Source: Phascolarctobacterium sp.
GTDB taxonomy: Bacteria; Bacillota; Negativicutes; Acidaminococcales; Acidaminococcaceae
Direction of reading: 5' to 3'
DNA: 53,602 nucleotides
Assembly: GCA_017467905.1 (NCBI GenBank)
Contig: JAFUKD010000025.1
Span: 1-53,602 of the forward strand
Shown: piece by piece, positions 1 to 53,602 of the stretch
Numbering within the stretch: the first letter of the stretch is position 1
Layout: every line of letters begins with the position of its first letter
Notes under the pieces: model-generated
The model's database searches: none
What the model was told of the DNA's origin: nothing
Seen by the model: only the letters and a program-made list of their open reading frames with translations
Made by a program: the position numbers and the translations under genes

Positions 1-200
1 GCCATTTCATAACGGGTCATCAGTTTGTCGCCGTCGAATGCGCCGTCAGCATAGCCATCAACTACGCCAGCAGCAGCCAATTTAGCTACGGAGTCATATG
101 CCCAGTGGCCAGCGGGAACGTCAGAGAACGGGTTAGCTGCGTAAGCGGAAGCGGTTACGCCAAGAGCCATTGCCATTGCAAGAACTAAAGATTTTTTCAT
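1..200 (-). CDS. ompM: OmpM-type SLH porin, N-terminal fragment (copy 1)
   Basis: Only the first 66 codons lie inside the window; the gene continues past position 1. The visible part has a signal peptide (MKKSLVLAMAMALGVTASAYA, cut after AYA) followed by an SLH domain (SDVPAGHWAYDSVAKL ... LMTRYEM). In Negativicutes the SLH domain of OmpM binds polyamine-modified peptidoglycan while a C-terminal beta-barrel sits in the outer membrane, so the protein is both tether and porin. The ATG has a strong GGAGG 8 nt upstream. The 200 bp seen here differ at only a handful of positions from the start of the next gene (1532-1731), so the two are recent tandem duplicates or are homogenised by gene conversion. 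Confidence 0.9.
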   Translation of the reverse strand, partial: MKKSLVLAMAMALGVTASAYAANPFSDVPAGHWAYDSVAKLAAAGVVDGYADGAFDGDKLMTRYEM

Positions 201-360
201 AAGAGTTTCCTCCCTTTAAAAAAAGTGTTTTATTTTTATAAAACGCCTTTAGGAAAAGAAGTCTTATTTTGAGTTTCAATTAGGAGTTTCCATGTTTCCT
301 CGTAAAATTCCCTCAACTTAAAACAACATCCTACAAGACGAATTATAAACAAAATTAAAA
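201..360 (-). promoter_or_regulatory. Leader and promoter of ompM copy 1
   Basis: A TATAAT -10 box is readable on the minus strand (342-347) without a good -35 box. The leader shares two blocks with that of ompM copy 2: a block at 233-257 matching 1757-1781 (TTTTTATAAAAC then CCTTT on the plus strand) and a GAGGAAAC block further upstream. Shared leader blocks suggest the duplication included regulatory sequence. Confidence 0.5.
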
Positions 361-409
361 TGCACCATCTTTAATGTAAGCAGTTACTTACAAAAGGTAA
401 TACATATAC

Positions 410-441
410 TCAAGGAGACCGACAAAAGCCAGTCTCCTTAA
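410..441 (-). terminator. Hairpin after ompM copy 2
   Basis: AAGGAGAC (412-419) pairs with GTCTCCTT (432-439), extendable to about 10 bp with one wobble. It lies 32 bp past the stop codon of ompM copy 2. The U-tract is poor, so termination may be weak. Confidence 0.5.
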
Positions 442-471
442 TATACATACTAACTTTAAATTAAGCCAATA

Positions 472-1731
472 TTAGAAAGTGAATACAACTTGAGTCCAGA
501 GGGTTTCAACTTCAGATTTGTCAGCTTGTTTTTCTTCCAAATCATAGTATTCAACTTGAGCCACGATGTTCTTAGCCAATGTGTAGTTCAAGAACAAACC
601 ATAGCCTTCAAAGCCGCACATATTGTCAGCATCACCATTCATAGTGTGGTCAAGATAAGTAGCAGCGCCTTGGTCATACCATTTTGCTACCAAACCCCAA
701 GAACCAGGAACAGAAGCTTTTGCACCTTTATAGGACAAAGTTGCTACATAACCTTCATCGTCCAGGTCCGCATCGGTATCGCCTTGCAAGTACATAGCAC
801 CTAATTTCAAATCTTTTGCCAAAGGCATGGTTGCATTAACTGCCCAAATTTCTTTGTCAGCCAAATCTTGCTTACCATCACCTTTAGTCCATTTGCCAGT
901 ATTATCAACGGTGCCAGTTTGAACACCAGAATTATCTTTGATATCAGCAAAGTCATAGTAACCAGCAGTCAGGTTAACTACGCCAACTTTACCTGCCAAT
1001 TCCACTTTTTTGAATTCACCAGCAGTTTCTTTCGGAGAAGAAGCATCTGCTTTACCAACAGCAGCAGTCAATTTAACTTCTTTACCATAGGAAAGTTGAA
1101 CAGCATCCATACGAGAATCCCAAATGTTGCCTTCCATAATAGCATCGCTATAACGACCAGCTTGAACAGCTACGCCGCCAATTTTACCATTTACATAAGC
1201 ACGTTGGAATTTAACTTCGTTTTCGTCTTTGCCTTCGGCAGAAGCAGTGTCATCATCAAAGTTTTGGTTATTTTCAATCATGCCAGTGTAGGTCCAATCT
1301 TCATTAACCGCACCTTTGAAGAACAAACGAGTACGAAGTTTGTTTTCATGGCCATCGGAATCACCATCATTTTGTTTGTAGTGATAACGGATGTTACCAG
1401 TGATTTTAACTGCGTCAGCGCCTTTTTCCAATTTAGCTACGCGAACACCAAGGGTATCCAGTTCGTCAGCAAATTCTGCAGCCAGTTTGTCAACGTTTGC
1501 GCCTTTAGCCATAGCTTTTGCTACGATTTGAGCCATTTCATAACGGGTCATCAGTTTGTCGCCGTCGAATGCGCCGTCAGCATAGCCATCAACTACGCCT
1601 GCAGCTGCCAATTTAGCTACGGAGTCATATGCCCAGTGGCCAGCGGGTACGTCGGAGAACGGGTTAGCTGCGTAAGCGGAAGCGGTTACGCCAAGAGCCA
1701 TTGCCATTGCAAGAACTAAAGATTTTTTCAT
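472..1731 (-). CDS. ompM: OmpM-type SLH porin (copy 2)
   Basis: A 419-residue outer-membrane porin and tether. Order of parts: signal peptide 1-21 (ends AYA), SLH domain about 22-85, a short predicted coiled coil about 86-115 (LAAEFADELDTLGVRVAKLE) that would span the periplasm, then a beta-barrel of alternating aromatic and charged strands ending in the C-terminal phenylalanine (WTQVVFTF) used for BAM recognition. An in-frame ATG 13 codons upstream lacks a ribosome site; MKKSLVLAM is preceded by GGAGG at good spacing and matches the other two copies, so it is the start. It is monocistronic, with its own promoter about 315 bp upstream and a hairpin behind it. Substrate selectivity cannot be read from the sequence. 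Confidence 0.93.
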   Translation of the reverse strand: MKKSLVLAMAMALGVTASAYAANPFSDVPAGHWAYDSVAKLAAAGVVDGYADGAFDGDKLMTRYEMAQIVAKAMAKGANVDKLAAEFADELDTLGVRVAKLEKGADAVKITGNIRYHYKQNDGDSDGHENKLRTRLFFKGAVNEDWTYTGMIENNQNFDDDTASAEGKDENEVKFQRAYVNGKIGGVAVQAGRYSDAIMEGNIWDSRMDAVQLSYGKEVKLTAAVGKADASSPKETAGEFKKVELAGKVGVVNLTAGYYDFADIKDNSGVQTGTVDNTGKWTKGDGKQDLADKEIWAVNATMPLAKDLKLGAMYLQGDTDADLDDEGYVATLSYKGAKASVPGSWGLVAKWYDQGAATYLDHTMNGDADNMCGFEGYGLFLNYTLAKNIVAQVEYYDLEEKQADKSEVETLWTQVVFTF

Positions 1732-2036
1732 TATAATTTCCTCCCCATAAGGAATATTTTTATAAAACACCTTTGGGATAACCTAAGCTCTGCCGCTTCC
1801 TTCTAAGAGTGTCCTAGTTTCCTCTAAAATTTCACGTCATCACTACAGCTTTCCTTGCCGGTGTGTTATAACCCAAGGAGCCTTAAACGGTTCAAGGCAC
1901 TCCGTTCAAGGCTATGCCTAAATTTCGAAGTATAACCACCCCTGCTTCTAAGAGGAAAACAAGATTGCCAAATCCTTAGTAAAAAGACAATCAAATTTTT
2001 TAGAAGCTAATTGTTATAGCCACTAATCTTTAGACA
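1732..2036 (-). promoter_or_regulatory. Long structured 5' leader of ompM copy 2
   Basis: About 300 nt separate the inferred transcription start (near 2035) from the ATG. On the minus strand the leader holds an 11-bp hairpin (GCCTTGAACGG / CCGTTTAAGGC with one G-U, 1880-1912) and beside it a TCCTTG/CAAGGA hairpin. The sequence GTTCAAGGC occurs twice (1890-1898 and 1904-1912). Near the gene, a CACTCTTA sequence (about 1803-1812) resembles the CACTCTCACA motif seen in other leaders of the window. No known riboswitch class was recognised. Confidence 0.5.
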
Positions 2037-2041
2037 CTTAG

Positions 2042-2069
2042 ATTATAGCACGTTTGTCCCCCCCATCAA
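2042..2069 (-). promoter_or_regulatory. ompM copy 2 promoter with G7 tract in the spacer
   Basis: On the minus strand a TTGATG -35 box (2064-2069) and TGC-TATAAT -10 box (2042-2047) are 16 bp apart. A run of seven G (2058-2064 on the minus strand) overlaps the end of the -35 box and fills the start of the spacer, so gain or loss of one G would change spacer length and promoter strength. The rest of the gene-free stretch, 2070-2165, shows nothing recognisable. Confidence 0.65.
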
Positions 2070-2170
2070 GACTTTTCGGTGTGAAATAGTAAAAAAGATT
2101 ACATCTTTTCCACTACTTCACAACCTCAAAGTACTTCGCTTCGCGAATCCCCAAGTGCGCAACAAAAAAA

Positions 2171-2193
2171 GACTGTTCCCAAAGGGAACAGTC
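2171..2193 (-). terminator. Rho-independent terminator (second of two)
   Basis: GACTGTTCCC / GGGAACAGTC, a perfect 10-bp stem with a 3-nt loop, followed on the minus strand by seven T. Confidence 0.85.
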
Positions 2194-2209
2194 CTACAAA
2201 AAACAAAAA

Positions 2210-2230
2210 GACCATCCAAACTGGATGGTC
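2210..2230 (-). terminator. Rho-independent terminator of tRNA-Arg
   Basis: GACCATCCA / TGGATGGTC with a 3-nt loop and a T-rich tail on the minus strand, directly after the tRNA. With the next hairpin it forms a tandem terminator pair. Confidence 0.88.
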
Positions 2231-2241
2231 TGCATTTTTAA

Positions 2242-2318
2242 TGGTGGCCCCGGCAGGATTCGAACCTGCGACCTTTTGATTCGTAGTCAAACGCTCTATC
2301 CAACTGAGCTACGGAGTC
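2242..2318 (-). tRNA. tRNA-Arg (anticodon ACG)
   Basis: The minus strand folds as a tRNA with a D arm (TAGCTCAGTTGGATAGAGC), an anticodon arm TTTGA-CTACGAA-TCAAA giving anticodon ACG, a T arm GCAGG-TTCGAAT-CCTGC and an encoded CCA. The acceptor stem GACTCCG / CGGGGCC has an A2-C71 mismatch and a U4-G69 wobble, which is unusual for an otherwise canonical tRNA. Confidence 0.95.
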
Positions 2319-2399
2319 ATTAGTTACTTGCTTCAAGCAACAATGATATTATAGCGAAGAACCACACTCTTGTCAACAGTCTTTTTAAAAAATTTTAGA

Positions 2400-3209
2400 T
2401 TATTTTTTTGCTTTCTTCTTCACAAGTTTTTTATCGCCCCATCTATCGTTATACAACCCACAATAAATAAAGAGCCCTAAAGATATAATGAAGAAAAAGA
2501 CACTGGTGCTTTGAGCAGAGGTTAAGCCAAACATCCAAGGCTCTGCGTAATCGCCACGCAGCATTTCCAAACCAAAGCGCACTACGGAATAGAGCATGCC
2601 GTATAAACAAATAGCTTGCCCCTTAGCGTGGTTGGTAGTGCGGAACATTAAGAGCAGGGCAAAAATTACAACGTCCAGCTGCCCCTCCCACACTTCTGCA
2701 GGCCACAGGGGTGTGGAGCCGTAAGTTTTAAACGCCAAGGTTCCTTCCGGATAAACCAAACCAAAGTCGCCGCCGGTAGGTGCGCCAAAGGCATCGCCGT
2801 TGAGCAGATTAGCCATGCGCCCGATAGCCTGCCCTATTATTAATGAAGGAATTACAATATCACCAAACTCCACCCAATTGATGTCGTGAAGCTTGCAGTA
2901 GATAATCCCTGCCGCCATTCCGGCAAGCATGCCTCCCTGCACCGCCATGCCCCCCTGCCAAACGAAGGGTATTTCTAAAAGGTGGTCCTTGTAATACGCC
3001 CAATCGAAAAAGAAAACGTCCCACAGCCTTCCGCCGATAAGACCGGCAAAGCCACCGTAGATACCAATATCAATTACGTGTTCATGCCAGCGCCCGTCCT
3101 GTTTCGCCAAAAAGTACGCAACACCAATGGCGAGGAAGATTGCCATGGATAAACACAAGCCGTACATCCGCACGGGAAAGTCTCCAATATAAAATAAATA
3201 CTGATGCAT
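2400..3209 (-). CDS. lgt: Prolipoprotein diacylglyceryl transferase
   Basis: A 269-residue integral inner-membrane enzyme that transfers diacylglycerol from phosphatidylglycerol to the lipobox cysteine of prolipoproteins. About seven hydrophobic segments are visible. The family signature is present as GRMANLLNGDAFGAPT (around residue 130), along with GGMAVQGGMLAG and a basic C-terminus (KKLVKKKAKK). AGGAGG lies 5 nt before the ATG. It is monocistronic and divergent from sufC. Its clients in this window include the lipobox proteins at 29026 and 39053. Confidence 0.95.
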   Translation of the reverse strand: MHQYLFYIGDFPVRMYGLCLSMAIFLAIGVAYFLAKQDGRWHEHVIDIGIYGGFAGLIGGRLWDVFFFDWAYYKDHLLEIPFVWQGGMAVQGGMLAGMAAGIIYCKLHDINWVEFGDIVIPSLIIGQAIGRMANLLNGDAFGAPTGGDFGLVYPEGTLAFKTYGSTPLWPAEVWEGQLDVVIFALLLMFRTTNHAKGQAICLYGMLYSVVRFGLEMLRGDYAEPWMFGLTSAQSTSVFFFIISLGLFIYCGLYNDRWGDKKLVKKKAKK

Positions 3210-3335
3210 TATAGCCTCCTAAAAATTTTACCTCTTAGCTATTTTAGCATTTTATTTTCTTTTCGCATAGTACCCTGCCACAGGGAAAATTAACTAAACC
3301 ATTCTAAAAGCGTAGGAATGAACAGCCAAGTATGC

Positions 3336-3393
3336 TATAATATTTTGTAAGAATAGCAGTGGTTAGCCCAAGGGCTTGCCAATGTGGTATAAT
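3336..3393 (+). promoter_or_regulatory. Tandem extended -10 promoters before sufCB
   Basis: Two extended -10 boxes are visible: TGC-TATAAT (TATAAT at 3336-3341) and TGTGG-TATAAT (TATAAT at 3388-3393). No good -35 boxes are seen. The downstream one is 32 bp before the GTG start of sufC. Confidence 0.55.
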
Positions 3394-3424
3394 AGCTTTA
3401 ATTTGTAGCAAAGGAGAATAAGTC

Positions 3425-4228
3425 GTGTTACGCATAGAAAATTTATCTGTTGCTGTTAAAGGCAAGCAGATTTTAAAAAATATTAACCTGCATATCGCTC
3501 CCGGTGAGGTTCATGTTCTGTTCGGTCCCAATGGTACGGGCAAATCTACCTTGATTGGCGCAGTAATGGGCTTCGAGCGTTACGAGGTTTTAGAAGGCAA
3601 AATTTATTTTAAAGGTCAGGATGTTACAGAAGCCCCCTGCTACGAACGTGCGCGTTTAGGAATTGGCATGATGATTCAACGTCCACCCACAATCCGTGGT
3701 CTTTCCCTGCGCCAGATGATTAGCATTTGTGGCGCAACCCCGGAAGAGATTGACAAGATGGCGCAATGGATGGGGTTATCTGATTTTCTTGACCGCAGTG
3801 TGAACGAAGGCTTTAGCGGTGGCGAGCTTAAACGTAGCGAGCTGCTGCAGCTGATGGCGCAAAAGCCTGACCTGCTTTTACTGGACGAGCCGGAATCCGG
3901 CGTTGACGTGGAAAACATTGCTTTAGTAGGGCGTGCAGCTAACTACATCCTGCACAATGATAACGAGCCTTGCTCCGGCGCAGGCTGCGAAAAGGCTTGC
4001 TGTTCCTTAAATTGCAATGCTAATCCCTTGGCTGCACCCAAGCGTAGCGGTTTGATTATTACCCATTTGGGGCATATCCTGAAATACGTTCCCGCTTCCC
4101 ACGCCCACATCCTTTACCAAGGCAGCCTTACCTGCCCCGGCGGAAACCCCTTGGACATTTTGGGATGCATTAGCCAATCCGGTTACGAAACCTGTATTAA
4201 CAAAGGATGCAGGAGGATTAGAAAATGA
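3425..4228 (+). CDS. sufC: SufC-like Fe-S assembly ATPase with Cys-rich insert
   Basis: An ABC-type ATPase of 267 residues that powers the SufB scaffold in Fe-S cluster assembly in the cytosol. Motifs: Walker A GPNGTGKST (34-42), signature FSGGELKR (130-137), Walker B LLLLDEPESGVD (about 150-161) and H-loop His214. Unusually, a Cys-rich stretch (Cys 183, 188, 192, 193, 197) is inserted between Walker B and the H-loop, and the C-terminus adds Cys 237, 248, 257 and 262. The start is GTG, with AAGGAG 9 nt upstream. The stop overlaps the ATG of sufB (ATGA). A two-gene sufC-sufB system without sufS or sufU nearby resembles minimal SUF-like systems of anaerobes. Confidence 0.92.
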   Translation: MLRIENLSVAVKGKQILKNINLHIAPGEVHVLFGPNGTGKSTLIGAVMGFERYEVLEGKIYFKGQDVTEAPCYERARLGIGMMIQRPPTIRGLSLRQMISICGATPEEIDKMAQWMGLSDFLDRSVNEGFSGGELKRSELLQLMAQKPDLLLLDEPESGVDVENIALVGRAANYILHNDNEPCSGAGCEKACCSLNCNANPLAAPKRSGLIITHLGHILKYVPASHAHILYQGSLTCPGGNPLDILGCISQSGYETCINKGCRRIRK

Positions 4229-5439
4229 GTGAAAAAGAAATTTTACAGGCAGCTTTGCATAAGCAAGGCGCCTATGGCAACGATATAGATTTAAGCCAAT
4301 ACGACAACAACGACGTTGCCCATGTGCGTAGCGAGGCAGATATTTCCAAAGCAGGCAAGGCGCAGATGGAGCATGTAGGTATTGAGCTGGACGGCGAAAA
4401 CCGTAGTGCTTCCTTTATCCAAGTGGATAACGCTGTGCTGGAGCCCAAGGTTAAGGCGCAAACTCCCTTGGAACTGATGAACACCGGCGTTGCCGCCCAA
4501 AAATATCCTGAATTAGTAGAAAAGTTCTGGTGGAAGGCAGTGGCTCCCGATATGGATAAGTACACTGCTACCACTGCTCTTGAAAAAGAAAATGGTTACT
4601 TCATCCGCGTAAAGGCTGGCGAAAAAATAAATTATCCCTTACAAGCCTGCGTGTTCCTGAGCCATGAGGACCAGCTACAACGCGTTCACAATGTTGTTAT
4701 TGTAGAAGACGGTGCAGAGCTGAACATTATCTCCGGCTGCGCCAGCGACCCTGCTGTTGACAAAGCAATCCACCTGGGCATCAGCGAAATGTACATTGGC
4801 AAGAACGCCAAGCTTACCTTTACCATGATTCACAGCTGGGGAGAAAACATTAGCGTTCGTCCCCGCAGCGCTACCATTATTGAAGAAGGCGGACAGTTCA
4901 TCTCCAACTATGTGTGCATGGAAAAAGCCAAGGACGTACAGATGAACCCTGTTACCCGTTTAGTAGGCGAGGGTGCGGTGGCACGCATGAATTCCATTTT
5001 GGTTGCACCCAAGGGCTCCCACCTGGACATTGGCGGCAAGGTTATTTTAGAAGTTCCCGGTACTCGTGCCGAAATTGTTGCCCGCACCATTTGTACCGGC
5101 GGCGAAATTATTAACCGCGGTACCCTGATCGGCAAGGCAGAAGGCGTGCGCGCTCACCTTGAATGTAACGGCTTGATGCTTGCAGACGAAGGTTATATCT
5201 CTGCCATTCCCCAGCTGGACGCTTACACCGGCAACGCCGAGATGAGCCACGAAGCTGCTGTTGGCAGAATAGCTCCCGAAGAGATTGAATACCTGATGGC
5301 GCGCGGCTTGGACGAGGACGAAGCAACTGCTACTATCGTGCGTGGCTTCCTTAACGTAAACATCGAAGGCTTACCCGAAAGTCTCGCCAAGAAAATTTCT
5401 GAAACCCTAGACACCTTTACTTATAATAAAGGTATGTAA
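4225..5439 (+). CDS. sufB: SufB/SufD-family Fe-S scaffold protein
   Basis: A 404-residue SufB/D-fold protein, translationally coupled to sufC. The core is a right-handed beta-helix (about 100-330), with family-typical segments such as RVHNVVIVEDGAELNIISGC, an ISEMYIG segment and DIGGKVILEVPG, then the helical C-terminal region RIAPEEIEYLMARGLDEDEA that contacts SufC. As the only SufB/D gene here it probably forms a homodimeric scaffold with the SufC-like ATPase. The N-terminus is short compared with enterobacterial SufB. Confidence 0.92.
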   Translation: MSEKEILQAALHKQGAYGNDIDLSQYDNNDVAHVRSEADISKAGKAQMEHVGIELDGENRSASFIQVDNAVLEPKVKAQTPLELMNTGVAAQKYPELVEKFWWKAVAPDMDKYTATTALEKENGYFIRVKAGEKINYPLQACVFLSHEDQLQRVHNVVIVEDGAELNIISGCASDPAVDKAIHLGISEMYIGKNAKLTFTMIHSWGENISVRPRSATIIEEGGQFISNYVCMEKAKDVQMNPVTRLVGEGAVARMNSILVAPKGSHLDIGGKVILEVPGTRAEIVARTICTGGEIINRGTLIGKAEGVRAHLECNGLMLADEGYISAIPQLDAYTGNAEMSHEAAVGRIAPEEIEYLMARGLDEDEATATIVRGFLNVNIEGLPESLAKKISETLDTFTYNKGM

Positions 5440-5445
5440 AAATAC

Positions 5446-5474
5446 TTGTAAAATAAAAGTTATAGGTGTATAAT
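5446..5474 (+). promoter_or_regulatory. Promoter of the tRNA-Gln/tRNA-Glu pair
   Basis: TTGTAA (5446-5451), a 17-bp spacer and TATAAT (5469-5474), 25 bp before the first tRNA base. Confidence 0.8.
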
Positions 5475-5499
5475 TAATTTGTTCGGTAAGAACAACTAC

Positions 5500-5573
5500 T
5501 CCCGGATGGTGTAATGGTAGCACAAGTGACTCTGGATCATTTAGTCTGGGTTCGAGTCCTAGTCCGGGAGCCA
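5500..5573 (+). tRNA. tRNA-Gln (anticodon CTG)
   Basis: Acceptor stem TCCCGGA / TCCGGGA is perfect. The anticodon arm AGTGA-CTCTGGA-TCATT gives anticodon CTG. The T arm contains GGGTTCGAGTCC and the CCA end is encoded. It reads CAG codons. Confidence 0.95.
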
Positions 5574-5578
5574 GAAAT

Positions 5579-5653
5579 GGCGCTATGGTCAAGCGGTTAA
5601 GACGTCGCCCTCTCAAGGCGAAATCACGGGTTCGATTCCCGTTAGCGCTACCA
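5579..5653 (+). tRNA. tRNA-Glu (anticodon CTC)
   Basis: Acceptor stem GGCGCTA / TAGCGCT with G1-U72, anticodon arm TCGCC-CTCTCAA-GGCGA with anticodon CTC, T arm ACGGG-TTCGATT-CCCGT, and encoded CCA. It is 5 nt after tRNA-Gln, so the two are co-transcribed. Confidence 0.95.
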
Positions 5654-5662
5654 AAGTAAACA

Positions 5663-5691
5663 AAGCTCACCTCAAATGAGGTGGGCTTTTT
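5663..5691 (+). terminator. Rho-independent terminator of the tRNA pair
   Basis: AAGCTCACCTC / GAGGTGGGCTT, an 11-bp stem with a 4-nt loop, followed by T-rich sequence. Confidence 0.9.
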
Positions 5692-5719
5692 AATTTTCCT
5701 TCATATATATATAGTACTA

Positions 5720-6658
5720 TTATATACTGCCTTCTTCCTGCAACACCTTAACCGCCGTGGCAATAAACTCTTCGCTTATTTTCCACTGGTAGTTTTGCCT
5801 GGCGTAACCAAAGCGTATCATATACTTTGCTCCATCCCCCAGGCGTAGCAGGCGTAAATTTGCCAATACTTCCGGCGGCAGGGTTTTAAGCGCTAAATTT
5901 TCTGCGCAAAAGCAAGCGCCACAGCCTTCCACGCACAGGGCAAGGAGCGTTTCAATATTATCCGACCGCACCCGGATATTCGCCTCAAAGCCTGCATCCG
6001 TCAAAAACTTGCGCCCAATACGTCCTGCAATATTGTCAATGTTCATCAGCACAAAGGGGCAATCCTTTAAAGGATACACGCTTTTTGACTGCTCCACCCT
6101 TTGCAGAACAATCTCCTTGGCTTCGCCATAGATTTCTTCCAGCAGGTCATCACTTATAAAAAGCACATTCTCTTCCTCATAAAAGTCACGCAGCTCCATT
6201 CCGGGGGCAGCTTCCTCAAAATTGGCAATAGCTAAATCAATTTCGTGATTAAGCAGCTTGGTGCGCAGCACTTCGTTGGAAGTTTCCACCAGCTGTACCT
6301 GAATGAAAGGGTGTGCCTTCTGGAAGGCGGTTATCAGCTTGGGCATGAGGATACGCCCACGGGAAAAGGCAATGCCAATTTTCAAAAGCCCCTTTTCTTT
6401 TTGGGCAATGTCGTCCAGCTCGTGCTGCATGTTTTCCATTTGGGTTTGAATGGAAAAAGCGTAACGTAGGTACACCTCGCCGGCGTAAGTCAATTTCAAA
6501 GGAATGTTGCGTACAAAAAGGGTACTGCCAATTTCCTTTTCCAGCTGAGCAATATAGTTGCTCAAAGTTTGCTGGGTGATATGTAATTCCTTGGCAGCCT
6601 TGGTAAAGCTACGCTCCCTTGCCAAGGTAATGAAGTAATCAAATCGTGGAGTGTTCAT
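5720..6658 (-). CDS. LysR-family transcriptional regulator
   Basis: A 312-residue regulator with an N-terminal winged HTH (residues 1-60: FTKAAKELHITQQTLSNYIAQLEKEIGSTLF read across the recognition helix) and a C-terminal periplasmic-binding-like effector domain (about 90-300). It is divergent from the transporter at 6772 with 113 bp between start codons, the usual LysR arrangement with its target, so it probably controls that transporter in response to the substrate or a related carboxylate. AAGGTGAT precedes the ATG. The effector cannot be deduced. Confidence 0.92.
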   Translation of the reverse strand: MNTPRFDYFITLARERSFTKAAKELHITQQTLSNYIAQLEKEIGSTLFVRNIPLKLTYAGEVYLRYAFSIQTQMENMQHELDDIAQKEKGLLKIGIAFSRGRILMPKLITAFQKAHPFIQVQLVETSNEVLRTKLLNHEIDLAIANFEEAAPGMELRDFYEEENVLFISDDLLEEIYGEAKEIVLQRVEQSKSVYPLKDCPFVLMNIDNIAGRIGRKFLTDAGFEANIRVRSDNIETLLALCVEGCGACFCAENLALKTLPPEVLANLRLLRLGDGAKYMIRFGYARQNYQWKISEEFIATAVKVLQEEGSI

Positions 6659-6710
6659 AAAATCACCTTGCTTACAGTTTGTATTTGTATCTTATATCAT
6701 TTTTAACAGT

Positions 6711-6739
6711 TTTACAACGATAAGTTTGCGTACTATACT
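6711..6739 (+). promoter_or_regulatory. Promoter of the DASS transporter
   Basis: TTTACA (6711-6716), a 17-bp spacer and TATACT (6734-6739). It lies between the divergent LysR gene and the transporter, where LysR binding is expected. Confidence 0.75.
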
Positions 6740-6771
6740 TAAAATAAGTTTATTTTTAGAGGTGACCTTAA

Positions 6772-8178
6772 TTGAATAGAAAGTTTTATATGCTGGCAGG
6801 TCCTTTAAGCTGCGCAGCACTTACCTTCCTGCTCCAACACTATTTTGGCTTTAAAAGCGCTTTGGCTATCGGCACCATCATCTGGATGGGCATGTGGTGG
6901 ATTACCCGCCCCGTAGACATTGCGGTAACGGCGTTGCTCCCCATAGGCATCAACGCTCTTTTTGATTTGATTCCTGCCAATCAAGTCATCAACCAATATT
7001 TTTCAGAAATCGTAGTGCTCTTGGTAGGCTCCGATTTAATTAGCCTTACTTGGACAAATACCGGTCTGGATAAACGTCTTGCCATCAAAACCCTGTGCTT
7101 CATAGGCACTTCCCTCCGGCAGCAGATTACTGTGTGGCTGGTGGTTTCCACCGTGCTTTCCATCTTCCTGCCCAACGTGGTTGTTGCCATGATTATGGTT
7201 CCCATTGCGGTTTCCATGCTGCACTTCCTTGGCGAAAGGCTTATCCGTTCCAGTAAAATTGCCGTGCCCATTTTGCTCGCCATTGTTTGGGGCTCCGGCA
7301 TTGGCGGCTTTGGCTCTCCCTTGGGCGGCTCTGCCAATTTGGTTGCCATCAGCTATCTGGAAACTATTTGCGGTCATGAATTCATGTATATAGATTGGAT
7401 TATCCGCTTCCTTCCCTTCCTTGTGTTGACCATGCTTTTGAACCTGGCAATTTTGCTTTCCATTAAATTACCCGTACAAAAGCTTGCTAATACTAAGGCT
7501 TACTTCACCGATATGTATAAGCAACTCGGACCTATGAGCAAAGGCGAAAAAATAGGTCTTGGCTTATTCATTATATCTACAGTTCTCGCCTTTGCTCGCC
7601 CCCTTTTTGCAGAAAGCCTTCCCGCCCTGCGCCCTGCGTACATCTTTTTCATCTGCGGCTTGCTAACCTTTATGCTCCACGATGAAGAGGGCAAGGTGCT
7701 GCTAACGTGGAAGCAGGCAGAAAAGGAATTGATGTGGGGAATGTTCTTCCTCTTTGCCGGCGGCTTGGCTTTGGGCAAGCTGGTAACCGGTACCGGCGCC
7801 GCTACCAAGCTGGCAGAGGTCATTACCGTTCTGCCCTTAACAGGCGGTATCGAAACAATCCTTGCTTTCACAACCTTCTCTACGGTTTTGACGGAAGTTT
7901 CCAGTAACACAGCGGCAGCTTCCATCGCCATCCCCATCATCCAAAGTATTTCCGAAGCTCTTGGCTTGAACGTAATCCCCTATATTTTGGTAACCATCGT
8001 TGCGGTAAACTGCGCTTACATCTTGCCCGTATCCACCCGCGCCATTCCCATAGGCTACGGCTTGGAACCGGCAGAGCTTTTTAAACACGGCGTACTGCTT
8101 TCCGGTCTCAACATTTTGCTGACCACCATCCTCGGTTACCTCTTCATTAACTACTGGCCAGCCTTCGGACAAATTTAA
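6772..8178 (+). CDS. DASS/SLC13-family sodium:carboxylate or sulfate symporter
   Basis: A 468-residue polytopic inner-membrane protein with about 11-12 hydrophobic segments. The divalent anion:Na+ symporter fold is recognised by two related re-entrant motifs, GGFGSPLGGSANLVAI (around 185-200) and EVSSNTAAASIAIPI (around 375-390, the SNT motif that binds Na+ and the substrate carboxylate). The first motif has SAN instead of SNT. The start is TTG, placed by AGAGGTG 7 nt upstream; the next ATG is six codons in and has no ribosome site. The likely substrate is a C4-dicarboxylate, citrate-like or related anion taken up with Na+, which would fit a decarboxylating Negativicute, but it is not determined. 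Confidence 0.88.
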   Translation: MNRKFYMLAGPLSCAALTFLLQHYFGFKSALAIGTIIWMGMWWITRPVDIAVTALLPIGINALFDLIPANQVINQYFSEIVVLLVGSDLISLTWTNTGLDKRLAIKTLCFIGTSLRQQITVWLVVSTVLSIFLPNVVVAMIMVPIAVSMLHFLGERLIRSSKIAVPILLAIVWGSGIGGFGSPLGGSANLVAISYLETICGHEFMYIDWIIRFLPFLVLTMLLNLAILLSIKLPVQKLANTKAYFTDMYKQLGPMSKGEKIGLGLFIISTVLAFARPLFAESLPALRPAYIFFICGLLTFMLHDEEGKVLLTWKQAEKELMWGMFFLFAGGLALGKLVTGTGAATKLAEVITVLPLTGGIETILAFTTFSTVLTEVSSNTAAASIAIPIIQSISEALGLNVIPYILVTIVAVNCAYILPVSTRAIPIGYGLEPAELFKHGVLLSGLNILLTTILGYLFINYWPAFGQI

Positions 8179-8185
8179 AAAGTCA

Positions 8186-8207
8186 AATTGTTTCACGTGA
8201 AACAATT
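8186..8207. promoter_or_regulatory. parS-type ParB binding site 1
   Basis: The 16-bp consensus TGTTTCACGTGAAACA (8189-8204) sits in a perfect 22-bp palindrome. It lies between convergent genes. Confidence 0.9.
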
Positions 8208-8216
8208 ACAAAAAAT

Positions 8217-8254
8217 AGCACCAAGCCTTCATCAAATAATCAAGGCTTGGTGCT
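8217..8254. terminator. Bidirectional terminator between transporter and metA
   Basis: AGCACCAAGCCTT / AAGGCTTGGTGCT, a 13-bp perfect stem with a 12-nt loop. T-runs flank it on the plus strand (TTTT) and on the minus strand (TTTTTT), so it serves both converging genes. Confidence 0.88.
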
Positions 8255-8263
8255 TTTACTTTG

Positions 8264-9187
8264 CTATTTATAAACGGCAAGGGTTGTCAAATCGTAGGGA
8301 GTTTCCTGATAAACCACGTTCAGCCAGTTAAGGTAGAACAGGTGCGCGTAGCTGCACCATTTAAACAGAGGTCGTTGGCTGCTGTCGTTATCAGGATAAT
8401 AATTTTGGGGCAGGGCAATTTCCATGCCCTTCTTTTTGTCGCGTACATATTCATCTGCCAAAGTGTATCTATCATATTCAAAATGTCCCAAGATAAAAAT
8501 GCGGCGGCAATCCTTGGAAGCGCAAATATTTATGCCATCTTCTACGGAGCGGGACAAAACCTCCAGCTCTCTGTTGGCATCAACGGCGCCGTCGTCAATG
8601 GCGGTGTGGCGGGACTGAGGAATAAAATAACGGTCATCAAAGCCACGCAGCAAGGGATGGTTGCTCACGGTCAAACCATAGGGGAAAATGCCAAACTTCT
8701 TGTTGGGCAAAGTTGTTTTCTTTACGCCGTAGTAATGGTACAAGCCAGCCTGCGCTCCCCAGCAGTAGCACAGCACGGAAAAAGCATGAGCCTTCGCCCA
8801 ATCTAAATAGGTAGTAATCTCCTGCCAGTAATCCACGTCCTCAAACTCGTAGGTTTCTACGGGAGCGCCTGTCACGATGAAGGCATCGTAATATTTTTCC
8901 TTGATGTCTTTAAATTCGTAGTACACCTTGTCCAAATAGGAGCTATCCGTATGAGTTGACTCGCGTGATACGGGACGGCAGAAGTCTATTTCCAGCTGCA
9001 AGGGTGTGTTGCCCAAAAGGCGTAGCAGCTGCAGTTCCGTAGGCTTCTTTAAGGGCATAAGGTTTAAAACTAAAATTTTCAAAGGACGGATATCTTGGTT
9101 CAGCGCTCTACATTCGCCAATGGTAAAGATTCCCTCCTCGTGTAAGCGTTCAATGGCGGATAAGGAATCCGCTGTTTTAATAGGCAT
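8264..9187 (-). CDS. metA: Homoserine O-acyltransferase, probably O-acetyltransferase
   Basis: A 307-residue MetA-family enzyme that acylates homoserine in methionine biosynthesis. Catalytic residues are in the expected places: Cys142 (CYCWGAQA), His235 and Glu237 (GHFEYDR). Residue 111 is Glu (TGAPVETYEF); in this family Glu111 is reported to favour acetyl-CoA and Gly111 succinyl-CoA, so acetyl-homoserine is the predicted product. That agrees with the upstream neighbour, an O-acetylhomoserine sulfhydrylase 21 bp away in the same T-box-controlled operon. The length matches the family. Confidence 0.94.
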   Translation of the reverse strand: MPIKTADSLSAIERLHEEGIFTIGECRALNQDIRPLKILVLNLMPLKKPTELQLLRLLGNTPLQLEIDFCRPVSRESTHTDSSYLDKVYYEFKDIKEKYYDAFIVTGAPVETYEFEDVDYWQEITTYLDWAKAHAFSVLCYCWGAQAGLYHYYGVKKTTLPNKKFGIFPYGLTVSNHPLLRGFDDRYFIPQSRHTAIDDGAVDANRELEVLSRSVEDGINICASKDCRRIFILGHFEYDRYTLADEYVRDKKKGMEIALPQNYYPDNDSSQRPLFKWCSYAHLFYLNWLNVVYQETPYDLTTLAVYK

Positions 9188-9208
9188 TGTTTCTTCCTCC
9201 GTTAAGCT

Positions 9209-10492
9209 TTAGGGTTTAATAAGATTGAGGGCATCAGCCAAGGCTTCAATTAAATCGTCAACATTTTCCAAGCCAATAGAAAGGCGTACTGTTCCCGGTG
9301 TAATGCCTGCCGCACGTTGGGCTTCTTCGTTAAGCTGCTGGTGAGTGGTGGAAGCAGGGTGAATAACCAAGGATTTGCTATCCCCCACGTTGGCAAGGTT
9401 GGAGAAAATCTTTAAGCCGTCAATAAAGATGCGCGCGTTATCGTAGCCGCCCTTAATGTCAATGGAAAAGATGGAGCCTGTTCCCCTGGGGAAGTATTTT
9501 TTTGCCAGCTCGTAGTAGGGGCTATCAGGAAGCTCCGGATAATAAACCCTTTCCACTGCGGGATGCTGGTTCAGGAAAGCAACAATCTTACGGGTGTTTT
9601 CTATATGGCGTTCAATACGCAGGGAAAGAGTTTCCAAGCCTTGGTTAAGCAGCCAGGAATTAAAGGGACTAATTACCGCACCGGTATCACGCAGCAATCT
9701 TGCTCTGATTCTGGTAACGAAGCCTGCGCCGGGAAGGTCGCGGGCAAAATTGATATCATGAGCGGAAGGATCCGCCTTGTCAAAATCAGGGAAGCGCCCG
9801 TTCGTCCAGTCGAACTTTCCATTTTCAACAATTACGCCGCCAATGCTGGTGCCATGCCCGCCAATGAACTTGGTAGCAGAATGAACGATAATATCAATGC
9901 CATGTTCAAAGGGACGGAAGAGATAGGGCGTAGCAAAGGTGCTATCAATAATTACGGGCAAGCCGTTGTCATGAGCAATCTTTACGATGGCATCAAAGTC
10001 GATAATGTTAATGGCAGGGTTGCCCAAAGCTTCAATAAAAATTGCCTTGGTGCGTTCGTTAATTTTTTCTGCAAAGGCTTGGGGGTTATCGGGGTCAACA
10101 AAATGGGTCTTAATTCCGTAAGTAGGCAGGGTTGCCGCAAAAAGATTGTACGTTCCGCCATACAGGGTAGAAGCAGCCACAATCTCGTCTCCCGCGCCGG
10201 CAACGTTCAAAATTGCGTAAGTTACGGCAGCCGCACCGCTTGAAGTAGAGATAGCTGCTGTTCCTCCTTCCAAAGCTGCAACGCGAGCTTCGAAGGCATC
10301 AGAAGTAGGATTGCCCAAACGGCTATAAATATAACCGCTTTCTTTCAGAGCGAACATATCCGCTGCGTGTTGGGTGTCTCTAAAAACGTAGGAAGTGCTG
10401 GCGTAAATAGGTAAGGCTCTCGCACCGGTTGTCGGGTCAGGCACTTGACCTGCGTGTTGCTGTAAAGTTTCAAAACGATATTGTTTACTCAT
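9209..10492 (-). CDS. metY: O-acetylhomoserine sulfhydrylase
   Basis: A 427-residue PLP enzyme of the Cys/Met metabolism family that makes homocysteine from O-acetylhomoserine and sulfide. The Schiff-base lysine is Lys208 in [12 protein letters not shown], preceded by [10 protein letters not shown]. Other family motifs are YSRLGNPT and [14 protein letters not shown]. At 427 residues it has the length of MetY rather than of cystathionine gamma-synthase (about 380). It is the first gene of metY-metA. Transcription is controlled by the T-box leader just upstream. Confidence 0.93.
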
Positions 10493-10518
10493 AATAAATC
10501 CTCCTCATTTGGCACAAT

Positions 10519-10560
10519 AAAAAAACCTTCGCGCCTGTAACAAAATACAGGGACGAAGGT
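10519..10560 (-). terminator. T-box attenuator terminator
   Basis: ACCTTCG / CGAAGGT with inner CCTGTA / TACAGG, followed by seven T on the minus strand. The competing antiterminator would pair with the T-box sequence just upstream. Confidence 0.9.
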
Positions 10561-10795
10561 AAAATTCGTGGTACCACCCTTATTCACGCACACCTCACGA
10601 TATGCGCCTCTTCAAGTACGCGGGAAAACTTCCTTGAATACTCTATTGCTGTAACGGGCAACCCCGGACGACCTAAACCTGTGGATTCAGTCAATCAGCT
10701 CCAAGACCATCTTCGGCAAATCCTCCTGCGCTTTCTTGCACCAAACGAAAGCTCTCTGTAGCATTCCTCTTTGCGTACTCTTCTCTTCATCGCCA
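10519..10795 (-). promoter_or_regulatory. T-box leader of metY-metA, probable Met specifier
   Basis: The diagnostic T-box sequence GGGTGGTACCACG is present on the minus strand (10568-10580), preceded by a long stem I region with the GATGAAGAGAAGAGTA kink-turn-like start. The distal stem I segment reads CCGAAGATGGTCTTGGAGC; the codon at the expected specifier place is AUG, which fits the methionine genes behind it. Uncharged tRNA-Met would stabilise the antiterminator. Class: certain. Specifier: read by position, moderately sure. Confidence 0.92.
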
Positions 10796-10800
10796 CATGT

Positions 10801-11082
10801 TAACTTGTTGAACATTACGATACTGCAAAAATTTTATAAAGTCAACAAAAATCTACTAAAGTCTTTTATTTTTTGTAACTCCTTAAAAAACTGTAAAGTA
10901 TGTTTCAAAAAAGCGTTCCATCCTGTAAAGAAAGCTCACTCAAAAAATTACCCTTGCCCTGTAAAAAGGCAAGAGCTGTTACGAAAAAATAAAGCCTAAA
11001 ATTATAAAAGAACTTTTTAGCCTTAATGCTTATGAAAAATCCATCTTCTTAAAATTACATATTATTTATATGGTGCAAAGCC
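10801..11082. other. Gene-free stretch between T-box and pgi
   Basis: AT-rich sequence between the divergent metY and pgi units. Open frames here have no ribosome sites or recognisable products. No clear promoter for the T-box transcript could be fixed. Confidence 0.5.
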
Positions 11083-11110
11083 TTGTAATAATAATAGCAT
11101 ATGCTATAAT
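11083..11110 (+). promoter_or_regulatory. pgi promoter
   Basis: TTGTAA (11083-11088), a 16-bp spacer and TGC-TATAAT (11105-11110). Confidence 0.75.
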
Positions 11111-11145
11111 ATAAATAATCAACAATATTTTTGACTGGTGATATG

Positions 11146-12591
11146 ATGAACTTTGATGGAACACTAAAGCTCGCCGATGGTTTCGTTTTTGATTACGCAA
11201 CCATGATGGGCGACTGTCGTATAACCGAAAATGATTTAGACTCCTTGAAGGAGCGTGTGCAAAACGCCGCAGCTGCCATTAACGAAATGCGTAGAAGCGG
11301 TTTTGCCAAAGCCCATCTTTCTAAGGATGGCGCTCCTGAGCCTGTTTATTTTACCCACCTGCCATATATTAAGGAAGGTAATCCCAACAACCCCACCTCC
11401 ATTGCCAAGCTGAAAGAGTTTGCCGATTACGTGCAACGCGAAGTAGATGCAGTAATCTTTTTAGGAGTGGGCGGTTCCTATTTGGGGAACAAGGTTCTCT
11501 TCGATATTTTCTGTGGTGGCGGCTGGAACAATTTTAACCACGAAGAACGTGATAATCGTCCGCGTCTTTTCTTTGGCGGCAACAATATAGACCCCTGGCA
11601 AAGCCTGCATATTGTGCAGCAAATGGACAGCCTTGCCATTAACAGACCTCCCAAAGGAGAAAAATTCCGCCTGCTTTTAGTACCCATCTCCAAATCGGGA
11701 ACAACCTTGGAAACTTTAACAGCCTTTAGCTATTATTACCAAGAGCTTTCCAAACGAGAGAACATTGCCTTGGACGTTGCTGTTGTAACCGATTTGAAAG
11801 AGGAAGCTGCTTCGCCCTTGTACAAGCTGGCGCAGGAAAAAGGCTGGCGTGCCTTCGACGTGAAGGAAGGCGTTGGTGGTCGCTTCTCTGTACTCAACGA
11901 CGTGGGCTTCGTAACAGCAGCAGCCATTGGCTTGGACATTGAAAAAATTTTGGAAGGCGCTCGTGTGATGGACGAAGCCTGCCAAACTGCTGATTACTCC
12001 AATCCTGCTCTCTTAAACGCTTCCTTGAAGTACCTTGCAGGAAGCAAGTACGATTGCGATATTGAAGTATTCATGAATTACGGAATGTGTCTTAAATCCT
12101 TGGGCGAATGGTATGTACAGCTGCTTGCAGAATCTTTAGGCAAGCGCCAAAACCGTGAGGGCGATACCGTTTATTACGGACGTACCCCCATTGCCGCAGT
12201 AGGCAGCACGGATATGCACGCTCAAACCCAGCAGCATCAGGATGGCAAGCGTAACAAGGTTATCCAATTTTTGCAGGTAGATGAATTTGATGACGACGTT
12301 GTTTTGGGCAACCCCTTCCCCCATTTACAGGACTTTTCTAAATATGAAGGCGTATCCCTGAACAGAGCCTTGCAAATCGCACTTTTAGCAAACCGTGAAG
12401 CCTTGGATAAGGACAATCGCTTTAGTGCAGTTTACCACCTGCCTAAATTAGATGAGTTCTACATTGGACAAATCTTTTATTTCTTAATGCTTTCCGTTGC
12501 TTACGAAGGAGAGCTTGCCAATGTAGATGCCTTTGACCAGCCCGGCGTAGAAGCCTATAAAAAAATAATCAAGCGCGAATTAGGAAGATAA
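11146..12591 (+). CDS. pgi: Glucose-6-phosphate isomerase
   Basis: A cytosolic enzyme of about 481 residues that interconverts glucose-6-phosphate and fructose-6-phosphate. Family features: the sugar-phosphate-binding segment VGGSYLGNKVLF, SKSGTTLETL (phosphate-binding SXSGTT), GGRFSVLNDVGF and TDMHAQTQQHQDG. The open frame extends up to a TTG at 11131, but the only ribosome-like site, GGTG (11137-11140), favours the ATG at 11146 (an ATG at 11143 is also possible). It is monocistronic, with its own promoter and terminator. Confidence 0.94.
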   Translation: MNFDGTLKLADGFVFDYATMMGDCRITENDLDSLKERVQNAAAAINEMRRSGFAKAHLSKDGAPEPVYFTHLPYIKEGNPNNPTSIAKLKEFADYVQREVDAVIFLGVGGSYLGNKVLFDIFCGGGWNNFNHEERDNRPRLFFGGNNIDPWQSLHIVQQMDSLAINRPPKGEKFRLLLVPISKSGTTLETLTAFSYYYQELSKRENIALDVAVVTDLKEEAASPLYKLAQEKGWRAFDVKEGVGGRFSVLNDVGFVTAAAIGLDIEKILEGARVMDEACQTADYSNPALLNASLKYLAGSKYDCDIEVFMNYGMCLKSLGEWYVQLLAESLGKRQNREGDTVYYGRTPIAAVGSTDMHAQTQQHQDGKRNKVIQFLQVDEFDDDVVLGNPFPHLQDFSKYEGVSLNRALQIALLANREALDKDNRFSAVYHLPKLDEFYIGQIFYFLMLSVAYEGELANVDAFDQPGVEAYKKIIKRELGR

Positions 12592-12601
12592 GCGTAAAAA
12601 T

Positions 12602-12635
12602 ACCCTATGGTCTACCTTTTGGCATACCATAGGGT
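12602..12635 (+). terminator. pgi terminator hairpin
   Basis: ACCCTATGGT / ACCATAGGGT, a 10-bp perfect stem 10 bp after the pgi stop. The tail is only moderately T-rich. Confidence 0.75.
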
Positions 12636-12695
12636 TTAAAATTATATCTACATAAATTGGCAGAAACACAGAAAAATTACTAGCTTTATCGATTT

Positions 12696-13085
12696 TTAAA
12701 GCCATTCATTTTCCAACGTTCCCTTCAAATCCTCGAACATTTCTAAGTAAACATCTTTAGCTTCTTTTATGATACTCAAAGCTATTGCCTCATTGTAAGC
12801 ATGAGCAACATTGTTACGTGCTTTCAAAGCATTTACCCAAAGTTCTTCATCATTAATCATTCTTGCACGATATGCAACTTGTAACACTTTTCTAGGAGAA
12901 CCAAGGCTTTCCTCCAAGTATCCTTGGTCTTCCAAGATTTCTTTCATTGCTTTCCAAGATTGTTCAAAACAAATGCCATACAATGCAACAAGTCCAGTAG
13001 TAGTCACGTTATCGAATGGTTCATTATAATTCTTTATATCTCGCAGATTCGCTAACGCTTTACAGAAATTATCAAACTTTTTCAT
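12696..13085 (-). CDS. hepT: HepT-like HEPN-domain RNase toxin
   Basis: A 129-residue helical HEPN protein. It carries the RX4HXY signature exactly as Arg90-NNVA-His95-Ala-Tyr97, where Arg and His are the RNase residues and Tyr is the residue adenylylated by MntA in characterised type VII toxin-antitoxin pairs. Its start overlaps the end of the nucleotidyltransferase gene by 14 bp, the usual cognate arrangement with the antitoxin upstream. The pair sits between pgi and ssrA. Confidence 0.88.
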   Translation of the reverse strand: MKKFDNFCKALANLRDIKNYNEPFDNVTTTGLVALYGICFEQSWKAMKEILEDQGYLEESLGSPRKVLQVAYRARMINDEELWVNALKARNNVAHAYNEAIALSIIKEAKDVYLEMFEDLKGTLENEWL

Positions 13086-13365
13086 ATAGCACCACGCTTT
13101 CCTTACCTATTGAATCAAGTAATTCTTGTTGCACATTTTCATCTAAATTTACTATGTCAAACATTAACAAAGTAGGAGTTTCTTCATCTACAGCAAAAGA
13201 AAAAGCAATAACATCTCCTCCACTAACAGCAAGGTCTATATCACTACGCTCTTTGAAGTCGCCCCTAGCACGAGAACCAAACAACAAGACTTTTCTAATA
13301 TTATATTTTGATGCTAACTGCCTAATGGATTCTATCAATTCTTTTTTTAATCCATACATTATCAT
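13072..13365 (-). CDS. mntA: MntA-like minimal nucleotidyltransferase antitoxin
   Basis: A 97-residue minimal nucleotidyltransferase with GSRARGD (30-36) and the acidic pair Asp42/Asp44 (SDIDLA); Asp70 is a candidate third metal ligand. In the type VII system the enzyme AMPylates the HEPN toxin on its RX4HXY tyrosine and so disarms it. AAGGA lies upstream of two possible starts (MIMYG or MYG); the longer one is given. Confidence 0.87.
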   Translation of the reverse strand: MIMYGLKKELIESIRQLASKYNIRKVLLFGSRARGDFKERSDIDLAVSGGDVIAFSFAVDEETPTLLMFDIVNLDENVQQELLDSIGKESVVLYEKV

Positions 13366-13387
13366 ACATTCCTTCTAAGAAAACTAA

Positions 13388-13411
13388 AAGAACGCTATCA
13401 TAGTAGCGTTC
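13388..13411 (-). terminator. ssrA terminator
   Basis: AGAACGCTA / TAGCGTTCT, a 9-bp stem followed on the minus strand by TTTAGTTTTC, downstream of tmRNA and just before mntA. Confidence 0.8.
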
Positions 13412-13449
13412 TTTCTTGTTTTTATATTAAAAATTTCTAATAACAAAAT

Positions 13450-13799
13450 TGGTGGATCTGAGGGGAGTCGAACCCCTGTCCGAAAATATTGCAATACAAC
13501 TTTCTCCGAGCGCAGACGACATACTTTAATTCGCTTCTTCAGTGCCTATCGACGGGCTCATCAGTCGCTATCTCGATGAGTTTCCCTTACAGCCGCCGAG
13601 AATAAGAAGTAAGGTATCCCACAATTTGACTGTCATCCCTCACCCGTGGGAAGAGGCTTAGGCGACAGTTAGCAAATTAAGCTGCTAAAGCGTATTCTTC
13701 GTTAGCGTTTATATTTAAACGTTCACTGATTAACGTGCTAGTGAGACCACGGCTCGCTTATCATACCACACCTACCCCCGTCGAAACCAGTACAGACCC
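13450..13799 (-). ncRNA. ssrA: tmRNA
   Basis: A 350-nt tmRNA that rescues stalled ribosomes. The 5' GGGTCTG pairs with 3' CAGATCC to form the tRNA-like acceptor, with encoded ACCA. The T arm (GTTCGACTC) and the 5' TGGTTTCGACGGGGG segment are present. The tag frame reads NANEEYALAA then TAA (13676-13708), ending in the proteolysis signal ALAA. smpB, encoding its partner, lies just upstream. Confidence 0.96.
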
Positions 13800-13801
13800 A
13801 A

Positions 13802-13830
13802 GTTATAAGGTTTAAGTGGATACGCTACAA
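13802..13830 (-). promoter_or_regulatory. ssrA promoter
   Basis: On the minus strand TTGTAG (13825-13830), a 17-bp spacer and TATAAC (13802-13807), 3 bp before the mature 5' end. Confidence 0.7.
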
Positions 13831-13912
13831 TGGTATTGTAACATAGTTTGCAAAAAATCACAAATGACAATTTTGTAAAAGTACTCTCCTAAAAAATAGT
13901 TAGAAGCGCTGT

Positions 13913-14380
13913 CTATCTGTTTCTTTCTTTTAAAGCACGTTCCACCTCGCGCTTCGCATCCTTCTTCGCCAAATCCTGACGCTTATCGTAAAGCTTCTTG
14001 CCGGTTGCCAAAGCAAACTCCATTTTTACAAGACCATGTTTAAAATATAATTTCAAGGGCACAAGCGCCATACCCTTTTCCTTAACCTTGCCAATCAGCT
14101 TGTTAATCTCTTGTCTGTGCAAAAGCAGGCGACGATTTCGTAAAGGCTCGTGGTTAAAAATATTGCCATGGTCATAAGGGCTGATGTGCAAATTGTACAC
14201 GAACACTTCCGCATTACGAGTAACCTGCGCATAGCTATCCTTCATATTCGCTTTACCAGCACGCAATGATTTTACCTCCGTACCTGTCAGGGCAATACCT
14301 GCCTCGTAGGTTTCGTGAATGATGTAATCGTGGCGTGCTTTTCTATTTTCTGCTATAATCTTAACTTTTTGTTCTGCCAT
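13913..14380 (-). CDS. smpB: SsrA-binding protein
   Basis: A 155-residue SmpB, which delivers tmRNA to stalled ribosomes. Typical segments are [37 protein letters not shown], and the basic C-terminal tail [24 protein letters not shown] that mimics the missing mRNA. It starts 2 bp after the rnr stop, so the two are one transcription unit. Confidence 0.96.
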
Positions 14381-14382
14381 AA

Positions 14383-16752
14383 TTATCTTTTCTTTCTGCG
14401 TTTCTTAGAATTTTTATCGTGCTTACCGCTACGCCTGCCAGCTTCTTTATTTTTGGCACCCTTGCCGCCCTTGGACTTTTTACTTACGAAGGCTTTACCT
14501 TTACCGCCCAGCTTACCTTGCGCCTTGGCTTTTTTGCCTGCAGGTTCGCCACTGCGCTTTTGTCCGTAGGCAGAAGCGTGGCTTTGCTTGCCTAAAAGCT
14601 GTTGGCGAATATGCTCACGCACTCCGGCGTTCTCACCTGCCATAATAAAATCAATGCTCACATCCTGGATGTTCACCTGTAAAACTTCAATGCGTACCTT
14701 GTCGCCCAAGCGGTACTGATTTTTAGTGTGAGTACCTACCAAAGCGTAGCGCTCTTCGTAAAATTCGTAGTAGTCATCCACCAGGCTAGAAATATGTACC
14801 AAGCCTTCCACACCATTAGGAAGCTCTACAAACATTCCAAAAGAAGTAACTCCGGAAATTACACCGTCAAACTCTTCGCCAATATGCTCTTCCATATATT
14901 CGCACTTCTTCAATTCTACAGTAGCACGTTCCGCTTCCGCAGCAGCACGCTCCCGCAGGGAAGAGTGTTCCGCAATAACATCCAGCTTGTCTACCAAGGG
15001 CTCTGCCTTGGCGCTGCTCATTACAGGGTTCGACAACCATTGACGTAACATGCGATGCACAATCAAGTCGGGATAACGCCTGATGGGTGAAGTAAAGTGA
15101 GTGTAGTACTTCGCCGCTAGCCCGAAGTGCCCAATGTTATCCGTTTGGTAAACTGCCTGCTTCATAGAGCGCAGGGCAACGGTGCTAACAAGCCGTTCTT
15201 CCGGCCTGCCCTCCATTGCCTTTACTGCCCGCTGCACCTCTGCAGGGTCCATTTCTTCTGTAACCTTAAACTTCACGTTGAAATTTGCCAAAAGCTTCGC
15301 CAGCTCCTGCATCTTATCCTCTGCCGGCAAATCGTGTACGCGATAGATAAAGGGCCATTCCTGCTTGAACATATGCTGCGCTACAGTTTCGTTCGCCGCC
15401 AGCATAAACTCCTCAATAATTGCTTCCGCATTGCCGTGTACCCTTTGGACAATCTCGACAGGCTTTAGCTTCTCGTCTAAGATAACCTTCTGCTCCGGCA
15501 AATCAAAATCTATGGCACCACGTCTTAATCTTTTTTTGTGCAGTGCTTCCCGCAATTCGTCCATCAAGCCTATCATAGGCAGAATGTCCTCATATTTACC
15601 GCGCAGCTCTTCATTGCCTGCCAATATTTCCCGGACAATATTATAGCTTAAACGGTGCCGCACATGAATCACCGCCGGGAAAATTTCGTAATCCAAAACC
15701 TTGCCCTCGCGGTTGATGTGCATTTCGCAAGCCATTGCCAAACGGTCCACCCCTGCGTTTAAGCTACAGATGCCATTGGACAAACGCTCCGGCAGCATTG
15801 GCAGAACCCTGTCAACTAAATACACACTAGTTCCACGCTCCCGCGCTTCCTTATCCAGAACGCCATCCCCGCTCACATAATAGCTTACATCTGCAATGTA
15901 AACCCCCAGCAAAAATTCATCCTTGCTTAACTGCTGTACATAAACTGCATCGTCCAAGTCCTTGGCGTCTTCGCCGTCAATGGTAACCACCTGCAAATCC
16001 CGCAGGTCTCTTCTGCCTGCCAGCTCATCCTTGCGCACAGCCTTGGGAACTTTTTTAGAAGCCTCCAACACCTCCGGTGGAAACTCCAAGGGTAAATCGT
16101 TCTGCTTGATAATGGATAAAATCTCTAAACCAACGTCACCAATCCTGCCAAGAACTTCCACCACCTTGCCTTCGGCGTTGCGGTGTTCTTGAGGCCATTG
16201 GGTAATTTCAACAACAACCTTTTGATTATTCTTCGCCCCATTAAAATCGCGGCGCATAATATAAATATCGCGGCCAATCTTCTTATCGTCAGGCACTACA
16301 AAGGCGAAGTCCCTGCTTTGATAAAAGGTTCCTACAATTTTATCGTAGGCACGGGTAATCACGCGGATAATTTCTCCTTCCGGCTTCTTACCGTTAATAT
16401 CGTAATTCACCCGCGCCATTACTCTGTCATTGTTCATAGCGCCGTTCAACGCTCTGGGAGAGATGAACACGTCAGGCTTATCACCCTTGTTATCGGGAAT
16501 GACAAAGCCAAAACCCTTGCTGGTCAGCTGCAGGCGACCGGTAACAAGCCCCATTTTTTCCGGCAAGCCGTAGGTTTCAAAACGGGTCTTGATAATTTCG
16601 CCGTTCTTTTCCAGCGCTAAAAGCTCGTTCCAAAATTTGGTAGCACTGCATTTTCCCTCAAAGGCTTCCAATAATTCTTCTGCCGTTTGGGGAGCATAAC
16701 AGCTGCTACGCATATACTCTACAATCAATTCTTTAATACTTTTACTTTGCAT
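14383..16752 (-). CDS. rnr: Ribonuclease R
   Basis: A 789-residue 3'-5' exoribonuclease. Domains in order: N-terminal winged helix (1-70), two cold-shock domains (about 70-225), RNB catalytic domain with the metal-binding acidic motif [14 protein letters not shown] (about 255-270), S1 domain (about 635-720), then a long Lys/Gly-rich tail (last 65 residues, ending NSKKRRKKR). In other bacteria the basic tail and SmpB recruit RNase R to degrade non-stop mRNA. It sits between est (3 bp) and smpB (2 bp). Confidence 0.96.
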
Positions 16753-16755
16753 AAT

Positions 16756-17493
16756 CTATTCCTCAAAAAATTTGCTTATTTCCTCAAACACTTTCTCTCG
16801 TTCTACATCTAAGGTTAAAATGTGCCCACTGTTCTTATACCACACCAGCTTCTTTTCGGAACTGCTAATCTTGTCGTAAATATATTGAGCGCTCTTGGGG
16901 TTGACGGTGTGCTCAATGGTGGACTGCAGTACGATACAGGGCACAGTAATTTTTTCTAAAAGCTTTTTCTTACACAGGTCTACTAAGGCAAACAAGCTGC
17001 CCAAGGGTTTAACAGGCATCACATCATATGCCAAATTATATTTTTCTGCAACAAAATAATTACGTTTACGTTTTTTTAGATACTTAATGAAGAAGCTTAA
17101 AAAATGCAGGAAGGGAGCGCGTTTATCCTGCACATAAATTGGCGCCGCCAAAATCGCAGCCTTACTTACGGGAAGCTCTGCTGCAACCTTAATGGCAAGC
17201 AGCCCTCCCATGGAAAGACCTGCCACCATTACTTCACTGCAACGCTCTTGCAAACGCAGGAAGCCTTCTTCTGCCGCAGCATACCAGTGCTGCCATTGGG
17301 TTTCATTTAAATCTTCCGGCTTGGTTCCGTGTCCGGGAAGGCGCACGCCCAAAACAGTATAGCCCTGCTGATGCATATGGTCTCCCAAAAGGCGCATCTC
17401 TGCCGGAGTGCCGGTATAGCCGTGGATAAGCAGCACACCCTTGTCGGTTGTGCCCTGTAACATAAATTCTTCTGCGCCTTTAATAACTTTCAT
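16756..17493 (-). CDS. est: Carboxylesterase, alpha/beta hydrolase
   Basis: A 245-residue alpha/beta hydrolase of the Est30/YvaK type. The nucleophile elbow is GLSMGG, the oxyanion-hole segment LIHGYTGTPAEMR, and the catalytic His is in NSGHILTLD near the C-terminus. In Bacillus and relatives the same gene sits between secG and rnr; the order est-rnr-smpB-ssrA is kept here. The physiological ester is unknown. GGAGGGG precedes the ATG, and an extended -10 (TGG-TATAAT) lies about 35 bp upstream. Confidence 0.9.
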   Translation of the reverse strand: MKVIKGAEEFMLQGTTDKGVLLIHGYTGTPAEMRLLGDHMHQQGYTVLGVRLPGHGTKPEDLNETQWQHWYAAAEEGFLRLQERCSEVMVAGLSMGGLLAIKVAAELPVSKAAILAAPIYVQDKRAPFLHFLSFFIKYLKKRKRNYFVAEKYNLAYDVMPVKPLGSLFALVDLCKKKLLEKITVPCIVLQSTIEHTVNPKSAQYIYDKISSSEKKLVWYKNSGHILTLDVEREKVFEEISKFFEE

Positions 17494-17595
17494 GTTAACC
17501 CCTCCACCAGCTTTTTCCTAAAACTATTATACCATATTCAAACTTTACTGTCGTAGGTTCATTAAGAGTTCATACTTAATCATTATACTAAAAAA

Positions 17596-17618
17596 GCCCA
17601 CACCATGAAAGTGTGGGC
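17596..17618 (-). terminator. hppA terminator
   Basis: GCCCACAC / GTGTGGGC, an 8-bp GC-rich stem followed by six T on the minus strand. Confidence 0.9.
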
Positions 17619-17632
17619 TAAAAGGAACTTAA

Positions 17633-19648
17633 TTATTTAAACATGTTCAGGAGGATACCGCCATTTGCAGCCAATACCGGAGCAAATACCAGAGCAACGA
17701 TGGTCATCAATTTAATCAAGATGTTCATTGCAGGGCCGGAGGTATCTTTGAACGGGTCACCTACGGTGTCGCCGGTTACAGCAGCTTTGTGAGCTTCGCT
17801 GCCTTTGCCGCCGTGTACGCCGGATTCAATGTATTTTTTAGCATTGTCCCAAGCACCGCCAGCATTTGCCATCAAGATAGCAACCAATACGCCAGCAGCC
17901 AAAGCACCGCCAATCATACCGCCCAATGCTTCGGTACCGAACAGGAAACCAATCAGCAAGGGAGCAACGATTGCCAAGATGCCGGGCAGCATCATTTCGT
18001 GGAGAGCAGCAGCAGTGGAGATGTCTACGCAACGGCGATAGTCAGCTTTAGCTTTGCCTTCCAACAGACCGGGGATTTCGCGGAATTGACGACGAACTTC
18101 TTCAATCATTTCGTAAGCAGCTTTACCAACGGATTCCATGGTCATAGCGCCGAATACGAAGGGAAGAGTTGCACCGATGAACAAACCAACCAAGGTTACA
18201 GGGTTCAACAGGTCGATGGTTTTCAGGTTTACTACTTGAGCATAAGCAGAGAACAATGCCAATGCAGTCAAAGCAGCGGAGCCGATTGCGAAGCCTTTAC
18301 CGATAGCAGCGGTGGTGTTACCAACGGAGTCAAGCTTGTCGGTGATTTCACGTACTTCGTGAGGCAGCTCGGACATTTCTGCGATACCGCCAGCGTTGTC
18401 AGCGATAGGACCATAAGCGTCTACTGCTACGGTCAAGCCAGTGGTGGACAGCATACCAACAGCTGCCAAAGCGATACCGTACAAGCCCATTTGGGTATTG
18501 GTAGCACCGCCCATGGTGAAGAAGGAAAGAATTACACCGATGCAGATGAATACCATCGGCAGGAAGCAGGAATACATACCTACAGCCAAGCCGGAGATAA
18601 TGGTGGTTGCAGGACCGGTTTCAGATTGTTGAGCAATCTTTTTAACGGAATCATAGTCAGCGGAGGTGTAAACCTCGGTGATTTTACCAATTGCCAAACC
18701 GCAAATCAAGCCGGAAGCGATTGCGATGAAAGCAGCATTGTTACCAAAGATGGAGGTGGACAACCACCAAGCAGCACCAATTACGAGCACGCCGCCAATG
18801 TAAGTACCATTGTTCAAAGCAGCTTGCGGGTCATTGGATTTGCTGTTACGAGCAAATGCTACACCGATGATGGAAGCAACGATACCAGCCAAGGAAAGCA
18901 TGAATACGAATTCAACACCTTCGCCGCCGGGATATGCAACTGCACCCAAGGTAATAGCAGAGATGATTGCACCAACATAGGATTCGAACAAGTCAGCACC
19001 CATACCGGCAACGTCACCTACGTTATCGCCTACGTTATCAGCGATGGTAGCAGGGTTACGCGGGTCGTCTTCGGGGATACCAGCTTCTACTTTACCTACA
19101 AGGTCAGCGCCTACGTCTGCAGCTTTAGTATAGATACCGCCGCCAACACGAGCGAACAATGCGATAGAAGAAGCACCCAAACCGAAGCCGGTTACGATGT
19201 CTACGTTACCAAACAGCATATAAGCAATAGCAACACCGGTGATGCCCAAGCCAACTACGCCCAAGCCCATTACAGCGCCGCCGGAGAAAGCGATTTTCAA
19301 AGCTTCAGGCATACCATGACGAGCAGCTTCAGCAGTGCGAACGTTAGCTTTAGTTGCAACAGTCATACCAATGTAGCCTGCGCAGATGGAGAATACTGCA
19401 CCTGCAACGAAGCAGATTGCGGTCAACGGGGAGAGGAATGCAGCGATTACGCCTGCAACAACGGCAACGAAAATTGCCAAATATTTGTACTCGCGGTACA
19501 AGAATGCCATAGCACCTTCATGAATGTAGCCTGCAATTTCCTGCATGCGTGCATTACCGGCACTAGCTTTGCTAATGCTGCCGCTAAGCATCATAGCTAC
19601 TGCTAAAGCAACAACACCAACAACGATGGAAGTCATTAAATAAGACAT
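17633..19648 (-). CDS. hppA: Membrane ion-pumping pyrophosphatase, K+-dependent type
   Basis: A 671-residue integral membrane pyrophosphatase with about 16 hydrophobic segments that couples PPi hydrolysis to Na+ and/or H+ export. PPi-binding motifs include [20 protein letters not shown] and [13 protein letters not shown]. The segment [14 protein letters not shown] carries Ala where K+-independent enzymes carry Lys, so it is assigned to the K+-dependent class, which includes the Na+ pumps. It is inserted between secG and est in an otherwise conserved gene order. It probably recovers energy from biosynthetic PPi in an anaerobe. Confidence 0.94.
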
Positions 19649-19689
19649 TTAAAACTTACCCCTTTCTTCAATTTAAAATTTTAAAATTT

Positions 19690-19710
19690 AAGAGTGCGGG
19701 TAACACTCTT
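19690..19710 (-). terminator. secG terminator
   Basis: AAGAGTG / CACTCTT, a 7-bp stem followed on the minus strand by AAATTTTAAAATTTT. It separates secG from hppA. Confidence 0.7.
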
Positions 19711-19724
19711 TTTAACTTAGGGAA

Positions 19725-19955
19725 CTATGCGTTTAACTTGGCGAGAGCCATAGTTATAACAGCGAATGCGGAGCCCAAAACAATGGTGGCTTTAGCCATG
19801 ACAGAATCAAGGTCATTGCCCTTACCGAAGAAACCACCGTCACTGCCACCGAAGGTACCGCCTACACCGCCGCCTTTACCGGACTGCAGCAACACTGCAC
19901 CAATGAGAGCTATGCATACGATAAAGTCAAGAACCATCAAGACAGTTTCAAGCAC
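19725..19955 (-). CDS. secG: Protein translocase subunit SecG
   Basis: A 76-residue protein with two membrane helices (about 3-22 and 53-73) separated by a Gly-rich loop (LLQSGKGGGVGGTFGGSD), the SecG pattern. The start is GTG, placed by GGAGG 8 nt upstream. It is an accessory subunit of the SecYEG channel and heads the conserved secG-est-rnr-smpB-ssrA region. Confidence 0.94.
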   Translation of the reverse strand: MLETVLMVLDFIVCIALIGAVLLQSGKGGGVGGTFGGSDGGFFGKGNDLDSVMAKATIVLGSAFAVITMALAKLNA

Positions 19956-19988
19956 TTCTCTTTCCTCCTTTTCACTTAATGCCGTTAT

Positions 19989-20017
19989 ATTTTACCACAC
20001 TTTATATTAGCTTACAA
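19989..20017 (-). promoter_or_regulatory. secG promoter
   Basis: On the minus strand TTGTAA (20012-20017), a 17-bp spacer and TAAAAT (19989-19994). Confidence 0.7.
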
Positions 20018-20071
20018 CGAAAATCTACAATTTATTTTACATTTTTTACATAATTTTTTCTACACAGATAT

Positions 20072-20128
20072 AAAAGGGCGCTTGTTGCCCCTGTCACAAA
20101 GGGATTTCACAGGAAAGCCTGCCCTTTT
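20072..20128. other. Branched inverted repeat of unknown role
   Basis: AAAAGGGC (20072-20079) pairs with GCCCTTTT (20121-20128). Inside are two further small stems, CCC/GGG (20088-20090 with 20101-20103) and AGG/CCT (20111-20113 with 20118-20120), so the element can fold as a three-way junction. It lies between the terminator of receptor 1 and the secG promoter. On the minus strand it is followed by TTTTATAT and could be a second terminator or a small RNA; no known family was recognised. Confidence 0.4.
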
Positions 20129-20169
20129 CCCCCACGCTTGACAAGCAAATCATGCCCACACACGCAAAC

Positions 20170-20193
20170 AAGGCGAAGCCGTAGCTTCGCCTT
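20170..20193 (-). terminator. Terminator of TonB receptor 1
   Basis: AAGGCGAAGC / GCTTCGCCTT, a perfect 10-bp stem with a 4-nt loop followed by GTTTG on the minus strand. Confidence 0.8.
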
Positions 20194-20237
20194 GCCCGCA
20201 AGGAGTAAGTATTATGTTTATTTTGGAGGAGTTGTTT

Positions 20238-22208
20238 TTAGAAGGAGTATTCAGCACCAATCAAGAAGCGACGAGATTGAGCGGGAGTTTGGTAGTAACC
20301 GTTATCAACCCCAGCTTGTTCACAATATGCTTCATTAAGCAAATTATAACCTTTAGCAAAAACTTTTAAATTTTTTGCCGCCTTATATGTTAGTGCTAAA
20401 TCAATAGTCAAATAGCTACTATCAAGATAAGAAATCTTACCATTAGGATACAAAGTACCACCATATCCGTAATGTGCATTAGAAGCTGTAGAGCCGCCAG
20501 TTGCAGTACGTAACCAAATATTTGCATCCCATTTAGCATCATGGTATCTAATGCCCATACGATATGTGTTAGGCATATAATTAAAATCTTTTAGTTCCCC
20601 TTGCCCATCCATATTATTTTTTACTTGTACATAAGTATATGATGCCGTCAAATCTACATTATCGTTCAATTTATGATTAACGGATAATTCCATACCTTTT
20701 TTCTTCTGTTCATCAACATTTGTTGCATATGTGGCAGTATAATTAGAATCATAAATCCAATCAATAGCATCTTCTAATTCACTTTCAAAATAACTAATCG
20801 CAACATCAGTTCTATCGTTTATTCTAGAACTGTATCCAACTGTCCAAGTTTCACCAGTTTCAGCTACTAAATCAGGATTGCCAACAGTCCATGCATCTGG
20901 CCAATTATAATATAAATCATCTAATGTAGGCGCTTTAAAAACCTGACCCCAATTGAAGTACATATGTGAATAATCATTAAATTTCTTATTCAATCCAGCA
21001 CTTAATGTAGTTTCATCACCAGCTTTGCTATGGTCATCATAACGCACACCAGCATTTAAAGTCCAAGAAGGCGAAAATTCCCAAGTATCGTTTATAAAAA
21101 TGGCCTTGCTGTTAATTTCTTCATTGTAGTTAGGTGTTACAGCATAATTATTATTCCAGTCTTCATATGAAGAACTAGCTTCTGATTCTCTCCAAGACGC
21201 ACCTATAACAAGTTCATTTTTATCAGAGACATCAATGGCTTGTTGTAAATCAACACCATTAGTCTTTTCTTCTAATTGTCCAGAGTAATAATAATCCCAC
21301 TCATTGTGATAAAATTGTAAGTAACCTTTGTCTTTATTATTTAACGTCCAATCATAACGCATATACAAATTATCCGTTCTTTTATCCATTGGATAAATAG
21401 AGCTAGAATCTGCATACATATTCTGTATTCCTTCAAATTTACTATAATCATACCCAATAGTTAAGTTACTACCCTCATTCAATTCCTGTTCAAGTTTTAA
21501 AGAAACTTTCTCGTCATCAAAATCCACAGGCGCCATCCATCTTTTAGTAGTATCTGTTTTATAATCTCTATATTTATAATAATCTTGTTTATATTTGGAT
21601 GCAGAAACGGTTACACCAGTTTTATCAGTTTTAAAAGAATACATTGCAGCCATATCTTCAGCCCCATTAGAACCAAATGCTAAAGATACTTTACCAAAAT
21701 TTCTGTTTGCTTTTTTAGTAATTACGTTAACTACGCCACCCACAGCGTCAGAACCATAAAGTGCACCACCAGCACCTTTCATAACTTCAATACGTTCAAT
21801 CATACTAATATCAGGCATTTGATTTAAATCATAACTAGACCTTCCATTCATAGTTCCCATATCATATCCTACACGTCTACCATCAACCAGAACCAGAACG
21901 CGGTCATCGCCATTTAAAAGTATTGCTTTCTCATTTGTGCCATTACCTTTATCTAAAACATTAGCACCAGAAACATCTTTTAATACATCTGCAACTTCGG
22001 TATAATGTCTGCTTTCAATTTGTTCAGCAGTTACAACAGAAATATTTGCCGGAGTGTCTACCAATTTGGTTTCGGTTCTTGTCGCAGTTACTACATACTC
22101 GTCCAGAGTAAAGGTATCCAGTTCACTTGCGTGTACTGGTGTGCCCCCCCATTGCACAGAGCCTAAAATAAGCGCTGTCATCAGCATTGCCTTAGTCATC
22201 TTTTTCAT
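20238..22208 (-). CDS. TonB-dependent outer-membrane receptor 1
   Basis: A 656-residue receptor. Order: signal peptide (MKKMTKAMLMTALILGSVQW..., ending before ASELD), TonB box region (TFTLDEYVVTATR), plug domain about 45-165 with LVLVDGRRVGYD and VMKGAGGALYGSDAVGGVVNVITKK, then a 22-strand-type barrel ending RRFLIGAEYSF. The start chosen has AGGAG 9 nt upstream; an ATG 10 codons earlier has none. The codons for Trp-Gly-Gly in the signal peptide form a run of seven G (22144-22150). The nearest upstream genes are cbiZ and a TIM-barrel gene, so corrinoid uptake (BtuB-like) is possible but the ligand is unproven. Confidence 0.92.
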   Translation of the reverse strand: MKKMTKAMLMTALILGSVQWGGTPVHASELDTFTLDEYVVTATRTETKLVDTPANISVVTAEQIESRHYTEVADVLKDVSGANVLDKGNGTNEKAILLNGDDRVLVLVDGRRVGYDMGTMNGRSSYDLNQMPDISMIERIEVMKGAGGALYGSDAVGGVVNVITKKANRNFGKVSLAFGSNGAEDMAAMYSFKTDKTGVTVSASKYKQDYYKYRDYKTDTTKRWMAPVDFDDEKVSLKLEQELNEGSNLTIGYDYSKFEGIQNMYADSSSIYPMDKRTDNLYMRYDWTLNNKDKGYLQFYHNEWDYYYSGQLEEKTNGVDLQQAIDVSDKNELVIGASWRESEASSSYEDWNNNYAVTPNYNEEINSKAIFINDTWEFSPSWTLNAGVRYDDHSKAGDETTLSAGLNKKFNDYSHMYFNWGQVFKAPTLDDLYYNWPDAWTVGNPDLVAETGETWTVGYSSRINDRTDVAISYFESELEDAIDWIYDSNYTATYATNVDEQKKKGMELSVNHKLNDNVDLTASYTYVQVKNNMDGQGELKDFNYMPNTYRMGIRYHDAKWDANIWLRTATGGSTASNAHYGYGGTLYPNGKISYLDSSYLTIDLALTYKAAKNLKVFAKGYNLLNEAYCEQAGVDNGYYQTPAQSRRFLIGAEYSF

Positions 22209-22262
22209 AACTTCATCTCCTAAAATTTTATTGAACATTTCCTATTAAGTGAACTTAAAGCC

Positions 22263-22305
22263 TACTGCCCAGTCTTGCATGGCCGCAGTAAAATTTGTGA
22301 GAGTG
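22263..22305 (-). ncRNA. Leader RNA element of TonB receptor 1
   Basis: In the 5' leader the minus strand reads CACTCTCACA (22296-22305) and then a hairpin: outer stem TACTGC/GCAGTA, 2-nt bulge, inner stem CCA/TGG, 8-nt loop TGCAAGAC (22263-22290). The leader of receptor 2 has the same layout with compensatory changes in both stems. It does not match a riboswitch class known to me. Confidence 0.55.
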
Positions 22306-22347
22306 AAGTTAAAAGCTTAATCAGAATGTTCTTTTCCTATGCTACAC

Positions 22348-22378
22348 ATTATAGTCCATATAGCGGTTTTACAGTCAA
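22348..22378 (-). promoter_or_regulatory. Promoter of TonB receptor 1
   Basis: On the minus strand TTGACT (22373-22378) and TATAAT (22348-22353) with a long 19-bp spacer, which suggests help from an activator. The inferred start is near 22341, giving a leader of about 130 nt. Confidence 0.55.
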
Positions 22379-22413
22379 CACTCTTTTTAAGAAATATTCC
22401 TATTTCGAAAACA

Positions 22414-22461
22414 AATACAGCGTTAAAAACACCTTCCTGCCAGTGTTTTCAGCGCTGTATT
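22414..22461 (-). terminator. Terminator of the cbiZ/TIM-barrel operon
   Basis: AATACAGCG / CGCTGTATT with an inner AACAC/GTGTT stem, followed by TGTTTTCG on the minus strand, directly after the TIM-barrel stop. Confidence 0.75.
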
Positions 22462-22463
22462 TT

Positions 22464-23423
22464 TTATAGGCTCATCATTTTTTGCTCCTGCTTGATGTAA
22501 TTTTGCAGCTCTTTCATTGTGCCGTAGAACAATTCGTGCACCAGGTATGTAGGGGCTATATACTCAACAAATTCTTTAAGAGCAGCCTCCTTAAAAATAC
22601 GGTGCTGGTCTATTTTGCCAATGTGATGCAAAATTTGCCCCATGGTAATTCCCTCAGGCATTGCGCCAATGGCGCTCTTTTGGTACTCACCGGAAAGGGA
22701 GCAGCTAAAATGCATACCCTTTATTAAATTTTTATTGCTTCCTAAATTTGCAACCACCCTTTTGATGTACTGCAGGGCTTCCTGCTCGGTGCGCAGTTCC
22801 ATATTGGTACTCATCAGGTGCCCGCTGTCCAGCATAATTCCCACGTTGCTTTTGTTCAATTTGCTAAAGAACCGCTCTACTAAGTGGGGATTGGTAAGCT
22901 TTAGCCCCGGCCACCATAAATTTTCAAATAGCACCGTTACGTCATCAGGCAGGCAGCTGCTAATTTGGTTGAACACTTCCACGGTGCAATCTATAATCCG
23001 CTCATCACTATAGAGGAACTTTCTTGTGAAGGCTTCCTCCAAACCGCAGTGGCTAACGTGCCATACTAAATATTCCGGCTGCACCGCAAGGGAAGCGCCA
23101 ATATTTTTTTGTATTACCTCTAACCATTGGTCTTGGTTGGCAGCGCCGCCAAAATACGCCTGCATATCCTGCACGCTTTTGTGGTTCCTTGCCAGCTCTT
23201 CCTTATTATTTAGCCAAAAATCTAACCAGTAGGGCCAGTACTTTAAATGTACTCCCGTTGCCCAGTCAGAATAATCTTCCTCGTAGGGCTTGGTGTCGTA
23301 AACGTACAGCTCCACCCCGTCAAGGCTGCTATCTTCTAAATAACCTTGCATGCCCTTTGGGTAAGCGTTAATTTCTTCTTTATAACCGTGTACGGGACAA
23401 TAATTTATTAGTTGCTTCATCAT
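22464..23423 (-). CDS. TIM-barrel protein of the sugar-phosphate isomerase/epimerase superfamily
   Basis: A 319-residue cytosolic protein. The pattern of strands with acidic and His residues fits the xylose-isomerase-like (AP endonuclease 2) TIM barrel: LDGVELYVYD near the start, VLFENLWWPG (Glu ligand), GIMLDSGHLM (Asp/His), GMHFSCSLSG (His) and a C-terminal YLVHELFYG (Glu). These would bind a divalent metal. It starts 9 bp after cbiZ, so the two are almost certainly co-transcribed, hinting at a step in corrinoid salvage. I do not recognise a characterised relative; the reaction is unknown. Confidence 0.75.
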   Translation of the reverse strand: MMKQLINYCPVHGYKEEINAYPKGMQGYLEDSSLDGVELYVYDTKPYEEDYSDWATGVHLKYWPYWLDFWLNNKEELARNHKSVQDMQAYFGGAANQDQWLEVIQKNIGASLAVQPEYLVWHVSHCGLEEAFTRKFLYSDERIIDCTVEVFNQISSCLPDDVTVLFENLWWPGLKLTNPHLVERFFSKLNKSNVGIMLDSGHLMSTNMELRTEQEALQYIKRVVANLGSNKNLIKGMHFSCSLSGEYQKSAIGAMPEGITMGQILHHIGKIDQHRIFKEAALKEFVEYIAPTYLVHELFYGTMKELQNYIKQEQKMMSL

Positions 23424-23432
23424 AACTCCAGC

Positions 23433-24518
23433 TTACGCAGCCTGCGCCGCTACAATTTCATTAAACAAAAGCTTCCAGCTTGCCAACATTCCTTCCAAAT
23501 CTGCTTGGGTAATTTGCTGGTTTCCTACATTATAATAGGTAGCTAATGTATCAAGCAAGCTTTGTCCTGCCAGCTGCATTTCTTCTGCGCTAATAAGCTG
23601 CCACAAAAACTGGTCCAGCAAATGAGCGTACAGGGAGGTGTAGGTAAGCATTGCCTTGTCCTTCGCCAAATTTTCTGCGGCAAGCAGGTACACAGGCTTT
23701 ACTTCCGCCTTGGTATTGGCTTGGTATTCTTGCCACATGCTTCCGGGTAAAATGCCAAAACGTTTTAGGCGGCGGAACACATTATGCTGCAGCTCCGGGT
23801 TTAAGCCGGCTTGCTTTTCCAGGGCGCCCTTAACAGCCTTGGTAACTGCCTTGCCAATCAGCTCGCCTATCTTGGAATGCTTGCCGGTGGTTTCAAAATA
23901 CAAATCTCTTTCCGGATTCGCCACAATAATTGTCTGGTCCGTACCGCTTCCTGTGGCTAAGCCGGTGGAGTAGTTGCTGCCGGCAAGCAGCTCCTGGATG
24001 GCAGCAGTCTTAGCTTCGGTGCAGGTTACCAGCGCGCGTGCCAATGCTCCCGGCGGCATATCGCAGTCTAAAATTAGCATAATATTTATGGTACCGCACT
24101 TGCCCACTTTTTCTAAGGGCTTGTAATAATCGGAAGGGTCACCCACGCGTCCACCATTAGTTTCAATACCGCCTGTTACAATGGCAGTAACGGTCAGCTC
24201 TTTGTAGGTAAGCTTTTCCACAACAGCGTTTTCCATACTGGCAGCAGTACCCATGCCCGTAACAAGGTCCGGGTTCAGGGCAAGGCGTTTAGAAACCAAA
24301 CGCATATGCTCCACGTAGGTATCTGCCAAAACCTCGCAGGGCATACCGGAGCCTTGCTTGCCATCATAGTTGTAAACTGCAAGGTAATCTTCGTGGTAGC
24401 CACCGTTGTAAACGGAGGTGCTCAACACCTTGCGCTTGCCGTTAAAGAAAATCACAATGCTCTTGTCATAAAAATATACCTTATCACCTGTAGAAAGGGT
24501 ACAAATCTGTTCAGACAT
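23433..24518 (-). CDS. cbiZ: Adenosylcobinamide amidohydrolase
   Basis: A 361-residue protein of the CbiZ family, which cleaves the aminopropanol or nucleotide-loop amide of adenosylcobinamide or pseudo-B12-type corrinoids to give adenosylcobyric acid for salvage. Recognised by TGMGTAASMENAVV, AIVTGGIETNGGRVGDP, the TINIMLILDCDMPPGAL segment, TCTEAKTAAIQELL and ATGSGTDQTIIV. A C-terminal extension of about 120 residues follows the domain. AAGGAG lies 6 nt before the chosen ATG; a TTG five codons upstream lacks a site. It is first gene of the pair with the TIM-barrel gene. Confidence 0.88.
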   Translation of the reverse strand: MSEQICTLSTGDKVYFYDKSIVIFFNGKRKVLSTSVYNGGYHEDYLAVYNYDGKQGSGMPCEVLADTYVEHMRLVSKRLALNPDLVTGMGTAASMENAVVEKLTYKELTVTAIVTGGIETNGGRVGDPSDYYKPLEKVGKCGTINIMLILDCDMPPGALARALVTCTEAKTAAIQELLAGSNYSTGLATGSGTDQTIIVANPERDLYFETTGKHSKIGELIGKAVTKAVKGALEKQAGLNPELQHNVFRRLKRFGILPGSMWQEYQANTKAEVKPVYLLAAENLAKDKAMLTYTSLYAHLLDQFLWQLISAEEMQLAGQSLLDTLATYYNVGNQQITQADLEGMLASWKLLFNEIVAAQAA

Positions 24519-24548
24519 ACTTTTCTCCTTCAAAATTTTTTCTTTTAA

Positions 24549-24578
24549 TTTTAAACTGTATAGCCGTTATACGGTCAA
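24549..24578 (-). promoter_or_regulatory. cbiZ promoter with imperfect palindrome
   Basis: On the minus strand TTGACC (24573-24578) is followed by the imperfect palindrome GTATAACGGCTATAC, then TTTAAA/TAAAAT at -10 distance. The palindrome fills the spacer and could be an operator. Confidence 0.45.
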
Positions 24579-24626
24579 GTAATTTTTTCCGAAAGGCTTT
24601 CAGGAAAAATAGCCTATAAAAAATAA

Positions 24627-24652
24627 GCGCGGTCCTTAGATTTAGACCACGC
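24627..24652 (-). terminator. Terminator of the P-type ATPase gene
   Basis: On the minus strand GCGTGGTC pairs with GACCGCGC (one wobble), followed by TTATTTTTTATAG. Confidence 0.85.
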
Positions 24653-24659
24653 CCATTTC

Positions 24660-27008
24660 TTAAAGCTTCTTATATAAAATTCTGATGGAGTTCAGCACGC
24701 ACAGCATTGCCACGCCGGTATCAGCAAAGACAGCCGCCCACATGGAAGCGTAGCCCAAAAGCCCTGCCACCATAATAACAGCCTTCACCGCCAAAGCAAA
24801 GACAACGTTTTGCCAAGCAATCCTGCCTGTTTCCCTGGCAATGGCAATGGCTTGGGGAATGGACTTCATTTCTGAATTCATAAAGACAACGTCTGCCGCT
24901 TCAATGGCAGCATCCGCACCGCTACCCATGGCAGCGCCTACGTTAGCGCCAGCCAAAACAGGCGCGTCGTTGATGCCGTCGCCTACGAACATTACTGCAC
25001 CATATTTTTCACGCAGGCGGTTCAGCTCCTGCAATTTATCCTGGGGCAACAGCTTCGCCCGCACCTCGTCAATTCCTGCTTCCCTGGCAATGGCTTCTGC
25101 CTCTCTTCGGCTGTCGCCTGTAAGCATGGCAGTAACAAGTCCCTGCTCTTTAAGCAGTGCCACCGCAGCCCTGGCATCCTCTTTCAAGGTGTCGCTAATC
25201 ACCAGCTGACCAAGGTATTTATAATTTTTGGCAACCAGAACCTCGCTGCCGCTTTCCGCTTCAATGTATTCGCTGCAATCAACGCCGTAACGCGCCAAAA
25301 GCTTGGCGTTACCGCACAGCACAACATCTTCTCCGTAATAAGCAACCAAGCCTTCGCCGGCACGCTCTTCAAATTTTTCAGGGCGCTTTAGCTGAACGCC
25401 ACGTTCCTTCGCCGCTTCCACAACGCTTACTGCAATTGGGTGAGTGGAAGCCAGCTCTGCGCCTGCGCAAATGGCAAGAAGCGCCTGCTCCGTAACGCCT
25501 TTGGCTGCGCAAACCCTTTGCACTACAAAATTACCCTTGGTAACAGTGCCGGTTTTATCCATAATTACGGCAGCAATGTTTTTCAAGGCATCCATTGCCA
25601 CGCCGCCCTTAAACAAAATCCCTTGCTTGGAGCCTGCGCCAATGCCGGAAAAGAATGCCAAAGGCACGCTCAACACCAAAGCGCAGGGGCAGCTAATTAC
25701 AAGGAAGGTCAACGCCGCGTAAATCCATTTTTCCCATTCCCCTGTTACAAGGGAAGGTACAACTGCGGTTAAAATAGCAACGGCAACTACGCCGGGGGTA
25801 TAGACCCTGGCAAAACGAGTGATGAATTTTTCAATGGTAGGCTTGCTGGCAGCAGCGTTCTCCACGCTTTCCAAAATCTTTGTTACCATAGATTCTTCCA
25901 GCACTTTTTCTACGCGCATCATCAGCATGGCAGAAGTGTTCACGCAACCGGAAACAACCTCGTCACCACGCACCCGCTTCACCGGAACAGGCTCGCCGGT
26001 CACCGGGGAAGTATCCAGCAGGCTTTCGCCATCCACTACCACACCGTCCAAGGGAATGCGGTCGCCAACACGCACTAGCAGCACGTCGCCCACCTTGGCA
26101 TCTGCCGCAGGAATAACCTTCACGTCCCCTTCAACCACAAGGTTTACAACCTCGGGACGCATATCCACAGCCGCCATAATTTGCCCGCGACTTTTTTCCA
26201 CAGCTCGGTGTTCAAAATATTCCCCCACGCGATAGAAGAACATAACGCCAACAGCCTCTTCCCAGGCTTGAATGGCGAAAGCACCCAGGGTTGCCACGGT
26301 CATCAAAAAGTTTTCGTCAAAGACGTGACCCTTGGTAATATTTTTGAGCGCCGCCAAAACAATGCGCCATCCCAAAAGCACATAGGCAAAAACCAAGGCG
26401 TACATATGATAAGCTTCGGGAACAACGCCCAACCATTCCGTAGCGATAAAGACAATGCCGCCAATAAGGATTTCTGCCAGCGCAAGGCTTTCGCCGCCAT
26501 GCTGGTGTTCGCGCTCGTGGGTATGCCCTGCCTGCTTGGCATCAACAAATTCCTCCAAAAGCACGCCCTCTTCTACCCTGTCGCAAACTCCTTGCATTTT
26601 TTCTAACAAGCCCTTGTAGCTTGGGGCAGTAACCTTTAATTTTTTCGTAGTAAAGGTAAGGGTAGCAGCTTCCACCTCCGGCAGTTCGTTCAGGGCACGC
26701 TCTATCTTGGCACCACAGTTGGCACAATCCAAATTCTTCACAAGGTACACCTTGTAATTTTTACCCCTGTGTTCCTTCTCGTGGTGGTGCTCCTCGTGGT
26801 GATGGTGTTCATGTCCGCCGCAGCAACCTTCTTCGTGATGATGGTGCTCCTCGTGATGATGGTGTTCGTGCCCACCACAGCAACCTTCTTCGTGATGGTG
26901 GTGCTCCTCGTGGTGATGGTGTTCGTGCCCACCACAGCAACCCTTTTCGTGGTGATGTTCTTCTTCGTGATGGTCATGTTCGTGGGAATTTTTTACAACT
27001 TCCTTCAT
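24660..27008 (-). CDS. Zn2+/Cd2+/Pb2+-exporting P1B-type ATPase with His-rich N-terminus
   Basis: A 782-residue inner-membrane metal exporter. Order: His/Cys-rich leader (about 1-85) with three 19-residue repeats GCCGGHEHHHHEEHHHHEE; HMA domain with metal site NLDCANCGAKIE; membrane helices with the CPC motif (VISCPCALVLS); phosphorylation site DKTGTVTKG; THPIA; GDGINDAP hinge; and a last helix pair with ADTGVAMLCVLNS, which places it with ZntA/CadA (P1B-2). The start with GAGGTGG is used; an upstream in-frame ATG lies inside the operator and lacks a site. The promoter has ArsR/SmtB-type operators but no arsR-like gene is adjacent. Confidence 0.93.
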   Translation of the reverse strand: MKEVVKNSHEHDHHEEEHHHEKGCCGGHEHHHHEEHHHHEEGCCGGHEHHHHEEHHHHEEGCCGGHEHHHHEEHHHEKEHRGKNYKVYLVKNLDCANCGAKIERALNELPEVEAATLTFTTKKLKVTAPSYKGLLEKMQGVCDRVEEGVLLEEFVDAKQAGHTHEREHQHGGESLALAEILIGGIVFIATEWLGVVPEAYHMYALVFAYVLLGWRIVLAALKNITKGHVFDENFLMTVATLGAFAIQAWEEAVGVMFFYRVGEYFEHRAVEKSRGQIMAAVDMRPEVVNLVVEGDVKVIPAADAKVGDVLLVRVGDRIPLDGVVVDGESLLDTSPVTGEPVPVKRVRGDEVVSGCVNTSAMLMMRVEKVLEESMVTKILESVENAAASKPTIEKFITRFARVYTPGVVAVAILTAVVPSLVTGEWEKWIYAALTFLVISCPCALVLSVPLAFFSGIGAGSKQGILFKGGVAMDALKNIAAVIMDKTGTVTKGNFVVQRVCAAKGVTEQALLAICAGAELASTHPIAVSVVEAAKERGVQLKRPEKFEERAGEGLVAYYGEDVVLCGNAKLLARYGVDCSEYIEAESGSEVLVAKNYKYLGQLVISDTLKEDARAAVALLKEQGLVTAMLTGDSRREAEAIAREAGIDEVRAKLLPQDKLQELNRLREKYGAVMFVGDGINDAPVLAGANVGAAMGSGADAAIEAADVVFMNSEMKSIPQAIAIARETGRIAWQNVVFALAVKAVIMVAGLLGYASMWAAVFADTGVAMLCVLNSIRILYKKL
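26790..26960 (-). repeat. Three tandem 57-bp repeats in the ATPase gene
   Basis: Each unit encodes 19 residues of the form GCCGGHEHHHHEEHHHHEE. The three units are almost identical at DNA level, so the copy number may vary between strains. They form a metal-binding leader. Confidence 0.85.
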
Positions 27009-27039
27009 TATATATATACCACCTCTCCAAATGCATACA

Positions 27040-27133
27040 TATGAGTATTCGCTCATACAAGAGCTAAAAAATATATGAAAGCCTTTTTCGCCTTCGTGCC
27101 CCCATTATAACATATGAACAGTTACTCATTCAA
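27040..27133 (-). promoter_or_regulatory. ATPase promoter with two ArsR/SmtB-type operators
   Basis: On the minus strand -35 TTGAAT (27128-27133), an 18-bp spacer and -10 TATAAT (27104-27109). The spacer holds ATGAACAGTTACTCAT (27114-27129 on the plus strand), close to the SmtB/ZiaR 12-2-12 operator. A second dyad, TATGAGTATTCGCTCATA (27040-27057), lies in the leader. Metal-responsive repression by a trans-encoded ArsR-family protein is likely. Confidence 0.75.
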
Positions 27134-27186
27134 AAATTTTTTTAAAAATTATGTCCCCCTCCTGAAAATGTTTCACGTGAAACATT
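27125..27186. repeat. Dispersed repeat with parS, copy 1
   Basis: This 62-bp stretch is nearly identical to 36799-36859. It includes an A/T run, GTCCCCCTCCTGAAAA and the parS site, and its end supplies the -35 box of the ATPase promoter. Confidence 0.85.
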
Positions 27187-27188
27187 TT
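27165..27188. promoter_or_regulatory. parS-type ParB binding site 2
   Basis: TGTTTCACGTGAAACA (27169-27184) within a perfect 24-bp palindrome. Confidence 0.9.
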
Positions 27189-27207
27189 AGAGGCTTGCTA
27201 TAAAATT

Positions 27208-27232
27208 GTGGCGCCGTTTAACACGACGCCAC
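27208..27232 (-). terminator. Terminator of the B12-controlled ABC operon
   Basis: GTGGCG / CGCCAC flanking further CGT/ACG pairing, followed by AATTTTAT on the minus strand, 14 bp after the last ABC gene. Confidence 0.75.
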
Positions 27233-27245
27233 TTAAAACTAAAAG

Positions 27246-28220
27246 CTACTTCACGAAATGGCAAGCCACCCAATGCTGGGGCTCCACTTCTCGCAGAACA
27301 GGCTTTTCCTTGCGGCAAATTTCTGCACAGCGTTCGCAACGGCTTTGGAAAGGACAACCGATGGGTAAATCCAAGGGACTGGGGATTTCGCCCTCAAGGG
27401 GTTGAATCTTTTCGCCGGGTTTGAAATCTACCTTGAACACCGCCTTCATCAACGCTTGTGAATAGGGATGCTTGCAATGCTCTGCGATTCGTCCTTTCTC
27501 TAACCATTCCACCACGTTGCCCAGGTACATAACCGCAACCTGATGGCACATTAAATCTACCAAGCCCAAATCGTGGCATATGAACAGGTAGGTAATGCCC
27601 TTTTCTTTTTGCAGGCGACACAACAAATCGCATACCTTTTCCTGAACGGAAACGTCCAGCGCAGAGGTTGCCTCGTCGCAAACAATAATCTTCGGCTCTA
27701 AGGAAAGGGCACGAGCAATGCCCAAGCGTTGGCGCTGACCACCACTCATGCTATGGGGGTAGCGGTCTTTAAATTCTGCAGGCAGCTCTACCATCTGTAA
27801 AAGCTCTGCCGCCTTAGCATCTACCTCTTCCTTTTTAATCATGCCAAAGTTTTTCAAAGGCTCTGTCAAAATATCCTTAACCAGCATCTTAGGGTTAAAG
27901 GCAGCTGTCGGGTCTTGGAAAACCATTTGAATTTTACAACGGTTCTTACGGCTTTCCTCTCCCTTTGCCTGCAAAATATCTTTGCCTTCAAAAATTGCTT
28001 CGCCGGAAGTTGCCGGGTGAATTTGTAATAAGGTACGCACCAAGGTACTCTTGCCGCAGCCGCTTTCCCCAATGATGCCCAAGGTTTGACCCTCGTAGGC
28101 ACGCAGGCTAACATTATCACAGGCTGTTAAAAACTTACCGCCATCAACTGCGAACTTCTTGGTTACGTTTTTAATTTCTAAAACAACAGGAGGCTGCTTG
28201 CTTACTTGCTCTTTACTCAT
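27246..28220 (-). CDS. ABC importer ATPase, OppF/DppF/NikE type
   Basis: A 324-residue ATPase and last gene of the five-gene importer. Walker A is GESGCGKST, signature MSGGQRQRLG, Walker B IIVCDEATSALD and H-loop CHDLG. The C-terminus has the oligopeptide/nickel-transporter extension with a Cys-rich tail (CPFQSRCERCAEICR) typical of OppD/F-family ATPases and able to hold a 4Fe-4S cluster. Its start overlaps the previous ATPase gene by 8 bp. Confidence 0.92.
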   Translation of the reverse strand: MSKEQVSKQPPVVLEIKNVTKKFAVDGGKFLTACDNVSLRAYEGQTLGIIGESGCGKSTLVRTLLQIHPATSGEAIFEGKDILQAKGEESRKNRCKIQMVFQDPTAAFNPKMLVKDILTEPLKNFGMIKKEEVDAKAAELLQMVELPAEFKDRYPHSMSGGQRQRLGIARALSLEPKIIVCDEATSALDVSVQEKVCDLLCRLQKEKGITYLFICHDLGLVDLMCHQVAVMYLGNVVEWLEKGRIAEHCKHPYSQALMKAVFKVDFKPGEKIQPLEGEIPSPLDLPIGCPFQSRCERCAEICRKEKPVLREVEPQHWVACHFVK

Positions 28221-29004
28221 AATAACGCTTACCTCCTATTACAGGCACTGCTCGTAAAAGCTGCTTGGTGTATTCGTGCTGGGGATTGCCTATAACCTCT
28301 TCACGAGTACCGCTTTCCGCAACCTTGCCGCCCTTCATAACCATAATCTTGTTGGACATATAAGAAGCCACGCCCAGGTTATGGGTAACAATGATAACCG
28401 CAGCATGATATTCGTTACGCACATCCACAATCTGGCGAATGATTTGCGCCTGAGTTGTTACGTCCAAGGCACTGGTAGGCTCATCTGCCAGCAAAATTTT
28501 AGGACTAAAGGTCATCGCCATGGCAATGCCCACGCGTTGACGCATGCCACCACTTAATTCAAAGGGGTAGCTGTTCATAATATTGTCCGGGTTTGGCAAA
28601 TGTACGTTGGCAAGCATCTTCGTCGCCATTTCGTAGGCTTCTTCCTTAGAGGTAGCAGGGCTATGAGTTTGGATGTAATCAATAAACTGCACGCCAATAC
28701 GCCTAATGGGGTTAATCATATTGCCACTGTCCTGAAAAATCATGGACATTTCCTTGCCGGACATATCGCGCCATTGCTGGGGAGTATTTTTGAGAACGTC
28801 CTTGCCATCAAAAATAATACTGCCTGCACTTACACGCCCTGCTCCCGGCAAGCAACCCATTATGGCACGGATAATTGTTGTTTTTCCGCTACCGGATTCA
28901 CCTACAATGGAGAGTATTTCGCCTTTATCAAGTTCAAGATTAGCATTGGCTACGGTGAGCTTGTCACCGTAGCTAATGTCCAAGTTTTTTACTTCAAGAA
29001 GCAT
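28213..29004 (-). CDS. ABC importer ATPase, OppD/DppD/NikD type
   Basis: A 263-residue ATPase with Walker A GESGSGKTT, signature LSGGMRQRVG, Walker B ILLADEPTSALD and H-loop THNLG. It lacks the full C-terminal oligopeptide extension, as is usual for NikD-like subunits. It pairs with the overlapping downstream ATPase to power the permeases encoded upstream. Confidence 0.92.
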   Translation of the reverse strand: MLLEVKNLDISYGDKLTVANANLELDKGEILSIVGESGSGKTTIIRAIMGCLPGAGRVSAGSIIFDGKDVLKNTPQQWRDMSGKEMSMIFQDSGNMINPIRRIGVQFIDYIQTHSPATSKEEAYEMATKMLANVHLPNPDNIMNSYPFELSGGMRQRVGIAMAMTFSPKILLADEPTSALDVTTQAQIIRQIVDVRNEYHAAVIIVTHNLGVASYMSNKIMVMKGGKVAESGTREEVIGNPQHEYTKQLLRAVPVIGGKRYYE

Positions 29005-29025
29005 TAAGCAAACCTTCTTCTAAAA

Positions 29026-30600
29026 TTATTTTGCGGGTTTAACGTCTTTGGTCAGCCAGTAGTAGTCAGCCGGGAAAATTTCTGCGCCAGTAATACCGGT
29101 GCTGGAAACCATATTGGTTTGCGGATAACCAAAGATAAGGGTTGCTGCGTCATCCAAAAGGATGCGTTGCATATCGATAATGTATTGACGGCGTTTTGCC
29201 GGGTCAAATTCAACAGCCAGCTTGTCGCTTAAAGCGTCGTATTCCGGATTGCTGTAGCCGGAACCGTTTTGCGGGTTGCTGCCGTTAACATTGGTCTTCC
29301 AGTACCAGTTCATGTAAACCTCCGGGTCACCGGTGTTAGCGGTAATAATGTTAGAGATAATCAAGTCACATTCGCCGCGTTTGCCAATGCCGTCCAATAC
29401 ATTGTAGTCAACATTTTTCAGATTAACTTTAATGCCAACCTTCTTAGCGTCAGCTTGGGTAGCTTCTGCGTACAAGGGCAGCTCTGCACGACCGCTGTAG
29501 AACACGAAGTCCAATTCCAGGTTCTTGCCATCTTTATCTACATAGCCGTCGCCATCAGTATCTTTCCAGCCAGCTTCAGCAAGCAATTTTTTGGAACGTT
29601 CCATATTGTAGGTGTTGGGGTCCTTCAATTCATCAAAGCCATAGTCCAAGGACGGGGGAACTGCCGGACCACCGGTGGTGAAGGTATCTTTCAACAATAC
29701 TTTGTTATAAGTTTCTCTATCCAAGGAGCTGAGCAATGCTTCACGCACGCGTTTGTCATGGAGCGGGCGGCCTTCGGCGCTGGTCAAGCGAGCCAGTACG
29801 GAGCGGAGAGAAGCAATGGAGCTAATGTAGAATTTATCTTTTTTGTCGAACAGGGTCAAATCGCCGGGGGCAATGTTAATTGCCATATCGATTTCGCCTT
29901 TTTGCAATGCCATTGCACGGGTGTTGGGATCGTCAATGGTGGGGATTTCTACAGTTTTAAAGGGAACAGCGCCATCCCAGTAGTTGGGGTTAGCAACCAT
30001 AACTGCTTTAGCCTTGCTGTAATCCTTAACCATATAGGGACCGGTGCAGATGGGGCCTTGTTTTGCGTAATCGCGGTCAGTAACCTTGGTGTTTACGATA
30101 ATGAACAAGGGGTCAGCCAGCATACCGGGCAAAGTCGGAACGGGACGTTTAGTTTTAATGGTCAGCACTTGGCCATCAGCAGTGATTTCGTCAACTTCAA
30201 AGAAGGTTTTAGCGCGGTCAGATTTAGCAAAGGTACGTTCAATGGATTCCTTAGCGATTTGTGCGGTCAGCTTGTCGCCGTTAGAGAACACTGCCTTATC
30301 GTTAATCTTAATAGTCCAGGTAAGCTTGTCGTCGCCAATCTTCCAGCTTTCTGCCAGCCAAGGAGTAGAATTCATTTTTTCATCGAATTTTACCAAGCAT
30401 TCGCCCAAGCCGTAACGCATTACTACCCAACCAAAATAGTTATCAGTAGGTTCCAAGCTATCTGCAAAGTTGGTTACGCCAAATTTAAGAGTGTCCTTCG
30501 CTACAGCAGCTTTCTTTTCTTCGCCGCCACCGCAGCCTGCTGCCAATGCCATCAAGCCAATCATTGCTGCAGCCGCAGAAACTTTCCACATTTTTTTCAT
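29026..30600 (-). CDS. Substrate-binding lipoprotein, family 5 (peptide/nickel type)
   Basis: A 524-residue extracytoplasmic binding protein. The lipobox LAAGC puts the lipidated cysteine at residue 23. The family-5 fold is seen in FGVTNFADSLEPTDNYFGW, the CTGPYMVKDY segment, the VANPNYWDG segment, KDPNTYNMERSKKLLAEAGW and a DGDGYVDKDGK loop. It sits in an operon under a cobalamin riboswitch, so a cobalt, nickel or corrinoid-related ligand is more likely than peptides. A separate promoter may exist inside the preceding gene: TTGTAG, 17 bp, GATAAC with GATAAC at 30690-30695. Confidence 0.9.
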   Translation of the reverse strand: MKKMWKVSAAAAMIGLMALAAGCGGGEEKKAAVAKDTLKFGVTNFADSLEPTDNYFGWVVMRYGLGECLVKFDEKMNSTPWLAESWKIGDDKLTWTIKINDKAVFSNGDKLTAQIAKESIERTFAKSDRAKTFFEVDEITADGQVLTIKTKRPVPTLPGMLADPLFIIVNTKVTDRDYAKQGPICTGPYMVKDYSKAKAVMVANPNYWDGAVPFKTVEIPTIDDPNTRAMALQKGEIDMAINIAPGDLTLFDKKDKFYISSIASLRSVLARLTSAEGRPLHDKRVREALLSSLDRETYNKVLLKDTFTTGGPAVPPSLDYGFDELKDPNTYNMERSKKLLAEAGWKDTDGDGYVDKDGKNLELDFVFYSGRAELPLYAEATQADAKKVGIKVNLKNVDYNVLDGIGKRGECDLIISNIITANTGDPEVYMNWYWKTNVNGSNPQNGSGYSNPEYDALSDKLAVEFDPAKRRQYIIDMQRILLDDAATLIFGYPQTNMVSSTGITGAEIFPADYYWLTKDVKPAK

Positions 30601-30628
30601 GATTCATCGCTCCTTAAAAAATTTTTAC

Positions 30629-30638
30629 TATGAGAGTG
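30629..30638 (-). promoter_or_regulatory. CACTCTCATA leader motif before the binding protein
   Basis: On the minus strand CACTCTCATA, one mismatch from the CACTCTCACA motif found in four other leaders. It lies 28 nt before the start codon and about 45 nt past the start inferred for the internal promoter. Confidence 0.45.
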
Positions 30639-30653
30639 TTTGGTTACTATTTA

Positions 30654-31484
30654 TTATTCCTCCTGGCGGGGGTCAAGCACGTCACGCAGGTTATCGCCCC
30701 ACAGGTTGAAAACTACAACCGTAATAAAAATTGCCAAGCCGGGGAACACCATCAGCCAAGGCGCTGTTTGTAATTGCTGACGACCTTCGTTCAACATCAA
30801 GCCCCATTCGGGAGCAGGAGGCTGGCTGCCAAAGCCAAGGAAGGAAAGTCCGGCAAGCTCCATCATCAAGGCGCCAATATCTGCTGCCGCGGTGATTACC
30901 ATAATGGGCAAAATGTTTGGCAAAATATGTACCCACAAAATATGTAAAGGCTTACCGCCATTTACCACTGCCGCCTCTACAAAATCGCGGCGCTTTATTT
31001 TCAAAACCATACTGCGTGCCAAGCGTGCGTATTTTGTCCAGCTCACTATGGTCAGCGCTAAAACAGCGTTTACCAAACTGCCACCCAAGATACCGGCAAC
31101 GGCAATTGCCAAAATCATACCGGGGAAGGAAATCATCATATCAGAGATACGCATGATAACCATATCCACCTTGCCGCCAAAGTATCCGGAAACTACGCCC
31201 ATGCTTGTACCAACGATAAAGACCGTCGTTACCAGAAGCAGCACACCGCTCAGGGAAGCTCTTGCTCCGTACAGAACGCGGCTCAAGCAATCGCGCCCCA
31301 GCTTGTCAGTTCCAAAAAGATGTTCTGCGCTGGGAGGAAGGTAGGCGTTGCGCATGGTTGCTTCCGTCGGGTCGTAAGGCGAAAGGATGGGCGCTGCCAC
31401 CGCAGTCAAAAGCAGCAGTAAAACTAAAACCGTTGTAAAGGCAAAGGCTCTATTGGTTCTTAACCCTTTAATAACTGTTTCCAT
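30654..31484 (-). CDS. ABC importer permease, OppC/DppC/NikC type
   Basis: A 276-residue permease with about six helices, the N-terminal OppC-type segment (AAPILSPYDPTE ... HLFGTDKLGRDCLSRVLYGAR) and the cytoplasmic EAA loop AAVVNGGKPLHILWVHILPNI. It starts 5 bp after the first permease gene and pairs with it to form the channel. Confidence 0.92.
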   Translation of the reverse strand: METVIKGLRTNRAFAFTTVLVLLLLLTAVAAPILSPYDPTEATMRNAYLPPSAEHLFGTDKLGRDCLSRVLYGARASLSGVLLLVTTVFIVGTSMGVVSGYFGGKVDMVIMRISDMMISFPGMILAIAVAGILGGSLVNAVLALTIVSWTKYARLARSMVLKIKRRDFVEAAVVNGGKPLHILWVHILPNILPIMVITAAADIGALMMELAGLSFLGFGSQPPAPEWGLMLNEGRQQLQTAPWLMVFPGLAIFITVVVFNLWGDNLRDVLDPRQEE

Positions 31485-31489
31485 TTCGC

Positions 31490-32431
31490 TTACCTTACCT
31501 TTCTCAATCTTGGGTCAAGGTAGTTATAAGAAATGTCCACTACCAAGTTAATAATCATATACATCAACGCAATCCAGATTACTACGCCTTGCACAAGCTG
31601 GAAGTCGCGGTAGGTAATTGCTTCAATGGCAAGGCGCCCAAGTCCCGGCCAACCAAAGACCATTTCAATAACCGCCGCGCCGCCAAGCAGGTTACCCAGT
31701 GACAAGCCCATCAGGGTAATCAAGGGAAGCATTGCGTTAGGCAGAACCTCTTTCCAGAGAATGTGCTTCTCGCTCATACCGCGGGCACGAGCACCAACAA
31801 CGTAATCCTGATGCAGCTCTTCCAGTACCGCCGTCCTAACCTGACGTGTGTACTTGGAAGCCATGGCAATTCCCAGGGTTGTCGCCGGCAGGATAATTGT
31901 TTCCAAGCTCACCGTACCGCCAACAATGGGGAATAAATCTAACTTCAAGCCCAAAATCCACAACAGCATCAAGCCCAGCCAAAAACCGGGAACGGATACA
32001 CCCAAGAAGGTTAAGCCACGCACAACGTAATCGAATACGCTGCCACGTTTCACCGCGCTGTAAATTCCCAAGGGAATTGAAACAACAATCATAAAAAGCA
32101 AGGATGCCAAGGAAAGATAAATGGTTGCCGGCAAACGGCCTAACAGTTCTTCGATTACAGGCTTTTTCGCCATGTAGGAAAAACCTAAATTCCCCTGCAA
32201 CGCTCTTCCCAGCCAATCAAGATATTGAAAAATGAAAGGCTTGTCCAAGCCAAGCTCTGCACGCAAAGCGTCTATCTCTGCCTGACTTACCATAATGTCT
32301 TCATTACCGGCAATCATTTGACGTACAACATCACCGGGAGCCAACATAACCAACGCGAAAGTAATGAAGCTGATTCCCAACAGTACCAAGGCAATTTGCC
32401 CGATACGCGCCATCATCTGCTTATTTGCCAA
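31490..32431 (-). CDS. ABC importer permease, OppB/DppB/NikB type
   Basis: A 313-residue permease and first gene of the operon. Family features: an N-terminal helix with LLGISFITFALVMLAPGD, a periplasmic loop LGRALQGNLGFSYMAKKPV, and the EAA loop VVGARARGMSEKHILWKEVLPN. The loop reads closest to NikB among this family, by eye. The start is TTG, set by GGAG 10 nt upstream; ATGs beside it are out of frame. Directly behind the cobalamin riboswitch. Confidence 0.9.
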   Translation of the reverse strand: MANKQMMARIGQIALVLLGISFITFALVMLAPGDVVRQMIAGNEDIMVSQAEIDALRAELGLDKPFIFQYLDWLGRALQGNLGFSYMAKKPVIEELLGRLPATIYLSLASLLFMIVVSIPLGIYSAVKRGSVFDYVVRGLTFLGVSVPGFWLGLMLLWILGLKLDLFPIVGGTVSLETIILPATTLGIAMASKYTRQVRTAVLEELHQDYVVGARARGMSEKHILWKEVLPNAMLPLITLMGLSLGNLLGGAAVIEMVFGWPGLGRLAIEAITYRDFQLVQGVVIWIALMYMIINLVVDISYNYLDPRLRKVR

Positions 32432-32450
32432 AACACATCATCTCCATCAA

Positions 32451-32668
32451 ATAAAAATAACCTTCCCTGCGAAAACAGAAAAGGTTATGAGTGAGCAATA
32501 AAATGCTAAGCCTTACGGCGCGCTCATATACATTCCGTCCCTCGCAGAAATATATATCGACTAAGGCTGCGACCTGGCTTAGCTTAAAAGCATCACAGTG
32601 GCGTGACCGCTGCGGATTTACACCGCATTCCCTGATTTACCCCTTCACGGGCACCTTAGCTGACGTAT
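32451..32668 (-). promoter_or_regulatory. Cobalamin riboswitch of the ABC importer operon
   Basis: The minus strand carries the class signatures in order: AAGGTGCCCGTGAAGGGG, AATGCGGTGTAAATCCGC, AGCGGTCACGCCACTGT and the B12-box-like AAGCCAGGTC, over roughly 32555-32665. The expression platform is a terminator with AATAACCTT (32456-32464) pairing with AAGGTTAT (32481-32488), followed by a T-rich tail. Bound B12 would terminate transcription before the importer genes. The stretch 32670-32773 upstream is AT-rich with TATAAT and TATATA sequences, but no promoter could be fixed. Confidence 0.93.
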
Positions 32669-32773
32669 GAAATTATTTGCTGTATTCTAACTATATATAA
32701 ACCTAAACAAAACCTGAACTCATTATAATACTAATTCCTAATAAAAAGCAAGAGCGATTTTTTATTTTTATGA

Positions 32774-34078
32774 TTAAAGACGGCTTCTTATTTTGGGGAG
32801 GTAGAGCCACAGAACGATGGACTGGGTTATTCTAAACACAAGGTAGGCAATCCAAAGACCTGTGTTGCCCCAAGAGGGAACCAAAAAATATTGCGCTCCG
32901 TAAAATAAAACCAAAGCTATCAGCATCATATCCCTAATGGGCGCAGTGTAGGTTGCGCCGCAAAAGGCTCCGTAAAGTAAAATGCCCACGCCTGCCAGCA
33001 AGGGATAAAGCAAAACAAAAACGTTGTAGTTCTGCGCCAATTGGATAACCGCCACGTTATCCGTGAACAGACTGATGAAGAAGCTATTGCCCCAGTAGTA
33101 CACGCTCATGGAAAAAACTGTAAAGGCAGCCAGCCACTTCAACGCCATTCTAATGCTTGCCCTTAGCAAGTCCAAGCTGCGTTCCCCCACTGCCTTGCCC
33201 ACGAAAATAGCAGTACCATTTGCCATGCCATCTATCAAAAAGCTGATAATGTCTTTGATTTGGATAAGCACCGCGTTAACCGCCAGATAAATTGTTCCAA
33301 GGCTTGCCCCTACGGCGGCAACAATATTATTTACGCACAAAAGGCAGGCAGTACGAATCATCAGGTTGGAATTTACCTTGAGCATACTTACGAAGGTGTG
33401 CCAGTCTACCAATTCATTCTTAGGCAGCTTACTTAGATTAAAGCGTCCAAAATGGTACATCAGCGCCGCGCCCACAATGCCCCCGTAAATTTGACTAAGC
33501 AGTGTAGCCCAAGCTACGCCCTCAATATCGTAATGCCAATAGAAAACAAACCATACGCTCAAAAACATATTCAGCACGTTCATGGAAACCTGCATAAAAA
33601 CAGAAGCCCTAATTCTGGTTTGCCCCATCAGCCAGCCAAGAGCAACATAGTTAAACAAAACCAAGGGTGCGCCCCAAATAAGAATGTAAAAATATTCTCG
33701 GCACAGCTCTGCCACATCCGCAGCAGGACGAATGGTTGCAAGGTAAGCATCCACAATGGGAGTTTGCAAGATAACGCACAGGCTTGCTACCAAAATTGCC
33801 AGCACCAATGGCTTAAAGAAGGCAAGCATGCTAAGCCGTTCATCCTGCGCGCCAAAGGCTTGCGCCGCGTAACCAGTAGTGCTTACTCTTAAAAAGCCAA
33901 AGAGCCAGTACAAATTGTTAAACAAAATTGCGCCCAAGGATACAGCGGCTATATACTTCGGCTCTGCAAGCTGTCCCATCACCGCCGTGTTCACAGCGCC
34001 CATTAAAGGCTGCGTCATTGTGGAAAGCATAAAGGGAATGGTAATTCCAAGGTATTCTTTATCCGTTAACAGTTTCAT
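32774..34078 (-). CDS. MATE-family efflux transporter (DinF-like)
   Basis: A 434-residue polytopic protein with twelve hydrophobic segments in two related halves. Family features are PLMGAVNTAVMGQL in helix 1-2, GYAAQAFGAQDE, and the second-half counterpart DGMANGTAIFVGKAVGERS. MATE proteins export cationic drugs or metabolites against Na+ or H+. It is divergent from the AstE-like gene and its substrate cannot be inferred. Confidence 0.9.
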   Translation of the reverse strand: MKLLTDKEYLGITIPFMLSTMTQPLMGAVNTAVMGQLAEPKYIAAVSLGAILFNNLYWLFGFLRVSTTGYAAQAFGAQDERLSMLAFFKPLVLAILVASLCVILQTPIVDAYLATIRPAADVAELCREYFYILIWGAPLVLFNYVALGWLMGQTRIRASVFMQVSMNVLNMFLSVWFVFYWHYDIEGVAWATLLSQIYGGIVGAALMYHFGRFNLSKLPKNELVDWHTFVSMLKVNSNLMIRTACLLCVNNIVAAVGASLGTIYLAVNAVLIQIKDIISFLIDGMANGTAIFVGKAVGERSLDLLRASIRMALKWLAAFTVFSMSVYYWGNSFFISLFTDNVAVIQLAQNYNVFVLLYPLLAGVGILLYGAFCGATYTAPIRDMMLIALVLFYGAQYFLVPSWGNTGLWIAYLVFRITQSIVLWLYLPKIRSRL

Positions 34079-34126
34079 TTTATTTCTTCACCCTTATTCG
34101 TAAATAATCCTAACTTGAATTTTTTA

Positions 34127-34155
34127 TTGTGATTTTTCTCAACGTATGTTATAAT
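34127..34155 (+). promoter_or_regulatory. Promoter of the AstE-like gene
   Basis: TTGTGA (34127-34132), a 17-bp spacer and TATAAT (34150-34155). Confidence 0.75.
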
Positions 34156-34204
34156 CCATTTCAACAAAATAGTCAACCCGAAAATGAATAAAGGAGCTGA
34201 AGAG

Positions 34205-35173
34205 ATGTCCGAAACTTTAAGTGTTTGTGGCTTAACCATCGAACGAGGCAAGAAGCTGCGCACCCTTTTACCCGTTCCTGATACGGCGGTACAAATTCCT
34301 CTTACCATCATCAACGGCGCAGAAGACGGTCCCACCCTGCTCATAACCGCAGGCATCCACGGCGGCGAGTACCCAGGTATCGCAGCAGCAATGGAGCTGG
34401 GAAAGGATATTACTCCTGAGGAAGTCAAAGGCAGCCTGATTATCATGCACCCTGTAAATGTGCAAGGCTTTTGGGCGCGCAGAGAGTTTATCGTTCCGGA
34501 AGACGGTAAGAACTTGAACAGAGTTTTCCCCGGTGACCCCCTGGGTACTCTTGCCGATAAGACTGCTTACCTTATCAGCAGCAACTTCTTTCCCCTTGCA
34601 GATTTTTTCGTAGACATGCACAGCGGCGACATTCACGAAAGCTTGCATCCCTACGTTTACTATCCCGGACAACCTACTCCGGAAATTGAAAAGCAGTCCC
34701 GCTCCGTAGCAAAGGTTTTAGATATGGAGTATATGGTACGCAGCCTGGCAACAGGCGGAGCTTACAACTACGCCGCCAGCCAAGGCCTGCCTTCAATTCT
34801 GATTGAACGCGGCGGCGCAGGCTTGTGTCTGCAAGAAGATATTGAAGCTTACAAAGAAGATATCTGCAACATCATGCGCAAGCTGAAAATGTTTGCCACT
34901 CCGGTAAGGCCTCGCCATCATCATCCCCGCGACGTAGAAAACCTTATCTATCTTGAAGCAGAAGCAACGGGCTGCTGGCGTCATCATATTCACAGCGGCG
35001 ACTTCGTTTACGAAGGACAGGTGCTTGGTCGCATCACCGATTTATTTGGCGAAACCATCACCACCTATTACGCAGAGCAAACCGGCGTTGTCCTGTATGT
35101 TTGCCCCGCCCTTTCCGCACCTAAAGGAACTGTTTTAGTTGCCTATGGTACAATTCGTGAAGACGAAGAATAA
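34205..35173 (+). CDS. Succinylglutamate desuccinylase/aspartoacylase-family zinc hydrolase
   Basis: A 322-residue M14-like zinc deacylase. The HXXE zinc motif is in AGIHGGEYPG (about residues 50-60); further motifs are NLNRVFPGDP and the catalytic-region FVDMHSGD with a His ligand. A C-terminal beta domain follows (HSGDFVYEGQVLGRITD). It cleaves an N-acyl amino acid or related amide; the acyl group is unknown. The ATG seven codons upstream (34184) has no site, whereas AAGGAG precedes 34205. Confidence 0.87.
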   Translation: MSETLSVCGLTIERGKKLRTLLPVPDTAVQIPLTIINGAEDGPTLLITAGIHGGEYPGIAAAMELGKDITPEEVKGSLIIMHPVNVQGFWARREFIVPEDGKNLNRVFPGDPLGTLADKTAYLISSNFFPLADFFVDMHSGDIHESLHPYVYYPGQPTPEIEKQSRSVAKVLDMEYMVRSLATGGAYNYAASQGLPSILIERGGAGLCLQEDIEAYKEDICNIMRKLKMFATPVRPRHHHPRDVENLIYLEAEATGCWRHHIHSGDFVYEGQVLGRITDLFGETITTYYAEQTGVVLYVCPALSAPKGTVLVAYGTIREDEE

Positions 35174-35187
35174 TTTAGCTTCCCCTC

Positions 35188-35243
35188 GCTGTCATGGATA
35201 ACACCTCCAGGTTACCACTAAACAAATTCCAATCCATGACAGC
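35188..35243. repeat. 12-bp perfect inverted repeat with inner dyad
   Basis: GCTGTCATGGAT (35188-35199) and ATCCATGACAGC (35232-35243) enclose 32 bp that include the small palindrome ACCTCCAGGT. No T-tract follows on either strand, and a proper terminator lies 30 bp further on, so this is not an ordinary terminator. Confidence 0.7.
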
Positions 35244-35272
35244 ACACATATATCCCTTACATATCCCAAAGC

Positions 35273-35306
35273 AAAGGAGCGATCCGCGTCAGCGAATCGC
35301 TCCTTT
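35273..35306. terminator. Bidirectional terminator between AstE-like gene and ompM copy 3
   Basis: AAAGGAGCGAT / ATCGCTCCTTT, an 11-bp perfect stem with a 12-nt loop, serving the two converging genes. Confidence 0.85.
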
Positions 35307-35349
35307 GTATTTAAAAAACTTTGTGAGAATTTAAGGAAGGATGAGTGAA

Positions 35350-36639
35350 TTAGAAGGTTACTTGCAAACGAGACCAGATAACTTCGGAAGTTTCACCGGA
35401 TTCTTTGCCTTCCAAATCGTAGTAATCAATATGGCCTACAATATTTTTAGCGAAGCCATAGGTTGCACCAACTGCATAGCCTTTGAAGCCTTCGTCCAAG
35501 AAGTAACCCCAATCGCCGGCTTTCATGGTATGAGCATAGAAAGTGCCTGCGCCTTGGTCATAGTAATTTGCCCACAAGCCCCAAGAACCGGGTTTGGAAG
35601 CTTTAGCACCTTTATAGGTTACACCAAGAACATAGCCATCGGTGTCAGCACCAGGTTTAATTTTCTCATCACCAATATCAGAATTCAAATAGGTTGCATT
35701 CAAACCAATGTCACCCATTTGGTAGGTAGCCATTACATTCCAGATAGCGTTATCTTCACCAAGGGCAACGTTGTTGTTAGAATATTTAATTTCATCGCCG
35801 TTAGAGTCTTCAGCATAACCACCATCACCAGCATTAGTTACATCTTCTAAAGCATCTTGGAATTTATCATAACCAACGGATAAGCCCAAGCCGCCAACTT
35901 TAGTGGACAGGGATGCACCATAGAAATTTTCAAAACCGTAATCAGTCGGTTTGCCATAGTATGCATTAAGCTTTACATCTTTACCATAGGTTACAGAAAC
36001 CATATCAGCGGTATCATCATAAAGATTACCATTTGCCAAGAATTGCGGTGCTCTGCCTGCAACAACCTTAAGACCACCAAGCTTACCATTTAAATATGCT
36101 TGGTTAAGTTTAGTTGTTTCATTGCCAGCATCATCAGCCAGGTTTTGGTCATTTTGCAAACGTGCGGTATAGGACCAGTCATCATTTACTTGACCATTCA
36201 GGAACAAACGGGTACGCAGGCGATGTTTTGCAATGCTACCAAGTTTTTTGTCAGAGTCATTTTTGATAGAACCATCACGATCGCCATATTCATAACGAAT
36301 TTGACCGGTAATCTTAACTGCGTCAGCACCTTTTTCCAATTTTGCTACGCGCACGCCAAGAGTATCCAGTTCGTCAGCAAATTCTGCTGCAAGCTTGTCA
36401 ACATTAGCGCCTTTTGCCATAGCTTTTGCTACGATTTGCGCCATTTCGTAACGGGTCATCAGCTTGTCGCCGGCGAAAGCGCCATCTGCATAACCATCTA
36501 CGATTCCGGCAGCAGCAAGTTTTGCTACACTGTCGTATGCCCAGTGGCCTGCGGGCACGTCAGAAAAGGGGTTGGCTGCGTAAGCAGAAGCAGTTACGCC
36601 AAGAGCCATTGCCATAGCGAGAACTAAGGATTTTTTCAT
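35350..36639 (-). CDS. ompM: OmpM-type SLH porin (copy 3)
   Basis: A 429-residue porin of the same plan as the copies at 1 and 472: signal peptide 1-21, SLH domain about 22-85, short predicted coiled coil, then a barrel of about 300 residues ending WSRLQVTF. The first 120 residues are almost the same as in copies 1 and 2 at protein level but differ more at DNA level, and the barrel has diverged strongly, so selectivity probably differs. It has its own promoter and the CACTCTCACA leader motif. Confidence 0.93.
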   Translation of the reverse strand: MKKSLVLAMAMALGVTASAYAANPFSDVPAGHWAYDSVAKLAAAGIVDGYADGAFAGDKLMTRYEMAQIVAKAMAKGANVDKLAAEFADELDTLGVRVAKLEKGADAVKITGQIRYEYGDRDGSIKNDSDKKLGSIAKHRLRTRLFLNGQVNDDWSYTARLQNDQNLADDAGNETTKLNQAYLNGKLGGLKVVAGRAPQFLANGNLYDDTADMVSVTYGKDVKLNAYYGKPTDYGFENFYGASLSTKVGGLGLSVGYDKFQDALEDVTNAGDGGYAEDSNGDEIKYSNNNVALGEDNAIWNVMATYQMGDIGLNATYLNSDIGDEKIKPGADTDGYVLGVTYKGAKASKPGSWGLWANYYDQGAGTFYAHTMKAGDWGYFLDEGFKGYAVGATYGFAKNIVGHIDYYDLEGKESGETSEVIWSRLQVTF

Positions 36640-36679
36640 AATACGTCACACTCCTAAAATTATTTACTGCGTTCAAGAA

Positions 36680-36689
36680 TGTGAGAGTG
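36680..36689 (-). promoter_or_regulatory. CACTCTCACA leader motif of ompM copy 3
   Basis: Exact 10-mer, 40 nt before the start codon and about 36 nt past the inferred transcription start. A small hairpin CTCA-GTTAT-TTGAG directly precedes it. Its CACTC could also pair with GGAGTG at the ribosome site. Confidence 0.5.
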
Positions 36690-36731
36690 CTCAAATAACT
36701 GAGGATTCTTTTTGACAGTATTATGCCTTGC

Positions 36732-36760
36732 ATTATAACTCTTTTACTCCTTAATTGCAA
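36732..36760 (-). promoter_or_regulatory. ompM copy 3 promoter
   Basis: On the minus strand TTGCAA (36755-36760), a 17-bp spacer and TATAAT (36732-36737). Confidence 0.78.
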
Positions 36761-36798
36761 TAGTTCCTATTATGATTTTTCTCTCACTAATTTATTCG

Positions 36799-36859
36799 CT
36801 CATTCAAAAATTTTTTTAAATTTATGTCCCCCTCCTGAAAATGTTTCACGTGAAACATT
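36799..36859. repeat. Dispersed repeat with parS, copy 2
   Basis: Nearly identical to 27125-27186. Next to it on the minus strand GAATGAGCGAATA resembles one half of the ATPase operator, as if a larger promoter block had been duplicated and decayed here. Confidence 0.85.
36842..36857. promoter_or_regulatory. parS-type ParB binding site 3
   Basis: Perfect TGTTTCACGTGAAACA, at the end of the dispersed repeat. Confidence 0.9.
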
Positions 36860-36870
36860 GTATACAAAAA

Positions 36871-36898
36871 AAGAGCGCTGCCTTTTGACAACGCTCTT
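36871..36898 (-). terminator. Terminator of TonB receptor 3
   Basis: AAGAGCGTTG / CAGCGCTCTT on the minus strand, a 10-bp stem with one wobble followed by seven T. Confidence 0.9.
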
Positions 36899-36918
36899 CC
36901 CAATCTTGAAAGCTGCTT

Positions 36919-38904
36919 TTAGAAAAGATACTCGTACCCCAGCATAAAGTTACGTCCTAAATTATAGTAATTGCTGTTGCCGGTAGAAACAATATCTCTT
37001 CTGTCCAAGATGTTGTTAATATGTAAAAAGACCTTGTGATTTTCCTTAGGCTGGTACGCAAAATGCCAGTCCGTAAATAATTGGGGCTTAATGTGGCGCT
37101 GCTCCTTAGTGTCAGAGGTTCTGTCCCCTACAAAATTTGCCTTCAAGGTACTGCTAAACTTAGCATCCACATAGCTTACGGAGCCATTAAACTGATACCT
37201 GCTTCCGTAATCGTGCCAAGCATTATCGCCATAGCCCTTAGGATTGTTGTCCCGCACTTGCGGGTCGTGATAAGTAACGCCCCAACGGGTTGTCCAATTA
37301 TTATCGTGAGCAAGGGTCAGCGAAGCTTCTACACCCGTATTGCGCACGTCCTTGTTAAAATAATCGTAGCCTATATTTTCGTTCTCTACTGCTTCAACGG
37401 AGTCCTTCACCTCGTAATTGAAAAGAGCAACTCGCCAAGCACTCTTCTCCCCGTTCAGCTTGTAGCCTATTTCGTAATGAGTGCCTTCTTCCGGCTTCAA
37501 GTCCAAAGCAGGACGCAGCACACCACTGCCATAAATCTGGCTCATAGTTGGCAGCTTAAAGGATTTTCCCGCTTTAGCGTACAGGCTGCTCTCTTCGTTA
37601 ATGCGGTAAATGTATTCCGCTTCCGGAGTAAACTTACTCAAATCATCATTCTTGGTAAAGTGCTGCGCGCCATTTGCTGCTTCCCTTTGCCTGCCTTCGT
37701 TCTTAGTCACCCAGGTTTCACGCATGTTTAAAATAAAATTGCTCTTTTCCCCCAGAGCCATGTCGTAAGAAAGAAAAACAGAATAGTTATCCCTGCGCAG
37801 ATTGCTATCCACTTCCGGACTGGAAGACTTCTGCGCGCTGTGGGTATCCATGTCCTCTTTTTGATAGCTTACCCCCACCAGCAGCCTGTCCTTGCCAATA
37901 TCAAACTGCTTCTGCAATTTCAGATTGGTGTTGTGCCCCTTGCGCCAGTTGTAATTTTCGGTGTAGGTTCTTGCGCCGTTATTAGCAATATCAATTTGGT
38001 CATTATCCTTTTCCTGCGTTCCGTAAGAAAGGTACGCCTTCCAACCATCCTTGTCGTAATTCAGCAAAAAGCTGTTATCCTTATTGGTGTACTGGTTCAT
38101 ACGGTTGTAAGTACTAAGGGCAGCCTTCCTGCGCAAGTATTTATTTTCGTTTTCCGAATAAGCGTGGGTAAAGGTCAAGCCTTCGCTCAGCAAATAATTC
38201 CAGCGAATACTTTGGCGTTCTCCCTTGCCGTAGTCATAAACATTTTCTGTAGCAGGGTTATCTCCTGGAGCAACACCCTTAATATCATCTGCCTTGCCAC
38301 GATTTTCCAAACCGGCAAGCAAATTAAACCTGCCTGCGCCCACGCTGATGTCGTAGCGTTCCTTACCAAAGTTTCCGGCAGCGACCTTAATCTTGTTCCG
38401 CAGCTGCTTTTTGGTAATAATATTTATCACACCGCCAGTAGCTTCACTGCCATACAAAACGGAGCCGCCACCCTTCACAACCTCAATACGCTCAATGGCA
38501 TCACTGGGAATATCGTCCAAATTATAACGCCCGTCCATATTCATAGGCACGCCGTCAACCAAAACCAGGGTGCCATCCTGCACGCCGCGAATCATAATTT
38601 TAGAAGTCATGGTTCCCTGATTCGTTCCGTTAAACCCGTAGGAAGAAGCAGTAACTCCCAAGGTGTCCTGCAATACGTCGTAAGCATTGTTGGCACCGCT
38701 GTCTTCAATTTCTTTTTCGTTATACACTTCCACCAAAGCAGGAGTTTCCAAATCCTTAGTGGCAAAGCCTTGGGCAGTTACCACCATTGGGTCCAACACA
38801 AATTCCTGCAAAGCTTCGGAAGCAAAAGCATTTTCCTGACCGCCATAAAAATTACAGCCAAGCACTGCCAATAAAAGCAAACCTTTTTTACTAATCCTTT
38901 CCAT
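36919..38904 (-). CDS. TonB-dependent outer-membrane receptor 3
   Basis: A 661-residue receptor: signal peptide (about 1-29, ending AFA-SEA), TonB box region (FVLDPMVVTAQ), plug about 45-165 with LVLVDGVPMNMD and VVKGGGSVLYGSEATGGVINIITKK, then the barrel ending NFMLGYEYLF. The barrel has FKLPTMSQIYGSG and LDLKPEEGTHYEIGYK, common to siderophore, haem and corrinoid receptors. Unlike receptors 1 and 2 there is no G7 tract and no shared leader. Ligand unknown. Confidence 0.92.
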   Translation of the reverse strand: MERISKKGLLLLAVLGCNFYGGQENAFASEALQEFVLDPMVVTAQGFATKDLETPALVEVYNEKEIEDSGANNAYDVLQDTLGVTASSYGFNGTNQGTMTSKIMIRGVQDGTLVLVDGVPMNMDGRYNLDDIPSDAIERIEVVKGGGSVLYGSEATGGVINIITKKQLRNKIKVAAGNFGKERYDISVGAGRFNLLAGLENRGKADDIKGVAPGDNPATENVYDYGKGERQSIRWNYLLSEGLTFTHAYSENENKYLRRKAALSTYNRMNQYTNKDNSFLLNYDKDGWKAYLSYGTQEKDNDQIDIANNGARTYTENYNWRKGHNTNLKLQKQFDIGKDRLLVGVSYQKEDMDTHSAQKSSSPEVDSNLRRDNYSVFLSYDMALGEKSNFILNMRETWVTKNEGRQREAANGAQHFTKNDDLSKFTPEAEYIYRINEESSLYAKAGKSFKLPTMSQIYGSGVLRPALDLKPEEGTHYEIGYKLNGEKSAWRVALFNYEVKDSVEAVENENIGYDYFNKDVRNTGVEASLTLAHDNNWTTRWGVTYHDPQVRDNNPKGYGDNAWHDYGSRYQFNGSVSYVDAKFSSTLKANFVGDRTSDTKEQRHIKPQLFTDWHFAYQPKENHKVFLHINNILDRRDIVSTGNSNYYNLGRNFMLGYEYLF

Positions 38905-38940
38905 AGCGTAGCAACCTCATCTAAATTTATTCAATGACAG

Positions 38941-38971
38941 ATTATAAGGTATATAGTAAGTATATACGCAA
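38941..38971 (-). promoter_or_regulatory. Promoter of TonB receptor 3 with 19-bp palindrome in the spacer
   Basis: On the minus strand TTGCGT (38966-38971), a 19-bp spacer and TATAAT (38941-38946). The palindromic stretch GTATATAGTAAGTATATAC (38949-38967) fills the spacer and touches the -35 box. A long spacer with a central dyad is the layout used by MerR-type activators; a metal repressor is the other option. Confidence 0.5.
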
Positions 38972-39017
38972 GGGTAATTTTAAAGAAAGTCTGCAAATTT
39001 TACTATCACGACAGCAA

Positions 39018-39048
39018 AAAGCCTCCTACCCCAAGGATAGAAGGCTTT
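39018..39048 (-). terminator. Terminator of the family-3 binding protein gene
   Basis: AAGCCTTCTATCC pairs with GGTAGGAGGCTT on the minus strand, with small internal mismatches, followed by TTTTT. Confidence 0.85.
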
Positions 39049-39052
39049 ATTT

Positions 39053-39823
39053 TTATTTAATGCTACCAAAATATGTTCTCATGAGCTGCTTGTAAGAGGA
39101 AGTCTTACGATATTTTTCCAGCTCTGCATCAAGCTTCGTCAGCAGTTCGGTGTTCTCTTTGTTTACGGCAATACCAATCTTATCTTCCACAAGCAAATCG
39201 TCGCCGGCAAAACGCACGCTATCGCTAAAACCATGAGCAAGCAGGAAGGCAACTGCCAATTTGGAAGCAACCATGCAATCTGCCCGGTCTTCCACCACAG
39301 CCCTAATGGCCTCTTCGGTGCTATCGGTTACAACAATATTGCTGGCTTGGGTATGGCTCATCACCCAATCGAAGGCAATGCTGCCACTTTCCACAGCAAC
39401 ACGTTTATCCTTCAAAGACTCTACCGCATTGGGGAACTTGGTGCCAACGGGCAGCACAATGGTCAGCCCGTCAGAAACATAGGGCTTGGTAAAGGCAACC
39501 TTTGCTTCGCGCTCCGGAGTAATTGCCAAACCGGAAATGACTGCGTCGTACTGCTTGGCTTGTAAACCATCAAGCAATTTGGGAAACTCCACGTTTACAA
39601 ACTCCACCTTGTCGTAGCCCATGCCCTTGCCCAAATCGCGCATCAAATCAATATCAAAACCGGTATGAATACCGCTGTTAGGCTGAAAATACTCAAAGGG
39701 CGGAAAGTTAGCAGTGGTCGCCACTCGCAGCACCTTCTTTTCCACATTAGCTTTACCGCCACAGCCTGCCATCGCCAAAACCAAAAGCAGGCACCCAATT
39801 AACGTCAACAATTTTTTCATCAT
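39053..39823 (-). CDS. Family-3 substrate-binding lipoprotein (amino-acid type)
   Basis: A 256-residue binding protein. Lipobox LAMAGC; the family-3 fold shows as VLRVATTANFPPFEY, GFDIDLMRDLGKGMG, YDAVISGLAITPEREAKVAFTKPY, a VAVESGSIA segment and the hinge region DRADCMVASKLAV. It normally delivers polar amino acids such as Gln, Arg or Cys to an ABC permease, but none is adjacent, so it is an orphan here. Two adjacent ATGs follow GGAGG; the second (39820) has the better spacing. Confidence 0.88.
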   Translation of the reverse strand: MMKKLLTLIGCLLLVLAMAGCGGKANVEKKVLRVATTANFPPFEYFQPNSGIHTGFDIDLMRDLGKGMGYDKVEFVNVEFPKLLDGLQAKQYDAVISGLAITPEREAKVAFTKPYVSDGLTIVLPVGTKFPNAVESLKDKRVAVESGSIAFDWVMSHTQASNIVVTDSTEEAIRAVVEDRADCMVASKLAVAFLLAHGFSDSVRFAGDDLLVEDKIGIAVNKENTELLTKLDAELEKYRKTSSYKQLMRTYFGSIK

Positions 39824-39842
39824 TATTCCTCCATGAAAATAT

Positions 39843-39927
39843 TGTGAGAGTGTGCAGGTAAGGATATCTATTCTCGTTAAGCATCTAAACCTGAAGATAA
39901 TTATATTACAGTCCCAAAATATGTCAA
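39843..39927 (-). promoter_or_regulatory. Promoter and CACTCTCACA motif of the binding protein gene
   Basis: On the minus strand TTGACA (39922-39927), a 16-bp spacer and TATAAT (39900-39905). The exact motif CACTCTCACA is at 39843-39852, about 41 nt past the inferred start and 19 nt before the start codon. Confidence 0.7.
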
Positions 39928-39957
39928 GCCGTATAACCCGTAGCTAAGGCTCAGAAT

Positions 39958-40452
39958 TTAATACTTAGAATTTACTATAGCAATATCCAAATTTGCAAAA
40001 GGCTTGGTTCCGCTGTAAAAGCTTACCTTAGCCTTGGCAACATCATGCTTATAAACATCTTCCCGCGGAACGGCAAGCTCCAAGTTCAAGGGAACGAAGT
40101 CTCCCCATTTACTTTTTTCTAAAACTTCGGCAGCTCCAAGCTTTTTCCACACGCCCTTCTTGCTGCCTTGGGAAGCAAAATTTTCTATGCCTTCAATTTT
40201 ACAGCGCAGGTCCTGAACATCTGCGGGAACCTTGCAGCGTAGGTACAAGGTCATAATATTGGGCTCTACCAAATATTTAACAATGCCCATCTTCCCCACG
40301 TCCATAGTATAAGCGTACTCGCCGCCCTGTTCCATGGAAAATTTATAAAAAGTTCTATCACCATTTATCTGTCCCTTGAAGGCACCCATGGCAAAAACCA
40401 AAAGCACTGCCCCCAAAGCCAACAGAAGATTTTTCATATTCAATTTATTCAT
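39958..40452 (-). CDS. Exported protein of unknown function
   Basis: A 164-residue protein with an N-terminal hydrophobic segment (LLLALGAVLLVFAMGAF, about 9-25) that is a signal peptide or anchor. The rest is a beta-rich soluble domain without cysteines other than two in RCKVPADVQDLRCK. Not recognised. Its start overlaps the Cys-rich small protein gene by 8 bp, so it is the third gene of an operon with the membrane Fe-S protein. Confidence 0.75.
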   Translation of the reverse strand: MNKLNMKNLLLALGAVLLVFAMGAFKGQINGDRTFYKFSMEQGGEYAYTMDVGKMGIVKYLVEPNIMTLYLRCKVPADVQDLRCKIEGIENFASQGSKKGVWKKLGAAEVLEKSKWGDFVPLNLELAVPREDVYKHDVAKAKVSFYSGTKPFANLDIAIVNSKY

Positions 40453-40642
40453 AGTTAAAGCGTCCTTTGCAGATTAACTTTTTATACAAAAGCTTGCCGG
40501 TAAGCAACAGCAACGCCAAAACTCCGGGAGTACAGCTAAACTGACAGCTGCCACAAATACCGGTGCATCCTCCGCCAGCACTGCCAAGGGAAGAAACAGG
40601 AATCCCCATCGCCACACAAAAGCTAATAAATTTATCCTTCAT
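40445..40642 (-). CDS. Small Cys-rich membrane protein of unknown function
   Basis: A 65-residue protein. Cysteines 26, 30, 33 and 37 form C-X3-C-X2-C-X3-C within GGGCTGICGSCQFSCTPG, followed by a membrane helix (about 40-52) and a basic end. Extra cysteines are 9 and 58. The motif could hold a metal or Fe-S cluster, or be a redox relay. AAGAGGT precedes the ATG, 5 bp after the Fe-S gene stop. Not recognised as a known family. Confidence 0.72.
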   Translation of the reverse strand: MKDKFISFCVAMGIPVSSLGSAGGGCTGICGSCQFSCTPGVLALLLLTGKLLYKKLICKGRFNYE

Positions 40643-40647
40643 AGCAC

Positions 40648-41457
40648 TTACCTCTTGTATTTAATTGCCTTTACAGGGCATGCGTTGATACATTCGCCAC
40701 ACAAAATGCAATGATGCACATTATTGGCAGCCTTCTTGTCGCGAATATACATTGCTCCCATGGGGCAAGCCTTCACACATTTTTGACAGCCAATACATTT
40801 ACAGCGCTGCACCTTCAATTTAAAAGAACAGGAAAATTTACAGCCAAGGGCATATACAAGATTTTGTATCGCGCCAACAGGGCACATAAAATTACAGAAG
40901 CCTCTTCCGCCTTTTGTAAACACGCCAAAAATAACCACCCATACAAGCGCGGTTAGGATAAGGCTGGAAGTTAAGGACACAAAATATCCAAAGAGAAAAT
41001 AATTTACGAACAGGTCAAACAAAAAGAAGTTACAATAAACGCAGGCAATAACCGTATCGAAAAAAGGAATGAGTACAAAACCCGCCAGCATACCGTAACG
41101 AACGGGAGCAACCTCCACATACTTTGTCCAATCAATTTGAAAACGTGCTGGAACAAGCCTGCTTAAATATTCTGTAGAAGCACCGGCAGGACACAGCTTG
41201 CCGCAATACACAGGCCCAAAAATAAAACTAACAGCCAACAAAATAAGGAAGCAAACTATAAACAGGGGAGCCTGATTAAATAGCTTGCCGTCAAGTAAAT
41301 GTTCAGTTTGAATTCTAAAGCACAGGCTGTGAATGGTAAGCGGCAACCACTTACCCGTCATAGCGTAGCAAATAGTTTTTTGAAACAGCGCAAAGGGAGC
41401 GTAGAAGAGCACGAAGCCCAAAACATATCCCAAAAGCCGTTTAATTTGAAAAGACAT
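40648..41457 (-). CDS. Membrane 4Fe-4S protein, NapH/NosR-like
   Basis: A 269-residue protein with about five membrane helices. It has CGKLCPAG (Cys85, 89) and FCNFMCPVGA (Cys188, 192), the paired Cys motifs of NapH/CcoG-type quinol or electron-transfer proteins. A C-terminal bacterial ferredoxin domain binds two 4Fe-4S clusters (Cys221/224/227/231 and Cys250/253/256/260). The ATG has AGGTGA 5 nt upstream; a TTG five codons earlier is part of that site. It heads a three-gene operon downstream of TonB receptor 2 and may pass electrons across the inner membrane to an envelope step. Confidence 0.87.
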   Translation of the reverse strand: MSFQIKRLLGYVLGFVLFYAPFALFQKTICYAMTGKWLPLTIHSLCFRIQTEHLLDGKLFNQAPLFIVCFLILLAVSFIFGPVYCGKLCPAGASTEYLSRLVPARFQIDWTKYVEVAPVRYGMLAGFVLIPFFDTVIACVYCNFFLFDLFVNYFLFGYFVSLTSSLILTALVWVVIFGVFTKGGRGFCNFMCPVGAIQNLVYALGCKFSCSFKLKVQRCKCIGCQKCVKACPMGAMYIRDKKAANNVHHCILCGECINACPVKAIKYKR

Positions 41458-41767
41458 TGTTGTCACCTTCAAGTTTATTTATCTAATACCCCTAAAAATT
41501 TTATAAAATACCATCCAAAGCACGCAGGCTTCACCAGAAAACTTAGGTTGGTGTTGGTAGATGTGTATTTTATTGGTGGAATGTTCTTAATGAAAAATAG
41601 TCAGTATTTTGTTTTAGCAAGCTCACAGTTAAACCTGCAGCCTTTAAGATGATATTTTATAAAAATTACTTAGGAGCGAGAGTGAATAATGAAAAGATGT
41701 GTAATGTAAAGCAGTACGGGGCGTTAGCCCCATACCGTTATTACCAAAAAGTTAAAGCATTGGGAAA
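41458..41767 (-). other. Intergenic stretch between receptor 2 and the Fe-S operon
   Basis: It holds a GGGGC/GCCCC hairpin (41718-41731), probably the end of receptor 2 transcription but with no T-run, and a CACTCTCGCT sequence (41675-41684), two mismatches from the CACTCTCACA motif. No convincing promoter for the Fe-S operon was found, so read-through from receptor 2 is possible. Confidence 0.5.
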
Positions 41768-43962
41768 TTAGAAGGAGTAGCGGAGACTTACGCCATAAGT
41801 TCTTCCATCAGTAGCCTCATCAGCATAATATTCTCTATCCAACAAATTATTTACAGCGAATTGTAATGTCATATCTTTCGCAATTTCATAATTAATTGCA
41901 GTATTTACAACAAAGTATGCTTCTTCAGCACCAAGTCCACTCATATTATCTCCTGGATTTTGACGTTCACTTACATATTGACAATCCAATAATGCATTCC
42001 ACTTGTCACAATTATATTGAATGCCAGCATGGAATAAATGTTTTGGAATATCATAGTTGTTTTCTTTCTCACCATCTTCTTCTAATTTGCCTTGTTGCCA
42101 AGCGTAATTCATATAACCACTAAATTTATCACTAAACTTGTGATTGATTTCAAATTCTACACCATTGCGTTCTTCCTTGTTATAATTCATATATTTTTTA
42201 ACACCTTTACCTTTAAAGGTTTGACCAGGCAATACATCGGAAGCTGCAATCTTATCATCAGTATCTACATGATATACTGTAATACCTAAGTTTGTTTTAT
42301 CAGAAATTCTCTTTTTCATACCGATTTCAAAGGTATCGGAAGTTTCAGGATCAAGTTCAGGATTGGGTACATACCAATATTTACTAAATTCAGAATATCT
42401 ATATATCTTATAGATTTCAGGTGGATTGAAAGAATGACCATAAGATACATAATAGTTAGTATTATCATCCGCTTTATAATCAAGAGCAATTTTCGGACTT
42501 AATTCTGTATAAGTTTCAGAATCAGAAGTTTCATTATATTCACTTCCTGATTCTGTACTCCAGAAAGTTCCCTCTCCTTTTTTATAGTAATCAAGACGAG
42601 CTCCCAAATATAAAGTTAAAGGTTCGTTAATCTTATATTCATCTTGAATAAATAATGCTGTATTTTTAACTTCACCATCATCTTGAGCATACTGCCCAAT
42701 TTTAGAATTATAGTCTTTCCAGTGACTTAAATTCCATCTATCTTGCGTCATTTCTTCTTGTTTAAAATTAGCACCAACTACAATTGTGTGTTTACCAATA
42801 TTCTCCCAAGCTTTTTCTATACTAAAATCATAAACTTTGCCTGGATGGTCAGAGTAATGTCCAATGCCTGTCCAATCTAATGCGTTATAATCCTCAGGAA
42901 CATCAGCACTTGTATATCCATCTACTTTATTGTTCACATAACTAAAAGCTGTTTTAAATTTATTATCCGTATCTTGATAAATTACTGAGTGTGTTTCTCG
43001 TTCCAAGAAATTTTCATAACCATAAAAATTACCAGTCTTAAATGATACCTGATTACCATTTTGGGTAGTTGCACTACCGTTATAAACAGGATTTCCCTTG
43101 CTATCTTTTACATAACTAAAAGCATTTCTATAGTTCCAATCGGATTCCGTCTTAGTAAAAATATATTTCAAAGATTTGCTATCATCAAAATTATATTTAA
43201 CATTTGCATTATAATTTTCATGTTCCCAAGCACGTTCTCCTCTACCACCGACAACATAATATCCATCTTTTAATAATGGTAAATTAGCATCATAAGTACC
43301 GGTACCATCAGAAGGACTCTTGGTCACATAATATCCATCATAACCATCAGATTTTCTATTTTCATATCCTAATCCAAAAGATAATTTTTCATTTACTTTA
43401 GAATTAACCTGTACGGACTTTTTCCAAGTGCTATTGCTACCGTAAGAAACAACTACATCGCCATGCGCGCCTAATTTTTTTGCTTCTTTTGTAGTAATAT
43501 TAATGACACCTGCTACAGCATGTCCACCATAAATAGAGGAAGCAGCCCCACGTAAAACTTCTATACGTTCAATATTTTCTACATTAATGGAATTTAAATT
43601 TGTTGTACCATCATAGGTGGTATTCATCTGTTGTCCATCAACCAACATAAGAATATCCGTACCACCAAAACCTCTCATTTGAATACTACTTTGCGCGGTA
43701 GGATTCATATACACACCTGGTAAATATTGTAACGCCTCTTGCATAGAGTTGACATTTCTCTCTTCAATATCTTTTGCAGTGACAACGCTTACGCTTGCGG
43801 GAACTTCTTGTAATTCTTTTAATGTTCTTGTCGCTGTTACTACGTACTCATCAAGGGCAAAGGTGTTGAGGCTTTCAGCAGCGTTTACTGCTGTACCCCC
43901 CCAATGCACAAACCTGTAATAAGTGCTGTCATCAGTAGACTTTTGCTAATGTGTCGTTTCAT
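41768..43962 (-). CDS. TonB-dependent outer-membrane receptor 2, frameshifted in the signal peptide
   Basis: The mature part is intact (read open from 43909): TonB box region NTFALDEYVVTATR, plug with LMLVDGQQMNTT and VLRGAASSIYGGHAVAGVINITTKE, and a barrel ending YGVSLRYSF. The proper start is ATG at 43962 with AGGAG upstream (MKRHISKSLLMTALITG), but that frame stops at TAA after 25 codons. One base is missing relative to receptor 1, whose matching text is GSVQWGGTPVHAS against HWGGTAVNAA here. A run of seven G (43896-43902) lies at the junction; one extra G would restore the frame. It could be a phase-OFF state, a fixed mutation or a sequencing error. Ligand unknown. Confidence 0.85.
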
Positions 43963-44012
43963 CGTACTTCATCTCCTAAAAATTTTATCAACATCTCCCA
44001 TAAGAATATTGC

Positions 44013-44054
44013 ATCGCCCTATCTTACAAGGTCACGATAAAATATGTGAGAGTG
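44013..44054 (-). ncRNA. Leader RNA element of TonB receptor 2
   Basis: On the minus strand CACTCTCACA (44045-44054) is followed by a hairpin: outer stem ATCGT/GCGAT, 2-nt bulge, inner stem CCT/AGG, 8-nt loop TGTAAGAT (44013-44038). Receptor 1 has the same layout with different but still pairing stems. Confidence 0.55.
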
Positions 44055-44109
44055 AAAGTTTTTACACTTTATCTTATCAGGAAGTGTTACTAACTTGAAC
44101 TAACAGTAA

Positions 44110-44139
44110 TGATAAGGTATATACTTGCTTTACTGTCAA
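44110..44139 (-). promoter_or_regulatory. Probable promoter of TonB receptor 2
   Basis: On the minus strand TTGACA (44134-44139) with TTATCA at 18 bp (44110-44115). The -10 box is poor, so activation may be needed. It places the leader motif about 48 nt past the start. Confidence 0.5.
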
Positions 44140-44161
44140 GCACTTATTTTTAAAGTTCCAA

Positions 44162-44177
44162 TGTTTCACGTGAAACA
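44162..44177. promoter_or_regulatory. parS-type ParB binding site 4
   Basis: Perfect TGTTTCACGTGAAACA between receptor 2 and the cvfB terminator. Confidence 0.9.
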
Positions 44178-44196
44178 ATTGCTCAACATAAAAAAA

Positions 44197-44218
44197 GCTG
44201 ACCTCTTTCGAAGTCAGC
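44197..44218 (-). terminator. Terminator of the nadD-cvfB operon
   Basis: GCTGAC / GTCAGC with further internal pairing, followed by seven T on the minus strand. Confidence 0.88.
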
Positions 44219-44231
44219 AGTAAAATTTTTC

Positions 44232-45128
44232 TTATTTCTTTTCAGGATTTTCTACAAGATAAGTCCAGCCATCATCCTGACGAATTTTGCCTTGCTTCAT
44301 CAGATGACCGAGGGCACGTTTAAAGGCAGCCTTGCTAATGCCAAACTTTTGCTTGATAATTTCCAGCGGAGTGCTGTCGCAGTAAGGCATCTTGCCGCCA
44401 CGCTTCACTAAGAAATTATAGATTTCATCTGCATCCGCTACAAGAGCGTTTTCCTTTTGCAAACGCATGGAGCAGTTTAACCTGCCATCTTCACGAATGA
44501 AGGTTACACGGCAAGTAACTTCTTGTCCAAAATCCAAGCGTCCACCAGGAACCTCGCTACGATGAATGAAAGCAATAAACCTTTGGTTAGTAAAAATAAA
44601 GAAGCCATCCGGCAAAATATTATAAACCGTACCGGTAACCTTATCGCCAATCTTCAAGCCTTCTGCAGGCTTGGATGCCTTTTGCATATCATCTTCCACA
44701 CGCATAGTTACAGCAGGGCGACCGCTTTTATCGCGATACAGCTTCACCCATACCAATTGGTTGGGGCTAACATGACCGCGCATTTGGCTGTAGGGCAGGA
44801 ACACACCGCGTTCCGCACCAATATCTACAAAGCCGCCATCACGGGTTACGCTAATTACCTTTACATATCCCAGCTGACCTTCGCGCATTTTGGGAAGCTT
44901 CATGCTTGCAGTCAAACGTTTGTTAGGGTCAAGATACAGGTAAACCTTAACCTTATCCCCCTCCTTGACTTCGCTGGTTTGCTGAAGCTTGTGCAGCAAA
45001 ATATCGTCACTGGTATTACCGGTGCCTGCGTCAAGGAATGCGCCCATCTCGCCAACGCGCGCTACTTTTAAGGTTACAACGTCGCCGGGCTTGTATTTTA
45101 AAGCCTGTTGCGTATTTTTCTCAATCAT
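44232..45128 (-). CDS. cvfB: CvfB-family S1 RNA-binding protein
   Basis: A 298-residue protein with three S1-like beta-barrel domains (about 10-70, 78-145, 155-220: for example GEMGAFLDAG, RDGGFVDIGAERGVFLP, LPDGFFIFTNQRFIAFIHRS) and a C-terminal winged helix (PLEIIKQKFGISKAAFKRALGHLMKQGKI). CvfB binds RNA and affects virulence-gene expression in staphylococci; its role elsewhere is unclear. Its start codon shares one base with the rsfS stop, so the two are coupled. Confidence 0.88.
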   Translation of the reverse strand: MIEKNTQQALKYKPGDVVTLKVARVGEMGAFLDAGTGNTSDDILLHKLQQTSEVKEGDKVKVYLYLDPNKRLTASMKLPKMREGQLGYVKVISVTRDGGFVDIGAERGVFLPYSQMRGHVSPNQLVWVKLYRDKSGRPAVTMRVEDDMQKASKPAEGLKIGDKVTGTVYNILPDGFFIFTNQRFIAFIHRSEVPGGRLDFGQEVTCRVTFIREDGRLNCSMRLQKENALVADADEIYNFLVKRGGKMPYCDSTPLEIIKQKFGISKAAFKRALGHLMKQGKIRQDDGWTYLVENPEKK

Positions 45129-45478
45129 TATTCATTCTCCACAAAAGCTTCAGAAGGAGCATCTGCCCACAATTGTTCTAAATTATAGAAGTCACGGTCT
45201 TCTTCTAAGAAGATGTGCGCTACAACATCACCATAATCCATCAAAATCCAGCGTCCGTCAGAATAGCCTTCCTTGTGCAGGAAGAAAATTTCCTCTTCAG
45301 CCAGCTTGTCTTCAATATTATCTGCAATCGCTTTTACCAGCATGCTGTTGGATGCGCTGCAAATTACAAAATAATCGGTTACCGGGGACAAGCCTTCCAT
45401 ATTCAAAAGTAAAATATCATTAGCCTTCTTATCGCTGGCGAAAGCTGCAATCTTCATTGCCAATTCTTTAGTGTTCAT
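45128..45478 (-). CDS. rsfS: Ribosomal silencing factor
   Basis: A 116-residue RsfS (Iojap family), which binds L14 on the 50S subunit and blocks subunit joining during slow growth. Motifs: ASDKKANDILLLNMEGLSPVTDYFVICSA and GRWILMDYGDVVAHIF. The usual nadD-yqeK-rsfS neighbourhood is kept. Confidence 0.95.
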   Translation of the reverse strand: MNTKELAMKIAAFASDKKANDILLLNMEGLSPVTDYFVICSASNSMLVKAIADNIEDKLAEEEIFFLHKEGYSDGRWILMDYGDVVAHIFLEEDRDFYNLEQLWADAPSEAFVENE

Positions 45479-45495
45479 TAAATTATAACCTCCTC

Positions 45496-46497
45496 TTAAT
45501 CTTTCTTCTCTTTTCCTTTATAGGGAATTTCTAATTCATCCAAAGCTCTTTGTACAGAAGCTCTATCTGTTGCCCAGTAGCTAATGCCATCTTCGTCATC
45601 AAATTGACCATACAGCATACAGGTCTTAATTTTATCATCACCAAAAATTTTAAAGCTATTAGCTGCCTTGAGCATGGTTACAGTATTTAAATCTGTATCA
45701 ATATATTTATCAATGGTATCCATGATAGCGCCAATCTTGGTAATATTTTGGAAGGAAAACATTTGCTCTGCTGCAGCACGCAAGAATTTTTGCTGACGCT
45801 GTACTCGGCCAATGTCCCCCAACTCATCACCACGGAAGCGCACATATTTTCCGGCAGTTTCACCGTCCATATGCTGGTACCCATGCTTGATATCAATAAC
45901 TAAATCAGCGTAGGGGTCTTCATAATACATATTTTTTTCTACATATAAATCTACGCCGCCAATTAAATCCACTACCTCAATAAAGCCGCGCCAATTTGCC
46001 AAGGCGTAGTAGTGAACAGGAATCTGCAGCAGGCTTTGCACTGTCTGCTTGGTCATAACTGCCCCGCCATAGGCAAAAGCAGCATTTATTTTATCAGGGT
46101 CACGATGTCCCGGCAAAACCACCTTCGTATCACGAGGAATGGACAGCACGGAAACCTTTTCCTTATCCGGGTCAACGCTTAAAAGCAAAATCGCATCAGT
46201 GCGTTTAGGCTCATCAGCGCTTGCTTCGCTATCGCCATCATCAACACCCAAAAGCAAAATGTTGATACGCTCGCCCAGCTCTTCGTTAACTACAAGGGTT
46301 TCTCCTGCAGCATCTTGTTCAGGCTCCATATTAACAACAACATTTGTAGGCGGATTGATTAAATTTTTATATACCCAAACACTTCCCCAGAACAAGCTGG
46401 CAACTAAGGCAGATAAAGCAACAACTATGATTAACAGCTTGCCCCAACGCAGTTTACGTCTTGGTGTCGGTTCATGCTGATAATTGTTTTCTTCCAT
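45496..46497 (-). CDS. LytR-CpsA-Psr family cell-wall ligase/regulator
   Basis: A 333-residue protein with a short cytoplasmic basic segment, one membrane helix (about 21-44) and an extracytoplasmic LCP domain: NILLLGVDDGD, RTDAILLLSVDPDKEKVSVLSIPRDTKV, INAAFAYGGAVMTKQTVQSLL and the Arg-rich VRFRGDELGDIGRVQRQQKFL. LCP enzymes transfer lipid-linked glycopolymers to the wall; in a diderm the polymer is uncertain. It lies within the nadD operon. Confidence 0.9.
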   Translation of the reverse strand: MEENNYQHEPTPRRKLRWGKLLIIVVALSALVASLFWGSVWVYKNLINPPTNVVVNMEPEQDAAGETLVVNEELGERINILLLGVDDGDSEASADEPKRTDAILLLSVDPDKEKVSVLSIPRDTKVVLPGHRDPDKINAAFAYGGAVMTKQTVQSLLQIPVHYYALANWRGFIEVVDLIGGVDLYVEKNMYYEDPYADLVIDIKHGYQHMDGETAGKYVRFRGDELGDIGRVQRQQKFLRAAAEQMFSFQNITKIGAIMDTIDKYIDTDLNTVTMLKAANSFKIFGDDKIKTCMLYGQFDDEDGISYWATDRASVQRALDELEIPYKGKEKKD

Positions 46498-46517
46498 GCA
46501 CTTACCCTTCCTTTTAA

Positions 46518-47096
46518 TTATTTCTTCCTTTTATATTTAGCAGCTAACTGATTATAGCCATAAATACAATTAGGATGTACAAGCAAATCGTATTCCAAAA
46601 GATAGCGAATGGTATTACCATAAGCCTTTATCATTGCGCGTTCCATATTTTCTTTGGCAAGCTTGCGCAAATCATCAATGCCAGGAAAATCCCTTGTCGG
46701 CTCCAGAAGATCTGCCAAATACACCGCCATTGCCAAAGGTGTCATGTGCGGCGCGCCAGTAGTATGATACAGGATGCCATCTAAAATTTCTTGGTCTTCA
46801 ATACCGTACTTTTTACGGGCGAAGAACACACCTAATTTTGCGTGAAGCAGTATGGGCTGATTAGCTTCCACCTTATCAACCTCAATACCCAGCTCCGCAG
46901 CCTTCGCCAAGCTGTCGCGACTAGGAATTTCACGACCACAATCGTGAAGCAACGCAGCAATGCCTACCTTGTGCGCATCCAATTTATGAGCAGAAGCCAG
47001 TTCCAAGGCAGTTTCATAAACGGCAAGAGAGTGTTTGTAACGCTTCAAAGGCAGGGATGCCTTCAAAATGCTTTTTAATTCTTCCAGCTTCAACAT
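46518..47096 (-). CDS. yqeK: YqeK-type HD-domain Ap4A hydrolase
   Basis: A 192-residue HD-domain phosphohydrolase (symmetrical diadenosine tetraphosphatase family). Metal ligands: His in YKHSLAVYETAL, HD in ALLHDCGREI, and His/Asp in the later helices (HAKLGV, YLADLLEPTRDF). The open frame runs 33 codons further up into nadD, but AAGGGAG stands 7 nt before the MLKLEEL start, 13 bp after the nadD stop. Confidence 0.92.
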   Translation of the reverse strand: MLKLEELKSILKASLPLKRYKHSLAVYETALELASAHKLDAHKVGIAALLHDCGREIPSRDSLAKAAELGIEVDKVEANQPILLHAKLGVFFARKKYGIEDQEILDGILYHTTGAPHMTPLAMAVYLADLLEPTRDFPGIDDLRKLAKENMERAMIKAYGNTIRYLLEYDLLVHPNCIYGYNQLAAKYKRKK

Positions 47097-47109
47097 AACA
47101 ATACTCCCT

Positions 47110-47718
47110 TTACTCAGCCGCCAAATACAACTGGTTCTTTTTAATATATTCTTCCACCGCAGCAGGCACCATACCTTCAAGGCTTGTGCCCTCACGAATA
47201 CGCTTGCGAATTTCTGTAGAAGAAACTGCGTATTCCGGCGTGTTCAGCAAAACAATCTTTTCCCGGGCAATATTACCTAATTGCTCGCAAGCTGTTTCAA
47301 TAACATTACTGTAGCCGGGTCGATAGGCAGCAGCAAAGGTTACCAGCTCGAACAAATCGTAGATTCTATCCCAAGTATGCAGCAGGGGTACGGAGTCTGC
47401 CCCAATAATGAAGTACAGCTCGTACTCCGGATAAAGCTTCTTCAATTCAAGCATAGTGTCGATAGTATAGGAAACGCCGCTACGTTTTAGCTCAATATCT
47501 GAAACATCAAAATAAACGTAAGGCTCCGTCGCCAGCACTGTCATATTGTATCTATCAGCTGCATGAGCAAATTCCTGATCTAATTTGTGAGGAGGAATGT
47601 ACGCCGGAATGAACAAAACCTTTTCCAATCCTAACTGCTCGTACACAGCCTGAGCTGAACAAATATGTCCGGTATGAATAGGGTCAAAGGTTCCCCCTAA
47701 AATCCCTAACTTTTTCAT
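47110..47718 (-). CDS. nadD: Nicotinate-nucleotide adenylyltransferase
   Basis: A 202-residue NaMN adenylyltransferase in NAD synthesis. Nucleotidyltransferase motifs: GGTFDPIHTGHICSA at the N-terminus and SSTEIRKRIREG near the C-terminus. First gene of nadD-yqeK-lcp-rsfS-cvfB. AGGAGG precedes the ATG, and a TATAAT (47755-47760 on the minus strand) lies about 40 bp upstream. Confidence 0.95.
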   Translation of the reverse strand: MKKLGILGGTFDPIHTGHICSAQAVYEQLGLEKVLFIPAYIPPHKLDQEFAHAADRYNMTVLATEPYVYFDVSDIELKRSGVSYTIDTMLELKKLYPEYELYFIIGADSVPLLHTWDRIYDLFELVTFAAAYRPGYSNVIETACEQLGNIAREKIVLLNTPEYAVSSTEIRKRIREGTSLEGMVPAAVEEYIKKNQLYLAAE

Positions 47719-47771
47719 ACAAGCAACAGCCTCCTAAAAACTTTATACCCAATAATTATAACATACTTTCA

Positions 47772-49097
47772 TCATTCTTGTGTGAAAAACATTATGTAAT
47801 AAATAGGTAGATAAACAATCTTACCCTCTTGACGTACAATCCTTTCGTTGGATAGTACATATCCTCTTTTTATATTGTAATCTTCATTCTTTACAAAATG
47901 GTTAAGCGCACTATGAACTGCATAATCTTTTCCTGATTTAACCTCAATTGGAACAACGGATAACAGCTCATAATCATCTACTAAATAATCAACTTCTCCT
48001 TTGTTTCTATTGTCATAGTAAAACAAATTATGTCCATGTGCTTTTAATTCGCTAGCCACCACAGCTTCATAAACAGTCCCCAGATTAATGCTTCTCTCAT
48101 CATCTAAAACTGCACGTATATTATTTCTATACAATATACCAGTAAGAATGCCAACGTCATTTAGATATAACTTCAATAAGTTTTTTCCACTATTTTCTAT
48201 TAGAGGAAAAGTAGGTGTAGAAATAGCCCTCACCTCTAACGCAATACCTGCATTAATAAGATAATCAAACTCATCTTGATAATCGCTAAACCTTTTCCCT
48301 TTCTTATCCTCAATATCTTTTATAACAATACGCTTTTTTTTGTTCTCTAAAGTAGAAGGAATAAAATCATATATCCTTCTAATTTTTAGTCGGTTCTCAT
48401 CGTCATATTTAGAAGCGTCCATTGCATAATACTCGTGAATTTCTCTCTGTATAGTACGTACTTTGGTAATATTCTTTTCTGCAACATATGTGTTCACAGC
48501 ATCTGGCAAACCACCTACAAGCAAATATTTTCTAAACAAATCCAGAACTTTTCTATGTGTTGACTCGTCTAAACTTTCCAACTGCTTGAATTTATGATGC
48601 AAAACATTAATTGAGAATTCATTGAACCCATTGGCAAATAAAAACTCTTCAAAATCAAGGGGATACATATGCTTAACTTCAATACTTCCCATGGGAATAG
48701 AGGTTGTTTTTGACAAAGTTACTCCCAACAATGAACCACTAGCAATGTAAGTAAATTTACCATCCTGTTGTAAAAACTTCAGTAGTGTTAACAGATGCGG
48801 ATAAGCTTGTATTTCATCCAGGAAAATTAAAGTGTTCTCCTTATCCTGCATCTTATCGCCAGCAAACATACTAATTTGAAGATAAAAATCTTCTATGCTT
48901 CTCGTATGTTCAAACAACTTCTCCTGCAAAGAATCTTCCAATAAATTTATTTCGATATAATTTTTAAAAAGTTTCTTACCAATATGTCTAATAATAAATG
49001 TTTTTCCAATTTGTCTAGCCCCATCTACGATAAGTACCTTATTACTTTTAGCTAGCAAATGTGCTTCAATATATTTCTCTATCTTTCGGTAAAGCAT
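47772..49097 (-). CDS. AAA ATPase with DUF4143 C-terminal domain
   Basis: A 441-residue protein: N-terminal P-loop ATPase (GARQIGKT at about 26-33, Walker B TLIFLDEIQAYP), a HTH-like middle part, and a C-terminal DUF4143 domain with a nuclease-like ending (NKGEVDYLVDDYELLSVVPIEVKSGK, resembling the PD-(D/E)XK pattern D...EVK). The family is common and patchy, often called an ATP-binding protein; its role is unknown. GGAGG lies 5 nt before the chosen ATG (an upstream in-frame ATG would place that site inside the gene). The gene is more AT-rich than its neighbours, which suggests transfer. Confidence 0.85.
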   Translation of the reverse strand: MLYRKIEKYIEAHLLAKSNKVLIVDGARQIGKTFIIRHIGKKLFKNYIEINLLEDSLQEKLFEHTRSIEDFYLQISMFAGDKMQDKENTLIFLDEIQAYPHLLTLLKFLQQDGKFTYIASGSLLGVTLSKTTSIPMGSIEVKHMYPLDFEEFLFANGFNEFSINVLHHKFKQLESLDESTHRKVLDLFRKYLLVGGLPDAVNTYVAEKNITKVRTIQREIHEYYAMDASKYDDENRLKIRRIYDFIPSTLENKKKRIVIKDIEDKKGKRFSDYQDEFDYLINAGIALEVRAISTPTFPLIENSGKNLLKLYLNDVGILTGILYRNNIRAVLDDERSINLGTVYEAVVASELKAHGHNLFYYDNRNKGEVDYLVDDYELLSVVPIEVKSGKDYAVHSALNHFVKNEDYNIKRGYVLSNERIVRQEGKIVYLPIYYIMFFTQE

Positions 49098-49202
49098 AGA
49101 TACCTCCAAAGCAATCACACTTTTCAATAAAAATATAGCACAAAAAAATACATTTTTCAATGAAATGCAGTATCTACTTTCTACACTTTTCAACAACTTA
49201 TA

Positions 49203-49242
49203 ACCCAAAAGGGTGCTGTGAAATCACAGCACCCTTTTGGGT
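49203..49242. terminator. Strong inverted repeat, likely bidirectional terminator
   Basis: ACCCAAAAGGGTGCTGTG / CACAGCACCCTTTTGGGT, an 18-bp perfect stem with a 4-nt loop, upstream of the ATPase gene and downstream of the small exported protein gene. Confidence 0.8.
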
Positions 49243-49268
49243 TTCAGGAGAAGAGTTATGAATATATG

Positions 49269-49285
49269 AAAAAACTCCTATTGGA
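49269..49285 (-). terminator. Short terminator of the small exported protein gene
   Basis: ACTCC / GGAGT with a 4-nt loop and TTTTTT on the minus strand. Confidence 0.6.
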
Positions 49286-49299
49286 GTATTTCCCAAAAT

Positions 49300-49671
49300 T
49301 TATTTAGCTTTATGTTTTTCAAAAAAAGCATTATATTCTTCAATAATTTTGTTAGCATTCTGTATTGCCATATTTCTTTGTTCAACAATCAAATTCAAAT
49401 CATCTGTTGCTGCATCAATATATTTTTGTGCAGCATCCATATAAGCATTTACAGCGGCAACATATTCAGTAATCTCTTTAGTATTCTTAATAGAAGAAGG
49501 CACAGGCGGAACCTTAGGCAATACTTGTTCTTGCAAAGGATAAGCCGCTGTCATATTAGTAGTTTTAGGTGCAACTTCTTTACTTTCTTTAACCTCTGCA
49601 TGTGCACCAAAGGCTAAACCTAAAATCAATACTGTAGCTAAAATCATTTGGCTAATTTTTTGTTGATACAT
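49300..49671 (-). CDS. Small exported helical protein of unknown function
   Basis: A 123-residue protein with a signal peptide (ILATVLILGLAFGAHA, cut near residue 25), a Pro-rich linker (LPKVPPVPSS) and a long helical region of about 65 residues. No cysteines. Not recognised. Its start lies 28 bp inside the end of the XRE regulator gene, so translation is coupled and the two are expressed together. Confidence 0.7.
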   Translation of the reverse strand: MYQQKISQMILATVLILGLAFGAHAEVKESKEVAPKTTNMTAAYPLQEQVLPKVPPVPSSIKNTKEITEYVAAVNAYMDAAQKYIDAATDDLNLIVEQRNMAIQNANKIIEEYNAFFEKHKAK

Positions 49672-49910
49672 ATAGTTTTCACCCTCACATCTGTTGATTT
49701 TATTAACTCAATCACAGATATATTCAAGCTTTCTGCAATCTTTAGATAAATAGAAAGAGGTACATTCTCAACATCTAATCCTCTTTCTATTTTAGACAAT
49801 TTAGCTATTCCAATATTTACCCTTTTTGCCAGAATAACTTGTGTTATCCCTCTAAGCTTTCTATGAAAGACAATATTCATTCCAATGTCTTTAAATATTG
49901 CTTCGTTCAT
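49644..49910 (-). CDS. XRE-family HTH regulator
   Basis: An 88-residue protein with one HTH domain (about 9-68): GMNIVFHRKLRGITQVILAKRV for helices 1-2 and GIAKLSKIERGL for the recognition helix, then LSIYLKIAESLNISVIELI. GAGGGG precedes the ATG, and a TATAAT lies on the minus strand near 49932-49937. It stands between the autotransporter and the small exported protein; it probably regulates itself and perhaps one of these. Confidence 0.85.
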   Translation of the reverse strand: MNEAIFKDIGMNIVFHRKLRGITQVILAKRVNIGIAKLSKIERGLDVENVPLSIYLKIAESLNISVIELIKSTDVRVKTICINKKLAK

Positions 49911-49949
49911 AATAATCCCCTCATAAACCCAATATTATAGAAAAGGAAG

Positions 49950-50040
49950 GGAGTGTTCAAGGTAAGCATAATGTATCCATACTGAAGCACTCCCCTCCAG
50001 TCTATCTTTAATTATTAAGTTTCATATTATTTTATGAAAC
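49950..50040 (-). terminator. Two inverted repeats after the autotransporter gene
   Basis: GTTTCATA / TATGAAAC (50019-50040) lies about 35 bp past the stop. A second, GGGAGTG / CACTCCC with a 32-nt loop, lies at about 49950-49995. The first is the more likely transcription end; neither has a strong T-run. Confidence 0.5.
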
Positions 50041-50073
50041 AAAACCAGTTTAGATACTCAAACAAGACTTCTA

Positions 50074-53000
50074 TTAGAAACTCCAACGTAAACCAGCATC
50101 AACACGCCATTTTTGTTCAACGTCGCCACCAAAGCTTCGTTCAAAGGAAGCATAAACCATGCTGTTATCACTAAGTTTAGCAGTGCCACCCAATTGGAGT
50201 TCGTACCAGGTATCGCCCATATCCATGGAAGTACCAGAAGGATACATGGCATTACCAGAGCCATCAACAGTCCAGTATTTAGTGTCATAGTCACCGCAGA
50301 ATTCTTTAGCAACTGCAAATTTTGCATAGTAGCTTGCATTATCAAGTTTTTGACCTACGCGCAAACCAACACGACCGATTAAGCTATCGAAGTCATCTTG
50401 TTGAACTCTAAGCTTGTAATCATCAAGGTAATTAGTCTTAGCATCATATTCCTCGCCTTCAACTCTACCCAAGGTAAGTTCAACGCTAGGATCAATATAG
50501 AAGCCTTTACCTTTTTCAATGCGTTTACCATATTCAGCACTAATGGAGGTTGCCCATGCTTCGTAATCAGCTTCAAGGTTTACACCACTAGTATTAGTAA
50601 CTTCAAACTCATTATCCAGTTTGCTGCGTTTCAAAATCAAATCAACATATTGGCCATCATTATTTTTCCAAGTGCCGTACAAGCCAAGACTCATTACGGA
50701 AGTTTCACCATCACCACGAGTGTAGCTGCTGTCACCAGTGCTATAACTCATTGCGCCGCCAACACTCCAGCCACGACCAACTTTGCGGTCATAACCAACT
50801 TGGTAAGCATTGTAACTGGTGCTGAAGTTTGCTTTTTGAGCATCCATTTCGTATTTACCGCCATAGTATTTAGCCCATACGCCATGTTCACCTTCAGCCA
50901 TACGCAAATCACCCATACGTTTCATAAGGTCATTGCTTTCAGCACGCCACATCATTGCAGTAGAAGCCATTGCAGATTTCGCACCACTCATCAGCGCAGT
51001 TTCGCTATCACCATAAATAATGTTATTGTCAATATTAACGTTATCTTTATCAATGTAACCTTGTGCATAACCAGTTTCTTTATCAACTTTTGTATTAAAG
51101 TCAATTTCAGCCATACTAAATTTAACTTCAGGATTAGTCAAACCTTCGTTGATAGCTACATAACCTTTAAGAGTTTCAAGAGCATTTTCTTTAACATTAA
51201 TTTGTTCAGCCAATGCAGCAAATACTTCTGCTTCACCAAGATCAATTTCGTCATAACTCAAGAATTCTCTTGCAGTAGTCAGTACAACTTCAGAATCAGC
51301 TGCAGCCTTTTCAATAGTTACCTTACCACCAACAACTTCTACATTGTCATCAACTCCAGCCAAGGCATAGTCGAAAATAACACTGCCTTTGTAGTTATTA
51401 ACTACAATATCGCCATAGCCTTTAGTATCGCCATCATCAATTTTTTCAAACATACGGATGACGCCAACAGTACCTTTGTTAATGCTTTCCGCACCATTCA
51501 ATTCATCAATGAGGGTAATATTTTCATTAGTATTAGTCCAAATAGAACCTTTGGAAATATTAAGGCTAAATTCGCCTGCTTCAGCTACATAAGCAGCACC
51601 AGTCCAGTTGCCACCAGCCAAAGTTACATTCGCCTTGCCTTCAGCACCACGAACACTGCCATCTTCAAGAAGTCCACCAATAATATTGCCGTTCCAGTTA
51701 TTGCCTTTGGTTGCAGTAAGGTTCAGCTTGCATCCAGCACCGACAGTATAATCGCCGGTATATTCACCATAAACATCATGATTAATGGTAGTAAACTGCG
51801 GTTCATCAGCTTCAACATCATCAACAGTCATGGTTCGCATAGCAAACATCATAGGTTGAGCTTCTGTATTCATCAAAACAATGTCACCAGTAATATTGCC
51901 TTTAATGTTAACTACCGCTTTGTCCGTAACTTTAATTGCAACTTTACCTTCGCCAACTTTAATGTCACTATCAGCAATATTTACAACGGTTCCCTCACCG
52001 CTAACTTTAATAGCTTCTTCAACATTCTTATCAGTTACATCAATATTAACTTTACCATTGATAGTAACTTCAGAACCGCCTTCAGCTTTAATTACAGTAG
52101 CATTGCCATTCGCAGCATCAGCGGTCATATTAATTACGCCGCCGTCTTTGGTATTGAGTATAATCTTACCACCTTCAGTTGCCTTCAAAGCAACAGCTTC
52201 ACCAGCACCAGTTGCTTGTGCACTAATGGTGGAACCACCAATATTATCAATTACTACTTCTTTAGCTTTAGTACTGCCTTCTTCAGCATCAGCAGGACCA
52301 TCAGCAACGATACCCATAGCATCGCCATTTTTAGTGGATGCAACAATGATGTTTAATACTTTACCATTAGCATTAACTTTAGTTACATCACTTTCTTCAT
52401 TGGTAGTAACACCAACAGAAGTAGAACCAACGGTAGATACTACGATATTAGTTTCATCTGCAGTGAAGTTGTAAGTACCGTCTTCATCAACGATATCTTT
52501 ATACGGATTATCTTCGCCACCTTCAGTTACATTGCCAGTAAGGCCTTGATTGAAGGATTCAATAATTTCAGGAACAACAGGAGCTGCAATTTCAGGATTC
52601 AAAGTACCTTCAGCAAAGTTACCTTGACCGGTAGTTTCGCTAAATTGAATATCACCAGCATACTTAGTTACGGAAGCAGTGGTCAAACCTTCTGCAATTT
52701 CTACATAACCATTCAGGTTTCTTTCGCCTTCGATAACACTACCATCTTCAGCAGTTTCATTAATATAACCAGTATAGAAGAGTTTACCAGCTAAGCTATC
52801 AAGAACATCTTCAACTCTTGCTGCACTGGTAAAATCAATACCTTCTGCATCAGTTACCAAAGTAATTTTGGAACCTTCTTCAGCAGATTGGATAGTAAAG
52901 TTGCCACCGTAAATTACGGAAGGCATTACAGCATCATGTTTATAGAACAATTTGGTTTCGCCACTGTATTTACCAACAGTTACATTAACCGCATTGTCAT

Positions 53001-53602
53001 CACTCATATAAATGGAGCCAACAGCTTCGTCACCGATAGCACCAGTAAATTCACGTACTTTGGATTCAGTAAGGCTAGAGGTACCTGCAGTAGTCGGAGT
53101 CCACATTGCATCGTTCTTCAGGGTCATAATCAGGTTATCATTGTTTTCTGCATAGCCATACCAGCTTGCACCAGTATCCATATACAGATTGGTCGCATAG
53201 CGAGTATAACCTTGCCATTCTGCTCCATTACCCATCCACAGGTTGAGACAGCCATAATCACCAGGTGTTACGCCCCATCCGGAACCTGCACTGTAATCAC
53301 CATACCAGTAGGAATCTTCAGTATTCAAGCCTACATTAATAGTACCTTTGCTACCCATACCACCAACGGTGGAGAAGTCGCCAACTATTTGGGTTACATT
53401 GTTGCCTGCTCCCGTAGCTGCGGAATTATATGTGTCTTCTGCTTTAGTTACGTTCACATTGACAATGCCGTAATCGCTAGATGCAAATTCGCCATATGCA
53501 CGGATTGCGAGTTGGTTGCTGCCGCCAAAGTTTGTTTCGCCAGTACCATCATTCTTCATGATGATTTTGCCACCACCAACTTCAATAGTGGATGCTACGG
53601 CA
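50074..53602 (-). CDS. Type Va autotransporter, partial at its N-terminus
   Basis: At least 1175 residues; the frame stays open to the window edge, so the signal peptide and first passenger part are missing. The passenger is Gly/Asn/Asp/Thr-rich beta-helix, cysteine-poor, with two related modules of about 245 residues (52595-53330 and 51035-51790) on either side of a central beta-helix segment (VINMTADAANGNATVIK region). A helical linker (AMASTAMMWRAESNDLMKRMGDLRM) leads to the C-terminal autotransporter barrel of about 275 residues (from GVWAKYYGG to WRVDAGLRWSF). It is surface-exposed; adhesion is plausible but unproven. Confidence 0.9.
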   Translation of the reverse strand, partial: AVASTIEVGGGKIIMKNDGTGETNFGGSNQLAIRAYGEFASSDYGIVNVNVTKAEDTYNSAATGAGNNVTQIVGDFSTVGGMGSKGTINVGLNTEDSYWYGDYSAGSGWGVTPGDYGCLNLWMGNGAEWQGYTRYATNLYMDTGASWYGYAENNDNLIMTLKNDAMWTPTTAGTSSLTESKVREFTGAIGDEAVGSIYMSDDNAVNVTVGKYSGETKLFYKHDAVMPSVIYGGNFTIQSAEEGSKITLVTDAEGIDFTSAARVEDVLDSLAGKLFYTGYINETAEDGSVIEGERNLNGYVEIAEGLTTASVTKYAGDIQFSETTGQGNFAEGTLNPEIAAPVVPEIIESFNQGLTGNVTEGGEDNPYKDIVDEDGTYNFTADETNIVVSTVGSTSVGVTTNEESDVTKVNANGKVLNIIVASTKNGDAMGIVADGPADAEEGSTKAKEVVIDNIGGSTISAQATGAGEAVALKATEGGKIILNTKDGGVINMTADAANGNATVIKAEGGSEVTINGKVNIDVTDKNVEEAIKVSGEGTVVNIADSDIKVGEGKVAIKVTDKAVVNIKGNITGDIVLMNTEAQPMMFAMRTMTVDDVEADEPQFTTINHDVYGEYTGDYTVGAGCKLNLTATKGNNWNGNIIGGLLEDGSVRGAEGKANVTLAGGNWTGAAYVAEAGEFSLNISKGSIWTNTNENITLIDELNGAESINKGTVGVIRMFEKIDDGDTKGYGDIVVNNYKGSVIFDYALAGVDDNVEVVGGKVTIEKAAADSEVVLTTAREFLSYDEIDLGEAEVFAALAEQINVKENALETLKGYVAINEGLTNPEVKFSMAEIDFNTKVDKETGYAQGYIDKDNVNIDNNIIYGDSETALMSGAKSAMASTAMMWRAESNDLMKRMGDLRMAEGEHGVWAKYYGGKYEMDAQKANFSTSYNAYQVGYDRKVGRGWSVGGAMSYSTGDSSYTRGDGETSVMSLGLYGTWKNNDGQYVDLILKRSKLDNEFEVTNTSGVNLEADYEAWATSISAEYGKRIEKGKGFYIDPSVELTLGRVEGEEYDAKTNYLDDYKLRVQQDDFDSLIGRVGLRVGQKLDNASYYAKFAVAKEFCGDYDTKYWTVDGSGNAMYPSGTSMDMGDTWYELQLGGTAKLSDNSMVYASFERSFGGDVEQKWRVDAGLRWSF
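51035..53330 (-). repeat. Duplicated passenger modules in the autotransporter
   Basis: Module A (about 52595-53330) and module B (about 51035-51790) align by eye: GDYSAGSG against GDYTVGAG, GASWYGYAENNDNLI against GSIWTNTNENITLI, GGNFTIQSAEEGSKITLVT against GGKVTIEKAAADSEVVLTT, and LNGYVEIAEGLT against LKGYVAINEGLT. Identity is low to moderate, so the duplication is old. Confidence 0.7.

Follow-up and report, generated by a model that had tools for sequence, protein, structure and literature searches.

Repeat length within signal-peptide codons sets the reading frame of exported proteins in Neisseria opa and Helicobacter oipA. In the HmbR and HpuA genes of Neisseria meningitidis, the length of a poly-G tract within the ORF switches a component of a haemoglobin receptor, and substitutions at the tract edge change the absolute but not the effective tract length (PMC3786947). 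In meningococcal porA, it is the length of a poly-G tract between the −35 and −10 elements that sets expression (PMC3639595). A survey of the Neisseria phasome used a cut-off of G9, yet cites switching of siaD at G7 (PMC5953494). A limited literature search, which took in few subscription papers, found no account of phase variation by simple repeats for Negativicutes or for Phascolarctobacterium, in line with the first-pass annotation of the DNA studied here, which knew of none for receptors of this class.

We analyzed a stretch of 53,602 nt (the window; contig JAFUKD010000025.1) from a Phascolarctobacterium sp. genome (GCA_017467905.1, denoted G000), a draft assembly of 1.84 Mb in 41 contigs with an estimated contamination of 4.4%. 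The locus of receptor 2 holds the following features:

43903 to 44228, minus strand: leader with its 5′ region, in synteny with G001 and G002 and 82–83% identical to them
43885 to 43962, minus strand: receptor 2 leader ORF, 25 codons (MKRHISKSLLMTALITGLCIGGVQQ) and then TAA
43896 to 43902, minus strand: G7 tract among the signal-peptide codons, the site of the slippage proposed for receptor 2
41768 to 43909, minus strand: receptor 2 body frame, TonB-dependent receptor with Plug and beta-barrel
40648 to 41472, minus strand: NapH-like 4Fe-4S membrane protein, which other genera also have linked to their receptor 2 orthologues
39958 to 40452, minus strand: protein of 164 aa, of no family, whose N terminus has a hydrophobic stretch, in a conserved neighborhood

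The leader has the strong ribosome site and the early stop that had been claimed for it: AGGAG at 43977–43973 precedes the ATG at 43962–43960, and the frame ends at TAA (43887–43885) after the 25 codons. The sequence around the tract on the minus strand is ...TTTGTGCATT-GGGGGGG-TACAGCAGTAA, and we confirmed that a hypothetical G8 in place of the G7 would read CIGGGTAVNAA and bring the gene into frame. A simple repeat is therefore situated within the coding region, where one register connects the start to the body. The mature receptor, also as claimed, is intact in another frame, which is open from 43909 to 41768 (713 codons) and encodes a TonB receptor of ~700 aa with both PF07715 and PF00593 above their cut-offs; no further inactivating lesion was found in these 713 codons, a result with which a recent pseudogene would still be compatible. 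Receptor 2 resembles TIGR01785 (heme/haemoglobin receptors, its best NCBIfam resemblance) over the full length, and its score of 254.1 bits is below the curated cut-off of 316.85, so that it is classed here as a TonB-dependent outer-membrane receptor and not as a heme/haemoglobin receptor.

No alternative start rescues receptor 2, because an ATG in the body frame at −70 runs into a stop after 8 codons, and GTG 43909 has neither a ribosome site nor a signal peptide. As assembled, receptor 2 is OFF, and its body has no start or signal peptide in the present allele. One receptor 2 orthologue was found among the genome contigs searched, in a Phascolarctobacterium MAG, and a search of viral contigs for the locus gave no match. 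A distant homologue in another genome (L005, G049:C5:194292-196364) has one TAA within its body.

We hypothesize that the G7 run in the signal-peptide codons would gain or lose a G through slipped-strand mispairing, so that one register would join the leader to the receptor and the other two would stop early, as the present one does at the TAA that follows codon 25; the run would be a module common to a set of receptors in this genus and in some related genera. Receptor 2 is on this reading, which we hold to be the probable one, a candidate for a TonB receptor subject to slippage-driven translational phase variation and caught in its OFF register. The reading supposes a useful rate of slippage in living cells, and selection for slippage.

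We read the 5′ ends of PF07715 receptors in nine genomes, with G001, G002, and G003 representing three sister species. The whole G000 assembly has ~32 distinct runs of seven or more G, of which six coincide with the starts of TonB-receptor matches. A G7 tract sits toward the end of the signal peptide in 6/9 TonB-receptor genes of G000, five of the six being in frame, and the leaders read QWGGTPVHA, QWGGTAVHA, and QWGGTPVNA, in addition to that of receptor 2. One of these in-frame genes is in the window:

20238 to 22238, minus strand: receptor 1, a TonB-dependent receptor that is in frame (ON)
22144 to 22150, minus strand: G7 tract in the receptor 1 leader (SVQWGGTPVHAS), in frame

Receptors of G001, G002, G003, G005 (genus g3), and G029 (genus g17) also carry the G7 leader tract, and in G023 (genus g8) a receptor leader has G6 rather than G7. 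A loose leader motif (G6 plus the downstream leader codons) matched 17 times in 4 of 380 Negativicutes genomes, six times in G000, in every case there at the leader of a receptor gene, and it was absent from the other 376; the reversed motif, used as a control, gave zero matches in the same 380 genomes. The tract is thus beyond chance. A variant of the motif matched, within the family, only G029. The genus has 15 tract receptors, of which just one is OFF, and all those in frame have exactly G7. Because the leaders of paralogues are alike, shared ancestry or gene conversion could keep the tract without any selection for switching.

Codon choice bears on whether the run is maintained as such. 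In 25/25 tract receptors, GGG is the first Gly codon to follow the hydrophobic stretch, and the second varies (GGT, GGC, GGA, or GGG). In the stretches sampled (320 kb of G000 and 400 kb of G005), GGG accounts for 6.7% of Gly codons in G000 and 11.2% in G005, and for 19/494 (3.8%) and 31/712 (4.4%), respectively, of the first codons of Gly-Gly pairs. Receptors that have Gly-Gly at this place and no tract (L093, L140, L154, and L155) use GGC or GGA there. The 25 counts are not independent, the receptors being related; still, leader DNA is only ~60% alike between the three genera concerned, and the recurrence of GGG across them suggests that the run has been maintained as such.

Receptors one G out of frame are present in G005. 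The G7 paralogues of that genome read IWGGTVVHAEE, and L132 and L139 are in frame with TGG GGG GGC. L135, with G6, is out of frame by −1 G and ends MLNKSLGKSVLMTALITGSVIWGAR; L138, with G8, is out of frame by +1 G and reads MLEKSMGISALMIALVTGNVIWGGYCSTC, ending ...VIWGGYCSTC*. The bodies of both are open (that of L138 as far as its sequence was read, its frame being given as 634 codons). G6, G7, and G8 tracts with ON and OFF alleles thus occur among G005 paralogues, a variation that, with one genome per species, is between paralogues and species, and we read the one-G differences of L135 and L138 as a probable direct sign of slippage in a relative. In all, 3/25 tract receptors are OFF against no clear case among ~50 non-tract receptors (Fisher test: P ~ 0.03, computed with 3/24), a P-value that would be weakened by the non-tract receptor L168. 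L168 (G034:C70:117318) is a TonB receptor plug for which no clear start lies upstream in frame, possibly because of a frameshift at a place other than a G tract. A G7 tract is also found in the leader of a non-receptor secreted protein of G005 (L226 2874, MKNFISMFLMTSLLLGGMTF...), in frame.

Comparison with syntenic loci places the mismatch in or at the tract. The synteny at the receptor 2 locus includes cvfB and the NapH-like gene, together with genes that we take to be nadD-yqeK-LytR-rsfS. The 5′ region and leader of G001 and G002 are 82–83% identical to the window over 341 nt, similarity stops a few bases beyond the G7 tract, and the receptor bodies differ thereafter; a T-to-G change at the Trp codon is common to the window leader and the syntenic leaders. 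The first-pass annotation had proposed that a base was missing just upstream of the run and that T3/T4 variants should be counted. A base is indeed missing relative to the paralogous receptor 1, but not relative to the syntenic leaders: that of G001 shares GGTTTG and that of G002 shares TGCATT-G7, and both are in frame with a different receptor (CIGGAQG.FAADD). As these leaders have the same T count, loss of a T from the window leader is not supported, and we rejected such a loss upstream of the run as the only account. The mismatch would instead have arisen through loss of a G from an in-frame G8 (the supposed form being ATT GGG GGG GGT ACA), or through exchange of the receptor body at the tract.

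The second of these origins leads to the strongest alternative, which we judge to be unlikely: receptor bodies were exchanged at the leader, mismatched registers were joined (a leader read GGG GGG G.. and a body read.GG GGG GGT), and the product is a broken gene heading to decay. That exchange happens at this place is indicated by G001 and G002, which have a different body and extra genes behind the same leader, with similarity ending just past the tract, and by G003, where the promoter is present at the syntenic place and the receptor is absent. Also in favor of exchange, the window leader is most similar to L117 (0.89), and for the 24 nt that follow the tract the best matches are L106 and L108 (0.88). 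However, the body of receptor 2 shows no other lesion, a single G at the tract separates the OFF receptors of G005 from their in-frame paralogues, a difference for which no exchange is necessary, and a mismatch born of recombination would still be a single slip from the in-frame state.

The interval between cvfB and the NapH-like gene is a replacement hot spot, with a different receptor and extra genes, or no receptor, behind the same promoter and leader (L232 7462–16038 in G002, L233 in G001, and L237 12500–14300 in G003). The genes after the different receptor in G001 and G002 are presumably binding-protein and nitrogenase-like genes. In other genera, too, receptor 2 has the NapH-like and 164-aa genes as its neighbors.

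An error of sequencing or assembly in the homopolymer, with the real gene in frame, is a natural suspicion for a lesion of one base in such a run in a draft of 41 contigs with some estimated contamination, but we consider it improbable. Elsewhere in G000, G tracts of equal length are in frame and their ORFs are intact, the five other receptor leaders among them. No frameshift was found in the sampled stretches at other ORF-internal G/C runs (runs of six or more bases in G000, and of six or seven in G005), and the assemblies thus have no general fault at runs of this kind. In G005, 2/6 receptor tracts are out of frame, whereas the coding G/C tracts outside receptors are unbroken. Homopolymer runs can promote slippage, and recoding by an RNA polymerase or ribosome that slips on the G run, giving a constant low in-frame fraction from unchanged DNA, could also keep a shared tract, but it is very improbable, since length variants of the tract exist in DNA, and since the DNA already has most tract receptors in frame, so that slippage of this kind could do no more there than lose product.

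The case for phase variation at receptor 2 is strengthened by the shared tract, the OFF receptors of G005 at −1 and +1 G, the unbroken control tracts, and the intact bodies. Counted against it are the shortness of the G7, the uniform G7 of the in-frame receptors in the genus, and the single OFF gene among 15. The tract is below the G9 cut-off of the Neisseria survey and as long as the G7 at which siaD is reported to switch (PMC5953494). The earlier proposal of a phase-variable gene in the OFF state gains from this comparative evidence, and receptor 2 keeps the status of a candidate. Like HmbR and HpuA, it has poly-G in the reading frame of a receptor, and its full-length resemblance is to the heme/haemoglobin family; unlike them, it scores below the cut-off for that family, its tract is a G7 in signal-peptide codons that is common to many paralogous receptors of a Negativicute host, and its switching is presumed. 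With opa and oipA it shares a repeat within leader codons that governs the frame, although those genes use CTCTT or CT repeats and do not encode TonB receptors.

Nearly all of the G tracts of seven or more in G000 are in receptor leaders or promoter spacers. Runs of 7–8 outnumber runs of 6 in the sampled stretches of G000, which were chosen for holding tracts. An intact ORF with a G7 close to its start (L196 9802–9808), whose product we take to resemble a lipid A acyltransferase, may be another tract gene. Some 20 further runs of G7–G10 have a −35-like hexamer on one side and TATAAT on the other, at a spacer length of 16 or 17 (L189, L191, L193, L195, L197, and L199–L208), many of them upstream of genes for SLH-domain OmpM-type porins, proteins with autotransporter-type leaders, family 2 glycosyltransferases, Xre regulators, and an MBOAT-like protein. 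One is in the window:

2058 to 2064, minus strand: G7 between TTGATG and TATAAT, spacer 16, upstream of an SLH-domain OmpM-type porin gene (472–1770)

Other G000 copies of this porin promoter tract have G7 or G8. The pattern recalls meningococcal porA in the position of the tract, in some cases before SLH-domain (OmpM-type) genes, and differs from it in that the tracts are shorter and the promoters are recognized by consensus only; with that qualification, the tract at 2058–2064 is a candidate for porA-like transcriptional phase variation. The genus shows the promoter-spacer pattern in each of its four species; the pattern is also present in G019 and is rare elsewhere, and the reversed pattern was never found in the genomes searched. 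An Rfam search behind the promoter-type tracts found no stable RNA genes, only unrelated tRNAs and raiA.

Taken together, these observations might point to a phasome in gut Acidaminococcaceae related to Phascolarctobacterium, an idea that we put forward tentatively. Each of several TonB receptors would have, in a common poly-G leader module, an independent frame switch, which would also be a point of body exchange behind a fixed promoter and leader, and the tuning of porins, of autotransporter-like proteins, and of glycosylation at the surface would fall to porA-like spacers. Most of what is known of simple-repeat phase variation comes from host-adapted Proteobacteria; if the idea is true, the strategy arose in a distant lineage, the diderm Firmicutes of the gut, and strain-level states of the surface and of nutrient uptake in these commensals would be set by tract lengths that are collapsed in metagenome assemblies.
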